Origin: Pseudomonadales bacterium
GTDB taxonomy: Bacteria > Pseudomonadota > Gammaproteobacteria > Pseudomonadales > Pseudohongiellaceae
Reading direction: 5' to 3'
Assembly: GCA_022822865.1 (NCBI GenBank)
Contig: JAJDYJ010000084.1
Location: 1 to 64,000 of the forward strand
DNA length: 64,000 nt
The notes under the pieces were generated by a model. The model was not told where the DNA came from. It saw only the letters and a list, made by a program, of their open reading frames with translations, and made no database searches. Position numbers and translations under genes: made by a program. Position 1 is the first letter of the stretch. The number at the start of each line of letters is the position of its first letter. Of the stretch, positions 1 to 64,000 are shown piece after piece.

Positions 1-119
1 CCGGATCGCGCCGGAAACGACGCAAACCCCCACTGGATCGAAGAAAAACCGCCTCCCGGATACCCGGTTACAACCGATCGGACGGAATCGGCAAACGAAA
101 AAAGACCAGAAAACGGAGT

Positions 120-479
120 TTACGGACAAGAACTAGTTGGATCCTTGATAGCGAGAATTTTCGAATAGCTTGCCACACCCTGCAGTGGCCAATCCCAGTT
201 CTCGTCGTACTCTTGACACCACGCCACATACTTTCTGATGGTTCCATTTTTATTGCTTCGAATGCCACCCCAATCTTTAACAATCTCGATGGCAAGAGTA
301 TTTCTTTTCGTATTGTCATTGTCAGCGTCTTTCCAAAGCTTATGTAGATGAAATTTTAAGCATTTATTTTCCTCATAGCTATCTCCAGAAAATCCGTATA
401 AAGGTTTTGAAATTGGCCATCTATAATCTTTTTCAAGATTTGGAAGGCTTGTTTCGAAGTACCTTAACAATGAATCCAT
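120..479 (-). CDS. Hypothetical protein, AT-rich, probably 3'-truncated
   Basis: This 119-residue ORF is clearly richer in A/T than its surroundings and uses many Lys, Asn and Asp codons, which suggests recent acquisition. It begins MDSLLRYFETSLPN and ends abruptly with KDPTSSCP. The stretch YSKILAIKDPT looks like the middle of a larger soluble domain rather than a natural C-terminus, so the gene was probably cut by a rearrangement near position 140; this is inference. It has no signal peptide or membrane segment. It lies 34 bp downstream of another small minus-strand ORF and could be co-transcribed with it. I do not recognise the family and assign no function. Confidence 0.45.
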   Translation of the reverse strand: MDSLLRYFETSLPNLEKDYRWPISKPLYGFSGDSYEENKCLKFHLHKLWKDADNDNTKRNTLAIEIVKDWGGIRSNKNGTIRKYVAWCQEYDENWDWPLQGVASYSKILAIKDPTSSCP

Positions 480-513
480 GACATACTTCCCAAAAAGTTA
501 TGAGTATCTGTGT

Positions 514-771
514 TCAGTGCCTGATGTTCTTTTCCCTGGCTTCCTGGGAGTCTGATTTTGCGGGCCACCAGACGGCGGGAGGAGAGAGGGTCCAGGCGCA
601 GTCTTCGGGGTCCATCCAGGCGGCGGGTTGGGCGCTGCCGTCGAATATGGGTATGGTGCCGTCGGTGAACTTCCAGTCGCGGTTCGCGGCGTCTTCTATC
701 GCTTCCATAAGGGTATCGCCGTTCAGGGGCACGAGTCCGTCCACCGGATTGCTTGCATAGAATTTTGCCAT
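514..771 (-). CDS. Small hypothetical protein (85 aa)
   Basis: The start chosen is MAKFYASNPVDG because GGAGG stands about 8 bases before that ATG; a second ATG two codons upstream is too close to the same site. The protein is acidic and Trp-rich (PPAVWWPAK), with no signal peptide or transmembrane helix and no motif I recognise. It precedes the AT-rich ORF at 120-479 on the same strand with a 34-bp gap, so the two may form a small transcription unit. The good ribosome site argues for a real gene; function unknown. Confidence 0.5.
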   Translation of the reverse strand: MAKFYASNPVDGLVPLNGDTLMEAIEDAANRDWKFTDGTIPIFDGSAQPAAWMDPEDCAWTLSPPAVWWPAKSDSQEAREKNIRH

Positions 772-1028
772 GTTCATATCCTCCGTATTCGCGTTCACCA
801 AGCGGCAGTTCAGCCTTCGGCTGCGGTTTCAGCCGGGCAACAAGCGAAATCTGCCACGGATTTAGTCTGAGTGATTCAGGACAAAGAAGGGCCTTCTCTG
901 AGTGGAAGGCTCTTGAATTGACGTCGAGCCATTATCCTGATTTTCATCATAAATTCAAGCAATTTTTCCGTAACAAGCGCGTAACTAATTGAACTAACGA
1001 GACTTATTAGATTATTCGTCTCCGCTTG
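772..1028. other. Intergenic region without a recognisable gene
   Basis: About 257 bp between two minus-strand genes. It contains the ribosome binding site of the 514-771 gene and a weak inverted repeat (GGGCCTT and AAGGCTC, near 890-930) with no T-run. No convincing ORF, RNA gene or repeat copy is visible. Confidence 0.5.
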
Positions 1029-1547
1029 CTATCGAGCCACCGCTTCGTACATCCACACCGAACCCGAGGTGACGGCGGCATCGTCGGTTACCGCGCCCGG
1101 GGCCGCGCCGCCGTATTTGCGGGCGAACTCGGAAAGAACCGGCCCCACGTCGGGGCCGCCCGTGACGCGTTCGAGATCCAGGTCGTAGAGGCTGTCGTCG
1201 ACGCGCAGCACGATGCGGGTGTCGTCGCCCATGTAATGCGGCCATTGTTTCCAGATGCCGCCGTACCAGGTCGTCATGTAGCCGCTGACCAGGAACAGCC
1301 GGCTGTCGTGGACGCCTACCCATACCGTGCGGGTGGTCGCCGGGTCCATGGTTTGGAATTCGACTTCCATGCGGTCGCGCAGGAAGCTCCAGTCGTCGGG
1401 AATCGGCGTGGGTTCCCCGCTGCGGAAAGGGCCGCCGGGAATGACCGCCGCGGGCCCGTCGCTCAGGCGCATGGCGAGCAGGAAGATCCAGACGGCAAGC
1501 GCCGTGCCGACGATGACGATTACCAGCCACTTCAAGAATCTCAACAT
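1029..1547 (-). CDS. Membrane-anchored hypothetical protein, possibly split-barrel fold
   Basis: This 172-residue protein has one N-terminal transmembrane segment (about residues 5-27) followed by a soluble domain that would face the periplasm. The body alternates short strands with conserved-looking aromatic positions (WYGGIWKQWPHYMGDD, RIVLRVDDSLYDLDLERV), which reminds me of small split-barrel nitroreductase or flavin-binding proteins; that is a weak inference. AGGAGACGG before the ATG supports the start. It lies 75 bp downstream of the ABC six-helix protein on the same strand and may share its transcript. No catalytic motif can be named. Confidence 0.6.
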   Translation of the reverse strand: MLRFLKWLVIVIVGTALAVWIFLLAMRLSDGPAAVIPGGPFRSGEPTPIPDDWSFLRDRMEVEFQTMDPATTRTVWVGVHDSRLFLVSGYMTTWYGGIWKQWPHYMGDDTRIVLRVDDSLYDLDLERVTGGPDVGPVLSEFARKYGGAAPGAVTDDAAVTSGSVWMYEAVAR

Positions 1548-1622
1548 TTTTCCGTCTCCTGTATCGCGCCCGCCCGATTCTGTGCCGGGCCGGACAAAAT
1601 AGCAAACCCGGCCGGTCGAATC

Positions 1623-2519
1623 TCAGGTCGCGGGTTGCGCCTTGTTGATGCGTTCGGTGATTTCCGCCAGACGCGTCAGGCTCTGCAAGGCCATGGGCAG
1701 GATCACCGACATCTGGATGAACTCGTAGGAGTAGGTGACGATGGAAAATATCTCGCCGGGGGTGGCGTTTGTTTGCGTCGCGGCGAACCAGAGATTGAAG
1801 CCGAGCATCGTCAGCAGCGCGGTGAAAATCAGTGCGTAGACCACGGATTCGGTATCGGACAGCCGCACCTCGTGGCGGCGCAGGCCGACCAGATGCGCCG
1901 TGATCCGGCTCAGATCCCGGCTTTCCAGCGCCGAGACCTGGGCTTCGGACTGCTCGTTCAGATCGGAATTCAACGTGAAGAAGCGGCGCGCCGACAGGCC
2001 GTAGATACCCAGCATGGCGGCGGCCGCGGCGCCGGCGGCCAGGGCCAGATAACCGTGAAACGAAAACAGCACCACCAGGGCGACGAAAATCTGGATTACC
2101 CCGGTGATCGACATCGGCGCTTCCTTTTCGAGAAAGTCGACGAGTTCGCGCCCCATCAGCAGGCGCGCATTGGTGACGGATACGGCTTCATCCCCGGCGC
2201 GGTCGGCCTGGGCGCCGCCGAGCGCCACGCGCATCGAGCCGTAAGCCCTGGTGTCGTACACCCGTCTGCCGGTGGCCACGACGGTCAACACGGCCATGGC
2301 CCCGATGAATTGATAAAAGGTCGTGTAGTCGCCGTCCAGCAACCCGTCGATCGAGCGCCCGATCAACAGCGGAAACAAGGCCAGCATAGCGGTTTCGAGA
2401 ATGGTAAGCGTCCAGGTGATCACGATCCTGAAGCGGAAGACCCGGAACAGGGTTCCGATGGAAAGGCGGTCTCCGGTCAGGATTCGGGACTTGTAACTTT
2501 TTTCCGGCAGGGAAGTCAT
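1623..2519 (-). CDS. ABC transporter six-transmembrane domain protein without ATPase domain
   Basis: At 298 residues it contains only the transmembrane half of an ABC exporter: hydrophobic segments near residues 28-55, 65-85, 135-175 and 225-275, with a long cytoplasmic coupling stretch (ALESRDLSRITAHLVGLRRHEVRLSDTES). No Walker A, signature or Walker B motif follows, and the neighbouring genes encode no nucleotide-binding protein. Stand-alone six-helix proteins of this type form a recognised family (ABC_membrane_3-like). It may pair with an ATPase elsewhere or have lost transport activity. AGGAG upstream supports the ATG. It diverges from the secreted protein gene at 2702. Confidence 0.75.
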   Translation of the reverse strand: MTSLPEKSYKSRILTGDRLSIGTLFRVFRFRIVITWTLTILETAMLALFPLLIGRSIDGLLDGDYTTFYQFIGAMAVLTVVATGRRVYDTRAYGSMRVALGGAQADRAGDEAVSVTNARLLMGRELVDFLEKEAPMSITGVIQIFVALVVLFSFHGYLALAAGAAAAAMLGIYGLSARRFFTLNSDLNEQSEAQVSALESRDLSRITAHLVGLRRHEVRLSDTESVVYALIFTALLTMLGFNLWFAATQTNATPGEIFSIVTYSYEFIQMSVILPMALQSLTRLAEITERINKAQPAT

Positions 2520-2701
2520 GGAATCTGGTACTCCTCAATTTTCCGGCAAGAGGTTGAGCCTAACCGTGGCCGGGAACCGCTTGATGGTTTATTCGGTGAA
2601 TTCCGCCGAATCCTCGGTAAGCTGCTCCACGGAATCGCGCCGGAAGGGTACCTTGAAATACTGGTACGATGGATCCATTGCAAGTCTGGGGGGACGAAGT
2701 A

Positions 2702-3529
2702 ATGAAACTGAATTTTTCTTCTTTTCTTTGGGGGGCGCCGGTAATCCTGCCGGCATTGATTCTGGGCGCGGCGAGCGCCGTTTTCGCACAACCCGGGATC
2801 GATTCCGTGGCCACCCGTCCGGGTGAAACCATTCTCTTCAATCGCGACTGCGCGAACGAGGAATACTACCAGGTGCGCGCCTACGCGATCCTGGAATCCC
2901 GCGACGGCTCGGCCAGGGCGCTGATGCGTGTCTCGACGGGCTATTTCAGGGCCAGGAACCCAGCCGTGCAAATCGGCTTCAAGCCCCTGGAACTCGATTT
3001 TGAACTCGGTCCGGAATGGGTCGGTTCCGGGTTGTCCATGCAAATCGTGGCAACCGCGGGCGGGCAGGAATTTACGACGTTCGAGTTGGACTCCTATCTC
3101 GATTCCGTTTTCGGCGGCCGGGAGCCGATCCGGCGGCCGTTCGCGACCGATGCCGACGGCCGACTGCAATGGCGGGATTTCGTCGAGCCGGATCTTCGGG
3201 AAACCGGGGCCGACGAAGGCTTCAATGAAACCGACTACCCGTATTTCGACGCCAGTGAACTGGGAATCGGCGATGCGGGCGAGGCGGTCAGTTTCAGCAT
3301 GCGCCTGACCCGTGATAACAGCGATGCGGAGATTCTGCTGACGGGCCCGGAATTCCGGATTCCCGACAGGATCTGGGAGATGGACCTGCCCGAACCACGA
3401 GCCCTGGGTCTGCTGGAATCCCTGAATCCGTTCCAGGAAGGCGGCGTGATCGACTGGTTCGGCAGAGGCGTCAGATACCGTGATTGCATTGACGAACGCA
3501 AGGAAGCCAGACTGCAATTCCATAACTGA
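2702..3529 (+). CDS. Secreted hypothetical protein
   Basis: The ORF track opens at 2669, but the ATG at 2702 gives a proper export signal: MKLNFSSF, a hydrophobic core, then a signal peptidase I site after AVFA, and it is preceded by GGGGGACG. The mature part (about 245 residues) is acidic and beta-rich, with two Cys near the ends (FNRDCANEE and YRDCIDE) that could form a disulfide in the periplasm. I recognise no domain. A 182-bp divergent region separates it from the ABC six-helix gene. It is probably a periplasmic or exported structural protein; function unknown. Confidence 0.65.
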   Translation: MKLNFSSFLWGAPVILPALILGAASAVFAQPGIDSVATRPGETILFNRDCANEEYYQVRAYAILESRDGSARALMRVSTGYFRARNPAVQIGFKPLELDFELGPEWVGSGLSMQIVATAGGQEFTTFELDSYLDSVFGGREPIRRPFATDADGRLQWRDFVEPDLRETGADEGFNETDYPYFDASELGIGDAGEAVSFSMRLTRDNSDAEILLTGPEFRIPDRIWEMDLPEPRALGLLESLNPFQEGGVIDWFGRGVRYRDCIDERKEARLQFHN

Positions 3530-3657
3530 AGCCACGATTTTTCCGCGTCAAACCTCGACAAACCGCGAGGTGAGGGTACAATCCACCGCGTTCAAGCCGA
3601 TATACAAGATCGAGCCTCGCGCTCGGCCGGCTTTGCAGTTGCAACAGGGATTTTTGC

Positions 3658-4203
3658 ATGAACGCGAAAATATTGAGGTTGAACAAGGCCGGCGCGCCGG
3701 TCGCCTGGCTGACGCGGGAAGAAACCGCCACACTCATCGTCAAGGAAATGGTTATCTGGTCGATGGGCGAGGCCGTGCTCGAAATTCGCGGCGGCTACAA
3801 TCGGCTCGGCGAGCGCTCCGTACTGGTGTTGCCAAGCATCGTCGCCTGCGAGGGCAAGGTGCATCGGGACCAGTACCAGCCGCCGCTGGAAAACAGCATC
3901 CTCTTTCGCCGCGACCAGAACCTGTGCATGTATTGCGGCAATGAGTTTGCCGTCGCCGATCTGTCCCGCGACCATGTGCTGCCGCTGTCCCGGGGCGGCA
4001 GGGACAGTTGGACCAATGTCGTGTCTTCCTGCCGCCGCTGCAACAATCACAAGGCCGACCGCACACCGGAAGAGGCGGGCATGCAATTGCTCGCCGTGCC
4101 GTTCGTGCCCAATCAGTACGAGTTCCTCTATCTGACCAATCACAACGTGCTCGCCGACCAGATGGAGTTCCTCAAGGCCCGGTTCTCGCGCTACATGAGC
4201 TGA
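3658..4203 (+). CDS. HNH endonuclease family protein
   Basis: The 181-residue protein carries a textbook HNH nuclease in its second half: a zinc-binding CMYCG, the catalytic core SRDHVLPLSRGGRDSWTN with the DH pair, and the second zinc pair CRRCNNHKADRTPEEA. Such nucleases cut DNA with a single metal ion. The N-terminal 80 residues are typical of the solitary chromosomal HNH proteins common in Proteobacteria and include a strand-rich lead-in ending QPPLENSILFRRDQN. There is no restriction, phage or intein context, so a housekeeping or repair role is more likely than mobile DNA. AGGGA about 8 bases before the ATG supports the start. Confidence 0.85.
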   Translation: MNAKILRLNKAGAPVAWLTREETATLIVKEMVIWSMGEAVLEIRGGYNRLGERSVLVLPSIVACEGKVHRDQYQPPLENSILFRRDQNLCMYCGNEFAVADLSRDHVLPLSRGGRDSWTNVVSSCRRCNNHKADRTPEEAGMQLLAVPFVPNQYEFLYLTNHNVLADQMEFLKARFSRYMS

Positions 4204-4288
4204 TCCCCGGAAAACGTTTGCTTTGCGGCGACGTTAGCAGTAACTTGATTCGCCCTTTCGAATCGATACTGCAAACGGTGCTCCGGGG

Positions 4289-5494
4289 ATGAACGAACTC
4301 AGCGATTCCAGAACCTGCTTCCGGGTGTTAGGCGCCGTGGCCGCGCTTTGCATGGCCGCGGGATCCCAGGCCCAGGACTTGCCCGAATTCGACCGCCAGG
4401 TGCTGGACACTGAATTCCGGGGCGGCTATGGCGTTGGTTTCGCGGATATCGACGGCGACGGCCGGACCGACGTCGTCGCCTGGGCGACGAACCCGGGGCA
4501 ACTGGCCTGGTTCCGCAATCCCGACTGGGACAAGTTCGCCGTCACCTCGACCATGCAAGGCAACATCGACAGCGCGCCGCTCGACATCGACGGCGACGGC
4601 GACATGGATCTGGCCCTGGCGCACGATTTCAGCCTCGGCAATTCCACCGGCGGCGGCGTGATTCACTGGCTGGAGAATCCGGGCGACCCCATGTCCAACG
4701 AGGAATGGCAGGCGCATTACATCGACGAGATTCCGACTTCCCATCGAGTCCATTGGGCCGATGTGAACGGCGACGGCCGGCAGGAACTGGTGAATCTGCC
4801 GATCGTCGGCATAGGCGCGACCGGACCGCTTTACGATGTCGGCCTGCAACTGAAATCCTATCCCGTGCCGGAGGATTTGACTGTAGAACATTGGAACGGC
4901 GTGGTGCTCGACAGCAGCCTGGAAATGTCTCACGGCATCACCACCCTGGATTGGGACGGCGACGGCCGCGAAGACCTGCTGACCGCGAGTTTCGGCGGCG
5001 TGCACCTGTTCCAGCTCGCGACCAATGGGCAGGCAGTGTCGAAATCCCGGGTCGGGGAGGGTCTGCAAGGTCCGGAACGGCCCGGTATCGGCTCAAGCGA
5101 GGTCGGCGTCGGAAGCCTGCCCGGCGGCGGCCGCTTCGTCGCCACGGTAGAACCCTGGCACGGCAACCAGGTGGTGGTTTACCAGGGCGACGAGTTTCCC
5201 TGGAACCGGACCGAAATCGACGATCGCCTCGCCGGCGGCCACGGCCTGGTCACGGCTGACCTCGACAACGACGGGGTCGACGAAATCATTGCCGGCGGAC
5301 GCGCGGAACCGCATCAACTGGCGATTTATCAATACGACGACCGTGCGGAACGATGGCGCCGGGAAGACCTGGATACCGGGGTGGCGGTATCCGGCCTTGC
5401 GGCGGCCGATGTGGACGGCGACGGCGATATCGACCTTGCCGCGATCGGTTCGGCTACCCGCAACGTCGTCGTCTATCTGAACCTGGGGCGCTAG
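4289..5494 (+). CDS. Secreted FG-GAP/VCBS repeat protein
   Basis: A signal peptide (cleavage after GSQA) leads into a series of FG-GAP-like repeats, each with an Asp-rich calcium-binding loop: DIDGDGRTDVVAW, DIDGDGDMDLALA, DVNGDGRQELVN, DWDGDGREDLLTA, DLDNDGVDEIIAGG and DVDGDGDIDLAAIG. About seven such blades imply a complete beta-propeller. Proteins of this class are exported and usually take part in adhesion or polymer binding; no enzymatic domain is attached. The gene stands alone between the HNH gene and the EamA transporter. It uses a plain ATG start with weak ribosome-site support. Confidence 0.85.
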   Translation: MNELSDSRTCFRVLGAVAALCMAAGSQAQDLPEFDRQVLDTEFRGGYGVGFADIDGDGRTDVVAWATNPGQLAWFRNPDWDKFAVTSTMQGNIDSAPLDIDGDGDMDLALAHDFSLGNSTGGGVIHWLENPGDPMSNEEWQAHYIDEIPTSHRVHWADVNGDGRQELVNLPIVGIGATGPLYDVGLQLKSYPVPEDLTVEHWNGVVLDSSLEMSHGITTLDWDGDGREDLLTASFGGVHLFQLATNGQAVSKSRVGEGLQGPERPGIGSSEVGVGSLPGGGRFVATVEPWHGNQVVVYQGDEFPWNRTEIDDRLAGGHGLVTADLDNDGVDEIIAGGRAEPHQLAIYQYDDRAERWRREDLDTGVAVSGLAAADVDGDGDIDLAAIGSATRNVVVYLNLGR

Positions 5495-5542
5495 TATCGC
5501 TCCGGCCTGCAACGAGGGGATTCCAGGAATCCGCAAGACCAT

Positions 5543-6505
5543 ATGCAAAGCCAAGCAAGAAATCCCGTCGCCGGGTTCTTCCTGGCCCTGGTGGCGGCCG
5601 CCATGTGGGGGTGGCTGCCGGTAACGCTGAAGGAACTGCTGCTCGGCATGGACGCCCAGACCATCGTCTGGTACCGATTCCTGGTGGCGGCGGCGGTTCT
5701 TCTCCCCTGGATGGCATGGCTGGGGCGGCTGCCCGCGCCGCGGCAGTTGCGCGGCGGCACCGGCTGGTGGCTGCTGCTGGCCGCGGTGGGCCTGTCGAGC
5801 AACTATTACCTGTTCAGCGTCTCGCTCAATTTCGTCAACGGCGAAACCGCCGAAGCGGTAATCCAGTTGACCACTCTTTTCCTGATTTTCGGCGGCGTGG
5901 TGTTTTATCACGAGCCATTTACCAGGGCCCAGAAACTGGGGACGTCGCTGATCGTAACCGGACTTTTACTGTTCTTTCACGACCGGCTGGCGGAACTCGC
6001 AAATCCGGAAAACGCGCAGACCATCGGCGTATTGATCGTCGTGGCGTCGGCGATCGGCTGGACGACCTATGCGCTGTTGCAGAAGAAACTGAATTCGGAA
6101 TTCACCTCCGCGCAGATTCTCCTGGCCATTTACGTGTTTTCCACGCTGATCCTGCTGCCGTTCATCAATCCCGGCTCGCTCTTCGGCCTGAGCGGCCTGC
6201 AATACGGCCTGCTCGCATTCGCCTGTCTGAATACCCTGGTCGCCTATGGCTGTTTCGCCGAAGCGCTCAAGCTCTGGGACGCGTCCAAGGTCAGCGCGGT
6301 GCTCGCCCTGGCGCCGCTGTTCACCATCAGCTCACTGAAACTGGTAGTCTGGATCAATCCCGATTACGCCTTTTCCGACCGGCTGACCTGGATTTCCATC
6401 GGCGGCGCCATGGTGCTGGTCATCGGTTCCGCGCTCACGGCCATAGTGCCGAAGACCAGGGGCGAAGAGCCCCCGCTGCATGTAACCACTCCCCACGCGG
6501 ACTAG
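5543..6505 (+). CDS. EamA-family (drug/metabolite) transporter
   Basis: The 320 residues form about ten transmembrane helices arranged as two EamA repeats: the first begins FFLALVAAAMWGWLPVTLKE, the second with GVLIVVASAIGWTTYALLQ. The motif AMWGWLPVTLKELL with IVWYRF resembles the RarD branch, but EamA members export or import widely different metabolites, so substrate cannot be deduced. A short polar tail (PKTRGEEPPLHV) ends the protein in the cytoplasm. It starts 48 bp after the FG-GAP gene and is followed by the DUF1499 gene after 27 bp, so the latter two may be co-transcribed. Confidence 0.85.
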   Translation: MQSQARNPVAGFFLALVAAAMWGWLPVTLKELLLGMDAQTIVWYRFLVAAAVLLPWMAWLGRLPAPRQLRGGTGWWLLLAAVGLSSNYYLFSVSLNFVNGETAEAVIQLTTLFLIFGGVVFYHEPFTRAQKLGTSLIVTGLLLFFHDRLAELANPENAQTIGVLIVVASAIGWTTYALLQKKLNSEFTSAQILLAIYVFSTLILLPFINPGSLFGLSGLQYGLLAFACLNTLVAYGCFAEALKLWDASKVSAVLALAPLFTISSLKLVVWINPDYAFSDRLTWISIGGAMVLVIGSALTAIVPKTRGEEPPLHVTTPHAD

Positions 6506-6532
6506 ACCCCGCGAACGCTTCAGGAGGTCAAT

Positions 6533-7273
6533 GTGAATCAGACAACATCGAAAAGAAGCAGGCTTGCAGTCTCCTCGCTAACGCTCGGCCTGCTCGCAAT
6601 CGTACTGCCCGTGCTCGGCGGGCTCGGCACTCGCGTGGGAATCTGGTCATTCGGCATCGGGCTTCTGCTTGCGCCTGTGGGCCTGCTGGCGGGAGTCATC
6701 GGCCTGCTGCTGGGACTCGTTGCCTTGCTGCGGCTGCGGAAGGCGGGAATGCCGCTGGGTTTGGCGGCTTCCGGGACCGGCGTTTCGGCGCTGGGCGCTC
6801 TCTATCTCGGCAGCGCGGTGCTGTCGGCTTTTACCGTGGCGCCGATCCACAACGTGAGCACGGATATCGAAGACCCGCCGGAGTTCACCGTGGCCGCCTC
6901 GCTACGCGCGGAGACCGACAACCCGCTATCTTACGACAGCGAAACGATCGGCCCCCTGCAGCGCGAAGGTTATCCCGACCTCGGACCGCTGGACATGGAT
7001 ATGCCGCGGGATCAGGCATACGAACTCGTGCGCGGCGTCCTCGTCGACATGGGCCTCGAACTCGTGCGCGAGGCTCCCGAACAGGGAGAAATCGAGGCCG
7101 TGGCGACCACTTTCTGGTTCGGTTTCAAGGACGATCTCGTGATCCGGCTGCGCGATACCGGCATGGGCACGCGCATGGACGTCCGCTCGGTCTCGCGAGT
7201 CGGCGTCGTCGACCTCGGCGCCAACGCCGAACGCATTTTCGAGATCATCGACCGGGTCCAGGATGCACGCTGA
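6533..7273 (+). CDS. DUF1499 family membrane protein
   Basis: The start is GTG at 6533: the ATG two bases earlier runs straight into TGA, while AGGAGG lies just upstream at proper spacing. Three hydrophobic segments occupy roughly residues 12-110, followed by a DUF1499 domain with the characteristic opening PIHNVSTDIEDPPEF and the later stretch IEAVATTFWFGFKDDLVIRL. DUF1499 proteins are widespread membrane-linked proteins of unknown biochemical function. Here the DUF follows an unusually long hydrophobic N-terminal part. It probably shares a transcript with the EamA gene upstream. Confidence 0.8.
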   Translation: MNQTTSKRSRLAVSSLTLGLLAIVLPVLGGLGTRVGIWSFGIGLLLAPVGLLAGVIGLLLGLVALLRLRKAGMPLGLAASGTGVSALGALYLGSAVLSAFTVAPIHNVSTDIEDPPEFTVAASLRAETDNPLSYDSETIGPLQREGYPDLGPLDMDMPRDQAYELVRGVLVDMGLELVREAPEQGEIEAVATTFWFGFKDDLVIRLRDTGMGTRMDVRSVSRVGVVDLGANAERIFEIIDRVQDAR

Positions 7274-7301
7274 AGCCGTAAGCAGTTCTCAATTTGCCAA
7301 T

Positions 7302-7380
7302 GAGATTCTGCGACTTCGCTTCGCTGCGCGCAGAATGACAGTGTGGCAAACGGTCATCCTGCGCGTAGTCGCAGGATCTC
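7302..7380. repeat. Palindromic interspersed repeat (nested hairpin)
   Basis: Outer arms GAGATTCTGCGAC (7302-7314) and GTCGCAGGATCTC (7368-7380) are complementary with a single wobble position. Inner arms CGCGCAGAATGA (7327-7338) and TCATCCTGCGCG (7354-7365) also pair with one mismatch. The spurious minus-strand ORF across it reads CHSARSEAKSQ and SCDYAQDD, a translation I associate with dispersed palindromic repeats in many bacterial genomes. It sits between the DUF1499 gene and the alpha/beta hydrolase gene and could act as a transcript-stabilising or terminating structure. Confidence 0.75.
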
Positions 7381-7492
7381 GTCGCCAGAATGAGAATTGT
7401 AGTAAAGCCGCGCGCTGACTTGACCGTCACTTCCGGCTCTGAAAAGATCAGGCCGTTTCACCGATTCTTCCGGATATAGTGGAGTGACCGCC

Positions 7493-9490
7493 ATGACGAG
7501 TCTGCCGCGCCAGCTTGTTTTCCTTTTCCTGTTGTTGCCGACGATCCTGTTCGCCGGCGTCGACCGCATCGAGGTCACCAGCCGCGAAACGCTGTCGAGC
7601 GCCGGGCACGATTTCACCTACGAGGTGATCGAAGGCGTGCTTTATCTGAGGCTCGATCCGGAACATCCGGGCAACGCCATGATCACCGACATCGCGTACG
7701 CGCCGCGCAACGGCGACGGCATGGTCGAATACTCCGCCGACTTCAGGGTGCTGGCGCCCTCCGCGGACATCGCCAACGGCGGCCTGTTGTACAACGTCAA
7801 CAACCGGGGCGGCTCGCGGGTCGCCCCGGAAATTTCCTTCGATCATCCATTGACCGAACTCGGCTTCACGTATCTCGTTACCGGCTGGATCAACGAGATC
7901 ACGCCGGGCCCGGGACGCCTGCGCCTGCACGCGCCGGTCGTCGGCCCGGCCGACGATCCCATTACCGGCGACGTGCGCTACGAAGTCATCGTCAACAGTC
8001 CGGCGGAGGAGGTCAATATCGCCGGCGGCGGGCATCTGGCCTATGCGCCCACCGAGCGCGGCCTGCGCGAGGCGAGTCTGAACCGGCGGCAATACCAGGA
8101 GGAAGCGCGCGTCCCGGTCGAGCGCTCGCGTTTCGAACTGACCGTCGTCGACGAGCCGGACAGCAGCCAGCCCATCGTCAACCTCGCGCTCGACGGCGGC
8201 TTCGAGCCCGGCATGATCTACGAGTTGATCTACGAGGCCCGGGATCCGGTGCTGGCCGGCGCCGGCATGGCGGCGATCCGCGATCTCGTCTCGCTCATGC
8301 GCTATGGCGGCGAAGGCGAGGAACAACTCGCGCAACTCGGCCTGGGCGACATCGAACATACCGTCGCCTGGGGCAATTCCCAGAGCGGGCGGCTGCTGCG
8401 GCAATTCATGTACGACGGCTTCAACGCCGATCTCGAATCGCGCAAGATCTTCGACGGCGTCATCCCGGTGATCGCCGGCGGCGGTTACGGCATGTTCAAC
8501 CTCCGCTTCGCCATGCCCACCCGCACCAACGGCCAGCATTCCAATCACCTGTATCCGAACGACCTGTTTCCGTTCACCTACGGCGAAAGCACCGACCCCT
8601 GGACCGGCCGCAACGACGGCATCCTGCGCCGGGCGCGGGCCAGCGGCGCGGTGCCGATGGTCTTCCATATCCAGACTTCCAACGAGTACTGGATCCGCGC
8701 GGGCTCACTGCCGCACACCACCCCGGATGGCAGCGAAGACGCCTACATCCCGCCGAACGTGCGTTTCTATACCATCGGCGGTTCCCAGCACGGCTCGGGC
8801 AACGGCGTACCGCGAGAAGACGCCAACACGCAATTGCCGCGCAATCCGAACCTGTGGGCCCCGATAGCCGATTCCCTGCTCGTCGCCATGTATCGCTGGG
8901 TGGCGGAAGGCGAGGAACCGCCCGAGTCGCGCTATCCGCGTATCGCCGACGGTACGCTGGCGCCCGCCCACGTCGACGGCCGCATCAACAGCGCGGTCTG
9001 GACGCCCTTGCGCGGCGTGAATCATCCCAACGCGCTCTACCGTCCGGCCCATGCCGACTACGGTTCGCGCTGGGAAAGCGAGCGCATCATCGACCGGCAT
9101 CCCGAGTCTTCCGACCACTGGTACGAAGCCCTGGCGCCGGCGGTAAACTCCGACAACAACGACTTCCCCGAAAGCACCGTACTGCCGCCCCTGACCACGG
9201 TCCCCCTGGCGACTTTCACCCCCTGGAACCTGCGCGCCCCCGCGACCGGCGCCGAACTTTCCCTGGCGCGCCTCGCGGGCGGCTACATCCCGTTCCCCGC
9301 CAACACGGCAGTGGCGGTTCAGTCCGGCGATCCCCGCAGCTCCGTCGCAGGCCTCTACCGTTCCTTCGAGGACTACCTGCAAAAATACGAAGCGGCCACC
9401 GACCGACTCATCAACGAAGGCTACCTCCTCCCCGGCTTCAAGAACGCCTACATGGACATGGCCCGCGCCAACGAGCCGGTGTTTCCGTAA
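7493..9490 (+). CDS. Secreted alpha/beta hydrolase domain-containing protein
   Basis: The ATG at 7493 is preferred over the GTG at 7484 because GGAG lies 8 bases before it. A signal peptide ends near LFAGVDR. The approximately 640-residue mature protein matches the large bacterial alpha/beta-hydrolase domain family (Abhydrolase_10-like): nucleophile elbow WGNSQSGRLLRQFMYDGF, a central FDGVIPVIAGGGYG block, and a late GSQHGSGNG segment that could carry the catalytic His. Members are exported hydrolases of uncertain substrate, often near lipid or aromatic catabolism genes. Here it stands alone, with a palindromic repeat upstream and sodC downstream. Confidence 0.8.
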   Translation: MTSLPRQLVFLFLLLPTILFAGVDRIEVTSRETLSSAGHDFTYEVIEGVLYLRLDPEHPGNAMITDIAYAPRNGDGMVEYSADFRVLAPSADIANGGLLYNVNNRGGSRVAPEISFDHPLTELGFTYLVTGWINEITPGPGRLRLHAPVVGPADDPITGDVRYEVIVNSPAEEVNIAGGGHLAYAPTERGLREASLNRRQYQEEARVPVERSRFELTVVDEPDSSQPIVNLALDGGFEPGMIYELIYEARDPVLAGAGMAAIRDLVSLMRYGGEGEEQLAQLGLGDIEHTVAWGNSQSGRLLRQFMYDGFNADLESRKIFDGVIPVIAGGGYGMFNLRFAMPTRTNGQHSNHLYPNDLFPFTYGESTDPWTGRNDGILRRARASGAVPMVFHIQTSNEYWIRAGSLPHTTPDGSEDAYIPPNVRFYTIGGSQHGSGNGVPREDANTQLPRNPNLWAPIADSLLVAMYRWVAEGEEPPESRYPRIADGTLAPAHVDGRINSAVWTPLRGVNHPNALYRPAHADYGSRWESERIIDRHPESSDHWYEALAPAVNSDNNDFPESTVLPPLTTVPLATFTPWNLRAPATGAELSLARLAGGYIPFPANTAVAVQSGDPRSSVAGLYRSFEDYLQKYEAATDRLINEGYLLPGFKNAYMDMARANEPVFP

Positions 9491-9524
9491 AAGATTTGAA
9501 AACCGTGTCGCGATGGCTGGTGTT

Positions 9525-9552
9525 TTGAGGAAGGTGACGTTTCGTGCATAGT
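9525..9552 (+). promoter_or_regulatory. Possible sigma70 promoter of the superoxide dismutase gene
   Basis: TTGAGG and CATAGT are separated by 16 bases and end about 35 bp before the ATG at 9588. The match to consensus is partial, and no operator sequence is evident. Confidence 0.3.
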
Positions 9553-9587
9553 AAGGGGATTCGCAATAACAACAGAGGAATCCTCAA

Positions 9588-10262
9588 ATGAAATCACGAA
9601 TGGCAATTTTCACCTTGGCGGCCGGTATCGCGCTTGCGGGGCAGTCGTCGCAGGTCGTCGGCTCGCACCCGAGTCAGGCGCGCGCCGATATGATGGACGC
9701 GCAGGGAATGAGCGTTGGCGAAGTCGTCTTGCGCGAGACGCCGAACGGCACGATATTGCATGCGACACTTAGCAATCTGCCTCCCGGCGCCCACGCGTTT
9801 CACGTGCATTCGGTCGGACTCTGCGAGCCGCCGTTCAGTTCCGCCGGCGGGCATTTCAATCCGCAGGGCAAGATGCACGGCCTCGTGGGCGCGGAGCCAC
9901 AATCGTCCGGCGCCACCGAGACGGCCGCGCGGCGGGCCGTGGTGACGGCGCAAGACTATACCGGCGACGATTTCACCCTGACCTTGACCTGGGACGTCGA
10001 CGAAGCGGGGGAAGCGTTGCCTGACACCTGGCGTCTGGCCATGGCCCGGGGACACGTCGGCGATATGCCGAACATCCACGTGCCGGCTTCCGGTGAGCTG
10101 GAAATCGAGATTCTCAACACGCTCCTCAAGCTCGATTACGGCCTGTTCGACGCCGACGGCGCCGCGATCGTGATTCACGCGGGACCGGACGACTACATGT
10201 CCGATCCGGCGGGCGCCGCCGGTCCGCGCATCGCCTGCGGCGTCATTGCCAGCGTGGAATAA
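9588..10262 (+). CDS. sodC: Periplasmic Cu/Zn superoxide dismutase with enlarged zinc loop
   Basis: Converts superoxide to oxygen and hydrogen peroxide in the periplasm. After an N-terminal signal come copper ligands His72 and His74 (HAFHVH), bridging His89 (GGHFNPQGK), zinc ligands His97 (MHG), His156 and Asp159 (GHVGDMPN), and copper ligand His196 (VIHAGPDDYMSDPAG); Cys79 and Cys216 would form the conserved disulfide. In ordinary family members the second and third zinc ligands are about 9 residues apart; here they are 59 apart because of an inserted strand-rich stretch (AQDYTGDDFTLTLTWDVDEA). GAGGAA precedes the ATG. Family assignment is firm; retention of activity with the insert is not proven. 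Confidence 0.92.
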   Translation: MKSRMAIFTLAAGIALAGQSSQVVGSHPSQARADMMDAQGMSVGEVVLRETPNGTILHATLSNLPPGAHAFHVHSVGLCEPPFSSAGGHFNPQGKMHGLVGAEPQSSGATETAARRAVVTAQDYTGDDFTLTLTWDVDEAGEALPDTWRLAMARGHVGDMPNIHVPASGELEIEILNTLLKLDYGLFDADGAAIVIHAGPDDYMSDPAGAAGPRIACGVIASVE

Positions 10263-10274
10263 CGCGGCTCGAAG

Positions 10275-10294
10275 CCGGGCGCAGTCCCGCCCGG
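10275..10294. terminator. Hairpin between convergent genes
   Basis: CCGGGCG, loop CAGTCC, CGCCCGG: a perfect 7-bp stem located between the converging ends of sodC and the permease gene. There is no strong T-run on either side, so intrinsic termination is plausible but not certain. Confidence 0.4.
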
Positions 10295-10322
10295 ACGGTT
10301 CAGAAGCCCGCGATCGTGGATG

Positions 10323-11159
10323 TCATTCCGCCCGCACGTAATCGCGTTGGCGGAGCCAATTGACGGCGGCGAGCAGCAGGACGGCGAAGACGATCAGGAA
10401 GGTGGCGACGGCGAGGATTTCCGGGCTGATCTGTTCGCGGATGCCGGCCCACATCTCGCGCGGAATCGTGCGCTGCTCCGGGCCGCCGATGAACAGCACC
10501 ACGACCACTTCGTCGAATGAGGCCGAAAAGGCGAACAGCGCGCCGGTGAAGACGCCCGGCGCGATCAGCGGCAGTTGCACGCGGCGCAAGGTCGTCCAGC
10601 CGTCGGCGCCGAGATTGGCCGCGGCGCGATTGAGGTCGTGGTTGTAGCCGCTGAGGCTGGCGCTGACCGCGATCAGCACGAAGGGGGCGCCGAGTACGGC
10701 GTGAGCCAGGATCAGCGCGGTATACGTCTGCCCGAGCCCCAGGTCCGAATAGAAGAAACTCATGCCGGCGGCGGTAATGATGATCGGCGTCACCATCGGC
10801 GAAATCAGCAGCCCCATGATGAGCCCGCGTCCCGGCATGGCCGGGCTGCTCAGGCCCAGCGCCGCGAGCGTGCCCAGGGTAGTGGCGACCACCGTTGCCG
10901 CAATGCCGATCACCAGGCTCTTGCCCAGCGCCGGCAGCCAGCGGCCTTCGCCGAGCACGTTTTCGTACCAGCGCAGCGACCAGGCGTCCGGTTCGAGCCG
11001 CAACATGCCTTCGGTAAAGGTGAAATAGGGCTCGGCGTTGAAACTGAGTGGAATCACCACAAGAACCGGCGCGACGAGGAAAAACAGCACCGCGGCGCAG
11101 AAGCCGACGTGGAGCCATCGGCGCAATCTGGAATCGCCTGGGTTCTTCACCGCACTCAT
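10323..11159 (-). CDS. ABC transporter permease, PotC-like
   Basis: The second inner-membrane permease of a polyamine-type ABC importer. It has about six helices and the cytoplasmic EAA-type loop LNRAAANLGADGWTTLRRVQLPLIAPGV that docks on the ATPase. Its start codon overlaps the stop of the first permease (ATGA at 11159), so the two are translationally coupled. It is the last gene of the minus-strand operon that begins upstream with the aminotransferase or TonB receptor. Family members import spermidine, putrescine or related cations; substrate here is inferred only from family and neighbours. Confidence 0.88.
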   Translation of the reverse strand: MSAVKNPGDSRLRRWLHVGFCAAVLFFLVAPVLVVIPLSFNAEPYFTFTEGMLRLEPDAWSLRWYENVLGEGRWLPALGKSLVIGIAATVVATTLGTLAALGLSSPAMPGRGLIMGLLISPMVTPIIITAAGMSFFYSDLGLGQTYTALILAHAVLGAPFVLIAVSASLSGYNHDLNRAAANLGADGWTTLRRVQLPLIAPGVFTGALFAFSASFDEVVVVLFIGGPEQRTIPREMWAGIREQISPEILAVATFLIVFAVLLLAAVNWLRQRDYVRAE

Positions 11160-12346
11160 CAGCCCAGCCTCATTCTGTCTACGCCCACGAGCCGGTTATA
11201 GACCAGGTAGAGCAACACCACGAGCAGCAGCAGGATGGCGCCGAGCGCCGCCGCCAGGCCCCAGTTCAGCGATTGCTCCATGTGGTAGGCGATCATGCTC
11301 GAGATCAGTTGTCCGGTGCGGCCGCCCACCAGGGCCGGCGTGATATAGAAACCGATGGACATGATGAACACGAGCAGCGAGCCCGCGGCGACGCCGGGCA
11401 GCGACTGGGGCCAGTAGACGCGCCGGAAGGACTGCCAGAACGACGCGCCCAGCGAGGCCGCCGCCTGCATGTGCCGCGGCGGAATCGTACGCATGATTGA
11501 ATACAGCGGCAGGATCATGAACGGCAGCAGCACGTGCACCATGGCGATGATCGTGCCCGTCATGTTGTAGATCAGCGACAGGCGCTGCTCGTCGGCAATG
11601 ATTCCCAGCACCACGAGCAGATCGTTGATCACCCCCTGGTTCTGCAACAGCACGATCCAGGAAGTCGTGCGCACCAGCAGCGAAGTCCAGAACGGCACCA
11701 GCACGAGCAGCAACAGCATTCCGGCCCGGGCCGGCCGCGCATGGGCCAGCAGCCAGGCGACCGGATACGCCAGCGCCAGGCTGATCGCGGTGATGGTGGC
11801 GCTGATGAGGAAAGTGCGCCACAGCAGGCTGACGTAGATGCGCCGGTCTTCGGGCTGGGCGACGATCTCCCCGGCCGCGCCGCGATCGAGATCGAGGGCG
11901 TTCAGATAATATCTCGGCGTGATGCGCTCGCCCGCCCGGCGAATCGCCAGCCAGGTCGAAACCTCGGCCCAGTCCTCGTCGCCGTCGATCATGGCATCGC
12001 GCCAGGAACCGGCGGGGGGGTCGTTCCCCAGCCTGCGGGCGGTCCCGAGCAAGGTGCTGCGCATGCCGCTTTGCAGACGATTTACCCTCGTCGCCACCGA
12101 GCCGAGCGCGCGTACTTCGTTCAGGGCGACGAATTCCGTGCCGGCGATGCGGAAAGTCTCCTCACTCGGCAAATCGCGGCCGTCCCATTCCGCCAGGGCG
12201 TTCAGGGTCGCCGGCAGGGAATCGGCGACCGCCGGTTCGTAGACGCTGCGCACGAGCATCAAGGCCAGCGGCGCGAGAAAGGTCACGGCCACGAAAATGA
12301 CCAGCGGCGCCGCCAGCAGCGCGGCGCGCAGCCGTTTGTCCGTCAT
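11159..12346 (-). CDS. ABC transporter permease, PotB-like, with large periplasmic loop
   Basis: The start MTDKRLRAALL at 12346 is chosen because its ATG overlaps the stop of the binding-protein gene (ATGA), giving 395 residues. After the first helix comes an approximately 150-residue hydrophilic segment (from ADSLPATLNALAEWDG to RRIYVSLLW), then the typical permease core with the docking loop MQAAASLGASFWQSFRRVYWPQSLPG. The long first external loop is larger than in E. coli PotB but occurs in related importers. It overlaps the second permease by ATGA at its own end, so stoichiometric translation with both neighbours is expected. Confidence 0.88.
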   Translation of the reverse strand: MTDKRLRAALLAAPLVIFVAVTFLAPLALMLVRSVYEPAVADSLPATLNALAEWDGRDLPSEETFRIAGTEFVALNEVRALGSVATRVNRLQSGMRSTLLGTARRLGNDPPAGSWRDAMIDGDEDWAEVSTWLAIRRAGERITPRYYLNALDLDRGAAGEIVAQPEDRRIYVSLLWRTFLISATITAISLALAYPVAWLLAHARPARAGMLLLLVLVPFWTSLLVRTTSWIVLLQNQGVINDLLVVLGIIADEQRLSLIYNMTGTIIAMVHVLLPFMILPLYSIMRTIPPRHMQAAASLGASFWQSFRRVYWPQSLPGVAAGSLLVFIMSIGFYITPALVGGRTGQLISSMIAYHMEQSLNWGLAAALGAILLLLVVLLYLVYNRLVGVDRMRLG

Positions 12347-13419
12347 CGGGTTAACCATACGGCGAAGCGCTCGTTCATTTCGTCCCGGTTGTCGGCCCAC
12401 CAGACCCAGTCGCTGTGCAACGCGCGGCGCATGTTCTGTTCGGCGGCGGGCATGTGGGGGGCCATTTCGATGCCGGTATCCTCGTGCGTGGAGACCAGCG
12501 CATTACCGGAATACCGGGTTGGACTATAGGAAATGTATTTGCTGATCGCCGCCAGACTTTGCGCGCTTGACGCGAATTCGATGAATTGCCTGGCGATATC
12601 CAGCCGCGGCGTTCCCAGGGGTATGACCAGACCGCTGGCCTCCTGGACCTGACCGTCCCAGATGATCGTGAACGGCTGGTTCTCCAGAATCTGGGCGTTG
12701 AAAACGCGGCCGTTGTAGGCCGTGGTCATGACGACTTCCTGGTCCGCCAGCATCTGCGGCGGCTGGGCGCCGGCCTCCCAGAACACGATCTGGTCCTTGA
12801 TCGTGTCGAGCTTGGCGAAAGCCCGCGCGATGCCCTCGTCAGTACCGAGCGTCCGGTAGACATCGTCCAGCGGCACGCCGTCCGCGATCAGGGCGAATTC
12901 GAGATTCACCACGGGCACGCGCCGCATGCCGCGGCGTCCCGGAAACTTGTCCAGATCGAAATAGTCTTCGAGAGTCGACGGTTTTGCGCCCGGAAAGAGT
13001 TCGTCGTTATAGGCTACGATCGTCGCCGAGGCGATGCCGCCGCCGGCGCAATCCGAGCGTGAGCCGGGAGGATAGTCCTCGGCGGCGGGCGTACCGTCGG
13101 GAGCGGGGGGTAGTTCTTCCACGGGCACGAATTCGAGCAGCCCCTCGTCGCAGCCCCGCACCGCGTCCGGGGTGGGCATATCGACGACATCCCAGAACAC
13201 GTTGCCGGATTCGACCTGGGCGCGTATCTGCGCCAGCCCGCCGTTGTAGTCTTCGATCTGCACCTCGATCCCGGTCTCTTCGATAAAGGGTTCGACCCAG
13301 GCGCGTTCCACCGAACGGCCATAGGAACCGCCCCAGGAAACCAGGGTCAGGGTCTGGGCGGCGGCGGTGGCGGAGAACGCGGCGAGCAACAGCGACGAAA
13401 GCAGGCTGATATTTCTCAT
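12343..13419 (-). CDS. Periplasmic substrate-binding protein, polyamine-type ABC importer
   Basis: A signal peptide (MRNISLLSSLLLAAFSATAAAQ) is followed by the characteristic start of PotD/PotF-type binding proteins, TLTLVSWGGSYGRSVERAW. Other typical parts are VFWDVVDMPTPDAVRGCDEGLL, AYNDELFPG and DLDKFPGRRGMRR. It should capture a small cationic or amide ligand in the periplasm and deliver it to the two permeases encoded downstream. AAGGACG before the ATG supports the start, which is 9 bp after the ATPase gene. Cys residues near 89 and 124 could pair. The ligand cannot be read from sequence alone. Confidence 0.9.
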   Translation of the reverse strand: MRNISLLSSLLLAAFSATAAAQTLTLVSWGGSYGRSVERAWVEPFIEETGIEVQIEDYNGGLAQIRAQVESGNVFWDVVDMPTPDAVRGCDEGLLEFVPVEELPPAPDGTPAAEDYPPGSRSDCAGGGIASATIVAYNDELFPGAKPSTLEDYFDLDKFPGRRGMRRVPVVNLEFALIADGVPLDDVYRTLGTDEGIARAFAKLDTIKDQIVFWEAGAQPPQMLADQEVVMTTAYNGRVFNAQILENQPFTIIWDGQVQEASGLVIPLGTPRLDIARQFIEFASSAQSLAAISKYISYSPTRYSGNALVSTHEDTGIEMAPHMPAAEQNMRRALHSDWVWWADNRDEMNERFAVWLTR

Positions 13420-13428
13420 GCGTCGTCC

Positions 13429-14523
13429 TTACGGGCTTTCGTCGGGCAGGGCCCGGCAGTCGATCACGGTCCAGCCGATGCGTACGCTGTCGCCGGGGAG
13501 AATGCCGCCCTGGCCGATGAAATTGGGAATTTTCACGACGAAATCGGGTTGCTCGAAAATGGTCACGTGGACCCGCAAATGGTCGCCCAGAAAGACCATG
13601 TCGTCGATGTGGGCGTCCACGGTATTGCTGTATTCCATCGACGGCGACAGCACCACGCGTTCGGGGCGGATCGCCAGCACCGTCCGCGCGCCGACTTCGA
13701 GCGGTTCGACCATGAACGCCTCGACGAGTCCGTCGCCCACCTGAACCTTGCAGATCTCGCCGTCCACCGTTTGGACGGTGCCTCGCAGCAGATTGTTGTC
13801 GCCGACGAATCTTGCGACGAATTCCCGCACGGGCTCCTCGTACAGGGTTTCCGGCGCGGCCACCTGCTGGATTTCGCCGTCATTGAAGACCGCGATGCGG
13901 TCCGACAGCGTCATCGCTTCCTGCTGGTCGTGGGTGACATAGACCATGGTCACGCCGAGTTCGCGCTGGATCGAACGAATTTCGAGTTGCAACTGTTCGC
14001 GCAGGCGGCGGTCGAGGGCGCCGAGCGGTTCGTCCATCAGCACCACGCCGGGTTCGAACACCAGCGCCCGGGCGATCGCCACCCTTTGCTGCTGGCCGCC
14101 GGACAACTGGCCGGGACGGCGGTCTCCATAGCCTTCCAGACGCACGATCTCCAGGGCCCGCTGAATCCGGCGCGTACGTTCTTCGGGCGCCATGCCGCGA
14201 ACTTCCAGCGGAAAGGACAGGTTCCGGCCGACGGTCATGTGCGGGAACAGGGCGTAGTTCTGGAACACCATGCCCATGTCGCGCTTCTGCGGCGGCAGGT
14301 TGTGCACCGACTCGCCGTTGACGCGGATTTCGCCCGACGTCGGCGTTTCGAATCCCGCCAGCATCATCAGGCAGGTAGTCTTGCCGGACCCGGAAGGGCC
14401 GAGCAAGGTCAGGAACTCGCCCCGCCGAACGCTCATGTTGAGGTTCGGCAAGACCATCGTCTTGCCGTCGTAAGACTTGCTTATGTCGATGAATTCGATC
14501 TGGGTGTCGGTTGCGCTGCTCAT
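13429..14523 (-). CDS. ABC transporter ATPase, PotA-like
   Basis: The ORF track extends far upstream in the shadow of the amidohydrolase gene; the true start is MSSATDTQIEFIDISKSYDG, whose ATG overlaps the amidohydrolase stop (ATGA). The 364 residues include Walker A LLGPSGSGKTTC, Q-loop QNYALFPHMTVG, signature LSGGQQQRVAIARAL, Walker B VVLMDEPLGALD and the switch His in YVTHDQQEAM, then a C-terminal TOBE-type regulatory domain (from about residue 280). It energises the importer formed with the binding protein and permeases immediately downstream. Confidence 0.93.
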   Translation of the reverse strand: MSSATDTQIEFIDISKSYDGKTMVLPNLNMSVRRGEFLTLLGPSGSGKTTCLMMLAGFETPTSGEIRVNGESVHNLPPQKRDMGMVFQNYALFPHMTVGRNLSFPLEVRGMAPEERTRRIQRALEIVRLEGYGDRRPGQLSGGQQQRVAIARALVFEPGVVLMDEPLGALDRRLREQLQLEIRSIQRELGVTMVYVTHDQQEAMTLSDRIAVFNDGEIQQVAAPETLYEEPVREFVARFVGDNNLLRGTVQTVDGEICKVQVGDGLVEAFMVEPLEVGARTVLAIRPERVVLSPSMEYSNTVDAHIDDMVFLGDHLRVHVTIFEQPDFVVKIPNFIGQGGILPGDSVRIGWTVIDCRALPDESP

Positions 14524-16199
14524 TGCCGCGTATACACGAGGCGCCCCGCCAGCCAGGTCTGTTCGACTTCCACGTCCATGATCCGCTCGGGGTCGATGGT
14601 CAGCAAGTCGTCCGAGAGCACGATCATGTCGGCGTACTTGCCGGGCTCCAGCGAGCCTTTCACGTCCTCCTCGAACAGCAGCCAGGCGCCGGTTCGGGTA
14701 TAGCCTCGAATCGCCTCCTCCATTGTTATCGCTTCTTCCTCCGCATAGACCGCGCCGGTCATGCCCTTGCGCGTCACCGCCGCGTACAGCCCCACCATGG
14801 GGCCGATCGGCAGGATGTCGCTCGAAATCGCCACCGTCACGCCGTGGTCCATCGGCGAGCGCAGGGGATTGTTGTGCTGCAGCCGCCAGCCGTCGAGATT
14901 CTCCACGTAACGGCCTTCGAGAGTATAGGTGAAATTCGGCTGCTGGGTGATCGCGATTCCGTTTCGCGCCATGGTTTCCATGGTGGCGTCCGAAGGCCGC
15001 ATGGAAAAGTGGTTCAGGTAATGGCGGTGATCCTCGCGCGGATTGCGTTCCAGCGCGCCCGCCAGGATATCTACCACGAGTTCGATGGCGGCGTCGCCGA
15101 TGGCGTGAATGCCCATTTGCCAGCCGGCGTCGTGGATCTCGTTGAGATGGGCGATGAGGTCTTCCTCGGGCATGTCGAGGTGGCCGTGATAATCGCCCTG
15201 ATTGCGATACGGCTCCTTGGTATAGGCCGCCGGGCCGGTGAAGCCGCCGTCGGCGAAGACCTTGATGGGGCCGATCTTGAGAAACTCGTTGCCCTCGCCG
15301 ACCCTGGCCTTGACCGCGGCGATGGCCGGCGGATCGAACCACTGGAATTGCAGCGCGGCCCTCGGCAGGGGCGTGTCCGAGCTTGCATACAGGTCCTCCC
15401 ACATGGCGTATTCCGCGGGCGCCTTGGACGCGTCGATGATGCTGGTAATGCCGTCGGCGAGCAGCTCGTTCAGGTTGACTTCGAGGCTGTCGACCAATTC
15501 GTCCGGCGTGGCGTCCGGCACCAGCCGGCTGACGATTCCCTGCCGTTCGCGGATGACGCCGTTCAGGCTGCCGTCGGGATTGCGCTCGATCACGCCGCCT
15601 TCGGGGTCGGGCGTTTCCGGGGTGACGTCGGCCAGATCGAGCGCCATGCTGTTTGACACCGCGCTATGGCCGCCGGCGCGAGTCAGGATGACCGGGTTAT
15701 CCGGCGCCGCTGCGTCGAGATCGTCGCGCAGGGGCCGGCGGCCTTCGGTCAACTGGTCCTCGGACCAGCCGTAGCCTGTGACCCAGTTGCCGGCGCCGAC
15801 TTCCTCGGCCTTGGCCTGCACCAGTTGCTGGATTTCAACGACCGAGCCCGCCTCGGTCAGATCGATGTAGTGATTCGGCCGGCCGCGGATATGGGTATGG
15901 GAATCGATGAATCCCGGCATCAGGACCTTGCCTTGCAGATCGACGACCTCCGGCGCGTTGTAGCTTTGCAGCAGCGCGGCGCCGCCGGTGGCGACGATCA
16001 GACCTTCGTCGACCACCACGGTGTCGTGAATGGAAAAGTTCTCGTCGACCGTGAGCACCTTGCCGTTGGTCAGAATCAGGTCCACCTCGGCGGGCGGGCC
16101 TTGCTCGGCCGGGCCGCATCCGGCCAGGACGAGGCCGAACAGGAGGCCGAGCGGAAGAATGGTTTTCTTGCTGGTCGGTTCAGGGGCCAATTTTTTCAT
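14520..16199 (-). CDS. Lipoprotein amidohydrolase family 3 (YtcJ-like)
   Basis: The start MKKLAPEPTSKK is preferred because GTGAGGTATCCA precedes it; the lipobox LVLAGC then places Cys28 as the lipidated residue, with Gly after it, so it is probably not retained in the inner membrane. The catalytic part has the metal-binding MPGFIDSHTHIRGR, MGIHAIGDAAIE, LNHFSMRP and SSDILP of the amidohydrolase superfamily (YtcJ/NfdA branch, C-N bond hydrolases with broad N-substituted amide substrates). Its place between the aminotransferase and the polyamine-type importer suggests that it releases an amine in the periplasm for uptake; that link is inference. Confidence 0.88.
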   Translation of the reverse strand: MKKLAPEPTSKKTILPLGLLFGLVLAGCGPAEQGPPAEVDLILTNGKVLTVDENFSIHDTVVVDEGLIVATGGAALLQSYNAPEVVDLQGKVLMPGFIDSHTHIRGRPNHYIDLTEAGSVVEIQQLVQAKAEEVGAGNWVTGYGWSEDQLTEGRRPLRDDLDAAAPDNPVILTRAGGHSAVSNSMALDLADVTPETPDPEGGVIERNPDGSLNGVIRERQGIVSRLVPDATPDELVDSLEVNLNELLADGITSIIDASKAPAEYAMWEDLYASSDTPLPRAALQFQWFDPPAIAAVKARVGEGNEFLKIGPIKVFADGGFTGPAAYTKEPYRNQGDYHGHLDMPEEDLIAHLNEIHDAGWQMGIHAIGDAAIELVVDILAGALERNPREDHRHYLNHFSMRPSDATMETMARNGIAITQQPNFTYTLEGRYVENLDGWRLQHNNPLRSPMDHGVTVAISSDILPIGPMVGLYAAVTRKGMTGAVYAEEEAITMEEAIRGYTRTGAWLLFEEDVKGSLEPGKYADMIVLSDDLLTIDPERIMDVEVEQTWLAGRLVYTRQ

Positions 16200-16207
16200 T
16201 GGATACC

Positions 16208-17560
16208 TCACTTCAGGATTTCCGGCATTTCCCGGCGTATGGTCTTGGTGGCCGCGGCCAGGGCGCGGTCAAACATTTCGATCATCTCGTCCACCTGCTC
16301 ACGCGTGATGATCAGCGGCGGGCAGAAGGCGACGGAATTGCCGGCCACGGCGCGGATCAGCAGGCCGTGCTCCTTGCAGCATTGCATGGCGATGGCGCCG
16401 GCCCGGCCGTCGGGGAACGGTACGCGCGCGGACTTGTCGGCGACGAGTTCGACCGCGCCGATCAGGCCCTTGCCGCGCACTTCGCCGACCAGCGGGTGAT
16501 CGATGAATTCGCCGAGGCGCTCCTGCATATAGGCGCCGACCTCGGCGGCATGGGCGAACAGCCCGTCGCGCTCATAGATCTCCATCGCCTTGAGCGCCGC
16601 CGCGCAGGCGACGGGATGGCCGCTATAGGTAAAACCGTGGCCGAAGACGCCGGCCCGGTTGCTCGGCTCGACCATGGTCTCGTACATCGAGCCCGGGATC
16701 ACCGCCGCGCTGATGGGGATGTAGGCCGAGGACATCTGCTTGGCCAGGCTCATCAACCGCGGCTGAACGCCGACGGTGGTGGAACCGAATGCGTTGCCGG
16801 TGCGGCCGAATCCGCAAATGACTTCATCGGCCCAGAACAGGACGCCATGGCGTTCGAGCATGCGGCCGAGCGCGGGGTAATAGGCGTCGGGAGCAACCAC
16901 GACGCCGGCGGCGCCGCCGACAGGTTCGGCGATGAAGGCGGCGATGGTTTCCGGGCCTTCCCGCAATATCAGTCGTTCGACGTCTTCCACCAGCCGCTCG
17001 GCGAATTCGGTTTCGGTCTCGCCGTCCCGGTGGCCGTGGTAGTAATGCGGCGTTTCCGCGCGCAGAATGCCGAGTTCGTCGACCGGGATGTCGAAATGCA
17101 TGTGATTGACGGGCAGTCCGGTCAGCGCCGCCGATGCGAGGGTGACGCCGTGATAGGCGCGCTCGAAGGCGATGATTTTCTTTCGCTGCGGCTGGCCGGT
17201 GACATTGGCCCAGTAGCGCAGCATCTTGATCATCGAATCGTTGGCTTCGCTGCCCGAATTCGCCAGGAAAATCTTTGCCTCGGGAATCGGCAACATGGAC
17301 GCCAGCTTCTCGGCCAGATCGATGCCGACCTGGTGGGTGCGGCCGCCGAACATGTGGCTGTAGGAAAGATTCTGGAGTTGCGCGGTGATGGCCTCGATCA
17401 ATTCGCGGTTGCCGTAACCGAGAGCGGAACACCACAGGCCGGCGAGTCCTTCGAGATAGCGCTTGCCGGACGCGTCGTACACATAAATGCCGTCGCCCCG
17501 GACGATATTGACCTGCTCGGTGCGGGTGAAATTGGTGGTCGGGTAGATCAGCGTAGTCAT
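16208..17560 (-). CDS. Class III (omega) aminotransferase
   Basis: A PLP-dependent enzyme that moves a terminal amino group to a keto acid. The 450-residue reading starts at MTTLIYPTTNFTRTEQ; the longer track ORF is read-through. Seen motifs: SGSEANDSMIKMLRYW (phosphate binding), YHGVTLASAALTG, AEPVGGAAGVVVAP, LFWADEVICGFGRTG with the cofactor Asp, and LAKQMSSAYIPISA with the Schiff-base Lys. Relatives act on putrescine, beta-alanine or pyruvate and related diamines. Neither candidate ATG has a strong ribosome site. It lies 44 bp after the TonB-receptor gene and 8 bp before the amidohydrolase gene, consistent with one amine-degradation operon. Confidence 0.9.
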   Translation of the reverse strand: MTTLIYPTTNFTRTEQVNIVRGDGIYVYDASGKRYLEGLAGLWCSALGYGNRELIEAITAQLQNLSYSHMFGGRTHQVGIDLAEKLASMLPIPEAKIFLANSGSEANDSMIKMLRYWANVTGQPQRKKIIAFERAYHGVTLASAALTGLPVNHMHFDIPVDELGILRAETPHYYHGHRDGETETEFAERLVEDVERLILREGPETIAAFIAEPVGGAAGVVVAPDAYYPALGRMLERHGVLFWADEVICGFGRTGNAFGSTTVGVQPRLMSLAKQMSSAYIPISAAVIPGSMYETMVEPSNRAGVFGHGFTYSGHPVACAAALKAMEIYERDGLFAHAAEVGAYMQERLGEFIDHPLVGEVRGKGLIGAVELVADKSARVPFPDGRAGAIAMQCCKEHGLLIRAVAGNSVAFCPPLIITREQVDEMIEMFDRALAAATKTIRREMPEILK

Positions 17561-17604
17561 GGCCGGGAGCATATGCCAGCCGGCAGCCGGTTTCCACCGA
17601 ATCG

Positions 17605-19797
17605 CTAGAAAGTGCCGCTGACCTTGAAGTTGAGTACGCGGCCGGAATAATTGCAGCGGAATTCGATCTCTTCGAGGATGCCGGCCGAGACCCTGCCGAC
17701 ATAGCGCAAGCGCTCGCGGCAGCTTTCCGGATTGGAAAGACTCTGCCCTTCGAGCCGCCAGGTCAGTCCGCGGCTGTCGATGTATTCGACGAACAGCGAA
17801 CCGCGAGGATCGCCGCTGGCGTATTCGATGTCGTCGATGTCGACGCGCAGGATATTGCCGTCGTGCCGGTTCATCCACCTGCCGCCCCAGTTGAGATTCC
17901 AGCGCGGAATGTCGTGGCGGAAGCCGAACGAATTGAAGCCGCGGGCCATGTTCTGGAAACGCCGCTCGTAGCCCAGGAACGGGTCCATGATGCTGGAGTC
18001 CTCCACCGTGAGGCTAGCGGTGAGTTGCAGGTTCGGCAGGTCGAACATGCGCATGCGGATCGCGGCGTTGCCGCGGAAGCCCCACATCTCGCCGTCGCCG
18101 ATGTTGCCGTTGGCGGATTGCAGGTTGTTCTCGTCGACGGTGACGTCGATGCGTTCGATCCGGTCGTGGTGCGCGTGATAGTAGATATTCCCGCTGAGCA
18201 CCCCGTAATCGTTGGGCAGCCGGTACTCGGCGTTGAAATCGTACTTCCAGAGCCATTCCTGGCGCAGGTTTACGTTCCCCGCCTGGGTGTTCGAATCGTC
18301 GTCCTGGTCGTCGTTGGCGGCGACGAAATCGGCGAAGCTCAGTTGCAGCACGACGCGCTCGACCGAGCCGCGCAATTGCAGTTGCGGCGTCAGGTTGTAG
18401 CGCAGATCCACTTTCGGCTTGAGAAACTCGAAATCCCGCGAGTTGTTGAAGTCGCCGGTCTGGCTGATGGTCGAGGTTTCGTACAACAGGGTCGATTCCA
18501 GCGTCATGCGCGGATTGACGATCCAGTTGTGAATCGCGAAAGGCTCGTAGCGGACTTCCTCGACTTCGGATATCGCGTTGGCGACGTTGACCGGGACCAG
18601 TCCACCGACCGCTTCGGAAGTCGAACCGGAGCCGGCGATGCCCAGCGCCAGGGCGGAATCGAGTGCGGTCTGGGCGCCCTCGGCGCCCAGTTCCAGATCC
18701 ATGTTATCGCCGATATCGAAAGTATAGGAACTGCGCACGATGCGCTCGGTGATCAGGGAATCCGTGCTGAGAAAGAGGTTCTTTTCCTCGCCGTCCGCAA
18801 ACACGTCGAAGCGCTCGCGCAACGCCGAATTGTCGTTTTCGTTGGCGATGAACAGCACCTTGAAGCGCGAATTGTTCGCGGCCAGATATTCGTAGTCGCC
18901 GCCGATCTCCCAACTGGCCGATTCGCCGGGAATGGCCTCGCGCTCGATGTCCTGGGGGTTCGGTTCGACCTTGAGGTCGGTGATATAGCGCATCACCGAC
19001 TGGGGCCGGTCGTTTTGCGAGTACAGCGCATTCAGCCGCGCGCTGCTGTTGGCGCCGAACTGGTAGTCGAGGTTGGTGCTGAATTCGTAGGTGCTCGAGT
19101 CCGTGGTCCGCTCTTCCCAGATGTAGTCGTTGGGCGAGTAGTCGCCGAGTATCGAATCTTCCCAGGTGAATTGTTCGAAATAGCGGGGCGTGGCGCTCGC
19201 GCTGACCACGTAACTCAGGCCGCCGGACTGGCCGCTGAGGGCGAAATTGCCGCCGGGGCGCACTTCGTCGCGGAGGTAGCGGTCCATGTTGACGTCGTAG
19301 GAGACGCTGGTGTCCGAAAGTTCCTCGAACAGCACCACGTTGACGACCTGCCCGGAGCCGCGCACGTCGAGCGAGCCGCTGGTGTCGCGGATGATCTCGA
19401 TATAGTCGACCTGGGCCGCGGTGATGCGGTCGAGGATGCCGGAGGTGTTGTTGTTCTTGCCCGCGGTGCGCTTGCCGTTGATCAGGATTTCGTTGCCGCC
19501 GCTGCGGCCGCCGCCGAAACCGCGTCCGCCCCGGGTAACGTTGGACGGTCCGCCGCCGCCGGAAGAAAAGCCGCGCGGCGGTCCCCCGCCGCCACCGGGT
19601 CCGCCGCGGGAACTCATGCCGGGGATGCGGTCGAGCATGTCCTGGGCGGTGATCGGGGAAAATTCATCGAAATAGGAGGCAGGGTAGATCACCGTCGACT
19701 CTTCGCCGACGTTGTCCTGGGCCAGCGCGCCCGGCGCGGCTCCCAGCAGCAGAATCGCAAGCGCGGTTGACAGGCAATAGCGGAACTTGTTTTCCAT
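17605..19797 (-). CDS. TonB-dependent receptor with glycine/arginine-rich plug insert
   Basis: A 730-residue outer-membrane protein. The signal peptide (cleavage after GALA) precedes a plug domain with VIYPASYFDEFSPITAQDMLDRIPGM, NEILINGKRTAGKNN and YIEIIRDTSGSLDVRGSGQVVNVVL; the beta-barrel ends in the aromatic FKVSGTF expected for outer-membrane insertion. Between the plug start and the ILING motif lies an approximately 40-residue Gly/Arg-rich insert (RGGPGGGGGPPRG, RGGRGFGGGRSGG). The plug itself starts directly after the signal with no N-terminal signalling domain. It is the first gene of the minus-strand amine uptake cluster and is the probable outer-membrane entry gate. Confidence 0.9.
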   Translation of the reverse strand: MENKFRYCLSTALAILLLGAAPGALAQDNVGEESTVIYPASYFDEFSPITAQDMLDRIPGMSSRGGPGGGGGPPRGFSSGGGGPSNVTRGGRGFGGGRSGGNEILINGKRTAGKNNNTSGILDRITAAQVDYIEIIRDTSGSLDVRGSGQVVNVVLFEELSDTSVSYDVNMDRYLRDEVRPGGNFALSGQSGGLSYVVSASATPRYFEQFTWEDSILGDYSPNDYIWEERTTDSSTYEFSTNLDYQFGANSSARLNALYSQNDRPQSVMRYITDLKVEPNPQDIEREAIPGESASWEIGGDYEYLAANNSRFKVLFIANENDNSALRERFDVFADGEEKNLFLSTDSLITERIVRSSYTFDIGDNMDLELGAEGAQTALDSALALGIAGSGSTSEAVGGLVPVNVANAISEVEEVRYEPFAIHNWIVNPRMTLESTLLYETSTISQTGDFNNSRDFEFLKPKVDLRYNLTPQLQLRGSVERVVLQLSFADFVAANDDQDDDSNTQAGNVNLRQEWLWKYDFNAEYRLPNDYGVLSGNIYYHAHHDRIERIDVTVDENNLQSANGNIGDGEMWGFRGNAAIRMRMFDLPNLQLTASLTVEDSSIMDPFLGYERRFQNMARGFNSFGFRHDIPRWNLNWGGRWMNRHDGNILRVDIDDIEYASGDPRGSLFVEYIDSRGLTWRLEGQSLSNPESCRERLRYVGRVSAGILEEIEFRCNYSGRVLNFKVSGTF

Positions 19798-19810
19798 TAC
19801 GTGAGCCCTG

Positions 19811-19901
19811 CTTCTCTCCAGCGAAAAATGCGTAGGGGCGAGGCATGCCTCGCCCGCGGGCCGGGCATGCCCGGCCCCTACCTTCTTTCCAACGAAAAAT
19901 G
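19811..19901. repeat. Double palindrome flanked by 20-bp direct repeats
   Basis: The core (19832-19881) is bounded by GTAGGGGC and GCCCCTAC and holds two perfect palindromes, GAGGCATGCCTC and CCGGGCATGCCCGG, so it could fold into a three-way cruciform. The core is flanked by direct repeats CTTCTCTCCAGCGAAAAATG (19811-19830) and CTTCTTTCCAACGAAAAATG (19882-19901), 18 of 20 identical. It lies in the divergent region between the TonB receptor and the PepSY protein, close enough to both starts to affect their promoters. Confidence 0.75.
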
Positions 19902-19962
19902 GTAAGCGACAAACTCATTCGATACTGTTACAAATTGTGCTCCCCGGCCGTTCGAAAATCCC

Positions 19963-21402
19963 ATGAACTGGAAGCGTCCGCTGTTTCTCACCCATCGCTG
20001 GATCGGCATCGGCATGTGCCTGCTGTTCGCGCTCTGGTTCGCTTCGGGCATCGTCATGATGTACGTCGACTATCCCGAACTGACCTACGCCGAATCCGTG
20101 GCGGCGCATCCGGATCTGGAACGGGACCGGGTCGAACTGACGCCGTTCGAGGCCGCCCGGAGAGCGGGAGAGATCACCGCCTGGCAATCGCTCAGCCTTG
20201 CCATGCTCGCGGGCCGGCCCGTTTATCGGTTCGGCGCGGTCGACGGCTACTCGGCCACTGTTTTCGCCGATACCGGAGAACCGATGGACCGGCTGGGGGA
20301 GCAAGGCGCCATGGCGGTCGCGGCGGCTTCGGGATTGCGCTCGGGCCCGGCCGAACCGGAACACCTCGGCTTGATCGAAATCGACCAATGGACCATCACG
20401 GCCTCGCTCAATCCATCGCGGCCGCTGCACAAGGTGGCGCTCAACGACGACGCGGGCACGGTGCTCTACATATCCGACCGCGACGGCCGCGTGGTGCGCG
20501 ACACCACCGGCCGGGAGCGGTTCTGGAACTGGCCCGGCTCCACCGTCCACTGGATCTATCCGCTGGCGGTCCGGCAGTTTTCCGGGTTCTGGCTGCAACT
20601 CATCATCTGGCTGTCCGTGATCGGGCTGGTGTCGCTAGCCACCGGCGCCGTTATCGGCGTGTTGCAATTGCGCCCGTTCGCGCGCAACGGAGACTGCAAG
20701 ATCAGCCCATACGCCGGGATCATGAAATGGCATCACATCGGCGGACTTTGCTGCGTGGTATTCATCGCCACTTTCCTGTTCAGCGGACTAATGTCGGTCA
20801 GCCCCTGGGGCGTGTTCGCTCCCGCCACCTCGCCGCTGCCGCAAATCGCCCGCTACCAGGGCCAGCTCTCGCTGCGCCTGAGCGACTTTTCCCTGCCGGC
20901 CGCCGCCGGCACGCCCATCAGGGAAGTAAACTGGCTCTATCTGGGAGGACAGCCGTACAGCGTCAGCACGCTCGCCTCGGGAGAGCGGCTCGCGGATTTC
21001 GGCCCGGACCGGCAGCCGGACGTCGCCGCCAGGATAAGCGGCGCCGCGGCACAACTGCTCCCCGGTTCCAGCCTGACCAGTCTCGAATTGCTCGAATCCC
21101 ACGACGATTACTACTATTCCCGGCACTTCATGCGCCAGCCCCTGCCGGCCTACCGCGCCCGCTTCGACGACGCGGAAGCGACCTGGTATCACATCAACGC
21201 GCTCACGGGAGAAGTGGTCAACCGGCTGACCCGCCGCGGCAGGCTGGAAAGATGGCTGTTCAACGGCTTGCACAGCTTCGACTTCCAGTTCCTGCGGGAC
21301 AGCCGCCCATTGTGGGATCTGACGGTCATCCTGCTCAGTCTGGCCGGACTCGGCTTTTCCGTCACCTCGATCGTTATCGGCTGGCGCCGGCTGACGCGCT
21401 GA
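19963..21402 (+). CDS. PepSY-associated transmembrane protein
   Basis: The 479 residues begin with a cytoplasmic MNWKRPLFLTHRWIGIGMCLLFALWFASG helix typical of PepSY_TM proteins, continue with a large periplasmic PepSY-containing part, a central pair of helices (WLQLIIWLSVIGLVSLATGAVIGV and HHIGGLCCVVFIATFLFSGLMS), a second periplasmic PepSY part (TWYHINALTGEVVNRL), and a final helix. Proteins of this family often accompany TonB receptors and reduce or process iron or copper at the inner membrane; here it diverges from a TonB receptor gene, with the double palindrome between them. Precise substrate unknown. Confidence 0.82.
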   Translation: MNWKRPLFLTHRWIGIGMCLLFALWFASGIVMMYVDYPELTYAESVAAHPDLERDRVELTPFEAARRAGEITAWQSLSLAMLAGRPVYRFGAVDGYSATVFADTGEPMDRLGEQGAMAVAAASGLRSGPAEPEHLGLIEIDQWTITASLNPSRPLHKVALNDDAGTVLYISDRDGRVVRDTTGRERFWNWPGSTVHWIYPLAVRQFSGFWLQLIIWLSVIGLVSLATGAVIGVLQLRPFARNGDCKISPYAGIMKWHHIGGLCCVVFIATFLFSGLMSVSPWGVFAPATSPLPQIARYQGQLSLRLSDFSLPAAAGTPIREVNWLYLGGQPYSVSTLASGERLADFGPDRQPDVAARISGAAAQLLPGSSLTSLELLESHDDYYYSRHFMRQPLPAYRARFDDAEATWYHINALTGEVVNRLTRRGRLERWLFNGLHSFDFQFLRDSRPLWDLTVILLSLAGLGFSVTSIVIGWRRLTR

Positions 21403-21518
21403 CGGGGGCGGCAGCAGCGGTTTCAATCGTGGACATTCCGGGTTTTAACTTTTACTCTCGATGGTCGGCTCCGCCGGGGCATACCCGTGCCATCCCGGCA
21501 AATGAGGAGGGACACAGA

Positions 21519-23657
21519 ATGAAGCATCGCAAGTCGCACATGGTATCCGGTCTGGTTCTGCTATCGGCCCTGTCGCTGGCGGGCGTTGCGCAGGCGCAAC
21601 AGCTCACCGGCACCGAGAATGGCGAATGGCGCTATCTCGGCGGCGATATCGGACATACGCGATATACGCCGAACGATCAGATCAACGCCGAAAATTTCGG
21701 CGATCTGGAACAGGCCTGGATCTGGCGCAGCGACAATTTCGGCCCGAACGTCGATTACTTCTCGCGCTCCACGCCGATCTATGTCGACGGCATCCTGTAT
21801 ACGGTAGCCACACCCCGGCGCCAGGTCGTGGCCATCGATCCGGCCACCGGCGAAACCCTGTGGACTTTCCGCGAGCCCGAATCGATCCGTCACCAGCGTT
21901 CGCCGCGCCAGGCCTACGGCAAGGGCGTGACCTACGGTGAGATCGACGGCCGCGGCGTGATCTACATTACCACGCCGGGCTTCTTTCTCTGGGCGCTCGA
22001 CGCCAAGACCGGGCGCCCGCTGGAAAACTGGGGCTCCGCCTTTCCCGTCGGCGGATTTCCGGAATCCGGAGTGGTCGACCTGATTCCCCACCTGGTTGAC
22101 GGTTGGGGCCCATGGGAAGATTACGTGACCGCGGGCGGGGAATACGATCCCGACTATGGCATACCGCGCGAACTCGGCATGGTCACGGCCTCCGCACCGC
22201 CCATAATCGTCAACGGCGTGGTGGTGACGCTGGTCGGCCACCAGCCAAGTTACGGCCAGACGCGCATCGAGAACGTGCCCGGCGACATCATGGGCTTCGA
22301 CGCCGCCACCGGCGAGAATCTGTGGAAATTCCACGTCATCCCCCGGCCCGGCGAGATCGGCAACGAGACCTGGCACAACGACGCCTGGCGTTTTTCCGGC
22401 GACATCTCGACCTGGGCGCCGGCTTCGGCGGACCCCGACCTCGGCCTGGTCTACATGGTGACCAACGCCTCCACGGTGCAGTCCTATACCGGCCACCGGC
22501 CCGGCGACAATCTCTTCGGCGGCAGCCTGCTCGTACTCGACGTCGCTACCGGCGAACGCGCCTGGCACTTCCAGATCCATCGCAGCGACCAGTGGAACTA
22601 CGATCTGCCGGCGGCGCCTATTCTCATGAACCTCAACGTCGACGGGCGGCCGATTCCGGCGGTGATCCAGAACACCAAGCAGGGCCTGATCTTCGCTTTC
22701 AATCGTGAAAACGGCGAACCGATCTGGCCCATCGAGGACCGCGAAGTCATCCAGACCGAAGTGCCCGGCAATTACACCTCGCTCACCCAGCCCTATCCCA
22801 CCCGGCCCGAACCCGTGGACCGGATCGTCATCGACGGCATCACCGACGAGTTCATCATGGATTACACGCCGGAATTGCGCGAACAGGCCCAGGTGATCCT
22901 CAACGGCTACCGGCTCGGCGGGCTTTACGTGCCGGCGCTGCCGCAGGGCTATGACGGCCCGTGGATCAACAACGTCGGCTGCCAGGGCGGCGGCAACATC
23001 ATTCCGCATCCGCCGACGGCCGATCCGATCAACGGCATGATGTTCAATTCCCATCGCCGCAGTTGCAACGCGCCGGGCTTCATGCGGCCGACCAACGGCG
23101 TCGACCGCGACAATCCGAACTACCCCGAGCCGGGCGAGGGCGGCGCCACGCCGAACAGCACGCCGACCACCGGCCGCACCGTGGTGGACTGGCTGCCGGG
23201 CGGCGGCGGAGGTTTGCCGACCATCGAAGGTTTGCCGGTTTTCAAGCCGATGCATAATCAGCTTACCGCTTACCAGATGAACTCCGGCGACAAGCTCTGG
23301 TCCGTTCCCGTAGGCGAAACCCGCGCGGCGATCCGCAACCATCCGTTGCTGGCCGGCGTGGACATTCCGAACAGCGGCGGCGAGGGCTGGTCGATCCAGA
23401 TGGCGACGCCGGAAATCCTGGTCCAGGCCCGGGCGCTGAGCGAAGGCATGGCCCAGATGGAGCCCGATGGGCCGCTGACGCTGAACGCGCGCGACAAGAC
23501 CAGCGGCGAAGTCCTGGCCAGCGTTCCGCTCCCAGCTCCCGGCCAGTACGGCCTGATGAGTTACATGCATGACGGCCGGCAGTACATCGTCGTGCAGATC
23601 GGCAGCTCGCGCACCGATTTCCCCGGCGCCCTGGTTGCCTATCGTTTGCCGAATTGA
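21519..23657 (+). CDS. Periplasmic PQQ-dependent quinoprotein dehydrogenase
   Basis: The track ORF from 19845 is a read-through frame; the gene starts at 21519, where AGGAGG stands 8 bases before ATG. A signal peptide (cleaved after AQA) precedes a beta-propeller: WRYLGGDIGHTRYTPNDQINAENF, AIDPATGETLWTF, ALDAKTGRPL, FDAATGENLWKF and VLDVATGERAWHFQ are PQQ-type blade motifs. No CxxCH heme motif is present, so electrons must go to a separate carrier. It resembles soluble members of the glucose/alcohol quinoprotein group; substrate is not identifiable. The S9 peptidase gene follows after 25 bp, suggesting co-expression. Confidence 0.88.
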   Translation: MKHRKSHMVSGLVLLSALSLAGVAQAQQLTGTENGEWRYLGGDIGHTRYTPNDQINAENFGDLEQAWIWRSDNFGPNVDYFSRSTPIYVDGILYTVATPRRQVVAIDPATGETLWTFREPESIRHQRSPRQAYGKGVTYGEIDGRGVIYITTPGFFLWALDAKTGRPLENWGSAFPVGGFPESGVVDLIPHLVDGWGPWEDYVTAGGEYDPDYGIPRELGMVTASAPPIIVNGVVVTLVGHQPSYGQTRIENVPGDIMGFDAATGENLWKFHVIPRPGEIGNETWHNDAWRFSGDISTWAPASADPDLGLVYMVTNASTVQSYTGHRPGDNLFGGSLLVLDVATGERAWHFQIHRSDQWNYDLPAAPILMNLNVDGRPIPAVIQNTKQGLIFAFNRENGEPIWPIEDREVIQTEVPGNYTSLTQPYPTRPEPVDRIVIDGITDEFIMDYTPELREQAQVILNGYRLGGLYVPALPQGYDGPWINNVGCQGGGNIIPHPPTADPINGMMFNSHRRSCNAPGFMRPTNGVDRDNPNYPEPGEGGATPNSTPTTGRTVVDWLPGGGGGLPTIEGLPVFKPMHNQLTAYQMNSGDKLWSVPVGETRAAIRNHPLLAGVDIPNSGGEGWSIQMATPEILVQARALSEGMAQMEPDGPLTLNARDKTSGEVLASVPLPAPGQYGLMSYMHDGRQYIVVQIGSSRTDFPGALVAYRLPN

Positions 23658-23682
23658 ACAAGCCAAGTTAATCGAGAGGGCC

Positions 23683-25689
23683 ATGAAGATGACTGAATTG
23701 ATGCCCCGACTGCTCGCGGGCCTGCTGGCGCTGGCGGCGGCGAGCGCCGCCGCCCAGGAGACCCGCCTGCTTGAGCCGGAAGACCTGTTTGAACTGCAAT
23801 CCGTGAGCAACCCGGTGATCAGCCCCGACGGCGGCTGGGTAGCCTACACCGTGAACTCGACCAGCCTGGAGGAAGACAGTAGCGAAACGCGTATCTGGAT
23901 GGCTTCGACTACCGACGACACCGTCCTGCCGATGACCGGCGAGGGATCTTCCGCCGGCAATCCGCAATGGAGCCCGGACGGACGCTACCTTTCCTTCACG
24001 GCCTCGCGCAACGACGGCGAGTCCCAGGTCTGGGCGCTCGACCGGCGCGGGGGAGAAGCGGTACAACTCACTCATGTCGAACAGGGGGTGAGCGATTACG
24101 CCTGGTCTCCCGACAGTTCCCGTCTGGCGCTGGTGATTCGCGACCCGGAAGAGGTATCCGAAGGGGAAGACGGCGAAGAGGAGGAAGCGCGCCCCTGGGT
24201 CATCGATCGCCTGCAATTCAAGCGCGACTACACCGGTTACCTCGATCGCCGCCGCACGCACCTGTTCGTGCAGGACGTGGCGCCCGGCGCGGAGCCGGAA
24301 GCCATGCAGATTACCTCCGGCGATTATGACGACAGCGATCCGGTCTGGAGTCCGGACGGCAGCCTGATCGCCTTCGTCAGCAATCGCACCGAGGAGCCCG
24401 ACGCCAACGACAACACCGATATCTGGGTGGTCGCGGCCGACAATCCCGACGCCGGCGCGACACTGTTGCAAATCACTTCCAATCCCGGCTCGGATACCTC
24501 GCCCGCCTGGAGCCCCGACGGCCTGACGATCGCCCATGTCAGCGTCACACAGCCCGAGATCATCTGGTACGCCACCAATCATCTGGCGATCTCGCCGGCC
24601 ACGGGCGGTCCGGCCCGCGTACTGACCGGGCGGATCGACCGGAACGTGAATTCGCCGCGATTCTCGCCCGATGGCGGTGAAGTGCTGTTCGGTCTGGAAG
24701 ACAGCGGCGAGCGTCATCTGGCAAGCATCGACACCTCCGGCGAGAACTTCCGGCGCCTCATCGAAGGTCCGCTGAGCCTGCGCGGCTGGTCCCAAAGCGA
24801 TGACGGACAGATCGCCAGCCTGGTAAGCGAGCCACACTTGCCCGCCGAAGTGTTCTACGGCGCCGGAGACGAGCGGCGGCAATTGACGTTCACCAACCGG
24901 CCCTGGCTCGACGAATTGCAATTGGCCGAAGTCGAGAACGCGCAATTCCCCAGCGCCGACGGCACCGAAGTCGAAGGATTCATTTTCAAACCGCCGGGTT
25001 TCGACGCGAGCTTCCGGTATCCGACCCTGTTGCGCATTCACGGCGGCCCGGTCGCGCAATACGATTTCGCCTTCAATTTCGAAGCGCAATTGTTCGCCGC
25101 CAACGGCTATGTCGTGGTCATGACCAATCCGCGGGGATCCTCGGGTTACGGACAGGATTTTTCCCATGCAATCTGGGCCGACTGGGGCGTGCGCGATTTC
25201 CAGGATGTCATGGCCGGCGTGGACTACGCCATCGAGCAAGGCTATGCCGACCCGGACCGGCTCGGCGTCGGCGGCTGGTCCTACGGCGGCATACTCACCA
25301 ATTACGTCATCACCAAGTCGGACCGCTTCAAGGGCGCGATCACCGGCGCGAGCATGGCGCTGTACCGGGCGAACTACGGCCACGATCACTATCAACTGGA
25401 ATGGGAGGGGGAAGTGGGATTGCCCTGGGAGAACGCCGAGGCCTGGGAGCGCATGTCGCCGTTCAACTTTGTCGCCAATGTCGTCACGCCCACGTTGATC
25501 ATGGGCGGCGATCACGACTGGAACGTGCCGATCCAGAATTCCGAACAGCTCTATCAGGCGCTGCGGCGGCTGGGCGTCGAGACGCAGCTCGTGGTTTACC
25601 CCAACGAGCACCACGGCATCCGCAAACCGGCGTTCCAGCTCGATCGGCTTGAGCGGTACCTGGCCTGGTACGACCAATACGTGAAATAG
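23683..25689 (+). CDS. Secreted S9 family peptidase (prolyl oligopeptidase type), copy 1
   Basis: The 668-residue protein has a signal peptide (MKMTELMPRLLAGLLALAAASAAAQ), a seven-blade WD40/TolB-like propeller with repeated SPDG turns (NPVISPDGGWVAYT, NPQWSPDGRYLSF, DPVWSPDGSLIAFVS), and a C-terminal alpha/beta-hydrolase peptidase domain. Ser533 in GGWSYGG, Asp610 or Asp612 in GGDHDWNVP and His644 in YPNEHHG complete the triad. Such enzymes cleave short peptides or dipeptides in the periplasm. An acidic insert (EEVSEGEDGEEEEARP) distinguishes it from the downstream copy. The start chosen is the ATG at 23683, not the long track ORF. Confidence 0.9.
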   Translation: MKMTELMPRLLAGLLALAAASAAAQETRLLEPEDLFELQSVSNPVISPDGGWVAYTVNSTSLEEDSSETRIWMASTTDDTVLPMTGEGSSAGNPQWSPDGRYLSFTASRNDGESQVWALDRRGGEAVQLTHVEQGVSDYAWSPDSSRLALVIRDPEEVSEGEDGEEEEARPWVIDRLQFKRDYTGYLDRRRTHLFVQDVAPGAEPEAMQITSGDYDDSDPVWSPDGSLIAFVSNRTEEPDANDNTDIWVVAADNPDAGATLLQITSNPGSDTSPAWSPDGLTIAHVSVTQPEIIWYATNHLAISPATGGPARVLTGRIDRNVNSPRFSPDGGEVLFGLEDSGERHLASIDTSGENFRRLIEGPLSLRGWSQSDDGQIASLVSEPHLPAEVFYGAGDERRQLTFTNRPWLDELQLAEVENAQFPSADGTEVEGFIFKPPGFDASFRYPTLLRIHGGPVAQYDFAFNFEAQLFAANGYVVVMTNPRGSSGYGQDFSHAIWADWGVRDFQDVMAGVDYAIEQGYADPDRLGVGGWSYGGILTNYVITKSDRFKGAITGASMALYRANYGHDHYQLEWEGEVGLPWENAEAWERMSPFNFVANVVTPTLIMGGDHDWNVPIQNSEQLYQALRRLGVETQLVVYPNEHHGIRKPAFQLDRLERYLAWYDQYVK

Positions 25690-25720
25690 CGGCGGGCGGA
25701 TCGAGACCGGAGGTTCGACA

Positions 25721-27712
25721 ATGGCGAATAAAGTGATTTCGCGTTCTTTCGCAGCGATATTGACCGTGGCGGCGCTGCCGGCGTTCGCCCAGGACGCACG
25801 GCTGATCGAGCCCGAAGACCTGTTTGGAATCAAGGCCGTCGGCAGCCCTGCAATCAGTCCCGACGGCGCCTGGGTCGCGTATACGGTGCGCAGCACCAGC
25901 CTCGAGGACGACAGCAGCGAAACCCGCGTCTGGATGGCGTCCACGACGGACGACACCGTGTTGCCCATGAGCGGCCCGGGCTCCTCGGCGAGCAATCCGC
26001 AATGGAGCCCCGATGGCCGCCTGCTCTCGTTTCTCGCCTCGCGCGACGAAGGCCGGACCCAGGTCTGGGCGCTGGACCGCCGCGGCGGCGAAGCGCGGCA
26101 GCTTACCCACGTCGAACAGGGGGTGAACGACTACGCCTGGTCGCCCGACGCATCGCGGCTGGCGCTGGTGGTTCGGGACCCGGAAGAGGAAGACGACGAA
26201 CCCCGTCCCTGGGTGATCGACCGCCTCCAATTCAAGCGCGATTACGCCGGCTATCTCGACCGGCGCCGTACGCATTTGTACGTGCAGGACGTGGAACCCG
26301 GCGCGGAACGCGAGGCGGTGCAGATCACTTCCGGCGACTACGACGATTCACAACCTGCCTGGAGTCCCGACGGCAGGCTGATCGCCTTCGTCAGCAATCG
26401 CACCGAAGAGCCCGACGCCAACAGCAATTCCGATATCTGGGTGGTCGCCGCGGACAATCCCGACGCCGGCGCGACCCTGTTGCGGATCACCGACAATCCC
26501 GGTTCGGACTCATCTCCCGCCTGGAGCCCGGACGGCCGCTACATCGCCCACACCAGCGTCACCGAGCCGGAAATCATCTGGTACGCCACGCAGCATCTGG
26601 CGATCGCTCCCGCCACCGGCGGCCCGGCCCAGGTGCTCAGCGAACGTCTCGACCGCAATGTCGGCTCTCCGCGCTTCACGCCCGACGGCGAGACAATCCT
26701 GTTCGTTTACGAAGACAGCGCCGAGCGCCATCTCGCGGGCATGGACGTCTCCGGCGAGAACTTCCGGCGCGTCATCGAAGGCCCGCTGAGCCTGCGCGGC
26801 TATTCGATGAGCGACGGCGGCCAAATTGCCAGCCTGATCAGCGAACCGCATTTGCCGGCCGAGATATTTTTCGGCATCGGCGCGGAGCGGCGGCAATTGA
26901 CCGACACCAACCGCCCCTGGCTCGACGAGTTGCAACTGGCGGAAGTCGAGAACGTGCAATTCGACAACCCCGGCGGCATGGAAATCGAGGGCTTCATCTT
27001 CAAACCGCCCGGTTTCGACGCAAGCATGCGCTATCCGACCTTGCTGCGCATCCACGGCGGCCCCGTCGCGCAATACGATTTCGCCTTCAACTTCGAAGCC
27101 CAGTTGTTCGCCGCCAACGGCTATGTCGTGGTGATGACCAACCCCCGCGGCTCGTCCGGCTACGGCCGTGACTTCTCCCATGCGCTATGGGCGAACTGGG
27201 GCGTCCCGGACACCGAAGACGTCATCGCCGGAGTCGATCATGCAATCGAACTCGGCTATGCCGACCCGGACCGCCTCGGCGTCGGCGGCTGGTCCTACGG
27301 CGGCATACTCACCAATTACGTCATCACGAAGTCAGACCGCTTCAAGGGCGCGATCACCGGCGCGAGCGAGGTGCTGTACCGCGCCAATTACGGCCACGAC
27401 CACTACCAGCGCCAATGGGAGGCGGAACTCGGCCTGCCCTGGGAAACCGCCGCGGCCTGGGAACGTATTTCACCCTTCAACGACGTCGCGAACGTCGTCA
27501 CGCCGACCCTCATCATGGGCGGCGAGCACGACTGGAACGTGCCCATCCAGAACTCCGAGCAACTGTACCAGGCCCTGCGCCGGCTCGGTGTCGAAACGCA
27601 ACTCGTGGTCTATCCCGATGAATTCCACGGCATAAGCAAACCCGCCTTCCAGCTCGACCGGCTCGAACGCTACCTGGCCTGGTATGACAAATATGTAAAG
27701 GGAGCGCAGTGA
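25721..27712 (+). CDS. Secreted S9 family peptidase (prolyl oligopeptidase type), copy 2
   Basis: A tandem paralogue of the preceding gene: most residues are identical by eye, and whole blocks such as KPPGFDAS..RYPTLLRIHG and GGWSYGGILTNYVITKSDR are shared. It has the same plan: signal peptide ending FAQ, SPDG propeller blades, catalytic Ser525 in GGWSYGG, Asp in GGEHDWNVP and His in YPDEFHG. It lacks the Glu-rich insert of copy 1 and differs at the position before the catalytic His (Phe for His), which may alter substrate choice. GGAGG precedes the ATG. It lies 31 bp after copy 1, so both are probably transcribed together. Confidence 0.9.
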   Translation: MANKVISRSFAAILTVAALPAFAQDARLIEPEDLFGIKAVGSPAISPDGAWVAYTVRSTSLEDDSSETRVWMASTTDDTVLPMSGPGSSASNPQWSPDGRLLSFLASRDEGRTQVWALDRRGGEARQLTHVEQGVNDYAWSPDASRLALVVRDPEEEDDEPRPWVIDRLQFKRDYAGYLDRRRTHLYVQDVEPGAEREAVQITSGDYDDSQPAWSPDGRLIAFVSNRTEEPDANSNSDIWVVAADNPDAGATLLRITDNPGSDSSPAWSPDGRYIAHTSVTEPEIIWYATQHLAIAPATGGPAQVLSERLDRNVGSPRFTPDGETILFVYEDSAERHLAGMDVSGENFRRVIEGPLSLRGYSMSDGGQIASLISEPHLPAEIFFGIGAERRQLTDTNRPWLDELQLAEVENVQFDNPGGMEIEGFIFKPPGFDASMRYPTLLRIHGGPVAQYDFAFNFEAQLFAANGYVVVMTNPRGSSGYGRDFSHALWANWGVPDTEDVIAGVDHAIELGYADPDRLGVGGWSYGGILTNYVITKSDRFKGAITGASEVLYRANYGHDHYQRQWEAELGLPWETAAAWERISPFNDVANVVTPTLIMGGEHDWNVPIQNSEQLYQALRRLGVETQLVVYPDEFHGISKPAFQLDRLERYLAWYDKYVKGAQ

Positions 27713-27720
27713 GGTCCGTG

Positions 27721-27745
27721 CCGCGCCGTGTCACAGGCGGCGCGG
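27721..27745 (+). terminator. GC hairpin after the peptidase pair
   Basis: CCGCGCCG, 9-base loop, CGGCGCGG: a perfect 8-bp stem directly after the second peptidase stop. It has no downstream T-run, so it may stabilise the 3' end rather than terminate. Confidence 0.3.
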
Positions 27746-27803
27746 ATATGTCATTATTGCGCTTCTCCGCGCCGGCCACCGGCCCCGACAAGAGGAAACA
27801 ACG

Positions 27804-28943
27804 ATGCGTACTTCCGCCCGTCCGTTCGTCCTGCCGCTGCAAGTCCTGTGTGTAGCCGCCGTGGTTTGCGCCGCGCCGGCGCTGGCCCAGCAGGGCAATG
27901 CCCGGGGACCCATCGGCGAAAGCCCGTATGACATCGTCAGCGGCTGGCACAAGCCGTTCCAGGAAAAGGGCTTCGCTTTCGGGGGCAACTCGGGTGTGTG
28001 GGCGGAATCGCCGGATCGCATCATCATCGCCCAGCGCGGCGAAACCATTCTGCCTTATCCGGTCCCGGAGGATTTCCCCGGCTTTGCCGGCTCACTCGGT
28101 ATCAATGTGCTGTTCGAAACCAATCGCCGCCACTGGCAGAACTGCCTCTATATCGTCAACGGCGACGGTGAGGTGGTCGAAATCTGGGACCACCTCGATT
28201 ATCTCTGCGAAGGTTCGGACGGTCCCGGCCCGCATCGCATTCGCATCAGCCCTTACGACCCGGAAAGCCGCATCTGGCTGATCAACGAAACTTTCCACCA
28301 GATCTACGTGATCGCCAACGACGGCAGCGAAGTGCTAGCCACTTATGGCGAAAAGGGCGTTTCCGGCGCCGGTGAAACGCATTTCGGCCGGCCCCAGGAC
28401 GTCGCCTTCCTGCCCGACGGCCGCATCCTGGTCGCCGACGGCCTGGACAATCACCGGGTGATCATCTACGACAACGACATGAACTATCTCGGCGAGTTCG
28501 GCGGTTTCGGCACGGGGCCGGGCCAGTTCAATACCTTGCATGCGGTGGCGGTCGGGCCGGACGGCCTGATCTTCGCGCTCGACCGGTCGGGGGGCCGCGT
28601 GAACGTGTTTCAGACGACCGACGATCCGGCCGAAGTCGAGTTTCTGCGCGAGTTTCCGGGCTTGACCCTGCCGCTCGACATCATCGTCAACGAGGACGAC
28701 ATCTGGATCACGGACCTGGGGCCGCTACGCTTCATCAACTTCGATTTCGAAGGCAACTACAAGTACACCTGGCTGGTGCCGCCGGACCTGCCCGACGGCT
28801 ATCTCGAAGTGCACACCTTCACGGTGGATTCGGACGGCAATCTGATCGGCGGCGACAACCAGTACGGCCGCTCGCAAAAGTTCGTCCCCAAGCCCGACGC
28901 CGATCCCGAGTTGCTGATCGAACCCCCTTGGGTAGCGCCGTAG
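27804..28943 (+). CDS. Secreted NHL-repeat beta-propeller protein
   Basis: The signal peptide ends at ALA before QQGNARGPIG. The mature protein carries NHL-type repeats of a six-bladed propeller: GRPQDVAFLPDGRILVADGLDNHRVIIYD, FNTLHAVAVGPDGLIFALDRSGGRVNVFQ and LDIIVNEDDIWITD. The fold is shared with peptidyl-hydroxyglycine lyases and other exported binding proteins, but no catalytic set can be named. AAGAGGAAA before the ATG supports the start. It is the last plus-strand gene of the quinoprotein and peptidase cluster and converges on another NHL protein across a repeat element. Confidence 0.82.
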   Translation: MRTSARPFVLPLQVLCVAAVVCAAPALAQQGNARGPIGESPYDIVSGWHKPFQEKGFAFGGNSGVWAESPDRIIIAQRGETILPYPVPEDFPGFAGSLGINVLFETNRRHWQNCLYIVNGDGEVVEIWDHLDYLCEGSDGPGPHRIRISPYDPESRIWLINETFHQIYVIANDGSEVLATYGEKGVSGAGETHFGRPQDVAFLPDGRILVADGLDNHRVIIYDNDMNYLGEFGGFGTGPGQFNTLHAVAVGPDGLIFALDRSGGRVNVFQTTDDPAEVEFLREFPGLTLPLDIIVNEDDIWITDLGPLRFINFDFEGNYKYTWLVPPDLPDGYLEVHTFTVDSDGNLIGGDNQYGRSQKFVPKPDADPELLIEPPWVAP

Positions 28944-28944
28944 G

Positions 28945-29148
28945 GGCCTCGATCCGTCGCCGCCGGGTGACAGGGGGTTCAGCGGACGCCGTTAATTTGG
29001 CCCAGCCGCCAAGCATAGCTTGGCGTCGTTCCGGCTGCGCATGAAGCTGCGCTTCATAAACGCTTGCCTGCACCCCTGTAGGCTTCGGGCTCGGCATCCA
29101 TGCCTCGCACGCCCGCTGAACCCCCTGCCGCCCAACGGCGACTAACGC
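28945..29148. repeat. Long palindromic interspersed repeat, copy 1
   Basis: Arms around 28958-28988 (containing GACAGGGGGTTCAGCGGACG) and 29110-29140 (containing CGCCCGCTGAACCCCCTG) are largely complementary. The interior holds CCTGTAGGCTTCGGGCTCGG and CATGCCTCGCACGCCCGC, which recur at 59.8 kb, plus an extra block of about 70 bp with two small hairpins (GCCAAGC-ATA-GCTTGGC and ATGAAGC-TGC-GCTTCAT). It fills the space between two convergent NHL genes and may end both transcripts. Confidence 0.8.
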
Positions 29149-30192
29149 CTAAGGCCTCACGCGAATGTACTTCTGCAGGTTGCGGGGGATGGGTTCTCCG
29201 CCGTACATGTTGCCGGCGGCGTCCACCGCGACGAATTCGGCGCCGTTGCCGAGGATGACGTGGGGGTCGCCGGGCGCGTAGAGCACGAATTCATCGACCC
29301 AGCCGAGTTCGGCGTCGCCGATGCGGATGCCCATTTCCCAGCCCGGGTTCTGTTCGATATCGGATTCCGAATCGGCCACGTAAATGCGGTCGTGATCGTC
29401 GAAGAAGATGCCGCTCGGACGCCCGAATTGTGTCCATTGGCTGATGAAATTGCCGTCCTGATCGAATATCTGAATGCGATTGTTGGAACGGTCGCCGACG
29501 AAAATCCGGCCGCGCTGGTCCATGGCTATGGTATGCAATACGCGAAACTCTCCCGGCGCGTAACCGGTCTTGCCCCAGGCCTTGATGAAGTTGCCGTCGC
29601 GGTCGAATTTCACGACCCGGTTGTTGCCGGGTGTGTTATGGCCGTCGGCGATGAAGATATCGCCGTTGTCGGCGACCACCACGTCAGCCGGCGAGGTGAA
29701 CTGGTTCTCGCCGCTGCCTTCCACGCCCGGCGTGCCCAAAACCATCAGCACTTCGCCCGTGGGGCTGAATTTCACCACCTGGTGGCCGCGCATGTCGCCG
29801 TCGGGGATTCTCGCCTGCGCCACCGCGTCGGTAACGTAGATATTGCCTTCCCGGTCGACGTCGATGCCGTGGGGCCAGATGAACATGCCGCCGCCGAAAC
29901 TCGTGACGACATTGCCTTGGGCGTCAAATTTGAGCACCGAGTCGAGATCGGAATCGAGGCACTCGTCGCCGAAGCGTTCGCGCTCCGTGGCGTCACAGCG
30001 GACCACGGCCCAGAGATGCTCTCTGTCCGGGTCCACATCCAGGTCGCCGACGGCGCCCCAGGTGCGGCCGTCGGGCAATGTGCCCCATTCCACGTTGCGC
30101 CAGGGATTGGGGTAAGGCTGCGCCAGCAGGGCCGTAACGAATCCGAACAGCAGAAGTATGATTCCAGCACGGAAAATCGACAGTTTTTTCAT
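29149..30192 (-). CDS. Secreted NHL-repeat beta-propeller protein
   Basis: The true start is MKKLSIFRAG at 30192, with GGAGG 9 bases upstream; the longer track ORF is read-through. After the signal peptide (ends ALLAQ) come NHL blades: FIWPHGIDVDREGNIYVTDA, FTSPADVVVADNGDIFIADG, FRVLHTIAMDQRGRIFVGDRSNNRIQIFD and GRPSGIFFDDHDRIYVADSES. It differs from the converging NHL protein in sequence but has the same plan and export route. Known relatives include periplasmic binding or lyase-like propellers; no enzymatic residue set is evident. Confidence 0.82.
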   Translation of the reverse strand: MKKLSIFRAGIILLLFGFVTALLAQPYPNPWRNVEWGTLPDGRTWGAVGDLDVDPDREHLWAVVRCDATERERFGDECLDSDLDSVLKFDAQGNVVTSFGGGMFIWPHGIDVDREGNIYVTDAVAQARIPDGDMRGHQVVKFSPTGEVLMVLGTPGVEGSGENQFTSPADVVVADNGDIFIADGHNTPGNNRVVKFDRDGNFIKAWGKTGYAPGEFRVLHTIAMDQRGRIFVGDRSNNRIQIFDQDGNFISQWTQFGRPSGIFFDDHDRIYVADSESDIEQNPGWEMGIRIGDAELGWVDEFVLYAPGDPHVILGNGAEFVAVDAAGNMYGGEPIPRNLQKYIRVRP

Positions 30193-30257
30193 GGTGATTT
30201 GCCTCCGGTTGCGAGCGAGCATGGCATTCTTTCCCGCCGGCTTCAAGCAGGCCCGAG

Positions 30258-31700
30258 TCAGGCCGCGAGCCAGATCAGGACCCCCGTGGCCAGCACGATC
30301 AATTGGCTGAAGCGGTCCTCGACGGCGAACAACACGGGGTCCTCGTGGAGCCGGCCGGCCCGGGCCAGCCGCCAGATGCGGCCGAGCAGCACGATCAGCA
30401 AGGGGCAGATGAGCCAGAGTATGAGCGGTGAACCATAGAGCCGCGTCGTCGCCGGCGCGTTGATGTAGAACGCGAACACGACCACGGCCATGACGCTTGC
30501 CAGACCGCCGATTACCGACAGCAACGGTTCGTGTGACGGGCGATAGGCCCGGCCGCTGACGGCTTCGGTCGCCTGGGTTTGCAGGTTGACCAGTTCGGTC
30601 ACCCGCTTGACCAGGGCCAGGCCGAGGAAAAAGCATAGCGAAAAGGCGATCAGGAAGTTGGTCGTCACGACTTCGATGGCCTCGGCCCCCGCGGCGACAC
30701 GCAACGCGTAGAGCGTCGCCAGCGTTGCCACATCGACGAGGAATATCCGTTTCAGCGCAAAGCTGTAGAGGCAGGTCAACAGCCAGTAGATCAGCAGCAC
30801 GAGGCGAAAATCCGCCGGCAACAGCGACGAGACCAGGAAAGCCCCGAGCAGGAGAGCCGGCGCGGCGATGAATCCAGCGGCAAGCGGCAATTCGCCGGCC
30901 GCGAAAGGGCGTCTCCGCTTGGTCCGGTGCGCCCGGTCGCTGTCGAGGTCGAGCATGTCGTTGAGCAGATAGACGCTCGATGTACACAGGCAGAAGGCGA
31001 TGAAGCCGATGGCGGAGGCGAACAGCAAGTCCGGTTGCGTTAATTGGTGAGACAGGGTCAGCGGGACGAACAGTAGTGTGTTCTTGAGCCATTGATGGGG
31101 CCGCACAGCCCGCAACAGCGGCCGGAAGACAGCGCCGGCGGAACCGAAGTTCAATACATCGCTTTCACGGCTTGAAAATCGGCGGCTGACGGCGGGGGCG
31201 CAGTTCACCATGACGATCTGCTTCGCCCCGGACCAGATGGGAAGATCGGCGCGGGAATCGCCGGCATAGGCAAAATCGCCGCCGCCCATCTCTTCGATGC
31301 GGCGCAGCTTGCGGCGGGATTTCAGATTGGTTTCGGCATCGCTGCCCACGGCGGCTTCGAACAGCCCGAGATGCTCGCTTACCGCGTCCACATACGACTG
31401 GTTCGAGGCCGAGATCAGCGTCATCGCCCGCCCCCCGTCCCTTTGTCGCCGGAGCCAGGCCAGGAATTCCTCGTTATACGGCAGCCCGGCCGGGTCGATC
31501 TTCACCCGGCGCGCAATTTGATGTTTCAGCCAGGCGCGGCCCCGCAGCAGCCAGAAAGGAATGACGGCGAGGTAAAGCGGATTGCGCCGGATCAGCCGCA
31601 ACAGCGATTCGAAAAGCAGATCCGTGCGGATCAGGGTCCCGTCCAGGTCCACGAACAGATGCGCGTTCGAATCGGTTGAATTGCCGGGATTGTCTGCCAT
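30258..31700 (-). CDS. HAD-phosphatase/UbiA prenyltransferase fusion (decaprenyl-phosphoribose synthase-like)
   Basis: Two domains in 480 residues. The first 200 form a HAD domain: LFVDLDGTLIRTDLL with the nucleophile Asp, SASNQSYVD and AGDSRADLPIW. Then comes an integral UbiA domain of about nine helices with the prenyl-pyrophosphate motif LNDMLDLDSDRAHRTKRRRP and the RPHQWLKNTLLF start typical of 5-phosphoribose-diphosphate:decaprenyl-phosphate transferases. Such enzymes attach phosphoribose to polyprenyl phosphate; the HAD half could remove the 5-phosphate. ATG is 5 bp after the preceding GT-C gene. It is the last gene of a four-gene membrane glycosylation operon. Confidence 0.87.
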   Translation of the reverse strand: MADNPGNSTDSNAHLFVDLDGTLIRTDLLFESLLRLIRRNPLYLAVIPFWLLRGRAWLKHQIARRVKIDPAGLPYNEEFLAWLRRQRDGGRAMTLISASNQSYVDAVSEHLGLFEAAVGSDAETNLKSRRKLRRIEEMGGGDFAYAGDSRADLPIWSGAKQIVMVNCAPAVSRRFSSRESDVLNFGSAGAVFRPLLRAVRPHQWLKNTLLFVPLTLSHQLTQPDLLFASAIGFIAFCLCTSSVYLLNDMLDLDSDRAHRTKRRRPFAAGELPLAAGFIAAPALLLGAFLVSSLLPADFRLVLLIYWLLTCLYSFALKRIFLVDVATLATLYALRVAAGAEAIEVVTTNFLIAFSLCFFLGLALVKRVTELVNLQTQATEAVSGRAYRPSHEPLLSVIGGLASVMAVVVFAFYINAPATTRLYGSPLILWLICPLLIVLLGRIWRLARAGRLHEDPVLFAVEDRFSQLIVLATGVLIWLAA

Positions 31701-31705
31701 CGAAT

Positions 31706-33172
31706 TTACTCGCTGCCGCTCGGCAGATAGCGATACAACTTGTAGTCCGGAAACCGGAATCCGGCTACTTCGGCCAGGTCTTCGGGCCGGTTCGTCTGCA
31801 GCGACGTGACCGCGCGTTCGAAAAATCGCGGCGGCTCGCGCGCAAGTATATAGTCCGGCGGATGCAGTTCCAGCCAACTGTGGTAGTCGCCTTCGGCGAC
31901 GAACTCCGCGTTGCCGCTGGTCACCAGGCCCAGGATGTCGATGATCCTGCGCCCGGAATACCAGCCGACGGTGCCGATCTCCGCCAGCGCGATCGATGCG
32001 TCGGCGGGCGTATTCTCCGCGATCCACAGGCCGAACTGCCGGTAATCCTCGCGCACGGTGTTGCCATGCAGGACGAGGTTGATCGCTCCCTGCCAGACCA
32101 GCATCAGGACGAAGAAGCCTATGCATGCGTTGCGGAAAAACCCCTGGCGCCCGGTCTTCAGTTGGCGGTGAAGCCAAAAGATTCCCAGTACGACCCAGGT
32201 GGAGAAGATCGTGAAATGAATCGCGTAATACCACCATTGACCCGGAATGTTCAGGCCCGCGAAAAATCCCGTATACAGGCCCAGGAAAGTCACTGAAACA
32301 AGCAGGTATTGCCGCGCCTGAACCAGCAGAAGCGAAAATGCGGCCAGGATCAGCAACAGGACCGGGACCGCAAGGCTGCCGAAAATCTGCATTTGCCGGG
32401 GCAGGCCGAAGCCGTTCAGCAGGCGTTCTCCCAGCCCGATCAGAAAGCTGTTGTACCCCCAATGACCCATCGCTCCCTGGGAGATCTTGGCGACGCCGGA
32501 AGAGGGCAGCAGGGCGCCGTAGTAAAGGCCGTTGAACGCGAATTGGGCCAGGACCAGAATCGCCGGTGCGACGTAGCAGCGAATATCAGGCCATGGGCGC
32601 TTGTACGCCCAGGTGTTCAAGGCCATGGCCGGAACGAGAAAGACGGCTTCGGGCCGCGTGAGGATCGCGAGCCCGACGCAAATGCCGAGCGGGAAGAACT
32701 CGTCCTTGAAATACAGGTAGAAGCACAGTCCGACCATGAAGGTGAACAGGCTCGTTTCCATGCCGAGATTGATGTAGGTCATGCCGGAACCTGCCGCGAA
32801 CAAGGTTGCCAGCGCGGCAATTCGCCGGTCGGCGATGAACAGGATCAGAATGCGATAGAAGATCACTACCGTGCCCATGGCCGCCAGCACGGAAATCAGC
32901 ATGGCGCCGTGGCGCGCGTCGCCGAACAGCCATGCCGGCGCCAGCGACAGCCAGGCAAACAGCGGCGAAGTCAATCCGTTGACGTATTCACCGGTGTTGT
33001 AAACCAGTCCGTTTCCCGAAATCAGGTTCTGGATGTATCTCGCGTAGATCAGGCCGTCGTCGAGTTCATGTCCGCGAAAAACGATCCCTTTAACGCCGAC
33101 AATCAGAACGGAAAGCCCGACCATCCAGTTGGCCGCGTCGCGCAAGTCGAAGGCTTCCGAGAATTTTCTCAC
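31706..33172 (-). CDS. GT-C type membrane glycosyltransferase, arabinosyltransferase-like
   Basis: The 488-residue protein has about ten to eleven helices and a first external loop with the acidic motif HELDDGLIYARYIQNLISG and YNTGEYVNGLTSPLF. This loop resembles that of AftB-type arabinofuranosyltransferases and other GT-C enzymes that use polyprenyl-phosphate sugars; the C-terminal soluble part (IALAEIGTVGWYSGRRIIDILGL) is also typical. The start is GTG at 33172, overlapping the preceding stop (GTGA). Together with the HAD-UbiA fusion downstream it suggests transfer of a ribose- or arabinose-like sugar on the periplasmic side. Confidence 0.78.
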   Translation of the reverse strand: MRKFSEAFDLRDAANWMVGLSVLIVGVKGIVFRGHELDDGLIYARYIQNLISGNGLVYNTGEYVNGLTSPLFAWLSLAPAWLFGDARHGAMLISVLAAMGTVVIFYRILILFIADRRIAALATLFAAGSGMTYINLGMETSLFTFMVGLCFYLYFKDEFFPLGICVGLAILTRPEAVFLVPAMALNTWAYKRPWPDIRCYVAPAILVLAQFAFNGLYYGALLPSSGVAKISQGAMGHWGYNSFLIGLGERLLNGFGLPRQMQIFGSLAVPVLLLILAAFSLLLVQARQYLLVSVTFLGLYTGFFAGLNIPGQWWYYAIHFTIFSTWVVLGIFWLHRQLKTGRQGFFRNACIGFFVLMLVWQGAINLVLHGNTVREDYRQFGLWIAENTPADASIALAEIGTVGWYSGRRIIDILGLVTSGNAEFVAEGDYHSWLELHPPDYILAREPPRFFERAVTSLQTNRPEDLAEVAGFRFPDYKLYRYLPSGSE

Positions 33173-34440
33173 TCCAGCCCGCCTTCCCGATCGATACGCA
33201 GCGCCGCGTTCGGATAATCACCGATGGAAATGTCGCGCCGGAAATCGTCAAGCGGCTTTTCCGGATAATGCACGACCAGTGTGCCCTCGACAGACTCGGC
33301 AAGCCGGTAGATTTCGGCATAGGTCTGCTGGAATTCGAAATGCTGGCGCCAGGTCACGCCGATGCCCCAGACACTGAACAGCGCGATCAGCAGAATCGCC
33401 GGCCGCGGCGCCCGGGCGAACAGGATGAAAAGCGTCATCGCGAACGGGATGAGATAGAGCCGGCCGACGAAATTGTGGTGGCTCATGACGTTGTCGCCCT
33501 GGTAGCCGAACATGCCCCAGTAGACCGGCCCGCACAGGCCGAGAATCGCCAGTATCGTGAACTTGGGCCCGAAACTCCGGGTCAGGACCACCAGCGTGAT
33601 CATGGCCGCTATGCCGGCCCAGAACATCGCGCCGCCATGGGCGAAACTGCTCGACTGCGCTGGAAATCCGGCGATGAAGCTGGCGTAGGACGCGGCGTAG
33701 ACGTCGATGTCGAAACCGTGAATGTCGGCTTCCGAGCCGATGGGAACGAAAGAATGCCGCAGCCACCAGTAGACTGCCGAAACGCCCAGCATGGAAACGG
33801 CCAGCCAGATGCGCGCATTCGCGCCCCATACGTCCTTCTCTCGCAGATCTTCCCACAGCAGCCAGCCGAACAGCGGAAAGGCCAGCACACAGGATTCCTT
33901 GCAGAACACGGCAAGGGCGAAACTGACGCCGCAAGCGGCAAGACGACCTGAAACGTACAGGCGGATCGCCAGCGCCAGGAAGAACAGGCAGGCGGCGTCG
34001 AAGATATTGGCGAACCAGGTCGCCGTGATCAGGCTGGAAGCGGAAAACAGCAGGACCGCGAAAAACGCGATGGCGCGGCCGCATTCCAGGTCGTATCGCA
34101 ACACCAGCGCCCGCGCCAGCAGGCTGACCGAACAAAGCATGAGCAAGGCGTTGAAATAGCGCAGGAAGAGGAAGCTGCCGCCGGACAGTTTGCCGAGTCC
34201 CAGGGCCAGGCTGCTGCCGAGCGGGCGATAAATATCGAGCGGCAATTGCTGCAGCCACACGGCCAGCATCGCTTCGAAGACGCTCATGCTCGCCAGCGGT
34301 TCCGAAGCAAACAGCAACAGGGCGTTGGTCTCGTCCCATACGTCGGTGACCATCAGCCCGCTGATCATGATCAGCCAGGCCGCGCCGATCACGGCCAGCA
34401 CCACTATGAAACCGCAGTTTGCTGTCCAGTTCGCGCTCAT
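33169..34440 (-). CDS. Polytopic membrane protein, probable GT-C glycosyltransferase
   Basis: The true start is MSANWTANCGFIVV at 34440, whose ATG overlaps the stop of the preceding gene (ATGA). The 423 residues form about nine to ten helices; the first external loop contains TDVWDETNALLLF, an acidic pair in the position used by GT-C transferases, and the protein ends with a short soluble tail. I recognise no specific family. Tight overlap with both neighbours indicates that it works in the same polyprenyl-linked sugar pathway, possibly as one of several transferases assembling a surface glycan. Confidence 0.65.
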   Translation of the reverse strand: MSANWTANCGFIVVLAVIGAAWLIMISGLMVTDVWDETNALLLFASEPLASMSVFEAMLAVWLQQLPLDIYRPLGSSLALGLGKLSGGSFLFLRYFNALLMLCSVSLLARALVLRYDLECGRAIAFFAVLLFSASSLITATWFANIFDAACLFFLALAIRLYVSGRLAACGVSFALAVFCKESCVLAFPLFGWLLWEDLREKDVWGANARIWLAVSMLGVSAVYWWLRHSFVPIGSEADIHGFDIDVYAASYASFIAGFPAQSSSFAHGGAMFWAGIAAMITLVVLTRSFGPKFTILAILGLCGPVYWGMFGYQGDNVMSHHNFVGRLYLIPFAMTLFILFARAPRPAILLIALFSVWGIGVTWRQHFEFQQTYAEIYRLAESVEGTLVVHYPEKPLDDFRRDISIGDYPNAALRIDREGGLE

Positions 34441-35633
34441 CGTCGGTGGTCGCCGGTCGCCCCGCTCGCGGAAATCAGGCTGACGGCGTACAAGGTGATG
34501 ACTGCGTAATATGGCGTGAGAAAGCGGTCGATTCCGGCGATCAGCGGGAACAGGGCGAGGAAGGCGCCGAATACCGGCAGGGAAAGCAGGCTGACATCGG
34601 CCAGGGATACAGGTCTCGACGGCCTGAATACTCCGGCCAGGTTGCCGCGCCAGGTTCCGGCCCAGGCGATCAGCCAGAGCAACAGGAATAGCGGCAACAC
34701 GGTTGCGATCATCGCGCCGCTGGCGAAAAGCTGGATGGCGGCGCCGCGCAGCACATCGAGATAAAGCGTGACGGAGAAAGGTTCGGCAAATGCCTCGATA
34801 TCGATCTGTGATTCGATCAGCGTGTGATAGAACAGCCGCCACCAGTCGTAGTCGAAGACGGCGCTGATCCAGAAATACGACAAAACGCTGACGGTCAGCC
34901 CGCCGCTGTACCAATAGAATTCGCGGGATTGCAAAGGCTCACCCCGGCGCAGATGGTTCCAGCAAAGCAGCAGGATCAATGGCGCGACAAAGATGATGTT
35001 GTTGGTGCGAATCCAGATCGAAAGACCGAGACACACCACCGCGGCGGCGGTCCAGCGCCGCGCCAGCAGGCACCAGACTCCCGCCAGCACCGCCAGGGCG
35101 GAAAGATTGTCCGGCGTGGGAATTCGGCTCAGGTCGAACAACCGCGCACCGACGGAGAACAGGATAACCGCCAATACCGCCTGCATGGGGCCGGTCAGAT
35201 CCCGCAGCCAGAGAAACAGGATCACGCAGATCAACAGGCCCGGAACGAGCGACAGCCAGATGACGCCATCGGCCGGATTCGCTCCCGCTGCGGCCAGGCC
35301 GCGCAAGAGCAGCACATACAGCGGCTTGATTTCATACATGCTAAGCTGGCCGGCGAAATTTTCCGGGCTCGCGTACATCGCGGCCGCGTACTCGCCGCCG
35401 ACCAGGGAGTTGAATTGCGCCGCGTCAAGCGACTGCCGCAGCAGTTCGTAAGTCGCTTCGTGCATGGCCGCGGGATCGCCGGATTCCGCCGTGAAAGTCG
35501 TCGCCACATAGGGAACCACGTCCCAGGTGTAGATAGGATTGCTCAGGGCGAACCATGACAGCGCGAGCAGGTGCAAGGCCAGCAGAATCATGGCCGCCCG
35601 CGTGCTGATTGCTTCCGATCCGATTGCGCGCAT
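34437..35633 (-). CDS. Polytopic membrane protein, probable glycosyltransferase (first gene of operon)
   Basis: The track ORF runs into antisense of the next gene; the start used is MRAIGSEAISTRAAMILLALHLL at 35633. The 398 residues form about eight to nine helices with an external loop after helix 1 (NPIYTWDVVPYVATTFTAES) that carries an acidic residue in GT-C fashion, and SRIPTPDNLSALAVLAG in the core. It overlaps the next gene by ATGA. The divergent methyltransferase-like gene starts only 30 bp away, so the two directions probably share a compact promoter. Specific donor and acceptor are unknown. Confidence 0.65.
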   Translation of the reverse strand: MRAIGSEAISTRAAMILLALHLLALSWFALSNPIYTWDVVPYVATTFTAESGDPAAMHEATYELLRQSLDAAQFNSLVGGEYAAAMYASPENFAGQLSMYEIKPLYVLLLRGLAAAGANPADGVIWLSLVPGLLICVILFLWLRDLTGPMQAVLAVILFSVGARLFDLSRIPTPDNLSALAVLAGVWCLLARRWTAAAVVCLGLSIWIRTNNIIFVAPLILLLCWNHLRRGEPLQSREFYWYSGGLTVSVLSYFWISAVFDYDWWRLFYHTLIESQIDIEAFAEPFSVTLYLDVLRGAAIQLFASGAMIATVLPLFLLLWLIAWAGTWRGNLAGVFRPSRPVSLADVSLLSLPVFGAFLALFPLIAGIDRFLTPYYAVITLYAVSLISASGATGDHRR

Positions 35634-35663
35634 ATCCGGAACCGCGAAAAGCCGCCGAAACCG

Positions 35664-38090
35664 ATGAGCGAAAACATAGCACAACCGGCCAACAGGGCAT
35701 TTCTGCTCGGGCTCTTTTTCATCACCGGCGCGACGCTCATGCTGGAGGTGCTCAACACCCGGCTGTTGTCGGTGGTGACCTGGTACCACCTGTCTTTTTT
35801 CGCCGTGTCCATGGCCATGTTCGGCATGGCGGCCGGGGCGCTTCGGGTTTATCTGCATTCGCGGCGCTTTACGACCGCCAACGCCCTCGACAACCTGTTC
35901 CGCTACTCGATCTATTTCGCCGCAAGCACCATCGTCTGCCACCTGGCGATTATCTACACGCCGCTCGACATCAGCGGGGGCTGGACCGCGGCCGGCGTGG
36001 CGAAGATGGCGCTGATCACCGTGGCGGTGGCGATTCCCTTCTTTTTCAGCGGAGTCGTCGTCACCGTCGCCCTGACCCAGGTGAAAGGCAACAGTGGGCT
36101 GATCTACGCCGTCGATCTCATCGGCGCGGCCATAGGCAGCATAGCCTGCCTGCCCTTGCTCAACGCGCTGGACATCACCAGCGCGACATTCGTCACCGCC
36201 GCCATCGCTTTGTTCGGCGTCTGCCTGTTCCAGCTCGCCCGCAACCAAAACATGGGACACCCACTGCTGTGGATCGGCTTTGCGGCGCTGGTAGTGATCG
36301 GCGCCGTCGTCAACCATTCCAGCGTGCAGGGATTCCGCGTGTTCTATCCCAAGGGCAATCCGATCAGTTACGAGCAGGACACGCTCGAGTTCTGGACCAT
36401 ACACGGCCAGGTGCTCGTCTTTCCCTATGTCGAAGCCGGGCCGTTCTTCTGGGGTCCGGGCGAAGGCGCGCCGGTGATCGAAGGCCTGCAAGGCCAGGCC
36501 ATGGTGATCGACGGCGAGGCGGGCACCGCGCTCACGCAATGGGACGGCGACCGGAGCAATCTCGACTGGCCGCGTTTCGACGTGACCTCGCTGCCTTATC
36601 ATCTTCGGCCCGGCGGCAGCGCCGCCGTGATCGGAGTCGGCGGCGGCAGGGACATCCTCACGGCGCTTTGGGCCGGCAGTTCGCGAATTACCGGGATCGA
36701 GATCAACGAGGCCGCACTGCGGGTATTGCGCGAGGACCGGCGCGATTTCGTGCGGCTCTACGAACAGGAAGAAATCGAGTTCGTTCACGACGAGGCGCGT
36801 TCCTGGCTGACCCGTGCGGAACAACGCTTTGACCTGATCCAGATGTCACTGATCGACACCTGGGCGGCCACGGGCGCCGGCGCCTTCACCTTGTCCGAAA
36901 ACGGTCTCTATACAGTCGAAGGCTGGCAGGTCTTTCTCGATCATCTCGAACCTAACGGATTGTTCAGCGTCTCGCGCTGGTATTCCCCGGATGCGCTGTC
37001 GGAAACCAACCGGCTGATTTCGCTGGCGGCGATGTCGCTGCTTCGCCGCGGCATCGTGCGGCCCGCGGACCATATCGCCCTCGTTTCGCGCCTGTCGGTG
37101 GCGACCTTGCTCGTTTCGCCCGAGCCCCTGCGGGCGGAGGACATCGATACCATCGAGCGGGTGGCGGAGGAATACGGCTTCACTATCCTGCATTCGCCGC
37201 GGCAACAGTCTTCCGAACCGCTGATCCGCAATGTGCTCGCAGTCGCCGATGAGCAGCAATTGCTTGCCGCCACCGAACACGAGTATCTGGATTTCACGCC
37301 GCCGACCGACAGCCGGCCCTATTTCTTCAATATCCTGAAGCCAGCCGCGCTGTTCCAATCCGGTGAGGCCGGCGGGGAACTCGAAGACCTGGGAATCGTC
37401 GCAGGGGGCAATCTGCTTGCGACTTATACGCTGATGTTGCTATGTGGGCTGGCGCTGGCGGGGGTGTTGCTCGTCATCGCCACGCCGCTTCTCATCGCCG
37501 GCCGGCCGAAGATACCCAATCGCGTTTTCCTCAGCGGCCTGGCGTATTTCGCCTGTATCGGCACCGGCTTCATGATGGTGCAGATCCCGCTCATGCAACG
37601 CTTTTCGGTCTACCTGGGACATCCGGTCTACGCCGTGGCAGTGCTGCTGTTCTCCATGATTCTCGCGGCCGGCGCCGGCAGTTTCCTTTCCGACCGCATC
37701 GAAGTCCGCCGCGGTTCGCGCTGGACCTTGCTGATCCCGGCCGGCATCGTTTCCCTGCTCGTATTGATCTACGCAATCGCCGGACCATTGATCACCGCGA
37801 CGATTTCCCAGGGCTTGTTCGTCCGCTGCCTGATCGTGATCGTCCTGGTCAGCCTGCCGGCCCTGCCCATGGGCATGTGCTTCCCTCTCGGCCTGCGACT
37901 CTTCCGCGAGTATTCCAGCCAGTGCCTGCCCTGGATGTGGGGCATGAACGGCGCCACCGGCGTCCTCGCCAGCGTCTCCGCCGTCGCCATCTCGATGTGG
38001 AGCGGCATCAACACCAGCCTGCTCGTCGCCATCGCCTGTTACGTGCTACTGGCGCTACCCGCGAGTTTCCTGCAAGCCAAGCTGGATTGA
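35664..38090 (+). CDS. Membrane-embedded spermidine synthase-like methyltransferase protein
   Basis: The 808-residue protein has an N-terminal block of about six helices (FLLGLFFITGATLMLEVLNTRLL, SFFAVSMAMFGMAAGALRVYL), a central Rossmann methyltransferase or aminopropyltransferase-like domain with the SAM loop AAVIGVGGGRDILTALW, the acidic ITGIEINEAAL and RFDLIQMSLIDTWAATGAGAF, and a second block of about six helices. Fused membrane spermidine-synthase-like proteins form a large family of unknown substrate. The start MSENIAQPA is the ATG at 35664. Its last codons (LALPASFLQAKLD) overlap the left copy of the island repeat, so its C-terminus may have been replaced on island insertion. Confidence 0.82.
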   Translation: MSENIAQPANRAFLLGLFFITGATLMLEVLNTRLLSVVTWYHLSFFAVSMAMFGMAAGALRVYLHSRRFTTANALDNLFRYSIYFAASTIVCHLAIIYTPLDISGGWTAAGVAKMALITVAVAIPFFFSGVVVTVALTQVKGNSGLIYAVDLIGAAIGSIACLPLLNALDITSATFVTAAIALFGVCLFQLARNQNMGHPLLWIGFAALVVIGAVVNHSSVQGFRVFYPKGNPISYEQDTLEFWTIHGQVLVFPYVEAGPFFWGPGEGAPVIEGLQGQAMVIDGEAGTALTQWDGDRSNLDWPRFDVTSLPYHLRPGGSAAVIGVGGGRDILTALWAGSSRITGIEINEAALRVLREDRRDFVRLYEQEEIEFVHDEARSWLTRAEQRFDLIQMSLIDTWAATGAGAFTLSENGLYTVEGWQVFLDHLEPNGLFSVSRWYSPDALSETNRLISLAAMSLLRRGIVRPADHIALVSRLSVATLLVSPEPLRAEDIDTIERVAEEYGFTILHSPRQQSSEPLIRNVLAVADEQQLLAATEHEYLDFTPPTDSRPYFFNILKPAALFQSGEAGGELEDLGIVAGGNLLATYTLMLLCGLALAGVLLVIATPLLIAGRPKIPNRVFLSGLAYFACIGTGFMMVQIPLMQRFSVYLGHPVYAVAVLLFSMILAAGAGSFLSDRIEVRRGSRWTLLIPAGIVSLLVLIYAIAGPLITATISQGLFVRCLIVIVLVSLPALPMGMCFPLGLRLFREYSSQCLPWMWGMNGATGVLASVSAVAISMWSGINTSLLVAIACYVLLALPASFLQAKLD
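38049..38074. repeat. Left copy of island-flanking direct repeat (attachment-site-like)
   Basis: CTGGCGCTACCCGCGAGT followed by TTCCTGCA lies inside the last codons of the methyltransferase gene. The same 26 bases, with one change, recur at 42406-42431, enclosing the 4.3-kb toxin-antitoxin island. Confidence 0.7.
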
Positions 38091-38356
38091 TAAGCGGGGC
38101 ACATCCTGCCTCAAGAACTTTTTTCTCCTGAAATTAGGTGTAGTTGTACTTCTTGTGCCAATCTATCGGCAAAGGGAGAGCTATACAGGTTTCTATTGCC
38201 GACCGTATCCGGTGGCCTGCTGGTCATTGCAGTAAGCTTCGTGTTCTTCGTCGTACGGACGGGCATCTGACCAGACTAAGCAATGAAAACTCAGTAGTGG
38301 TGAAGATGGTGGGGCATCTTTGGCGAAGACAGACTGATCATTGTCGGAGTGAGTGT
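38091..38356. other. Intergenic region at the left end of the island
   Basis: About 266 bp with no convincing gene. The track ORF from 38144 opens upstream of the KilA-N gene here, but the ATG at 38357 is the better start. No terminator, tRNA or repeat is visible apart from the flanking repeat just to the left. Confidence 0.4.
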
Positions 38357-38980
38357 ATGGGCAAGGGCAAGAAAATTACCGTCAAAGATACATCCATTCG
38401 CATCGTGGCAGTTGAGGATGAAGACTACATTTCGCTTACGGATATGCTGCGGGCCAAAGACGGAGATTTTTTTATCTCAGACTGGCTGCGAAATCGCAAT
38501 ACGGTGGAGTTTCTCGGAATTTGGGAGAGCGTTAACAACCCTGCTTTCAATTATGGCGAATTCGCCACAATTAGAAGTCAGGCTGGTCTCAACAGCTACA
38601 AGATCAGCGTCAAGGAGTGGGTGGCGAAGACCAATGCTGTCGGCCTGATCGCCAAAGCGGGGCGTTACGGTGGCACATTTGCGCACAGAGACTTGGCCTT
38701 CGAATTTGGTATGTGGATCAGCCCGGAATTCAAAATATATCTAATCAAGGAGTTTCAGCGCCTCAAGGAGGCTGAGCGGGATCAACTGGGCTGGGACATC
38801 CGCCGTAATCTGGCGCGAATCGGGGAATTTTCAATCGGCTTTTCTTGGGAGTATTACTGCGGTACTGGCTATGCCGGACTTTTCCGGTTGCTCAGTGCGC
38901 GAAAAATATCGGCAATCCAGGCGGGAGCGTATCGAATATCCTTCATCAGTTGCTTGCGCGCCGCATCGTCAAGCCGGTGA
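38357..38980 (+). CDS. KilA-N domain protein, 3' end apparently truncated
   Basis: The domain is clear: ISLTDMLRAKDGDFFISDWLRNRNTVEFLGIWE, NPAFNYGEFATIRSQAGLNSYKISVKEW, NAVGLIAKAGRYGGTFAHRDLAFEFGMWISPEFKIYLIKEFQRLKEAE. KilA-N proteins are phage- and defence-associated DNA-binding proteins, usually near 270 residues with a conserved C-terminal part that begins soon after the RRNLARI helix. Here the sequence changes character after RRNLARI and the frame then runs 112 bp antisense into the end of the DUF6088 gene, so the natural 3' end is missing. The start at 38357 replaces the longer track ORF. Probably non-functional or altered. Confidence 0.7.
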   Translation: MGKGKKITVKDTSIRIVAVEDEDYISLTDMLRAKDGDFFISDWLRNRNTVEFLGIWESVNNPAFNYGEFATIRSQAGLNSYKISVKEWVAKTNAVGLIAKAGRYGGTFAHRDLAFEFGMWISPEFKIYLIKEFQRLKEAERDQLGWDIRRNLARIGEFSIGFSWEYYCGTGYAGLFRLLSARKISAIQAGAYRISFISCLRAASSSR

Positions 38981-39492
38981 TCCAGTCGCCGGATGATTTC
39001 CGAATCGACATTCTTCCTCCCGAGGTGCCGCAGGGCCTGAATGACCAGTCCGCTGATCTTTCCCGCGGTAATCATGTTGCGGGGAGTTGTGCGCTTCAGG
39101 AGAATCTGGCGCTTGCCAACTTGGACGGTTCGCGTACGGCCATCCGTCAGATAAACCATCTTCATGGGGACTTGGGTAGAGAGGCCGAGAATATTGGCGG
39201 CGTAGGCCCCGGAGGGCTGCAAGCGGGCTGCGTCGCGACCGGCCAGGGCATGCGCAATGTCGTCCGTCGATGGCTCCAGGGAGCCCAATTTGGGGTCGAT
39301 TTTCGGGTAGTCGTAGAGACCGCGGGCGAGCTGGCGTATTTGACCGCTTTCCCGATGCCGCATAAGGGCGAGATCGATCGCCCGGCGGGAGCCCAGATCA
39401 GCGAAACTGTCGGGCGTAAAGACCCAGCCCCGCTTGCGATACTTGATCCGCCGAAGAATCCTGCTGTTTGTGCTGTCGCTGTGCTTACCCAT
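38869..39492 (-). CDS. DUF6088 / AbiEi-family antitoxin-like protein, without partner toxin
   Basis: The 207-residue protein opens with a winged-helix-like segment (ILRRIKYRKRGWVFTPDSFADLGSRRAIDLAL) and RGLYDYPKIDPKLGSLEP, typical of AbiEi-like type IV antitoxins, followed by the body with GAYAANILGLSTQVPMKMVYLTDG. In the usual system it represses its own promoter and neutralises an AbiEii nucleotidyltransferase encoded directly downstream. Here the downstream side is occupied by the antisense KilA-N remnant and no nucleotidyltransferase ORF exists, so the toxin has been lost. A strong inverted repeat overlaps its promoter region. Confidence 0.82.
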   Translation of the reverse strand: MGKHSDSTNSRILRRIKYRKRGWVFTPDSFADLGSRRAIDLALMRHRESGQIRQLARGLYDYPKIDPKLGSLEPSTDDIAHALAGRDAARLQPSGAYAANILGLSTQVPMKMVYLTDGRTRTVQVGKRQILLKRTTPRNMITAGKISGLVIQALRHLGRKNVDSEIIRRLDHRLDDAARKQLMKDIRYAPAWIADIFRALSNRKSPA

Positions 39493-39495
39493 ATC

Positions 39496-39531
39496 TTTTG
39501 AAAGAAGTATATACTCTTTTTTCTTTCAAAA
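39496..39531 (-). promoter_or_regulatory. Candidate autoregulatory operator of the DUF6088 gene
   Basis: TTTTGAAAGAA (39496-39506) and TTCTTTCAAAA (39521-39531) are perfect 11-bp inverted arms around a 14-bp spacer that contains GTATATAC. The element lies directly before the ATG at 39492. AbiEi proteins are known to bind inverted repeats in their own promoters, which makes this a likely binding site. Confidence 0.6.
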
Positions 39532-39682
39532 ATACAGCGGTGTGTAGCAAGCGAAATTCCGGCACGATCTCCTGCCGACCAAGCTGAATGGATGAACGGG
39601 GCGCATTCTATTGAAGCGACGCGCGGCTCGAAACAGCCGCTACTCTGAAGCGGAACACAGGGCGATTTTGCGTCAGGCGCTC

Positions 39683-39904
39683 TTAGCCAACGGCAACCTC
39701 GACGCGGGTGACGTAGACTTCGCTGTGCAGACGTCTCTCGACTTCCTTAGCGGGAGCGCATTCGAAAAACAGGGCCAGGGCTTCGGTGAGATTTTCGCGC
39801 GCCAAGGTCACGGAGTCGCCCTGGCTGGCGATGTCCAGCTCTGGGCATAACGCAACGTATCCTTCTCCTTCGCGCTCGATAATTGTGGTCAATTGTCTAT
39901 TCAT
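39683..39904 (-). CDS. HicB-like antitoxin, coupled to hipA
   Basis: A 73-residue protein with the partial RNase-H-like fold of HicB: LTTIIEREGEGYVALCPELDIASQGDSVTLARENLTEALALFF. HicB normally blocks the HicA RNA-cleaving toxin encoded beside it. No HicA-like ORF occurs on either side: the DNA downstream to the DUF6088 gene encodes nothing similar. Its ATG overlaps the hipA stop (ATGA at 39901-39904), so it is translated with hipA as the third gene of the unit. It may be a leftover of a split system or have a role in the hipBA operon. Confidence 0.8.
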   Translation of the reverse strand: MNRQLTTIIEREGEGYVALCPELDIASQGDSVTLARENLTEALALFFECAPAKEVERRLHSEVYVTRVEVAVG

Positions 39905-41190
39905 CTTGCATCTTCACCTGTCAACGTCGACCTTTGCACCTGTCTCGACCAGAGTTTATTCGATTCCTGGTAAATTGGCACCGTCTCAAGATACTGTTCA
40001 ATTGTTGAAACCACATCTGCATAAAGAGGAAGATTGTTCTTCTCCTCGTTCCAGTGCTGGTGAAACAGTTCGACCGTCTCCCTGGCGGTATCCAGCACAA
40101 GCGCTTTGGCGAGCTTGGCCCTGTTGGCGAAATGGGCTAGCTCGTCCTCGTCGAAGCCATCGAAGCGCCTGGTGCGGCTGAAGGTCAGCGCGGACTCGCT
40201 ATCGGGAATATAGGGAATCGTCGATACAAAATCGTAGGTGGGGGCCAGACGCGCGGTGCGTTTATCCGGGTAGAGCACCGACCAGTTCTTGATGTGCATG
40301 TCGGCATTGCCGATCAGCGTGTTGAATACCAATCGCCGGACAAACTCCCTGATATCGGCGTCATCGCTTTCGGTCGCGATGACATTCGCGATATTGACCA
40401 TGCTCGCCTTCTTGTATTTGTCCTTTGGATAGACGCCGAAAATCTGCGCGAAGTCTTCAGCGTGGACGCGCCTGCCGTCGCGCGAGCGATCAAAGCGTTC
40501 GATCGCCAGCGCCTTGCCGTCCGTCGTGGCCACATCCGTGGGCAAGCCACCAATGTCTTTCACATTGACCAGATCCAGCGCCGGTACATTCATACCCAGT
40601 TTGCGCGCGAGCGTCATCATCGAGAATTCGTTTTCCGGAACGCCTTCGTACCTTATGGACGGAAGCTTGACGATCCACGATCCTCCAATGCCTCTGGCGG
40701 GAATAGTCAGCCCGTCACCGGTGCTTTCGAGCGCGGAAAACTTTAGTTGCACACCGGCGAGGGAGAAGCGCAGCGCCTTTTCGTCGCGTTCGCGCACGGC
40801 ATCTTCATCTGGAGACTCCTCGGCGTCAGGCGGCCATTCCTCACCGTCGGCGGCCCGGACGGTAATCGCTCCGGGCAGGTCGTTCCCCAACGCCCAAAGC
40901 AGGAAGAATTCGCGTTCGGGATTCACCCCGGCCCGCCCGGCGAGATATGCCCGCAAACGGTCTTCGGGCAAGAGGTTGGAAAAGAAGGGCATAACGCGAG
41001 TCTGATAGGGCCTGAAATCGGTGAGAAGCTCCCCATGCCGGTTCTTGAACCCCAGGCCCAGGACGGGCCGGTTCCTGTCGGCAATATAGCCGTCGTTGAA
41101 TGCGAACAAGGTACGGTCCCCCTCGATTCGCGTCAGCGTCCCGATGGGTTCGCCATAAAGCAGAACTTCCAATACGGAAACACTAGCCAT
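39901..41190 (-). CDS. hipA: HipA-family Ser/Thr kinase toxin
   Basis: A 429-residue kinase toxin that in E. coli phosphorylates glutamyl-tRNA synthetase and causes growth arrest and persistence. Visible parts: N-terminal HipA_N domain (LYGEPIGTLTRIEG, FFSNLLPEDRLRAYL), nucleotide-binding loop SLAGVQLKFSAL, WIVKLPS, catalytic loop LIGNADMHIKNWSVLY, and metal-binding APTYDFVSTIPY. All catalytic residues appear present, so it is probably active. The second of two adjacent ATGs has the better ribosome-site spacing (GGAAG). It overlaps hipB upstream and the HicB gene downstream. Confidence 0.92.
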   Translation of the reverse strand: MASVSVLEVLLYGEPIGTLTRIEGDRTLFAFNDGYIADRNRPVLGLGFKNRHGELLTDFRPYQTRVMPFFSNLLPEDRLRAYLAGRAGVNPEREFFLLWALGNDLPGAITVRAADGEEWPPDAEESPDEDAVRERDEKALRFSLAGVQLKFSALESTGDGLTIPARGIGGSWIVKLPSIRYEGVPENEFSMMTLARKLGMNVPALDLVNVKDIGGLPTDVATTDGKALAIERFDRSRDGRRVHAEDFAQIFGVYPKDKYKKASMVNIANVIATESDDADIREFVRRLVFNTLIGNADMHIKNWSVLYPDKRTARLAPTYDFVSTIPYIPDSESALTFSRTRRFDGFDEDELAHFANRAKLAKALVLDTARETVELFHQHWNEEKNNLPLYADVVSTIEQYLETVPIYQESNKLWSRQVQRSTLTGEDAR

Positions 41191-41500
41191 CATCGTCTTC
41201 CAGACTGTATGCGGGCCGGTTCGCCTGCCAATGTTCCTCCGGATCGGAGAAGCCGCCCCGGGCGCTATTTACGATCGAACGCACTGCCGGAAGAGCCTTG
41301 CGCGGCACGAGGGTGAGTTCCAGGTCGAGCGCGCGCGCTATTTCGGTCAGACTCGATACGCGTAAATCCACCCCTGCGTTCTCGATCCTGGATATATGGC
41401 TCTGCGGCATCCCCGCCGTTCTGGCAAGCGCAAGCTGACTCAGTCCCTTTGCTCGCCGGACAGCCTTGATCGTTCTCGAAATCTCGTCTATTGCTCCCAT
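41183..41500 (-). CDS. hipB: HipB-family antitoxin and autorepressor
   Basis: The start MGAIDEISRTIKAVRR follows GAGGGTGGT; the longer track ORF begins in the operator region. The 105-residue protein has a Cro/C1-type helix-turn-helix (LSQLALARTAGMPQSHISRIENAGVDLRVSSLTEIARAL) that would bind its own promoter, and an extended C-terminal tail (from PRKALPAVRS to EDDDG) that could contact HipA. Its stop overlaps the hipA start by a few bases, so the pair is translationally coupled. AT-rich palindromes upstream are its likely binding sites. Confidence 0.9.
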   Translation of the reverse strand: MGAIDEISRTIKAVRRAKGLSQLALARTAGMPQSHISRIENAGVDLRVSSLTEIARALDLELTLVPRKALPAVRSIVNSARGGFSDPEEHWQANRPAYSLEDDDG

Positions 41501-41848
41501 ACCACCCTCAGTAATATATGAATACATATAAACAAATTCGATTTATATGCTATATAGCATGGCGGTGTCAATCAAAACATCTATTAAAATAGATAAATCT
41601 TGCTAAGAAATATATCAAAAAATATATCTGACCCGCCATGATAGCTCTTGTACCGATTGCTACCGGCCGGGATGAAATCTAACAGGCGGGATTCGCTCCT
41701 ACTGGGGTATTGCGGCTATACACGATGCACTGTGCTATCCGGCCAATACGCCCGGCGCCGGCAGTTTTCACTTCAAGGTGCTGAACCTGCCCAGGCTGTT
41801 GCAAATGCGCACGTATTACCGTACGCTTTTTGCCGGGAGGGAATGCTC
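41501..41848. promoter_or_regulatory. AT-rich bidirectional control region between hipBA and yefM-yoeB
   Basis: Palindromes: TATATG-AATA-CATATA (41515-41530), ATGCTATATAGCAT (41547-41560, perfect), ATCTATT-AA-AATAGAT (41579-41594), and an AATATAT-rich pair near 41608-41630. They lie next to the hipB start and are spaced roughly 32 bases apart (centre to centre), as expected for cooperative HipB binding. The GC-rich half towards yefM has no gene; CGTATTACCGTACG near 41813 is a weaker inverted pair close to the yefM start. Confidence 0.55.
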
Positions 41849-42091
41849 ATGACGATTCTGAATGCCACTGAAGCGAGATCGAAGCTCTACAGCTTGATCG
41901 ACGAGACTGCTAAAACACACCAACCCATTGTAATTACTGGAAAAAGACACAACGCCATCCTGCTCTCGGAAGAGGATTGGAACGCGATTTCCGAAACGCT
42001 GCATCTGATGTCGATACCCGGAATGGGGGATTCGATTAAGAAAGGTATGAAATCTCCGGTATCGGAATGCGCCGGGGAACTTGATTGGTGA
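41849..42091 (+). CDS. yefM: YefM/Phd-family antitoxin
   Basis: The 80-residue protein MTILNATEARSKLYSLIDET is a standard Phd/YefM antitoxin: N-terminal DNA-binding ARSKLYSLIDETAKTHQPIVITGKRHNAILLSEEDW followed by an acidic C-terminal part (MGDSIKKGMKSPVSECAGELDW) that wraps the toxin. GGGAGG stands 8 bases before the ATG at 41849; the ATG two codons upstream is too close. Its stop overlaps the toxin start (GTGA). Confidence 0.92.
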   Translation: MTILNATEARSKLYSLIDETAKTHQPIVITGKRHNAILLSEEDWNAISETLHLMSIPGMGDSIKKGMKSPVSECAGELDW

Positions 42092-42351
42092 GCTGGAAAA
42101 TCGTTTATGCGAAACAGGCGCAAAAAGACGCGAAAAAACTCGCCTCGTCGGGACTGAAGGAAAAAGCGCAGGAGTTGCTGCGAATAATCGAGCGGGACCC
42201 TCGGCAAAACCCGCCACCCTTCGAGAAACTGGTGGGCACTCTTTCCGGCGCCTATTCGAGGCGAATCAACATTCAACACCGAATCGTGTATCAGATTCTT
42301 GAAACCGAGCAGATAGTCAAAGTCCTGCGACTATGGACTCACTACGAATGA
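42088..42351 (+). CDS. yoeB: YoeB/Txe-family mRNA-cleaving toxin
   Basis: The 87-residue toxin begins with GTG (42088), overlapping the antitoxin stop as GTGA; the TTG one codon earlier is the track start. WKIVYAKQAQKDAKKLASSGLKEKAQELLRIIERDPRQNPPPFEKLVG and YSRRINIQHRIVYQILETEQIVKVLRLWTHYE match YoeB, a ribosome-dependent RNase with catalytic Glu, Arg and C-terminal His-Tyr. The sequence is intact, so the pair is probably a functional type II module. Confidence 0.92.
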   Translation: MSWKIVYAKQAQKDAKKLASSGLKEKAQELLRIIERDPRQNPPPFEKLVGTLSGAYSRRINIQHRIVYQILETEQIVKVLRLWTHYE

Positions 42352-42405
42352 CGGTTCGTTTCCAGGGTCGGATGCGATCAGTGGTGAATCAGCTAGAAGG
42401 TTTCC

Positions 42406-42462
42406 CTGGCGCTACCCGCGAGTCTCCTGCAGGCGGACTGGTATCTGGAACCTGTTCGGTAA
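42406..42462 (+). pseudogene. Displaced C-terminus of the methyltransferase gene with right copy of the direct repeat
   Basis: CTGGCGCTACCCGCGAGT then CTCCTGCA (42406-42431) repeats the 3' end of the methyltransferase gene with one change in 26 bases. In the same frame it continues as LALPASLLQADWYLEPVR followed by TAA, while the intact gene ends LALPASFLQAKLD. This is therefore a detached, plausible original C-terminus at the right edge of the toxin-antitoxin island. A stop (TAG) closes the frame just upstream. Confidence 0.6.
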
Positions 42463-42513
42463 ATTGGTTCGATTAGGGTTTACTCGATTCCTGTCCGGCA
42501 ACCTGCAGATCTT

Positions 42514-43551
42514 TCAACCATACCCCGCTCCGCGCACGCCAACGTAGACCGAATACAGCGACTGGCTGGCGGTCATGAAGAGGCGGTTGCGGCGGGCGCC
42601 GCCGAAGCAGACGTTGGCGCAGACTTCAGGCAGGCGGATGATGCCGATGGTATCGCCGTCGGGGGCGATAATCTGTACGCCGGGGCGGGCGCCGGCCCAG
42701 ACGTTGCCGTCGACGTCGCAGCGCATGCCGTCGGCCGAAGTGCGATTGCCCGTGGTCGGGTCGACGAGTTCGGCGAATACGCGGCCGTTGCGCAGGTTTT
42801 CGCCGTCCACGTCCCAGACGCGAATGTCCCGGCCGGCGCCGGTGTTGGCGACGTAGAGCAGGCTGTAGTCCGGCGAGAAGCACAGACCGTTGGGGGCGTC
42901 GATGTCATCGGTTACGCGGTTGATGCGGTCCGAGGCGGGGTCCGTGCGATAGACCGAAAGCGGATGCTCCTGCTCGGCCCGGTGGCCTTCGTAATTGCCG
43001 CGGATGCCATAGGGCGGGTCGGTGAACCAGATGCTGCCGTCGGGATGCACGGCGGCGTCGTTGGGCGAGTTCAGCGGTCGGCCTTCGTAACTGTCGGCGA
43101 TGACCGTGACCGAGCCGTCGTGTTCGTAACGCACGACGCGGCGGCCGCCGTGCTCACAGGAGATCTGCCGGCCCTGGGCGTCGAAGGTATTGCCGTTGCT
43201 GTGCCCGGACGGATTGCGGAATTCCGTCACATGGCCGTCGTCTTCGAGCCAGCGCAATTGCCGGTTGTTGGGTATGTCGCTCCAGACCAGGTAGCGGCCG
43301 ACGCCGCTCCAGGCCGGGCCTTCCGCCCACAAGGCGCCGGTGTAGTGACGCCGGATCGGTGTGTTGAAAAGAATGTACGGGCGAAAACGGTCGTCGAGCG
43401 CCACCAGGTCCGGGTCGGGATAGCGCAGGGGAGTCTGGCCCGACCAGTCACGCGGCGCCGCCGGCGCCAGATCCTGCTGGCCTCTGGCCAGAGTGGGCAA
43501 CATGGCGGCGCCTGCCAGCGCCGTTCCGAGAAAGCTTCTGCGATTCATCAT
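42514..43551 (-). CDS. SMP-30/gluconolactonase-like secreted protein
   Basis: It begins MMNRRSFLGTALAGAAMLPTLARGQQ, a signal with two Arg that resembles a Tat signal, and continues with an SMP-30 propeller: ALWAEGPAWSGVGRYLVWSDIPNNR, NTFDAQGRQISCEHGGRRVVRYE, LNSPNDAAVHPDGSIWFTDPPYGI, DAPNGLCFSPDYSLLYVANTG and SADGMRCDVDGNVWAG. The Glu, Asn and Asp expected at the calcium site are present. Such enzymes hydrolyse sugar lactones. Its ATG overlaps the stop of the acyl-CoA ligase (ATGA), so it is the last gene of the malonate cluster. Confidence 0.85.
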   Translation of the reverse strand: MMNRRSFLGTALAGAAMLPTLARGQQDLAPAAPRDWSGQTPLRYPDPDLVALDDRFRPYILFNTPIRRHYTGALWAEGPAWSGVGRYLVWSDIPNNRQLRWLEDDGHVTEFRNPSGHSNGNTFDAQGRQISCEHGGRRVVRYEHDGSVTVIADSYEGRPLNSPNDAAVHPDGSIWFTDPPYGIRGNYEGHRAEQEHPLSVYRTDPASDRINRVTDDIDAPNGLCFSPDYSLLYVANTGAGRDIRVWDVDGENLRNGRVFAELVDPTTGNRTSADGMRCDVDGNVWAGARPGVQIIAPDGDTIGIIRLPEVCANVCFGGARRNRLFMTASQSLYSVYVGVRGAGYG

Positions 43552-45035
43552 AGCGGTATCGACTTCAGCGAAGGCTTGGTGACCTTGCCCATGGCGTTGC
43601 GGGGCAAGGTATCCAGCCGTTTCACGTGTTTGGGAATCTTGTAGGACGACATGCGCTCGGCGCACCAGCTTTTCAGCTCCGCGTAATCGAGCTCGTCGCC
43701 GTTCTTCGTCACGACGAAGGCCGTGACCGCCTCGCCCCAGACTTCGTCCTCGGCGCCGATGACCGCGACTTCGGCGATGTCCTCGTGGGTCAGCAGCACG
43801 CCTTCGATTTCGAGCGCGGACAGCTTGTAGCCGCCCGACTTGATGATGTCCACCGAAGTGCGGCCCATGATGCGGTAATAGCCGTCTTCGATCACCGCCA
43901 TGTCGCCGGTGCAGAACCAGCCGTCGACGAAGCTTTTCCGCGTGGCTTCCTCGTTGCCCCAGTATTCCAGGAACACGTTGTCGCCCTTGATGCGGATTTC
44001 GCCGGGATTGCCTTCGCCTTCGACGGGGCGGTGCGATTCGTCGAACAATTGCACTTCGACCCCGGGCAGCGGCTGGCCGACGTAGCCCGCGCGCCGTTCG
44101 TCGTGGTAGGGATTGGAAATGCCCATGCCGATCTCGGTCATGCCGTAGCGCTCGAGCAGAACCTGGCCGGTGAGTTCCCGCCATTGCTCGAACAGCTTGA
44201 CGGGGCAGGCCGCCGAGCCGGAAATGTTCAGCCGCATGGCCTTGAAGCCGGCGCACACCGCCGCGACTTCCTGTTCGTCCTGTTTTTCCAGATGCTGGAT
44301 CAGCTTGACGTAAACCGTGGGCACGGCCATGAAAACGTTGTACACTCCGGCCGCCACTTCGGCCGTGACCCTGGGAATGTCGAGCCCGGCGAACAGATGC
44401 ACCCTGGCTCCGGCCCACAGCCCGCAACTGAGAATGTTGATGATGCCGTGAATGTGGTGCAGCGGCAGAAACAGGGGGATCACGTCGTCCTCGGTCCAGC
44501 ACCAGGCGTCGATCAGGGTGGTGATCTGGGCGCGGATCGTCTTGTGGGTGCTTACCGTGCCTTTCGGCTTGCTCGTCGTGCCGCTGGTAAACAGCATCAT
44601 GGCGCGGCGTCCCGGGTCGATCTCAGGCAAGCCGCCCGCTTCGTCCGCCAGCACATCGCTCACGGTCAGCAACTCGATGCCCAGCGTCGCGCAAAGCTCG
44701 CGCAATTCGTCAGGCGCTCCGGCCTGGGCGAACAAGCGCGTGACACCGGCGCTGCTCAGATAATGATCGAGTTCGGCAACCGCCGAGGCCACGTTCAGGG
44801 GAACGGCGATGCCGCCGGCGCGCCACACCCCATGCATGCAGGTGACGTAGTCGAGACTCGCCGGCAGGAAGAAGGCGATGCGCTCTTCCTCGAGATCGCT
44901 CCGGCCGCCGAGCAGCCCGGTGGCGAAGCGGTCGATGCGCGAGTTGACCTCGCCGTAGCTGTAAGACTCGGTATCGTCAACGAGCGCGATGCGCTCGTTG
45001 CCGTCGGTCAGATGATGAAAATCGTTTTGTGACAT
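43548..45035 (-). CDS. matB: MatB-like malonyl-CoA synthetase (acyl-CoA ligase)
   Basis: An ATP-dependent ligase that would join malonate to CoA. It is 495 residues from MSQNDFHHLTDGNERI, with AMP-binding MLFTSGTTSKPKGTVSTH, the later LERYGMTEIGMGISNPY, WFCTGDMAVIEDGYYRIMGR hinge and the C-terminal catalytic Lys in LPRNAMGKVTKPSL. The length and the short N-terminus resemble MatB. Directly upstream genes encode the malonate carrier MadLM, which supports malonate as substrate; other small dicarboxylates remain possible. The ATG at 45035 (GGA at about 8 bases) is preferred over a TTG at 45059. Confidence 0.85.
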   Translation of the reverse strand: MSQNDFHHLTDGNERIALVDDTESYSYGEVNSRIDRFATGLLGGRSDLEEERIAFFLPASLDYVTCMHGVWRAGGIAVPLNVASAVAELDHYLSSAGVTRLFAQAGAPDELRELCATLGIELLTVSDVLADEAGGLPEIDPGRRAMMLFTSGTTSKPKGTVSTHKTIRAQITTLIDAWCWTEDDVIPLFLPLHHIHGIINILSCGLWAGARVHLFAGLDIPRVTAEVAAGVYNVFMAVPTVYVKLIQHLEKQDEQEVAAVCAGFKAMRLNISGSAACPVKLFEQWRELTGQVLLERYGMTEIGMGISNPYHDERRAGYVGQPLPGVEVQLFDESHRPVEGEGNPGEIRIKGDNVFLEYWGNEEATRKSFVDGWFCTGDMAVIEDGYYRIMGRTSVDIIKSGGYKLSALEIEGVLLTHEDIAEVAVIGAEDEVWGEAVTAFVVTKNGDELDYAELKSWCAERMSSYKIPKHVKRLDTLPRNAMGKVTKPSLKSIPL

Positions 45036-45055
45036 GCTGATTCCGTCCGGATTTC

Positions 45056-45817
45056 TCAAAACATCGCTTCAACGATGAAGAACAGGATCGACGGCCCGAG
45101 CAGGCAGCCGACGCCGGTGTAGAAAGTCGCGGTCATGGCGCCGTACGGCACGAGTTTCGGATCCGTCGCCGCCAGTCCCGCCGCGACGCCGCTCGTCGTT
45201 CCCATGAGGCCGCCGAACACCATTGCCGACTGCGGATTGTTCAAACCGATGTAACGCGCCACGAGCGGCGTGCCGATCATGACCAGGATCGATTTCACCA
45301 ATCCCGCCGCAACGCTCAAGGTAATCATCGCCTCGGAAGCGCCGATGGCCTCGCCCGTGACCGGGCCGACGATGTAGGTGACCGCGCCGGCGCCGATGGT
45401 GGTGATCTCGGTCGGGTCGGTGTAACCGAACGCCACCGCGACAGCCGCCCCCACGACGAAGGAAACGATGACCCCGGCGAAGATCGAGATCACGCCCGCC
45501 AGGCCGGCCTTCTTCAATTCGCTCAATTGCGCGCCGAATGCCGTCGCGACGATGGCGAAATCGCGCATCATGCCGCCGCCCATCAGGCCGATGCCGCTCA
45601 ATAGCGCGAAATCCGCCACGCCGCGGTTGCCGCCGGTGGCGACCCCGCCGTACCAGGCCGCCAGCAGGCCGACGGCGATGGCGATGGCCGAACCGTGAAT
45701 GCGGCCGGCGGTGAGCTTGTTGGCGAGCAGATACGAAAGCCAGATGGTGACGCCGACAACGGCGAAGGCGACGACGAGATTGTTGCGAACGAATACGGTT
45801 TCCAGCAATTCCATCAT
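45056..45817 (-). CDS. madM: Malonate transporter subunit MadM
   Basis: A 253-residue inner-membrane protein of about seven to eight helices. Family-typical stretches: FAVVGVTIWLSYLLANKLTAGRIHGSAIAIAVGL, LLSGIGLMGGGMMRDFAIVATAFG, GAGAVTYIVGPVTGEAIGAS, PQSAMVFGGLMGTTSGVAAGLAATDPKLVPYGAMTATFYTGVGCLLGPS. With MadL it imports malonate with sodium. Its ATG overlaps the madL stop (ATGA), giving equal expression of the two subunits. Confidence 0.92.
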   Translation of the reverse strand: MMELLETVFVRNNLVVAFAVVGVTIWLSYLLANKLTAGRIHGSAIAIAVGLLAAWYGGVATGGNRGVADFALLSGIGLMGGGMMRDFAIVATAFGAQLSELKKAGLAGVISIFAGVIVSFVVGAAVAVAFGYTDPTEITTIGAGAVTYIVGPVTGEAIGASEAMITLSVAAGLVKSILVMIGTPLVARYIGLNNPQSAMVFGGLMGTTSGVAAGLAATDPKLVPYGAMTATFYTGVGCLLGPSILFFIVEAMF

Positions 45818-46206
45818 GGCGCGCTTTCCTCCTTGTCCCCGTCTGAATCCGCTCCGGTCCCGATCCTGCTCAGCGCGGGCACCAGCGCGAAACTAACCGC
45901 CACCGCGGCGACGCCGGCGGTGATCGCAAGCACGCCGCCATCGACCGCCGCGGCCACGTTCTGCTGCGCGGCCATGGCGACGACGATCGGGATGTACATC
46001 GCGCTCCAGAACTTGACGCCGGAACCCGCCGCGCCCTCGGTCAGGGCGCTGAACCGCTCGGAATTGCACGCCAGCACCAGAAAGAGCATGGCGATGCCCA
46101 CGCCGCCGACGTTCGCCTCCACGCCCAGAATAATGCCCAGACCTTCGCCGATCAGCATGCCCGCCACGAGGCAGGCGGAAAGCAGGGCGACACCGTAAAT
46201 GATCAT
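45814..46206 (-). CDS. madL: Malonate transporter subunit MadL
   Basis: The smaller subunit, 130 residues with about four helices: MIIYGVALLSACLVAGMLIGEGLGIILG, ANVGGVGIAMLFLVLACNSERFS, FWSAMYIPIVVAMAAQQNVAAAVDGG. The ANVGGVGIAML segment is characteristic of MadL. It is the first gene of the madL-madM-matB-SMP30 unit. A polar C-terminal tail (GADSDGDKEESAP) extends beyond the usual end. AAGGAA lies before the ATG. Confidence 0.92.
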   Translation of the reverse strand: MIIYGVALLSACLVAGMLIGEGLGIILGVEANVGGVGIAMLFLVLACNSERFSALTEGAAGSGVKFWSAMYIPIVVAMAAQQNVAAAVDGGVLAITAGVAAVAVSFALVPALSRIGTGADSDGDKEESAP

Positions 46207-46364
46207 TTTTCGTTCCTTCCGCGGAAGACGGCCCGGCCGCCGTTCGCGCCGATAATATGACGCGCCCGCTGGCGGCGCAATTCGGGGAAGGAAACGCGCT
46301 CCCTTCCTTGACCGTCATTTCAGGCGTGTTACTTTTCCTCGCGCAGATGATTCGGGGCTGAGAC

Positions 46365-49300
46365 TTGCGCGTTTATCATTCGAACCGGCTTGAAAAGCTG
46401 GCTACTGAACTGGCGGGGCTGCTTGCGACCGATCCGGCCGAGCCCCTCACGCCGGAGCGAATCGTCGTGCCGCATCAGACGATGGGCCGCTGGCTGCGGC
46501 TCGAACTGGCGCGCGAACTGGGCATCGCCGCAAACATCGACTTCGAGTTGCCGGCCGAGTTTGCCTGGTCGATCTTGCGCGACGCCGTTCCGGGACTGTC
46601 GCAAGCCCGGGGATTCGACCCGGGCAATCTGCGCTGGCATCTGTTTGAATTGCTCCCGCAATTCACCCGCGCGCCGGAAGCCGGCGAAGTGCGGCAGTTC
46701 CTTGCCGACGGGGACGAGCGCAAGAGATTCGAGCTTGCCGACAAGCTGGCCGCGATCTATGACCGTTGCATCAACTTCCGGCCGGACTGGATCAGGGACT
46801 GGGAGCGGGGCGCGGCGCCGCATTGGCAGGCGCGGCTTTGGCAATTGCTGGCGAGGAAAGTCCCGGAACAGCATTGGGTCGAGGCGCTGGAGGCGTTCCG
46901 GCGCGAAACCGCGAATGGACGTCGTCCGAAGAGTTGGCCGCGCCGGGCTTGCTTCTTCAATGTTTCCGCACTATCGCCGTCCTATTTGCAATTGCTTGAG
47001 GAACTGGGCCGGGATATCGACCTGCACATTTTCCAGTTCAATCCCTGCGAGGAATTCTGGGGCGACCTCCACACCGAAAGAGAAAGCCGCCATCGGGCCG
47101 GGGAACAGGATATCGATGCGCTTCATTTCGAAGAGGGGAACAAGCTGCTGGCGGCCTGGGGACGCGGTGGCCGCGATACATTCAATGCATTGATCGATGC
47201 GGGCGACGACCATACTCTCTTCCAGCGCCTGGATTCCGATTCCCGGCTGACCGCGGTGCAGCAGGACATCCAGACGCTGCGAACCGCTGAAAAGGACGCC
47301 GCGGCAAGTGCCCCACCCGCGGACCGATCACTGCAAATCCATTGCTGCCATTCGGCGATGCGCGAGGCCGAAGTGCTGCACGACCGTCTGCTCGACCTGC
47401 TCGAAACCCATCCCGATATCGAGCCGGCGGATATCCTGATCGTGACGCCGGACCTGGCGCGATACGGCCCCGTGATCGCGGCGGTGTTCGAAGCCGAAGG
47501 CCGCATCCCCGTTGTGCTTTCCCGCGTTCGGGAAGCGGATTCGCCGACATCGAGAGCGTTTTTCGATCTGCTGTCGCTGCCGGGTTCGCGCTATGGCGCC
47601 GAAGACGTTCTTGCGCCTCTGGATGCGCCTTCGCTGCGGGCGCGTTTCGGGCTCCGGGAAAACAGCCTGCCGGCGATTCGAAGCTGGGTCAGGGAGGCCG
47701 GCGTCCGCCGGGGCGTTAGCGCGGACGGCGGCGCGGGCGGGCAAGCTCCCGCGCTGCCGGGGAATACCTGGCGCGAGGGATTGCAAAGATTGCTCATGGG
47801 ATACGCGGCCGGGGATGCCAACGAGCTCGTGCTGGGAGTTTATCCTTGCGCGGTCGGCGGCGAAACGGGATTTGCCGCGAGAGAAGCCGACTTCGACACC
47901 CTGGGGCGCTTCGTCAGCTATTGTTCGAACGCGTTCGACCTGCAATCCCTGGCCGGGCAATCGCGCACGGCAAACCAGTGGTCGCGATTGCTGCTGAACC
48001 TGCTGGGCAAGTTCTTCGACGAAGGCTCGGACATCGCGGCCTATGGCGGTTTCGAGGCGGCCCGCGACGCCGCGGACGAAGTGAAGGCGATCAGAACGCT
48101 GATCGAGAACTTCCGCAAACAGGCGAGCCGGGCCGCATGTTCGATACCCTTCGAGGTCGTCCGGCACGCGCTCGGCGAGGCGGCGGTCGGCGCCGCGCTC
48201 GGGCCGGCGCGACTCGCGGACGGCGCCGCCGTCGGCAATCTGGCGTCGGGACAGATTCCGCCGGCAAAAATCGTCTGCGCCGTGGGCATGAACGGCGACG
48301 GATTTCCGCGCAATCCCCCGCGCCACGCCTTCGATCTCGTCGAGCAGGACAGGCGGCGTCCCGGCGACCGCGACGTTCGCCTCGAAGACCGGTTCGCCTT
48401 TCTCGAAGCGCTGCTCGCGGCGCGAGCGGGCTTTATCGTAACTTACACCGGGCGCGACCAGCGGGACGATTCGGAGATTCCGCCTTCGGTCGTGGTGGAG
48501 GAACTCGCCGACTACATCAGCGCCCGGTTTCCCGATGCAAACCCGGTCGGGCATCCCCTGCAGGCTTTCAGTCCCCGGTATTTTGCCGGTGAGCAGGGGC
48601 TGTTCAGTTTCTCGAAAACCATGTTCGACGCCGCGCAGATCCTGCGCGACGGTAATCGGCGGGCGCCCGACAGATTCGCGGCAACGCTGCCCGAACCGGA
48701 GGAGTCCCGCCGCAAGGTCGGCTTGTCCGAGCTGGAGCGTTTTTTCTCCGACCCCGCCGCCGGCCTGCTCAGGGAGCGTTTCGATATCCGGTTGCGGGAG
48801 GAAGAAGAAGCGCTGGATGAAACCGAGCCCTTGCAACTCAACGGCCTCGAACGCTACGGCCTGCGGGAACAGATACGCGCCAGAACCGATGAAACGCATG
48901 GGGAAACGGCCGATCCGGAGAGCGTCAGATCGCTGCTGCTGGCCAGCGGGGCTATGCCCCACGGCAGTTTCGGCGCCCTCGCCTGGGATGATGCCTTCGG
49001 TCTCGTCGGCGGACTGAAAGAGCGGCTGCTGCCCCATGCCGAGGCGCTCGCCGCGGAGCCGGTAAAGATCGATCTGGAGATCGACGGGTTTCGCCTGACC
49101 GGCGCGTTACCCAATATCGGCGAAGAACATATGGTCTGGTGGCGCAACGGCAGGAGGCGCGCAAAAAACCTGATCGAAATCCGTCTCCGCCAACTCGCCT
49201 GGACCGCGGCCGGCAACGAGCCGTTGCCCGTCCGGGCCATCTGGACCGACGAGGAATTGCTGATCCCGGCCCCGGACCCGAAAGAAGAGTCGATCGCGCC

Positions 49301-49580
49301 CTGGCTCGAAGCGTGGTGGAGAGGGCTGTCCGCGCCGCTGCGTTTCTTTCCGGAATCTTCGTTCGCCTGGGCCGGGGCGGTGGCGAACGGCGCCAGCGGA
49401 CCGATCGACGAGGCCAGGAAAAAGTGGTTCGGCGTTCCATTCCGGTCGATTCCGGGAGAGAACGAAGAATTGACCAACCGCCTGCTGTGGGATTCGGACG
49501 GGGAAGAAGACCCGTTGCACGCGGCGGAATTCGAGCGATTGGCGAGCAGTCTGCTGCTGCCGTTGGCGAGTCAATTGTGA
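46365..49580 (+). CDS. recC: RecBCD exonuclease V subunit RecC
   Basis: The 1071-residue protein begins with TTG at 46365 (reading MRVYHSNRLEKLATEL, matching the usual RecC opening); the nearby ATG is in another frame with a stop. RecC is the non-catalytic scaffold with inactive helicase- and nuclease-like domains that recognises Chi during recombinational repair of double-strand breaks. Seen: VPHQTMGRWLRLELARELGIAANIDFELPAEF, WQARLWQLL, LQIHCCHSAMREAEVLHDRLLDLL, VCAVGMNGDGFPRNPP. It is slightly shorter than E. coli RecC (1122). Its stop is followed directly by recB. Confidence 0.93.
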   Translation: MRVYHSNRLEKLATELAGLLATDPAEPLTPERIVVPHQTMGRWLRLELARELGIAANIDFELPAEFAWSILRDAVPGLSQARGFDPGNLRWHLFELLPQFTRAPEAGEVRQFLADGDERKRFELADKLAAIYDRCINFRPDWIRDWERGAAPHWQARLWQLLARKVPEQHWVEALEAFRRETANGRRPKSWPRRACFFNVSALSPSYLQLLEELGRDIDLHIFQFNPCEEFWGDLHTERESRHRAGEQDIDALHFEEGNKLLAAWGRGGRDTFNALIDAGDDHTLFQRLDSDSRLTAVQQDIQTLRTAEKDAAASAPPADRSLQIHCCHSAMREAEVLHDRLLDLLETHPDIEPADILIVTPDLARYGPVIAAVFEAEGRIPVVLSRVREADSPTSRAFFDLLSLPGSRYGAEDVLAPLDAPSLRARFGLRENSLPAIRSWVREAGVRRGVSADGGAGGQAPALPGNTWREGLQRLLMGYAAGDANELVLGVYPCAVGGETGFAAREADFDTLGRFVSYCSNAFDLQSLAGQSRTANQWSRLLLNLLGKFFDEGSDIAAYGGFEAARDAADEVKAIRTLIENFRKQASRAACSIPFEVVRHALGEAAVGAALGPARLADGAAVGNLASGQIPPAKIVCAVGMNGDGFPRNPPRHAFDLVEQDRRRPGDRDVRLEDRFAFLEALLAARAGFIVTYTGRDQRDDSEIPPSVVVEELADYISARFPDANPVGHPLQAFSPRYFAGEQGLFSFSKTMFDAAQILRDGNRRAPDRFAATLPEPEESRRKVGLSELERFFSDPAAGLLRERFDIRLREEEEALDETEPLQLNGLERYGLREQIRARTDETHGETADPESVRSLLLASGAMPHGSFGALAWDDAFGLVGGLKERLLPHAEALAAEPVKIDLEIDGFRLTGALPNIGEEHMVWWRNGRRRAKNLIEIRLRQLAWTAAGNEPLPVRAIWTDEELLIPAPDPKEESIAPWLEAWWRGLSAPLRFFPESSFAWAGAVANGASGPIDEARKKWFGVPFRSIPGENEELTNRLLWDSDGEEDPLHAAEFERLASSLLLPLASQL

Positions 49581-49606
49581 ATGCCATCGTGAAATCAGGG
49601 AACGGG

Positions 49607-52600
49607 ATGCCGCAAACGCCGCTCGATACGCGGCTGCACGATGGCCGCACCCTCATCGAAGCGAGCGCGGGCTCCGGCAAGACGCGCGCCATCACGACCC
49701 TGGTTGCGCGATCTGTGGTCGAACAGGAGCGCGAACTCGACAGCATTCTGGTCGTCACGTTCACCAAGGCCGCCACCGCCGAATTGCGCAAGCGGATCCG
49801 CAAGACGCTCAAGGCGATTCAGGACGGATTGACGCCGGGCGGGACCGACGACGGCCAGGCGCTGGAACTGCTCGAAAGGTGGCGGGCCGCCGAAAGCCTC
49901 GGCGAGGAACGGATCAGGAATCGCATTGATGCCGCACTGCTCGATATCGACCGCGCCAACGTTTATACCATTCACGGTTTCTGCCAGCGGGCGCTTGCCG
50001 AATTCGCGTTCGAGACCGGATTCCCGTTCGGGTTCGATGTGCGTGGCGACGGCGCCGCGATCGTCGAAGGCGTCGTGCGCGACCTCTGGCAACGCCGGTT
50101 CCGGGATTGTCCCCGGATAGTCGCCGGCCATGCTTCGAAAAGGAATTTCATGCCCGACCCGCTCGCGGGCTGGATCGACTCGTTGCGGTCCAGGCCTGAT
50201 CTCGACATCAAGGGCGTTCCAGACCCGGTTATCGAACCCGCCGACGCGGAGCCCGCCTGCCGGGAAACGCTGGAACACACCCGGAGAATCTGGCGCGAGC
50301 ATGGCGCCGGGTACTGCCACATCCTGCGCGAGAGCGATGCGTTGAACCGGCAATCTTACAGACTGCCCACCGTCGAGCGGAAACTTGCGGATATCGAGGC
50401 GGTTTTCGCCGCCGCCGGGTTACCGGCGGATATCGAAGGCTTGCGCGATCTGACGAACTGGCTCGGCGGTGAAAGGGCCAGGGGAAAATGCAAGAAAGGG
50501 CGGCAACTCCCGGAAAATCCGCTGTTCGATGCATTCGATGATCTGTCCGCCGCCTGCGCGGCGCTGTCGAGCGCCCTCGATGGCTGGCTGCTTCAAACCC
50601 GCAAACAGATCTACGACGAGTCCGGCGAAAAAATCCGCGGCCTCGTTCGTTCCGAAAGGCGCCTTGGCTACAACGACCTGCTCACGGAAACGCGCCGCGC
50701 GCTGGAAAGCGAGGCCGGCCCCCGCCTGGCTGCCGGTATTCGCGGCCGCTTCCCCGTGGCCCTGATCGACGAGTTTCAGGACACCGACCCGATGCAGGCG
50801 CGAATTTTCGACCGCATCTACGCGGACCCGGCGGAATCGGGCGGAAGTAGCGCTTTCTATATGGTCGGCGATCCGAAGCAGTCGATCTACGAGTTCCGCG
50901 GCGCAGACGTTTTCGCCTACCTGTCGACGCAAGAAGGAATCGATTCCAGCCTGCAACTCGACCACAACTGGCGATCCGCCCCCGATCTCGTGCAGGCCGT
51001 CAACGACATATTCGACGTGCCGCTGGCATTCACCGTCCCGGAGATTGGATTCAGCCGGGCGCGGCCGGGCCGCAAGCAGGGAGCGCCGCTCGAAATAGAC
51101 GGCGAAGGCAAGCCTCCGTTCTGTATCTGGCTGCCGGACGACCAGGCAAACAACGGCAACGCCGGTTCGATCGCGGTGAACGAGACCGCCAACGAAATCA
51201 TCGAACTGCTGTCCCTGGCCCGCGATGGCCGTGCCCGAATCGACGGCAGGCCGCTGCGGGCGTCCGATATCGCCGTGCTCACGCCCAATCGCGGCCAGGG
51301 CCGCGAAATCACCCGGGCCTTGCGCCGGCTCGGCGGCAAATGCGTGGAAATCGACGATTCCAGCGTTTTCGCGACGCGGGAAGCGGAGCAACTCCATCGC
51401 TTGCTGCTTGCCCTCGCCAATCCCGGCCGGCAGGACTTGCGGCGCTCGGCGCTGGCCGGCGACCTGTTCGGATTGACCAGTGAACAATTGCTCGCGCTTG
51501 GCGAACGGGACGAAGCCTGGAACCACTGGACCGGCCGATTCGGCGGCTGGCGCGATACCTGGCTGACGCGGGGGGTCGGGGCGATGCTGCGCAGGATCGT
51601 CGACGCCGGCGGCGGCGCCGGGAACCTGCTGCGCTACGCCGACGGGCCGCGCCGCCTCACCAACCTGTACCACTTGACCGAATTGCTGCAGGAAACCGAA
51701 ACGGAAAATCGCCTCTCGCCCGCCGGAGTCGTCGCCTGGCTCGGCCGGCGGCTCGCCGGACAGACGGAGGGGGATGACGCCGCCCGGCTGCGGATCGAGA
51801 GCGACGAGGATCTGGTCAGGATCATGACCATCCATGGCAGCAAGGGACTGGAATTTCCGATCGTCTACCTCCCCTTCGCCTGGTATGGCAGGCAGATCGG
51901 CAAGGATTCCGAGGCGCCGATCAGTTACCACTTCCGCAATGGCAGGCGTTTTCCCGCCGTTCTCGATCTGGCGCCGGACGATTGGAGCCGGGAAATGCGC
52001 GAGCTGGAAGAGTTCGGCGAATCGGTGCGCCGCCTGTATGTGGCGCTGACCCGCGCACGGGAACGCTGCGTGGTGGTCTGGACCCGGGTCGAGGGGCGAA
52101 AGAACCGGGAATTGCCGCCGCTGGCCTGGCTCATGCACAGAAACGAGCAATGCGATGCAGCGCTCGCCGGTTTGAGCGGCGCGGAATTCGCGGCGAAGAG
52201 CCCTGCCGTGCCGGACGCGGTCGGGGACGCGTACCGCAACGTCCGCGACGATTTTCACGACAAGAGCCGGGAGGAGTTTCGCGCCGATATCCAGGCCGTC
52301 GCCGACAGATGCCCCGCGGGCGTCGAAATTCGCGATCTCGAAGTCACGACAGGCCCCGGGCTCGCGGACGAGTCTGAAATCGCGCTCGAATGCCGCGAAT
52401 TCAGCCGCACCACGCGGCGCACCCGTCAAATGACCAGTTTCTCCACGCTGTCGGCCGATCATGCCGTGGCGTCTCCGGCTCACCGGCACGTCGAAACCGA
52501 GGCGCCGGACCACGACGAACGCGAAGCCGGCGCCGCGGCGCAAACCGACGAGCGCGAAACGGAAGGCAAACCGTTTGAATTCAACGCCTTCACTTTTCCC

Positions 52601-53302
52601 CGCGGCATCAATGTGGGCAGTTGCCTGCACGGAATCTTCGAGACCCTGGACTATGAGCCGGAACGCGAAATCGGCGAAGTCTGCAAACAGCAGCTTGAGC
52701 TCGCGGGCATCGACCCGCGCTGGAACGATGTCGCCCGGGCCATGGTCGAAAATACCCGCAGGGCGCCGCTGCGAGAGCCGGGACAGGAGAGCTTCGCGCT
52801 GATCGACATCAGCCGCCGCCTCACCGAACTCGAGTTCTCTTTCCCGGTGAACGGCGTTGGCCGCGCCGCCCTCGGTGAATTTTTCGAACGCCACGGATAC
52901 CCCGGACTGTTGAGCGGCAGGCAGGACGGAGAAGTCATCGATGGCTTCCTGCGCGGCTTCATCGATCTCACTTTCGAGCATCAGGGCCGCTGGTACGTAC
53001 TCGACTACAAATCGAACTGGCTCGGCGGCGCGGCGCAAGACTACGACCGGGAAAGGCTCGGCGCCGCGATGAGCGAACATCGTTACCGGCTTCAGTACCT
53101 GCTGTATCTGCTGGCGCTGCATCGGTACTTGCAAACCCGCTTGCGTGATTACGACTACGAGCGGCACGTCGGCGGCGCTTTCTACCTGTTCCTGCGCGGC
53201 ATGGACCCCGGCGCCGGCATGTCGCGCGCCGTCTGGTTCGACCGGCCCTCGAAGGAATGCATCGGGGAACTCGACGAACTCATGCGGGGCGCCGGATCGT
53301 GA
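49607..53302 (+). CDS. recB: RecBCD exonuclease V subunit RecB
   Basis: The start MPQTPLDTRLHDGRTLIEASAGSGKT at 49607 has AGGG 6 bases upstream; a GTG at 49577 overlapping the recC stop is an alternative. The 1231-residue SF1 helicase-nuclease shows Walker A EASAGSGKT, motif Ia VVTFTKAATAELRKRI, YTIHGFCQ, DEFQDTDPMQ, VGDPKQSIYEFRGAD, MTIHGSKGLEFPIVYLP, YVALTRARER, and the C-terminal nuclease active site GFIDLTFEHQGRWYVLDYKSN. It unwinds and degrades DNA from ends until Chi. The acidic linker HVETEAPDHDEREAGAA separates helicase and nuclease parts. Confidence 0.95.
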   Translation: MPQTPLDTRLHDGRTLIEASAGSGKTRAITTLVARSVVEQERELDSILVVTFTKAATAELRKRIRKTLKAIQDGLTPGGTDDGQALELLERWRAAESLGEERIRNRIDAALLDIDRANVYTIHGFCQRALAEFAFETGFPFGFDVRGDGAAIVEGVVRDLWQRRFRDCPRIVAGHASKRNFMPDPLAGWIDSLRSRPDLDIKGVPDPVIEPADAEPACRETLEHTRRIWREHGAGYCHILRESDALNRQSYRLPTVERKLADIEAVFAAAGLPADIEGLRDLTNWLGGERARGKCKKGRQLPENPLFDAFDDLSAACAALSSALDGWLLQTRKQIYDESGEKIRGLVRSERRLGYNDLLTETRRALESEAGPRLAAGIRGRFPVALIDEFQDTDPMQARIFDRIYADPAESGGSSAFYMVGDPKQSIYEFRGADVFAYLSTQEGIDSSLQLDHNWRSAPDLVQAVNDIFDVPLAFTVPEIGFSRARPGRKQGAPLEIDGEGKPPFCIWLPDDQANNGNAGSIAVNETANEIIELLSLARDGRARIDGRPLRASDIAVLTPNRGQGREITRALRRLGGKCVEIDDSSVFATREAEQLHRLLLALANPGRQDLRRSALAGDLFGLTSEQLLALGERDEAWNHWTGRFGGWRDTWLTRGVGAMLRRIVDAGGGAGNLLRYADGPRRLTNLYHLTELLQETETENRLSPAGVVAWLGRRLAGQTEGDDAARLRIESDEDLVRIMTIHGSKGLEFPIVYLPFAWYGRQIGKDSEAPISYHFRNGRRFPAVLDLAPDDWSREMRELEEFGESVRRLYVALTRARERCVVVWTRVEGRKNRELPPLAWLMHRNEQCDAALAGLSGAEFAAKSPAVPDAVGDAYRNVRDDFHDKSREEFRADIQAVADRCPAGVEIRDLEVTTGPGLADESEIALECREFSRTTRRTRQMTSFSTLSADHAVASPAHRHVETEAPDHDEREAGAAAQTDERETEGKPFEFNAFTFPRGINVGSCLHGIFETLDYEPEREIGEVCKQQLELAGIDPRWNDVARAMVENTRRAPLREPGQESFALIDISRRLTELEFSFPVNGVGRAALGEFFERHGYPGLLSGRQDGEVIDGFLRGFIDLTFEHQGRWYVLDYKSNWLGGAAQDYDRERLGAAMSEHRYRLQYLLYLLALHRYLQTRLRDYDYERHVGGAFYLFLRGMDPGAGMSRAVWFDRPSKECIGELDELMRGAGS

Positions 53303-55056
53303 GCGTTTCCAACTCCGTGGAGACGCTGCTCCGGCACGGCCACATCGGGGAAATCGACCGGCATCTGGCGGCATTGATCGCCGATCTCACCGGTGGAGAA
53401 GACGAAGACGCGCCCCTGGCGGCGGCGCTGGCGAGCCGATATTCCCGGGACGGACATATCTGTATCGATCTGAAAGAAATCGCCGGCCGTCATTGGCCCG
53501 AAATCCCGGGGCCCGACTCCGACAGTCTATTGCTGCCCGAACGGGAAGCCTGGCTCGCGCGGCTTGCCGCAAGTCCGGCCGTCGCCGGGCCGGAGTCCGC
53601 CGCGGGCAGGCCCCTCGTGCTCGACGCCGCGGGGCGGCTCTATCTGTACCGCATGTGGCGGCGCGAGCGTTCGGTGGCGGCCGGCCTGCGGGAACTCGCA
53701 AGCCGCGAGGCATCCGAGCCCGCGGAATTGCAAACCGCGCTCGACGAATTGTTCGGGGACGACCCGCGCAACGCTTTGCCTCGAAAGGCGGCCCATGCCG
53801 CGGTCAGCCGCCGATTGTGCTGCATTTCCGGCGGCCCCGGCACCGGCAAGACCACCACGGTCGCCAGGATCATGCTGGCGCTGACGCGCGTGGGGCAGGT
53901 CACGGCAAGAGATATCGTCTTCGCGGCCCCCACGGGCAAGGCCGCCGCCCGTTTGCAGGAGGCGACCCGGGAGTCCCTGCGCGAGATGCATGGGGGCGAC
54001 GGTCTGCCCGAAGAACGCACCGTGGAAGTCGGCACCTTGCATCGCTGGCTGGCGAATGGCGAAGCCGAGACAGGAACCGCCAGGGTGCTCATAGTCGACG
54101 AGGCCTCGATGGTCGATATCGAACTCATGAGCCGGCTAATGCGAGCCCTTTCCGACAGTGCGCGGCTGATCCTGCTCGGCGACGCTTCCCAACTTGCCTC
54201 GGTCCGGCCCGGTTCGGTCTTCGCCGACCTCTGCGCCGCCGCCGCAAGCGAGCGCTCGCCGCTCAGGCATTGCGTCGTCAATCTCGAACACAACTGGCGA
54301 TTCGATTCGAACAGCGGCATCGGGCGCCTGGCCGCGGCAATCCGCGGCGGCGACTCCGGCGCGACCCTGGAAGCCCTGGAACAGGAGCGGGAAACATCCA
54401 TCGGTTTCGAAGCATTGGACGACAGCGCCGCTTTTGAAGAACTCGCCGAACGATTCACGCGCGAGCATTACGCTCCCATGGTCGAGCGATTCAGGGACCT
54501 GCACAACGTCGACCGACAAGTTTCCGGCGACAACCCGTTTCAACGCTTCATGGCCTTGTGTGCGCACCGCGAAGGCCGTTTCGGTTCCGGGCGCTTCAAC
54601 CGGCTGGTGGAGGACCGGCTACGCACACTGGGGCTCGCCTCCGCGGACGAGGAATTTTACGCGGGCCGGCCCATAATCGTCACGCGCAACGACGCGCGCA
54701 GCGGACTCGCCAATGGCGATACCGGAATCGTAGTAAACGACGACGGCGTCGCCAAGGTCTGGTTTCCCGACCTGCGCGACGCGGACGGTAGCGCCAGACT
54801 CGTCACACCCCAGCGCCTGCCCCCCCACGAGAGCTTCTATGCGCTCACCGTGCATCGCTCCCAGGGATCGGAATACGACGAGGTTGCGGTCATTCCCGGC
54901 CTCGCAGATTCACCGGTCAACACCCGCGAATTGCTATACACCGCGGTAACCCGCGCGCGTAACAAGGTCATGATCCATGGCGAACGGGCAGCGCTCAAGG
55001 CGGCCACCGAACGCGCCACCTCTCGCGGCTCGGGATTGAAAGACGCTCTTCTTTGA
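53299..55056 (+). CDS. recD: RecBCD exonuclease V subunit RecD
   Basis: The start is GTG at 53299 (VSVSNSVETLL), overlapping the recB stop as GTGA; the longer track frame is read-through. The 585-residue 5'-3' helicase has Walker A ISGGPGTGKTTTVARI, VFAAPTGKAAARLQE, TLHRWL, Walker B LIVDEASMVDIELMSRL, LLGDASQLASVRPGSV, EHNWRFDSNSG, and the C-terminal ALTVHRSQGSEYDEVAVIPG and LLYTAVTRARNKV motifs. It works with RecB as the second motor of exonuclease V. Length is close to the E. coli protein (608). Confidence 0.95.
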   Translation: MSVSNSVETLLRHGHIGEIDRHLAALIADLTGGEDEDAPLAAALASRYSRDGHICIDLKEIAGRHWPEIPGPDSDSLLLPEREAWLARLAASPAVAGPESAAGRPLVLDAAGRLYLYRMWRRERSVAAGLRELASREASEPAELQTALDELFGDDPRNALPRKAAHAAVSRRLCCISGGPGTGKTTTVARIMLALTRVGQVTARDIVFAAPTGKAAARLQEATRESLREMHGGDGLPEERTVEVGTLHRWLANGEAETGTARVLIVDEASMVDIELMSRLMRALSDSARLILLGDASQLASVRPGSVFADLCAAAASERSPLRHCVVNLEHNWRFDSNSGIGRLAAAIRGGDSGATLEALEQERETSIGFEALDDSAAFEELAERFTREHYAPMVERFRDLHNVDRQVSGDNPFQRFMALCAHREGRFGSGRFNRLVEDRLRTLGLASADEEFYAGRPIIVTRNDARSGLANGDTGIVVNDDGVAKVWFPDLRDADGSARLVTPQRLPPHESFYALTVHRSQGSEYDEVAVIPGLADSPVNTRELLYTAVTRARNKVMIHGERAALKAATERATSRGSGLKDALL

Positions 55057-55083
55057 AGCGGCAAAACTGTCTATCATGGCCCC

Positions 55084-55929
55084 ATGTTCGACTTGAACCT
55101 GATCCCGCACCCTCTTACCGGCACGCCGTTCGGCGACGCGCTCGACCTGGCCATTGTGATCGGCGCGCTGGCGCTGGGGCTGTCGCTGCTGACGCGCGAG
55201 TACGGCTGGGTGGATCGATTCTGGGCTCTGGCTCCGCCGATTTTCTGCCTGCTCGTGGCGGCCGATGCCGGATACGAATCGGCGCGGCTCAATCTCATGA
55301 CCGTCCTGATCACGCTCTGGAGCGCCCGGCTCACGCACAACTACTGGCGCAAGGGCGGCTTCAAGCTGGGCGGCGAGGACTATCGCTGGACGTATATGCG
55401 CGCAAAGATGGGGGAGTTACGCTTCCAGTTCATGAATTGCACCTTCATCTCCTTCGGGCAGATGCTGATCGTCTGGCTGTTCACCTCGCCGATCCACCAC
55501 GCCTGGCTCAACCGGGACGCGCCGCTTAACTGGGTCGACGCGCTCGCCACCGGGCTGTTTCTCATGTACTGGGTGGGCGAGGCCGTGGCCGATCAGCAGC
55601 AATGGAATTTCCAGCAGGAAAAGAAGCGCAGGATCGAGGCCGGCGAGGAAATCACCGAGCCCTTCCTTACCACCGGATTGTTCTCTTACTGCCGCCACCC
55701 GAACTTCTTCTGCGAAGTCAGCATGTGGTGGGTGATCTACCTGTTCGCCTTCGCTGCCAGCGGCTCCCTGCTGCAATGGTCGATAGCGGGCGCCATCGTC
55801 CTCAATCTGCTGTTCCTCGGCTCGACCCAACTCACCGAAACCATCACGCTGGAAAAATACCCGTCCTACCGGGACTACCAGCAACGCGTTCCGGCCCTGA
55901 TTCCGATCAAGTTCAAGGGCCGCGACTAG
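55084..55929 (+). CDS. DUF1295 family membrane protein (steroid 5-alpha-reductase fold)
   Basis: The 281 residues form about six to seven helices and carry the DUF1295/3-oxo-5-alpha-steroid dehydrogenase C-terminal signature: ADQQQWNFQQEKKRR, TGLFSYCRHPNFFCEVSMWWVIYLFA and TLEKYPSYRDYQQRVPALIPI. The family contains NAD(P)H-dependent membrane reductases of unsaturated lipids, but substrate specificity is not predictable. Its end converges on the DUF3667 gene, the two stop codons sharing CTAG (55926-55929). No operon partner on the same strand is closer than recD. Confidence 0.85.
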   Translation: MFDLNLIPHPLTGTPFGDALDLAIVIGALALGLSLLTREYGWVDRFWALAPPIFCLLVAADAGYESARLNLMTVLITLWSARLTHNYWRKGGFKLGGEDYRWTYMRAKMGELRFQFMNCTFISFGQMLIVWLFTSPIHHAWLNRDAPLNWVDALATGLFLMYWVGEAVADQQQWNFQQEKKRRIEAGEEITEPFLTTGLFSYCRHPNFFCEVSMWWVIYLFAFAASGSLLQWSIAGAIVLNLLFLGSTQLTETITLEKYPSYRDYQQRVPALIPIKFKGRD

Positions 55930-56963
55930 TACAACAGGAACGCGATCACCAGGAATACCGCCAGTCCTGCGGTTAGCAGAGCGCTGTAGATTAGGGAAGC
56001 GGTCACGTAGACCAGGCCGCTGACGACGTAGCCGCTGCGGTAGAAATTCTTCAGGCTCAGGTACAGGTAGACGATGGCCCAGATGACGATAGCGAAATCG
56101 ATCCAGTCGATGAAACCCTCAAGCACAGGCAGCAGGCTCCGGAAGAGACCGGTAAGCGCCAGCAGGTAGGCGGAAACGATCAGGAAAGAGTGGTTGTGCA
56201 AGGTGAGGATGAAATGTTCGATGTAGTAACGCCCCTTGAACACATACAGCGCCCATTGCACCAGGGCCAGCAGCGGCATCATCAGCAATACGAAGATCGT
56301 CACGTACTCAAGTGATTCGCTGAAGAAGTCGCGGAAAAACTCGCCCGGATTGTCGCGCAGGTCCGTGTAGTTGGCGACCAGTTGACCGATCACGCGATTC
56401 ATCAGTTGCTCTCCGGCCGCCGCCGGCAAGAACGGCAATTCGACTTCCCGCAATGCTTCCACTATTTCCTGCGGGTCGACATCCAGTTGATCGTCTTCGT
56501 CGCTTGCTCCGAGCAATTCCTGAATGGGCCGATCCGAAGTCTGTTGCGTCGCGGGATCGCCGTCCGCAACGGGAGCCGCCGCGCCATTTCCGGCGACGGG
56601 CGGAGCGGCGAAGCGGCCGGCTATCGCGACCATCAGAAAGAAACTGATGCTCAGGACCAGGAACATGCGCAGGGGCGGGGTGTATCGGGAGCGGCGGCCG
56701 TTCAGGTACTCGTCGCTGAGATGGCCGGGGCGCGTGTAAAGCAGAAACAGCGAGCGATAGACCCGGCCGTCGAGGTCGAGAACCGCATGCAGCAGATGAC
56801 TGAGAATGCGCCAGAACGGCCTGCGCACTTCGCGGTCTTCCTGGCCGCAATCGGAACAGTAATTGCCGAGCAGCGCCACACCGCAATTGGCGCAGCGGGC
56901 GACCTCGACATTGACGTCGGCTTTGACCGGAGAATCAGTTGCGTTTGCGGTCAGTTCGCCCAT
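55926..56963 (-). CDS. DUF3667 family membrane protein with zinc ribbon
   Basis: The start MGELTANATDSP at 56963 is seven codons inside the track ORF; either is possible. An N-terminal zinc ribbon (CANCGVALLGNYCSDCGQ) is followed by RPFWRILSHLLHAVLDLDGRVYRSLFLLYTRPGHLSDEYLNGRRSRYTPPLRMFL, the DUF3667 signature, and then about five helices separated by a periplasmic acidic stretch (GASDEDDQLDVDPQEI). The zinc ribbon sits in the cytoplasm. The family has no known activity. It converges with the DUF1295 gene, sharing the last four bases. Confidence 0.85.
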   Translation of the reverse strand: MGELTANATDSPVKADVNVEVARCANCGVALLGNYCSDCGQEDREVRRPFWRILSHLLHAVLDLDGRVYRSLFLLYTRPGHLSDEYLNGRRSRYTPPLRMFLVLSISFFLMVAIAGRFAAPPVAGNGAAAPVADGDPATQQTSDRPIQELLGASDEDDQLDVDPQEIVEALREVELPFLPAAAGEQLMNRVIGQLVANYTDLRDNPGEFFRDFFSESLEYVTIFVLLMMPLLALVQWALYVFKGRYYIEHFILTLHNHSFLIVSAYLLALTGLFRSLLPVLEGFIDWIDFAIVIWAIVYLYLSLKNFYRSGYVVSGLVYVTASLIYSALLTAGLAVFLVIAFLLY

Positions 56964-57101
56964 GGCTGCCCATTGTGCCAGCAATCGGGAACGTGATTAA
57001 GCGATTCCGCGGCCAGGCTGGATATTGCTTGGAATTTGCCGGATAGTTCCCAATTATTGAATCAGGGACAATCCATAACAATTCATTCGGGGGAACAGAT
57101 C

Positions 57102-57569
57102 ATGGATAGAGCGAAAATCATGCATTACCTGCCCTGGGCGCTGGCGATATTCGTCGCGATCGTCTTCGTGCAGTCGCTTTTCTTCAAGTTCACCAACTCG
57201 TTCGAGACCATCCACATCTTCACCACTATCGGGGACTGGATGGGCTCGATCGGCCTGCCGGCGTTCATCGCCTCGGGCTTCGCCGCCTGGGGCGGCTACA
57301 CCGTCGGCAGCATCGAACTGATAGCTTCGGTCCTGCTGATCATCCGCAGGACCCAGTCGCTGGGGGCGCTGATCGGTTTCGTGATCATCAGCGGCGCGAT
57401 CTTCTTCCACCTGTTTACGCCGCTTGGCGTCAGCGTGGTGATCGACGAAGCGGGCAACCGGGACGGCGGCCAACTGTTCGCCCTGGCAGTGGGCGTGTTC
57501 GTCTCCACGATCCTGATCATGTGGCTGCGACGGGGCGAATCTGCGGAGTATCTTCGCCTGGAAAGCTGA
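57102..57569 (+). CDS. Small DoxX-like membrane protein
   Basis: The start MDRAKIMHYLPWALAIFVAIVFVQSLFFKF follows GGGGGAAC; the track ORF begins 22 codons earlier without a ribosome site. The 155-residue protein has four helices, with conserved-looking FKFTNSFETIHIF, AAWGGYTVGSIELIASVLLII and LIGFVIISGAIFFHLFTPLG, as in DoxX/MauE-like four-helix proteins linked to redox partners. It is monocistronic, ending in a hairpin shared with the convergent quinoprotein gene. Confidence 0.7.
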   Translation: MDRAKIMHYLPWALAIFVAIVFVQSLFFKFTNSFETIHIFTTIGDWMGSIGLPAFIASGFAAWGGYTVGSIELIASVLLIIRRTQSLGALIGFVIISGAIFFHLFTPLGVSVVIDEAGNRDGGQLFALAVGVFVSTILIMWLRRGESAEYLRLES

Positions 57570-57570
57570 A

Positions 57571-57587
57571 CCGGGACTCTGTCCCGG
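57571..57587. terminator. Bidirectional hairpin between convergent genes
   Basis: CCGGGAC-TCT-GTCCCGG is a perfect 7-bp stem with a three-base loop, in the 25-bp gap between the DoxX-like gene and the quinoprotein gene. A short pyrimidine-rich stretch (CTTCCCGTC) follows on the plus strand. Confidence 0.55.
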
Positions 57588-57594
57588 CTTCCCG

Positions 57595-59688
57595 TCAATC
57601 TTCGTCCAGGCTGAAAACGTAGAGCGCGTTGCCGCTGGCCGGATGGCGCACGTCCGGCGATACCACCCGCGGCACCGTACGCGGGCTGACGCCGCGTGCG
57701 CCCAGGCCGGTCGTCACCGCGATGTATTGCTTGCCGTCGATGGCGTAGGTCACCGGATGGCCTTGCACCGAGGTGCCGAGGCGGGTTTCCCAGAGGACTT
57801 CGCCGTTGCGCACGTCGAAAGCGCGGAAGCGCCGGTCGATGTCGCCGACGAAAGCCAGATCGCCCGCCGTGGTGATCACTCCGGTCAGCAAGGCCGCCCG
57901 CTGCTCGTAACTCCAGATCTCTTCCATGCTGTCGACGTCGTAAGCCGCCAGCTTGCCCATATTGCCGTCGGAGCCCGGCATTTCGAACCAGCGCCGGTTC
58001 GCCGCCGTGCCGCCGGCGCCGTGGACCAGCGGCACCTCGCGCGCGGCGATTTCGAGGCATGATTGGCTTAGGGGAATCACCAGGGCCGCGCTCGGCTCGT
58101 GATAGCTCATCGAATGCCAGTCCTTGCCGCCCGCCGTGCTCGGGCAGACCGAAATCCATTGGTCGAGTTGCGCGTTGCGGATGTCGTCGCGATAGGTGAC
58201 CGCCCCGGTTACCGGATCGATATCGGTGAAGGCGTTCTGAAACACGGTTTCCTTGTAGCCGATGAATGCGCCGCTTTCGCGGTCGTGTTTCCAGAGGATG
58301 CCGTGCTTGCCGATGGAAAAGACCAGCTTGTCGTCATCGCGGTCGATCAGTACGCGTTCGAAAACCTCGTCGAGGTCGAGCGCTTCGGCTGGCACGTGCT
58401 GGAAGAACCAGTCGAGTTCGCCGCTGTCGACATTTATGGCGACGGTGGCGTTGGTGAACAGCCCCGCGTCGTCGATCGACAGGCTGCGCGAGGCCGGCAT
58501 CCAGGGTTTTTGCTGGGCCGTGCCCCAGAAGGTGAGCTTCGACACCGGATCGTAGCTGCCGGTGATCCAGGTTTCGCCGCCGGCGCGGAACAGGTCGGCA
58601 ATGTCGCCCCAGGTGTCGCCGCCGGGCTCGCCGGATTCCGCGACGGTGTTGAAGCGCCAGAGAACCTCGCCGGTGTTCGCGTCATAGGCGCTGATGTAAC
58701 AGTCTTCCTCGATATAGCGCGAACAGCCTGCCAGCCCCTGGATCACCTTGCCGTCGGCAACGATGGGGCCGCTGGAATTGTGGAATCCCCTGCTGTTGTC
58801 GGCCACTTGGGTTTCCCATACCGGCTCGCCGGTGCGGGCGTCGAGCGCGAGCAGGCGGGCGTCGGTGGTCGCGTGGATGATCTTGTCCTCGTACATCGCG
58901 ATATTGCGCATGTCGCTGCTGTCGAAGGGGCCGGCATGGTGTTCCCAGATCAACTCGCCGGTGACGCCGTCGAGGGCCTGGATGATGTTGCTGCTGTTGA
59001 TCAGGTAGATGACGCCGTCGTACACCAGCGGCGCCGGCTCGGAGTCGCCTTCGTGCATGCTCCAGACCCATTCGAGCCGCAGGTTGGAGACGTTTTCGGC
59101 GTTGATCCGGTCGAGCGGGCTATAGCTCCAGGCCTGGAAGTTGCGCCGTAACATGGGCCAGTCGCCGGGCGCGGGGTCGATCAGCATCGCATCGCTGATC
59201 GGCGTGAAGTTTTCCACGGTTCCCGCTTGCACGACTCCGGTGGGCCGTTCCGGTTCCCGTTGTCCGATCACGAGATTGCCGGTTTCGCTGTTGGCAAGCA
59301 TGGCGTAGTCCGCCTGCGCGTCCAGCGCCGGATTGGCGTCGCTGACGCCCATGGAGCGCATCATGTGGGCGACGATATTGAAATAGGTCTCGTCGCTGAT
59401 GCCCGCGTTGCCTCCCGGCGGCATGCTGCCCTTGAGATAATTGAAGAATTCGAACGGCGTCTGCTGCCCGTAACGCCCCATGAAACCCGCGCCGGAAAGC
59501 ACTGGCCCCAGCGCGCTGCCTTGCAATTGCGCGCCATGGCAGGCGGCGCACCAGGTCGCGTAGCTGGCTTCGCCGGCGGCGGCCTGGTCGGCGAAAACGA
59601 TCGGGGCTTCCTCAATAGTCGCCGGCCGGTCGCAGGCGGCAAGCGCGGCCAGCAATGCCAGCGCGCCGAAAATGCGTGTCGTATTCAT
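57595..59688 (-). CDS. Lipoprotein quinohemoprotein: N-terminal cytochrome c fused to PQQ propeller
   Basis: The 697-residue protein has the lipobox LAAC with Asp after Cys19, a signal that keeps lipoproteins in the inner membrane. A cytochrome c domain follows directly: heme site CAACH (Cys47-His51) and the axial Met probably in GSMPPGG. Then comes a PQQ-type propeller ([82 protein letters not shown]) of dehydrogenase type. Most quinohemoprotein alcohol dehydrogenases carry the cytochrome at the C-terminus, so this order is unusual. Substrate is unknown. Confidence 0.85.
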
Positions 59689-59772
59689 TTTTTGCCTCGC
59701 AGCGGGAACTCTGGCCCGATTATGGAAAAGCGCTTCGACTAAGGCAACAACCGTGCTGTTTATGTAGAACGT

Positions 59773-59900
59773 GGCTTCGATCCGTCTCCATCTGGCGGAC
59801 AGGGTTCGGCGGGCGTGCGAGGCAGGATGCCGAGCCCGAAGCCTACAGGGATGTATTTACGGCGTCCGCCGAACCCTGTCCGCCAGATGGCGACTTAGGC
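59773..59900. repeat. Long palindromic interspersed repeat, copy 2
   Basis: Arms CCATCTGGCGGACAGGGTTC... (59788-59815) and its complement (59863-59890) match in 27 of 28 positions, and the loop includes CGAGCCCGAAGCCTACAGGG. The loop is the reverse complement of part of the 29-kb copy, while the outer flanks (TTCGATCCGTC on the left, GGCGACT on the right) have the same orientation in both. It lies between the gpmI stop and the upstream of the quinoprotein gene. Confidence 0.82.
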
Positions 59901-61448
59901 CGTGCGGATACTGAATGGTTCGCGAAGCAGGACTTCGCCTGTCATCTCTTGGGGAATTGGTAGTTTAAGGAGGCTCAGCAGGGTGGGGGCGATGTCGCAG
60001 AGGCTGCCTTCGGTGGTGAACTTGAGCTCGTTGGCGCCGACGTAAACCAGCGGTACCGGGCCGGTGGTGTGGGAAGTCAGTGGCTGGCCGGATTCGGGGT
60101 CGCGCATTTGTTCGACATTGCCGTGATCGGCTGTTATGAGCAGGTCCGCTCCGGTCTCGAGCACGGCCTCGACGATCTTGCCGAGACATTGATCGACGGC
60201 TTCGACTGCCTTGATCGAGGCTTCGAAACTGCCGGTATGGCCGACCATGTCGCCGTTGGCGTAATTGCAGACGATGGCGTCGAAATCGCCCGAGCGGATC
60301 GCCGCCGTCAGCCGGTCGGTCAATTCGAAGGCCGACATTTCCGGCTTCAGGTCGTAGGTCTTGACCTTGGGCGAAGGGATCAGCTCGCGTTCTTCATTGG
60401 CGAACGGCTCTTCCCGGCCGCCGTTGAAAAAGAAGGTGACATGGGCGTACTTTTCGGTCTCGGCGATGCGCAGTTGCGAGCCGCCCCGGTCGGCGAGCCA
60501 GGCGCCGAAGACGTTTTTCAGTTGTTCCGGCGGAAAGGCGCAATTCGCGGGGATGTCCGCGGCGTATTCGGTCAGCATGACGAAGTCGGCGAGTTCCGGC
60601 CGGCGCTTGCGCGTGAAGCCGTCGAAGTCGTCCTCGACGAAGGCGCGGGTAAGCTGGCGCGCGCGGTCGGCGCGAAAATTCATGAACACGACCGCGTCGC
60701 CGTCGCCAACGGCCGCATCCGCTTCGCCGATCAGGCTGGCCTGGACGAATTCGTCGTCTTCGCCGCGTTCGTAGGCGGCGAGCAGGGCCGATTCGGCATC
60801 CGGAAAGCGGAATGGCGCCACGCCTTCGGCCAGCATCGCCCAGGCGGGCTCGACGCGCTCCCAGCGCTGGTCCCGGTCCATGGCGTAAAAGCGTCCGCAG
60901 ATCGAAGCCAGCTTGCCCTTGCTGCTCGCGGCAAGTTTCGCCTCGAATTTCTTCAGCGAAGCCAGCGCGCTGCGCGGCGGCGTGTCGCGCCCGTCGAGCA
61001 GGGCGTGCAGGTACAGCCTGCCGACGCCGCGCTCGAGCGCGAGATCGAGCATGGCCATGATCTGGTCTTCATGACTGTGAATGCCGCCGGGCGAAAGCAG
61101 GCCGATCACGTGCAAGGCCGAGCCGTTCGACACGACTTTGCCGGCGGCTTCGGTCAAGGCGGGATTGCTGAAAAATTTGCCTTCCTCGATGTCGCGGTCG
61201 ATGCGCGTAAGCGTCTGGTACACCACGCGCCCGGCGCCGATGTTCATGTGCCCGACTTCGGAATTGCCCATCTGGCCGGCCGGCAGCCCGACGGCTTCGC
61301 CCGAGGTGCGCAGCAAGGTATGCGGGCGCTCGCCCCAGAGTTCGTCCCACACCGGACTGTCGGCGGCATGGATGGCGTTGTAGTCGCTTTCCTCGCGATG
61401 GCCCCAGCCATCGAGAATCAGTAAAACAGCGGTCTTGCGTCGGCTCAT
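59895..61448 (-). CDS. gpmI: 2,3-bisphosphoglycerate-independent phosphoglycerate mutase
   Basis: Interconverts 2- and 3-phosphoglycerate in glycolysis with a phosphoserine and two manganese ions. The start [26 protein letters not shown] is preferred over the ATG five codons upstream; neither has a clear ribosome site. Other signature parts: [21 protein letters not shown] with the catalytic Ser, [65 protein letters not shown] and [12 protein letters not shown]. Length (517) is normal. It diverges from the CPBP-like gene. Confidence 0.96.
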
Positions 61449-61598
61449 GGCAGGCACGGGCATCCGGTCGGAAGTTGCTGGAGACGGAGTGCGAATTATC
61501 GCCGATAACGGGTTCGACTTACAGTGGCAGTGAAGGCGCTACTTGCGCCCGGCCACGGCAATGGCCAGAATCACGCCTGCCGAACCGAAGGGGACATC

Positions 61599-62135
61599 GT
61601 GACAGCGCTCGTTTCAAGATTGGTCCAATATCGCACGCTCAGACTGGTTATCGTGTTTTGGATCATAACCACGCTAATGGCCGCGGTTTTTGCTGCGATT
61701 CTGATCGCCTTGCTCGAAAATGGAATTCTTGATGAGAGTCAGATGGGCGGCGAGTTTCTCGAAACCCTTTCACCTCTTGGGCTTTTCATGGTGGCTCTGG
61801 TGCTGGCTCCGATTCTGGAAACGTGGATTTTCCAGTTGGCGCTCTTGCTGTTGGCGAAGAAATTGACCAAATGGCTCGCGAAATCGGATAGCTGGCTCCC
61901 GGCATTCCTGATTACCAGCCTGACATTTGCGGCCCTGCATGCCACCAACGCGGAAAACACCTTTTCGATCTACGGACTGTTGCACGCGGTAACGAGAATT
62001 CCGGCGGGATTTGCGCTCACCTTGCTTGCCATAGTCGAACGTGCGCGGGATAGCGGCTATCCGGTTCTGTCCGTGATTCTCCTCCATAGTATGTACAATA
62101 CGGTCCCTATTCTGTTTATCCCCTTATCCGAGTGA
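61599..62135 (+). CDS. CPBP-like intramembrane protein
   Basis: The start is GTG at 61599 (after AAGGGGACATC), not the far upstream GTG of the track. The 178 residues form about five helices and carry the order of CPBP/Abi intramembrane protease motifs: ALVLAPILETWIFQLALLLLA, FLITSLTFAALHATN and VLSVILLHSMYNT. The usual double Glu followed by Arg of motif 1 is reduced to a single Glu with no Arg, so proteolytic activity is uncertain. It starts a plus-strand series with the rhodanese gene 9 bp downstream. Confidence 0.7.
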   Translation: MTALVSRLVQYRTLRLVIVFWIITTLMAAVFAAILIALLENGILDESQMGGEFLETLSPLGLFMVALVLAPILETWIFQLALLLLAKKLTKWLAKSDSWLPAFLITSLTFAALHATNAENTFSIYGLLHAVTRIPAGFALTLLAIVERARDSGYPVLSVILLHSMYNTVPILFIPLSE

Positions 62136-62144
62136 GTCTCCCCA

Positions 62145-62561
62145 ATGGCGCAATTCATTGAATTCATAGGTAATCACCCGATTCTTTCGGGGATGTGGGT
62201 GGTTACCCTGCTGGCCATTATCGTTTATCATTCGCGCGCCGCGTCCCGCGCGATCGGCCCGCAGCAGGCGGTCATGATGATCAACCGCGAGGGCGCCGTA
62301 GTCGTCGACGTAAGGGACAGGAAGGAGTTCGATCAGGGCCATATCGCCGGCGCGATCAATATTCCGCTGGCGAAACTCAAACAGCGCATGGCTGAGTTGA
62401 ACAAGCACAAGGACAAGCCCAAGCTGGTCGTCTGCAAGATGGGCCAGCAATCCGGCGCGGCGGTCAAGAGTATCGAGGAAGCCGGCCATGGCAACGTCGC
62501 CAAACTGGCCGGCGGCATTTCGGAATGGACCGCGCGGTCCTTTCCGCTTATTCAGAAATAG
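62145..62561 (+). CDS. Membrane-anchored rhodanese-like protein
   Basis: An N-terminal helix (FIGNHPILSGMWVVTLLAIIVY) anchors a cytoplasmic rhodanese domain (VVVDVRDRKEFDQGHIAGAINIPLAKLKQRMAEL) with active-site loop VVCKMGQQSGAA and GGISEWTARSFPLI. It moves sulfur through the Cys of the loop. In Pseudomonas and Enterobacteria a similar gene (yibN type) lies directly before the grxC/secB genes; grxC is absent here. Confidence 0.88.
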   Translation: MAQFIEFIGNHPILSGMWVVTLLAIIVYHSRAASRAIGPQQAVMMINREGAVVVDVRDRKEFDQGHIAGAINIPLAKLKQRMAELNKHKDKPKLVVCKMGQQSGAAVKSIEEAGHGNVAKLAGGISEWTARSFPLIQK

Positions 62562-62606
62562 CGGCAGTCCGGGCGCGAGCCCGCCCCCGTGCAACTTGGA
62601 GCAGTC

Positions 62607-63188
62607 ATGGCTGAGAACGAGCAGAACGAGCAAGGCGAACAGAACGAACAGACCACCGCGGCGCCCGAACAGGCGGCGGCGCAACAGCAACCGCAGGCGG
62701 ACCCCAACGCTCCGCAGTTCGCATTGCAACGGATTTACCTGAAGGACTTTTCCTTCGAATCGCCGCGCAGTCCCGGCGTCTTCACCGGACAGTGGAGTCC
62801 GAACATCAATTTCGAAGTGAAAAGCCGCTCCGAGAAGTACCAGGAAAACTCCTACGAAGTGGTGCTCACGCTCACCGTTGAAGCCAAGGTCGAGGAAAAC
62901 ACGGCGTTCCTGGTCGAAGTTCAGCAGGCGGGCATCTTCGCCTGCGCCAACATGGAGCCCCAGCAACTCGAGCAGATTCTGGCTTCGCTTTGCCCGAACA
63001 TCCTTTTCCCCTATGCCAGGGAGGCTATCGATTCCATCGTCACCAAGGGCAGTTTCCCTCCGCTCATGCTGGCCCCGATCAACTTCGACGCGGTCTACGC
63101 AGAACAAAAACGCCGTCAGGCGGAACAACAGGCCGGCGCGCAACCCGGCGGCAACGGAGCCGGCGAAGCCCCGGCGGCTACACAATAA
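62607..63188 (+). CDS. secB: Protein-export chaperone SecB
   Basis: The start MAENEQNEQGEQ at 62607 has TTGGAG upstream; the track ORF begins six codons earlier. The 193-residue chaperone keeps preproteins unfolded for SecA. Family sequence: FALQRIYLKDFSFESPRSPGVF, PNINFEVKSRSEKYQENSYEVVLTLTVEAK, AFLVEVQQAGIFACANM, LCPNILFPYAREAIDSIVTKGSFPPLMLAPINFDAVYAEQ. N- and C-terminal low-complexity tails (Gln/Ala/Gly) are longer than in E. coli SecB (155). Confidence 0.95.
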   Translation: MAENEQNEQGEQNEQTTAAPEQAAAQQQPQADPNAPQFALQRIYLKDFSFESPRSPGVFTGQWSPNINFEVKSRSEKYQENSYEVVLTLTVEAKVEENTAFLVEVQQAGIFACANMEPQQLEQILASLCPNILFPYAREAIDSIVTKGSFPPLMLAPINFDAVYAEQKRRQAEQQAGAQPGGNGAGEAPAATQ

Positions 63189-63199
63189 CCAGTCGGCCC

Positions 63200-64000
63200 T
63201 TACCCGGATCCAAGTTCATGGATCTTGCGGGTGAGGGTGTTGCGGCCCCAGCCTAGCAGCAGCGCGGCGTCCTGCTTGCGCCCGGAGGTATGTTTCAGGG
63301 CGATGTCGATCATCGCGCGCTCGAACTCCGGAGTGGCTTCGTCCAGGATGCCCGTATTGCCCTGCTTGATCTGTTCGTCGGCCCAGGATTTCAGCGCCTG
63401 GGTCCAGTTGCGCGCGGCTCCCGGCTGTTCGCGCTGTTCCGCGAATTCCGGCGGCAGATCGGTGATGTGCACTTCGCGTCCCGAGGCCATGACCGTGATC
63501 CAGCGGCAGAAATTCTCCAGTTGCCGCACATTGCCCGGCCAGCTCAGGCCTTGCAGGTATTGTTCGGTTTCGGGCCGCAGCGCCTTCGCCGGCACGTCGA
63601 GTTCGGTCGCTGCCCGGCTAAGGAAGTGCCGCGCCAGCCGCGGAATGTCCTCGCGTCTTTCGCTCAGTTTCGGCACGTGAATGCGGATTACGTTCAGGCG
63701 GTGAAACAGGTCTTCCCGGAAGCGGTGCTTGCGCACCAGGTCTTCCAGATTCTGGTGCGTGGCGGCGATGATGCGCACGTCAACCTTCACCGAGGTATGT
63801 CCGCCGACGCGATAGAACTCGCCTTCCGACAGCACGCGCAGCAGACGGGTCTGGGTGTCCGGCGGCATGTCGCCGATTTCGTCGAGAAACAAGGCGCCGC
63901 CGTTAGCCTGCTCGAATCGGCCCGTGCGTTGCTGGGTAGCGCCGGTGAAGGCGCCTTTTTCGTGCCCGAACAGTTCAGACTCGATCAGGTCGGCCGGAAT
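63200..64000 (-). CDS. ntrC: NtrC-family response regulator, 5' part beyond the window (partial)
   Basis: Only the last 266 codons are present; the gene continues past position 64000. It has the AAA+ sigma54 activator core with [19 protein letters not shown] (the GAFTGA sigma54-contact loop), [62 protein letters not shown], and a C-terminal Fis-type helix-turn-helix ([21 protein letters not shown]). This spacing and the terminal [12 protein letters not shown] are characteristic of NtrC (GlnG), which turns on nitrogen-scavenging genes when phosphorylated by NtrB. Convergent with secB, 11 bp apart. Confidence 0.92.

Follow-up and report, generated by a model that had tools for sequence, protein, structure and literature searches.

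A HAD-UbiA fusion and three GT-C-type membrane proteins form a probable lipid-linked pentose glycosylation cluster in an uncultured Pseudomonadales bacterium

The cluster lies within a 64,000-nucleotide stretch of DNA (the window) from an uncultured gammaproteobacterium belonging to a Pseudomonadales genus. It is composed of four consecutive genes on the minus strand, running from 35633 to 30258, which encode three GT-C-type membrane proteins and a HAD-UbiA fusion. These coordinates and this gene content are exactly those given by an earlier reading made from the letters alone (the sequence-only reading). The four genes and the divergent neighbour of the first are as follows:

35664..38090, plus strand: divergent neighbour, membrane protein of about 14 transmembrane segments with a spermidine-synthase-like domain, 808 aa, adjoining GT-C A in almost every relative
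34437..35633, minus strand: GT-C A, PMT_2-type membrane glycosyltransferase, 398 aa, ATG start (PF13231, 38.8 bits)
33169..34440, minus strand: GT-C B, orphan membrane protein and probable GT-C, 423 aa, ATG start (ArnT-like fold, moderate confidence)
31706..33172, minus strand: GT-C C, AftB-like membrane glycosyltransferase, 488 aa, GTG start (profile match to AftB 9dlf; GT-C fold)
30258..31700, minus strand: HAD-UbiA fusion, candidate bifunctional polyprenyl-phosphoribose synthase / 5-phosphatase, 480 aa, ATG start (NF006088, 579 bits)

Both junctions between the GT-C genes are four-base overlaps (ATGA between A and B, GTGA between B and C), and the fusion begins five bases past the stop codon of GT-C C (TAA ATTCG ATG), close-coupled without overlapping it. 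The statement that all four genes are translationally coupled therefore agrees with the two GT-C junctions and is a slight overstatement for the third. The dN/dS ratio against a near relative is approximately 0.3-0.4, a rough estimate based on few changes, which argues for functional genes in the cluster.

The last gene of the cluster encodes a protein with an N-terminal HAD domain and a C-terminal UbiA domain, both above the Pfam cut-off. The NCBIfam model NF006088 covers residues 8-480 of this protein at 579 bits (cut-off 351). A protein with the same domain order, ORF15 of Citrobacter youngae, makes polyprenyl-P-ribose from PRPP and strips the 5-phosphate (Kelly et al. 2024, PMC11127046). 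The following features were located in the fusion:

31236..31655, minus strand: HAD domain, residues 16-155 (PF12710, 38.1 bits)
31635..31649, minus strand: HAD motif I DLDGT with the nucleophile D18, equivalent to D18 of ORF15 (invariance and PMC11127046)
30285..31124, minus strand: UbiA / phosphoribosyltransferase domain, residues 193-472 (PF01040, 65 bits; alignment with 8j8j over 193-472)
30936..30962, minus strand: Mg/PRPP motif N247-D248-xx-D251-xxx-D255, invariant in 14 relatives and needed in ORF15 (PMC11127046)

When compared by the residue numbers named in PMC11127046, residues D18, N247, D248, D251, D255, R366 and E369 are present at the published positions of ORF15 and are invariant across 14 relatives, as are D18, D20, T22, K131, G147 and D152 of the HAD domain. 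The HAD half fits the 5-phosphatase role that had been proposed for it. The accompanying idea, that one protein performs two steps, was right but already known, having been demonstrated for ORF15 in 2024. A scan of GTDB representatives identified at least 570 relatives with the fusion pattern in several phyla; the HAD-UbiA fusion is a recognised family (NF006088) spread over hundreds of genomes, and hence is not new.

The sequence-only reading had assigned the UbiA half to the DPPR-synthase type and had named beforehand a grouping with quinone or heme prenyltransferases as the contrary outcome. This grouping was checked by profile and was absent, and the assignment held. Models of DPPR synthases score 110-150 bits on the fusion, with 149.5 bits for the best of them, whereas the models of heme O synthase and 4-hydroxybenzoate polyprenyltransferase (UbiA) reach 22 and 19 bits. 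A search of the PDB gave significant matches only to DPPR synthase 8j8j (E 4.6e-23) and 8j8k. The cut-offs of the PRK12324-type decaprenyl-phosphate phosphoribosyltransferase models are not reached (NF008978, 149.5 of 207 bits; others, 127 of 234 and 111 of 474), and the fusion is best described by its scores as a relative of these enzymes that is filed under NF006088 instead. In a tree of UbiA domains that contained the Mycobacterium tuberculosis DPPR synthase and one UbiA protein from the same genome, without the other UbiA-family gene of that genome (L001), two long branches met and the root was unplaced, so the DPPR-synthase-type assignment rests on the profile scores. It could be argued that Pfam UbiA is a broad family and that this domain prenylates quinones or works on some other isoprenoid, the phosphatase fused to it being unrelated. 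This is extremely improbable given the profile scores and PDB matches above, the two other UbiA-family proteins that have separate genes in this genome, and the linkage of the fusion with dprE1 and dprE2 in relatives. By these comparisons the UbiA half belongs with the decaprenyl-phosphoribose synthases, not with the quinone or heme enzymes.

The gene directly before the fusion encodes GT-C C, for which the sequence-only reading had noted an AftB-like first loop. This resemblance is real. A profile search of the PDB with GT-C C returned AftB as the sole match (9dlf, E 4e-13). In AftB, D62 is catalytic and T91 and R221 contact the donor phosphate (PMC12041299). These three donor-site residues correspond to D39, T68 and R173 of GT-C C, which are invariant across 12 relatives; R372 of AftB falls beyond the aligned part. 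The catalytic position is found in the following motif:

33056..33061, minus strand: DD motif D38-D39 of GT-C C, with D39 aligned to the AftB catalytic D62 (alignment; PMC12041299)

GT-C C does not qualify as a full-length AftB (NF041481, 36 of 1050 bits, N-terminal part only), and its score against PMT_2 is 23.8 bits in the protein scan, just below the cut-off of 26.1, and 26.8 bits in the genome search, just above it. The predicted model (pLDDT 79, pTM 0.83) has a GT-C fold and matches ALG12, AftB, ArnT and other GT-C enzymes. GT-C C resembles AftB and keeps three residues of its donor site.

The first two genes of the cluster encode GT-C A and GT-C B. GT-C A clears the PMT_2 family at 38.8 bits (PF13231, cut-off 26.1), and its residue D38 is invariant across 15 relatives; contig C82 of the genome holds a third match to PMT_2. 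GT-C B has no Pfam or NCBIfam family match. Its AlphaFold model (pLDDT 69) gave ArnT as the top match with a probability of 1.00 and an E-value of only 0.03, and the remaining matches were almost only GT-C folds, which makes it a probable GT-C protein. Profiles of GT-C A and GT-C B found nothing in the PDB, and neither protein exhibits an arabinosyltransferase match. Furthermore, relatives of GT-C A are found apart from the fusion: the 96% complete genome G099 encodes one with 46% identity but carries neither the fusion nor DprE1, so GT-C A need not use the donor made with the fusion. These observations would suit GT-Cs that use a different polyprenyl-P sugar (a hexose) and have nothing but the operon in common with the fusion. 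We regard this as quite unlikely, as the genes overlap, several genomes have GT-C C immediately ahead of the fusion or near it, in two different places (L045, L074, L076, L079), and GT-C C keeps the AftB donor-site residues. The proposal that three GT-Cs use a lipid-linked pentose is sound in that GT-C proteins are expected users of such a donor; for all three together, we infer this use.

DprE1/DprE2-type epimerases had been reported as absent from the window, which is correct, and it had been suggested that the sugar may stay as ribofuranose. A genome search goes against this suggestion, as both genes are present on another contig of the same genome (C103:9977-12039), where a DprE1-like FAD oxidase (445 aa) overlaps an adjacent DprE2-like SDR reductase (242 aa). 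The DprE1-like protein matches DprE1 in the PDB with an E-value of 1.5e-80, other oxidase families starting at approximately 1e-14, and retains a lysine at the position equivalent to Lys418 in the mycobacterial chain; its score against NF053785 is 398 bits, under the curated cut-off of 500. The DprE2-like protein scores above the cut-off of NF005489, with NF053786 second best at 204 bits, under the curated cut-off of 250. Despite the scores below cut-off, these are the best characterised matches, and the pair is assigned by homology to the DprE1/DprE2 family. With dprE1 and dprE2 in the genome, the donor is probably polyprenyl-P-arabinofuranose. An inositol-monophosphatase gene adjoins the C103 pair and also flanks the dprE-fusion cassette in relatives, so that C103, judged by gene order, looks like the ancestral site, since vacated by the fusion.

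Most genomes examined in this genus and in genus g7 exhibit the order dprE1-dprE2-HAD-UbiA, with GtrA in front in many (L047, L049, L051-L057, L060, L061, L087, L088, L111), and in genus g6 the fusion comes first (L058, L059). The dprE1 gene is near the fusion in 46 of 56 named fusion loci longer than 12 kb, and both epimerase genes are near it in 38 of the 56. When complete genes and genes cut by a contig edge are both counted, 73 of the genus's 84 genomes encode the fusion as well as DprE1, six neither and five only one (Fisher P 5e-6, which is only a guide since the genomes are related). Since the donor genes are near-universal in the genus, finding the GT-Cs together with them carries no information. 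Most genomes with the donor genes are without these GT-Cs.

The fusion is separate from dprE1 and dprE2 in the lineage of the window, which is composed of eight genomes (G000, G081, G095, G096, G097, G098, G134 and G135) that group as a single clade whether the tree is built from HAD-UbiA or from DprE1. All three GT-C genes adjoin the fusion in G000, G095 and G135. GT-C A and GT-C B are present without C in G081, and in G134 all three are accompanied by additional DNA and a remnant of GT-C B. In G096 and G098, GT-C C adjoins the fusion at another locus, and remnants are found in G097 and on contig C45 of G095. This lineage stands out by a fusion that is split from dprE1/dprE2 and sits with the GT-Cs, by gain and loss of GT-C genes among relatives, by the absence of GtrA from the genome and by a conserved divergent neighbour. 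The G095 cluster is 98% identical to that of the window, whereas the DprE1 of G095 shows 69% identity and clusters with those of G096-G098. Contig C45 of G095 retains remnants of GT-C C and of the fusion, and its contig C28 also holds DNA without a match in G000; gene transfer between species and a misbinned contig both fit. Searches beyond these genomes gave one partial phage match at 28% and 103 plasmid records with matches, in which Rhizobium is the commonest genus.

The move of the fusion away from dprE1/dprE2 to the side of the GT-Cs would also fit a donor that stays undecaprenyl-P-ribofuranose for these enzymes, as in C. youngae O1, with DprE1 and DprE2 serving another pool or transferase. 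Enterobacterial fusions (L173, L174) are likewise found with a small transporter-like protein and a multi-transmembrane protein and without DprE, and ORF12 of C. youngae accepts more than one pentose (PMC11127046). This alternative is nevertheless unlikely, since intact DprE1 and DprE2 encoded in the same genome would act on the same cytoplasmic lipid and the best alignment of GT-C C is to an arabinosyltransferase.

Of the components of a three-component pentofuranose system, the synthase and the GT-Cs are present. No flippase gene was found at the cluster locus, and the genome search found no GtrA. Nor was GtrA matched in any of ten genomes of, or close to, the window's lineage, or in several further genomes of the genus. 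Within the genus GtrA and GT-C A are negatively associated (Fisher P 3e-4), a hand count that is confounded by relatedness and is given no weight here. MATE and SMR genes are present in the genome, unlinked to the cluster locus. Three MATE genes were considered as the flippase and rejected, as their neighbours suggest no link and NCBIfam places them among efflux MATE families. The spermidine-synthase-like neighbour begins 30 bases from GT-C A and adjoins GT-C A homologues in 12 of the 13 relatives with a readable flank. One Desulfobacterales genome (L205) encodes a similar protein not far from its fusion.

Taken together, the cluster very probably makes lipid-linked ribose that is turned to arabinose by enzymes encoded elsewhere and used by up to three membrane enzymes on a surface molecule. 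From these genes we infer the following order of reactions. The HAD-UbiA fusion would produce lipid-linked ribose from PRPP and remove its 5-phosphate, and DprE1 and DprE2 from C103 would epimerise this lipid to what may be undecaprenyl-P-D-arabinofuranose. Some flippase would carry the lipid to the periplasmic face, where the AftB-like GT-C C, and probably also GT-C A and GT-C B, would transfer the pentose onto a surface glycan or protein. We place the probability of this explanation at roughly three in four. A more speculative proposal, which we consider improbable, treats the donor synthase and the GT-Cs of this lineage as an exchangeable module for surface decoration that moves from species to species and is reshaped as GT-Cs are gained and lost, with dprE1/dprE2 chromosomally fixed; the spermidine-synthase-like neighbour would then either act as flippase in place of the lost GtrA or modify the sugar on the lipid. 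With this cluster, the lipid-linked pentofuranose route described not long ago reaches an uncultured genus of Pseudomonadales whose sequenced species nearly all have the donor genes. The cluster also provides an AftB-like enzyme family outside mycobacteria for study in a harmless host.

The cluster is most likely a lipid-linked pentofuranose system of a known kind with several GT-Cs and with arabinofuranose as the sugar. The three-component pentofuranose system of C. youngae O1/O2 consists of ORF15 (PPPRS), ORF14 (MATE) and ORF12 (GT136) (PMC11127046). The cluster shares with it the N-terminal HAD and C-terminal UbiA order, the catalytic residues and the GT-C genes alongside, but encodes three GT-Cs where that system has a single one, lacks a flippase gene, and has DprE1/DprE2 elsewhere in the genome. 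In Pseudomonas paraeruginosa PA7, pilins are glycosylated with D-Araf by PSPA7_6245-6251 and TfpW (PMC12369383); this is likewise a gammaproteobacterial D-Araf route with a GT-C as the last step. The PA7 UbiA protein, unlike the fusion, has no HAD domain (PMC11127046), and the cluster described here has no pilin gene. From the mycobacterial DPA pathway (Rv3806c, Rv3807c, DprE1, DprE2, AftB/Emb) the cluster differs in its Gram-negative envelope, in the absence of an Emb sequence match and in its phosphatase, which is a fused HAD domain and not Rv3807c, yet it resembles that pathway in having a DPPR-synthase-type UbiA domain and an AftB-like GT-C, with DprE1 and DprE2 encoded in the same genome.

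Genes around the GT-C cluster in the window include the following:
27804-28943, plus strand, NHL-repeat protein, downstream side of the cluster
29149-30153, minus strand, NHL-repeat protein, downstream side of the cluster
35664-38090, plus strand, spermidine-synthase-like domain protein of about 14 transmembrane segments, oriented divergently to GT-C A
38869-39492, minus strand, DUF6088/AbiEi-like protein
39683-39904, minus strand, small ORF alongside the HipA-type kinase gene
39901-41193, minus strand, HipA-type kinase

The GT-C A and spermidine-synthase-like genes start 30 bases apart in opposite directions. This pair is retained in 12 of the 13 readable relatives and persists even in genomes where the HAD-UbiA fusion lies at another place. 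Tandem GT-C A paralogues in several genomes (L075, L077, L078, L100) suggest that this gene has expanded locally. Both NHL-repeat genes also adjoin the cluster in relatives (L044, L045, L074, L098). The minus-strand stretch at 38869-41193 exhibits reduced G+C (0.54-0.55) and resembles a toxin-antitoxin or mobile insert.

In genome G095 (L074/L127 on contig C28; L210 on C81), the cluster is 98% identical to that of the window, whereas the DprE1 epimerase of the same genome reaches only 69%. Either gene transfer or a misbinned contig may account for this.

In Erwinia and Yersinia (L173, L174), the fusion is followed by a small multi-transmembrane protein, EamA/SMR-like in L174, and a protein with 7-9 transmembrane segments. 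DprE was not found with these fusions, and both loci are possibly minimal, ribose-type three-part systems.
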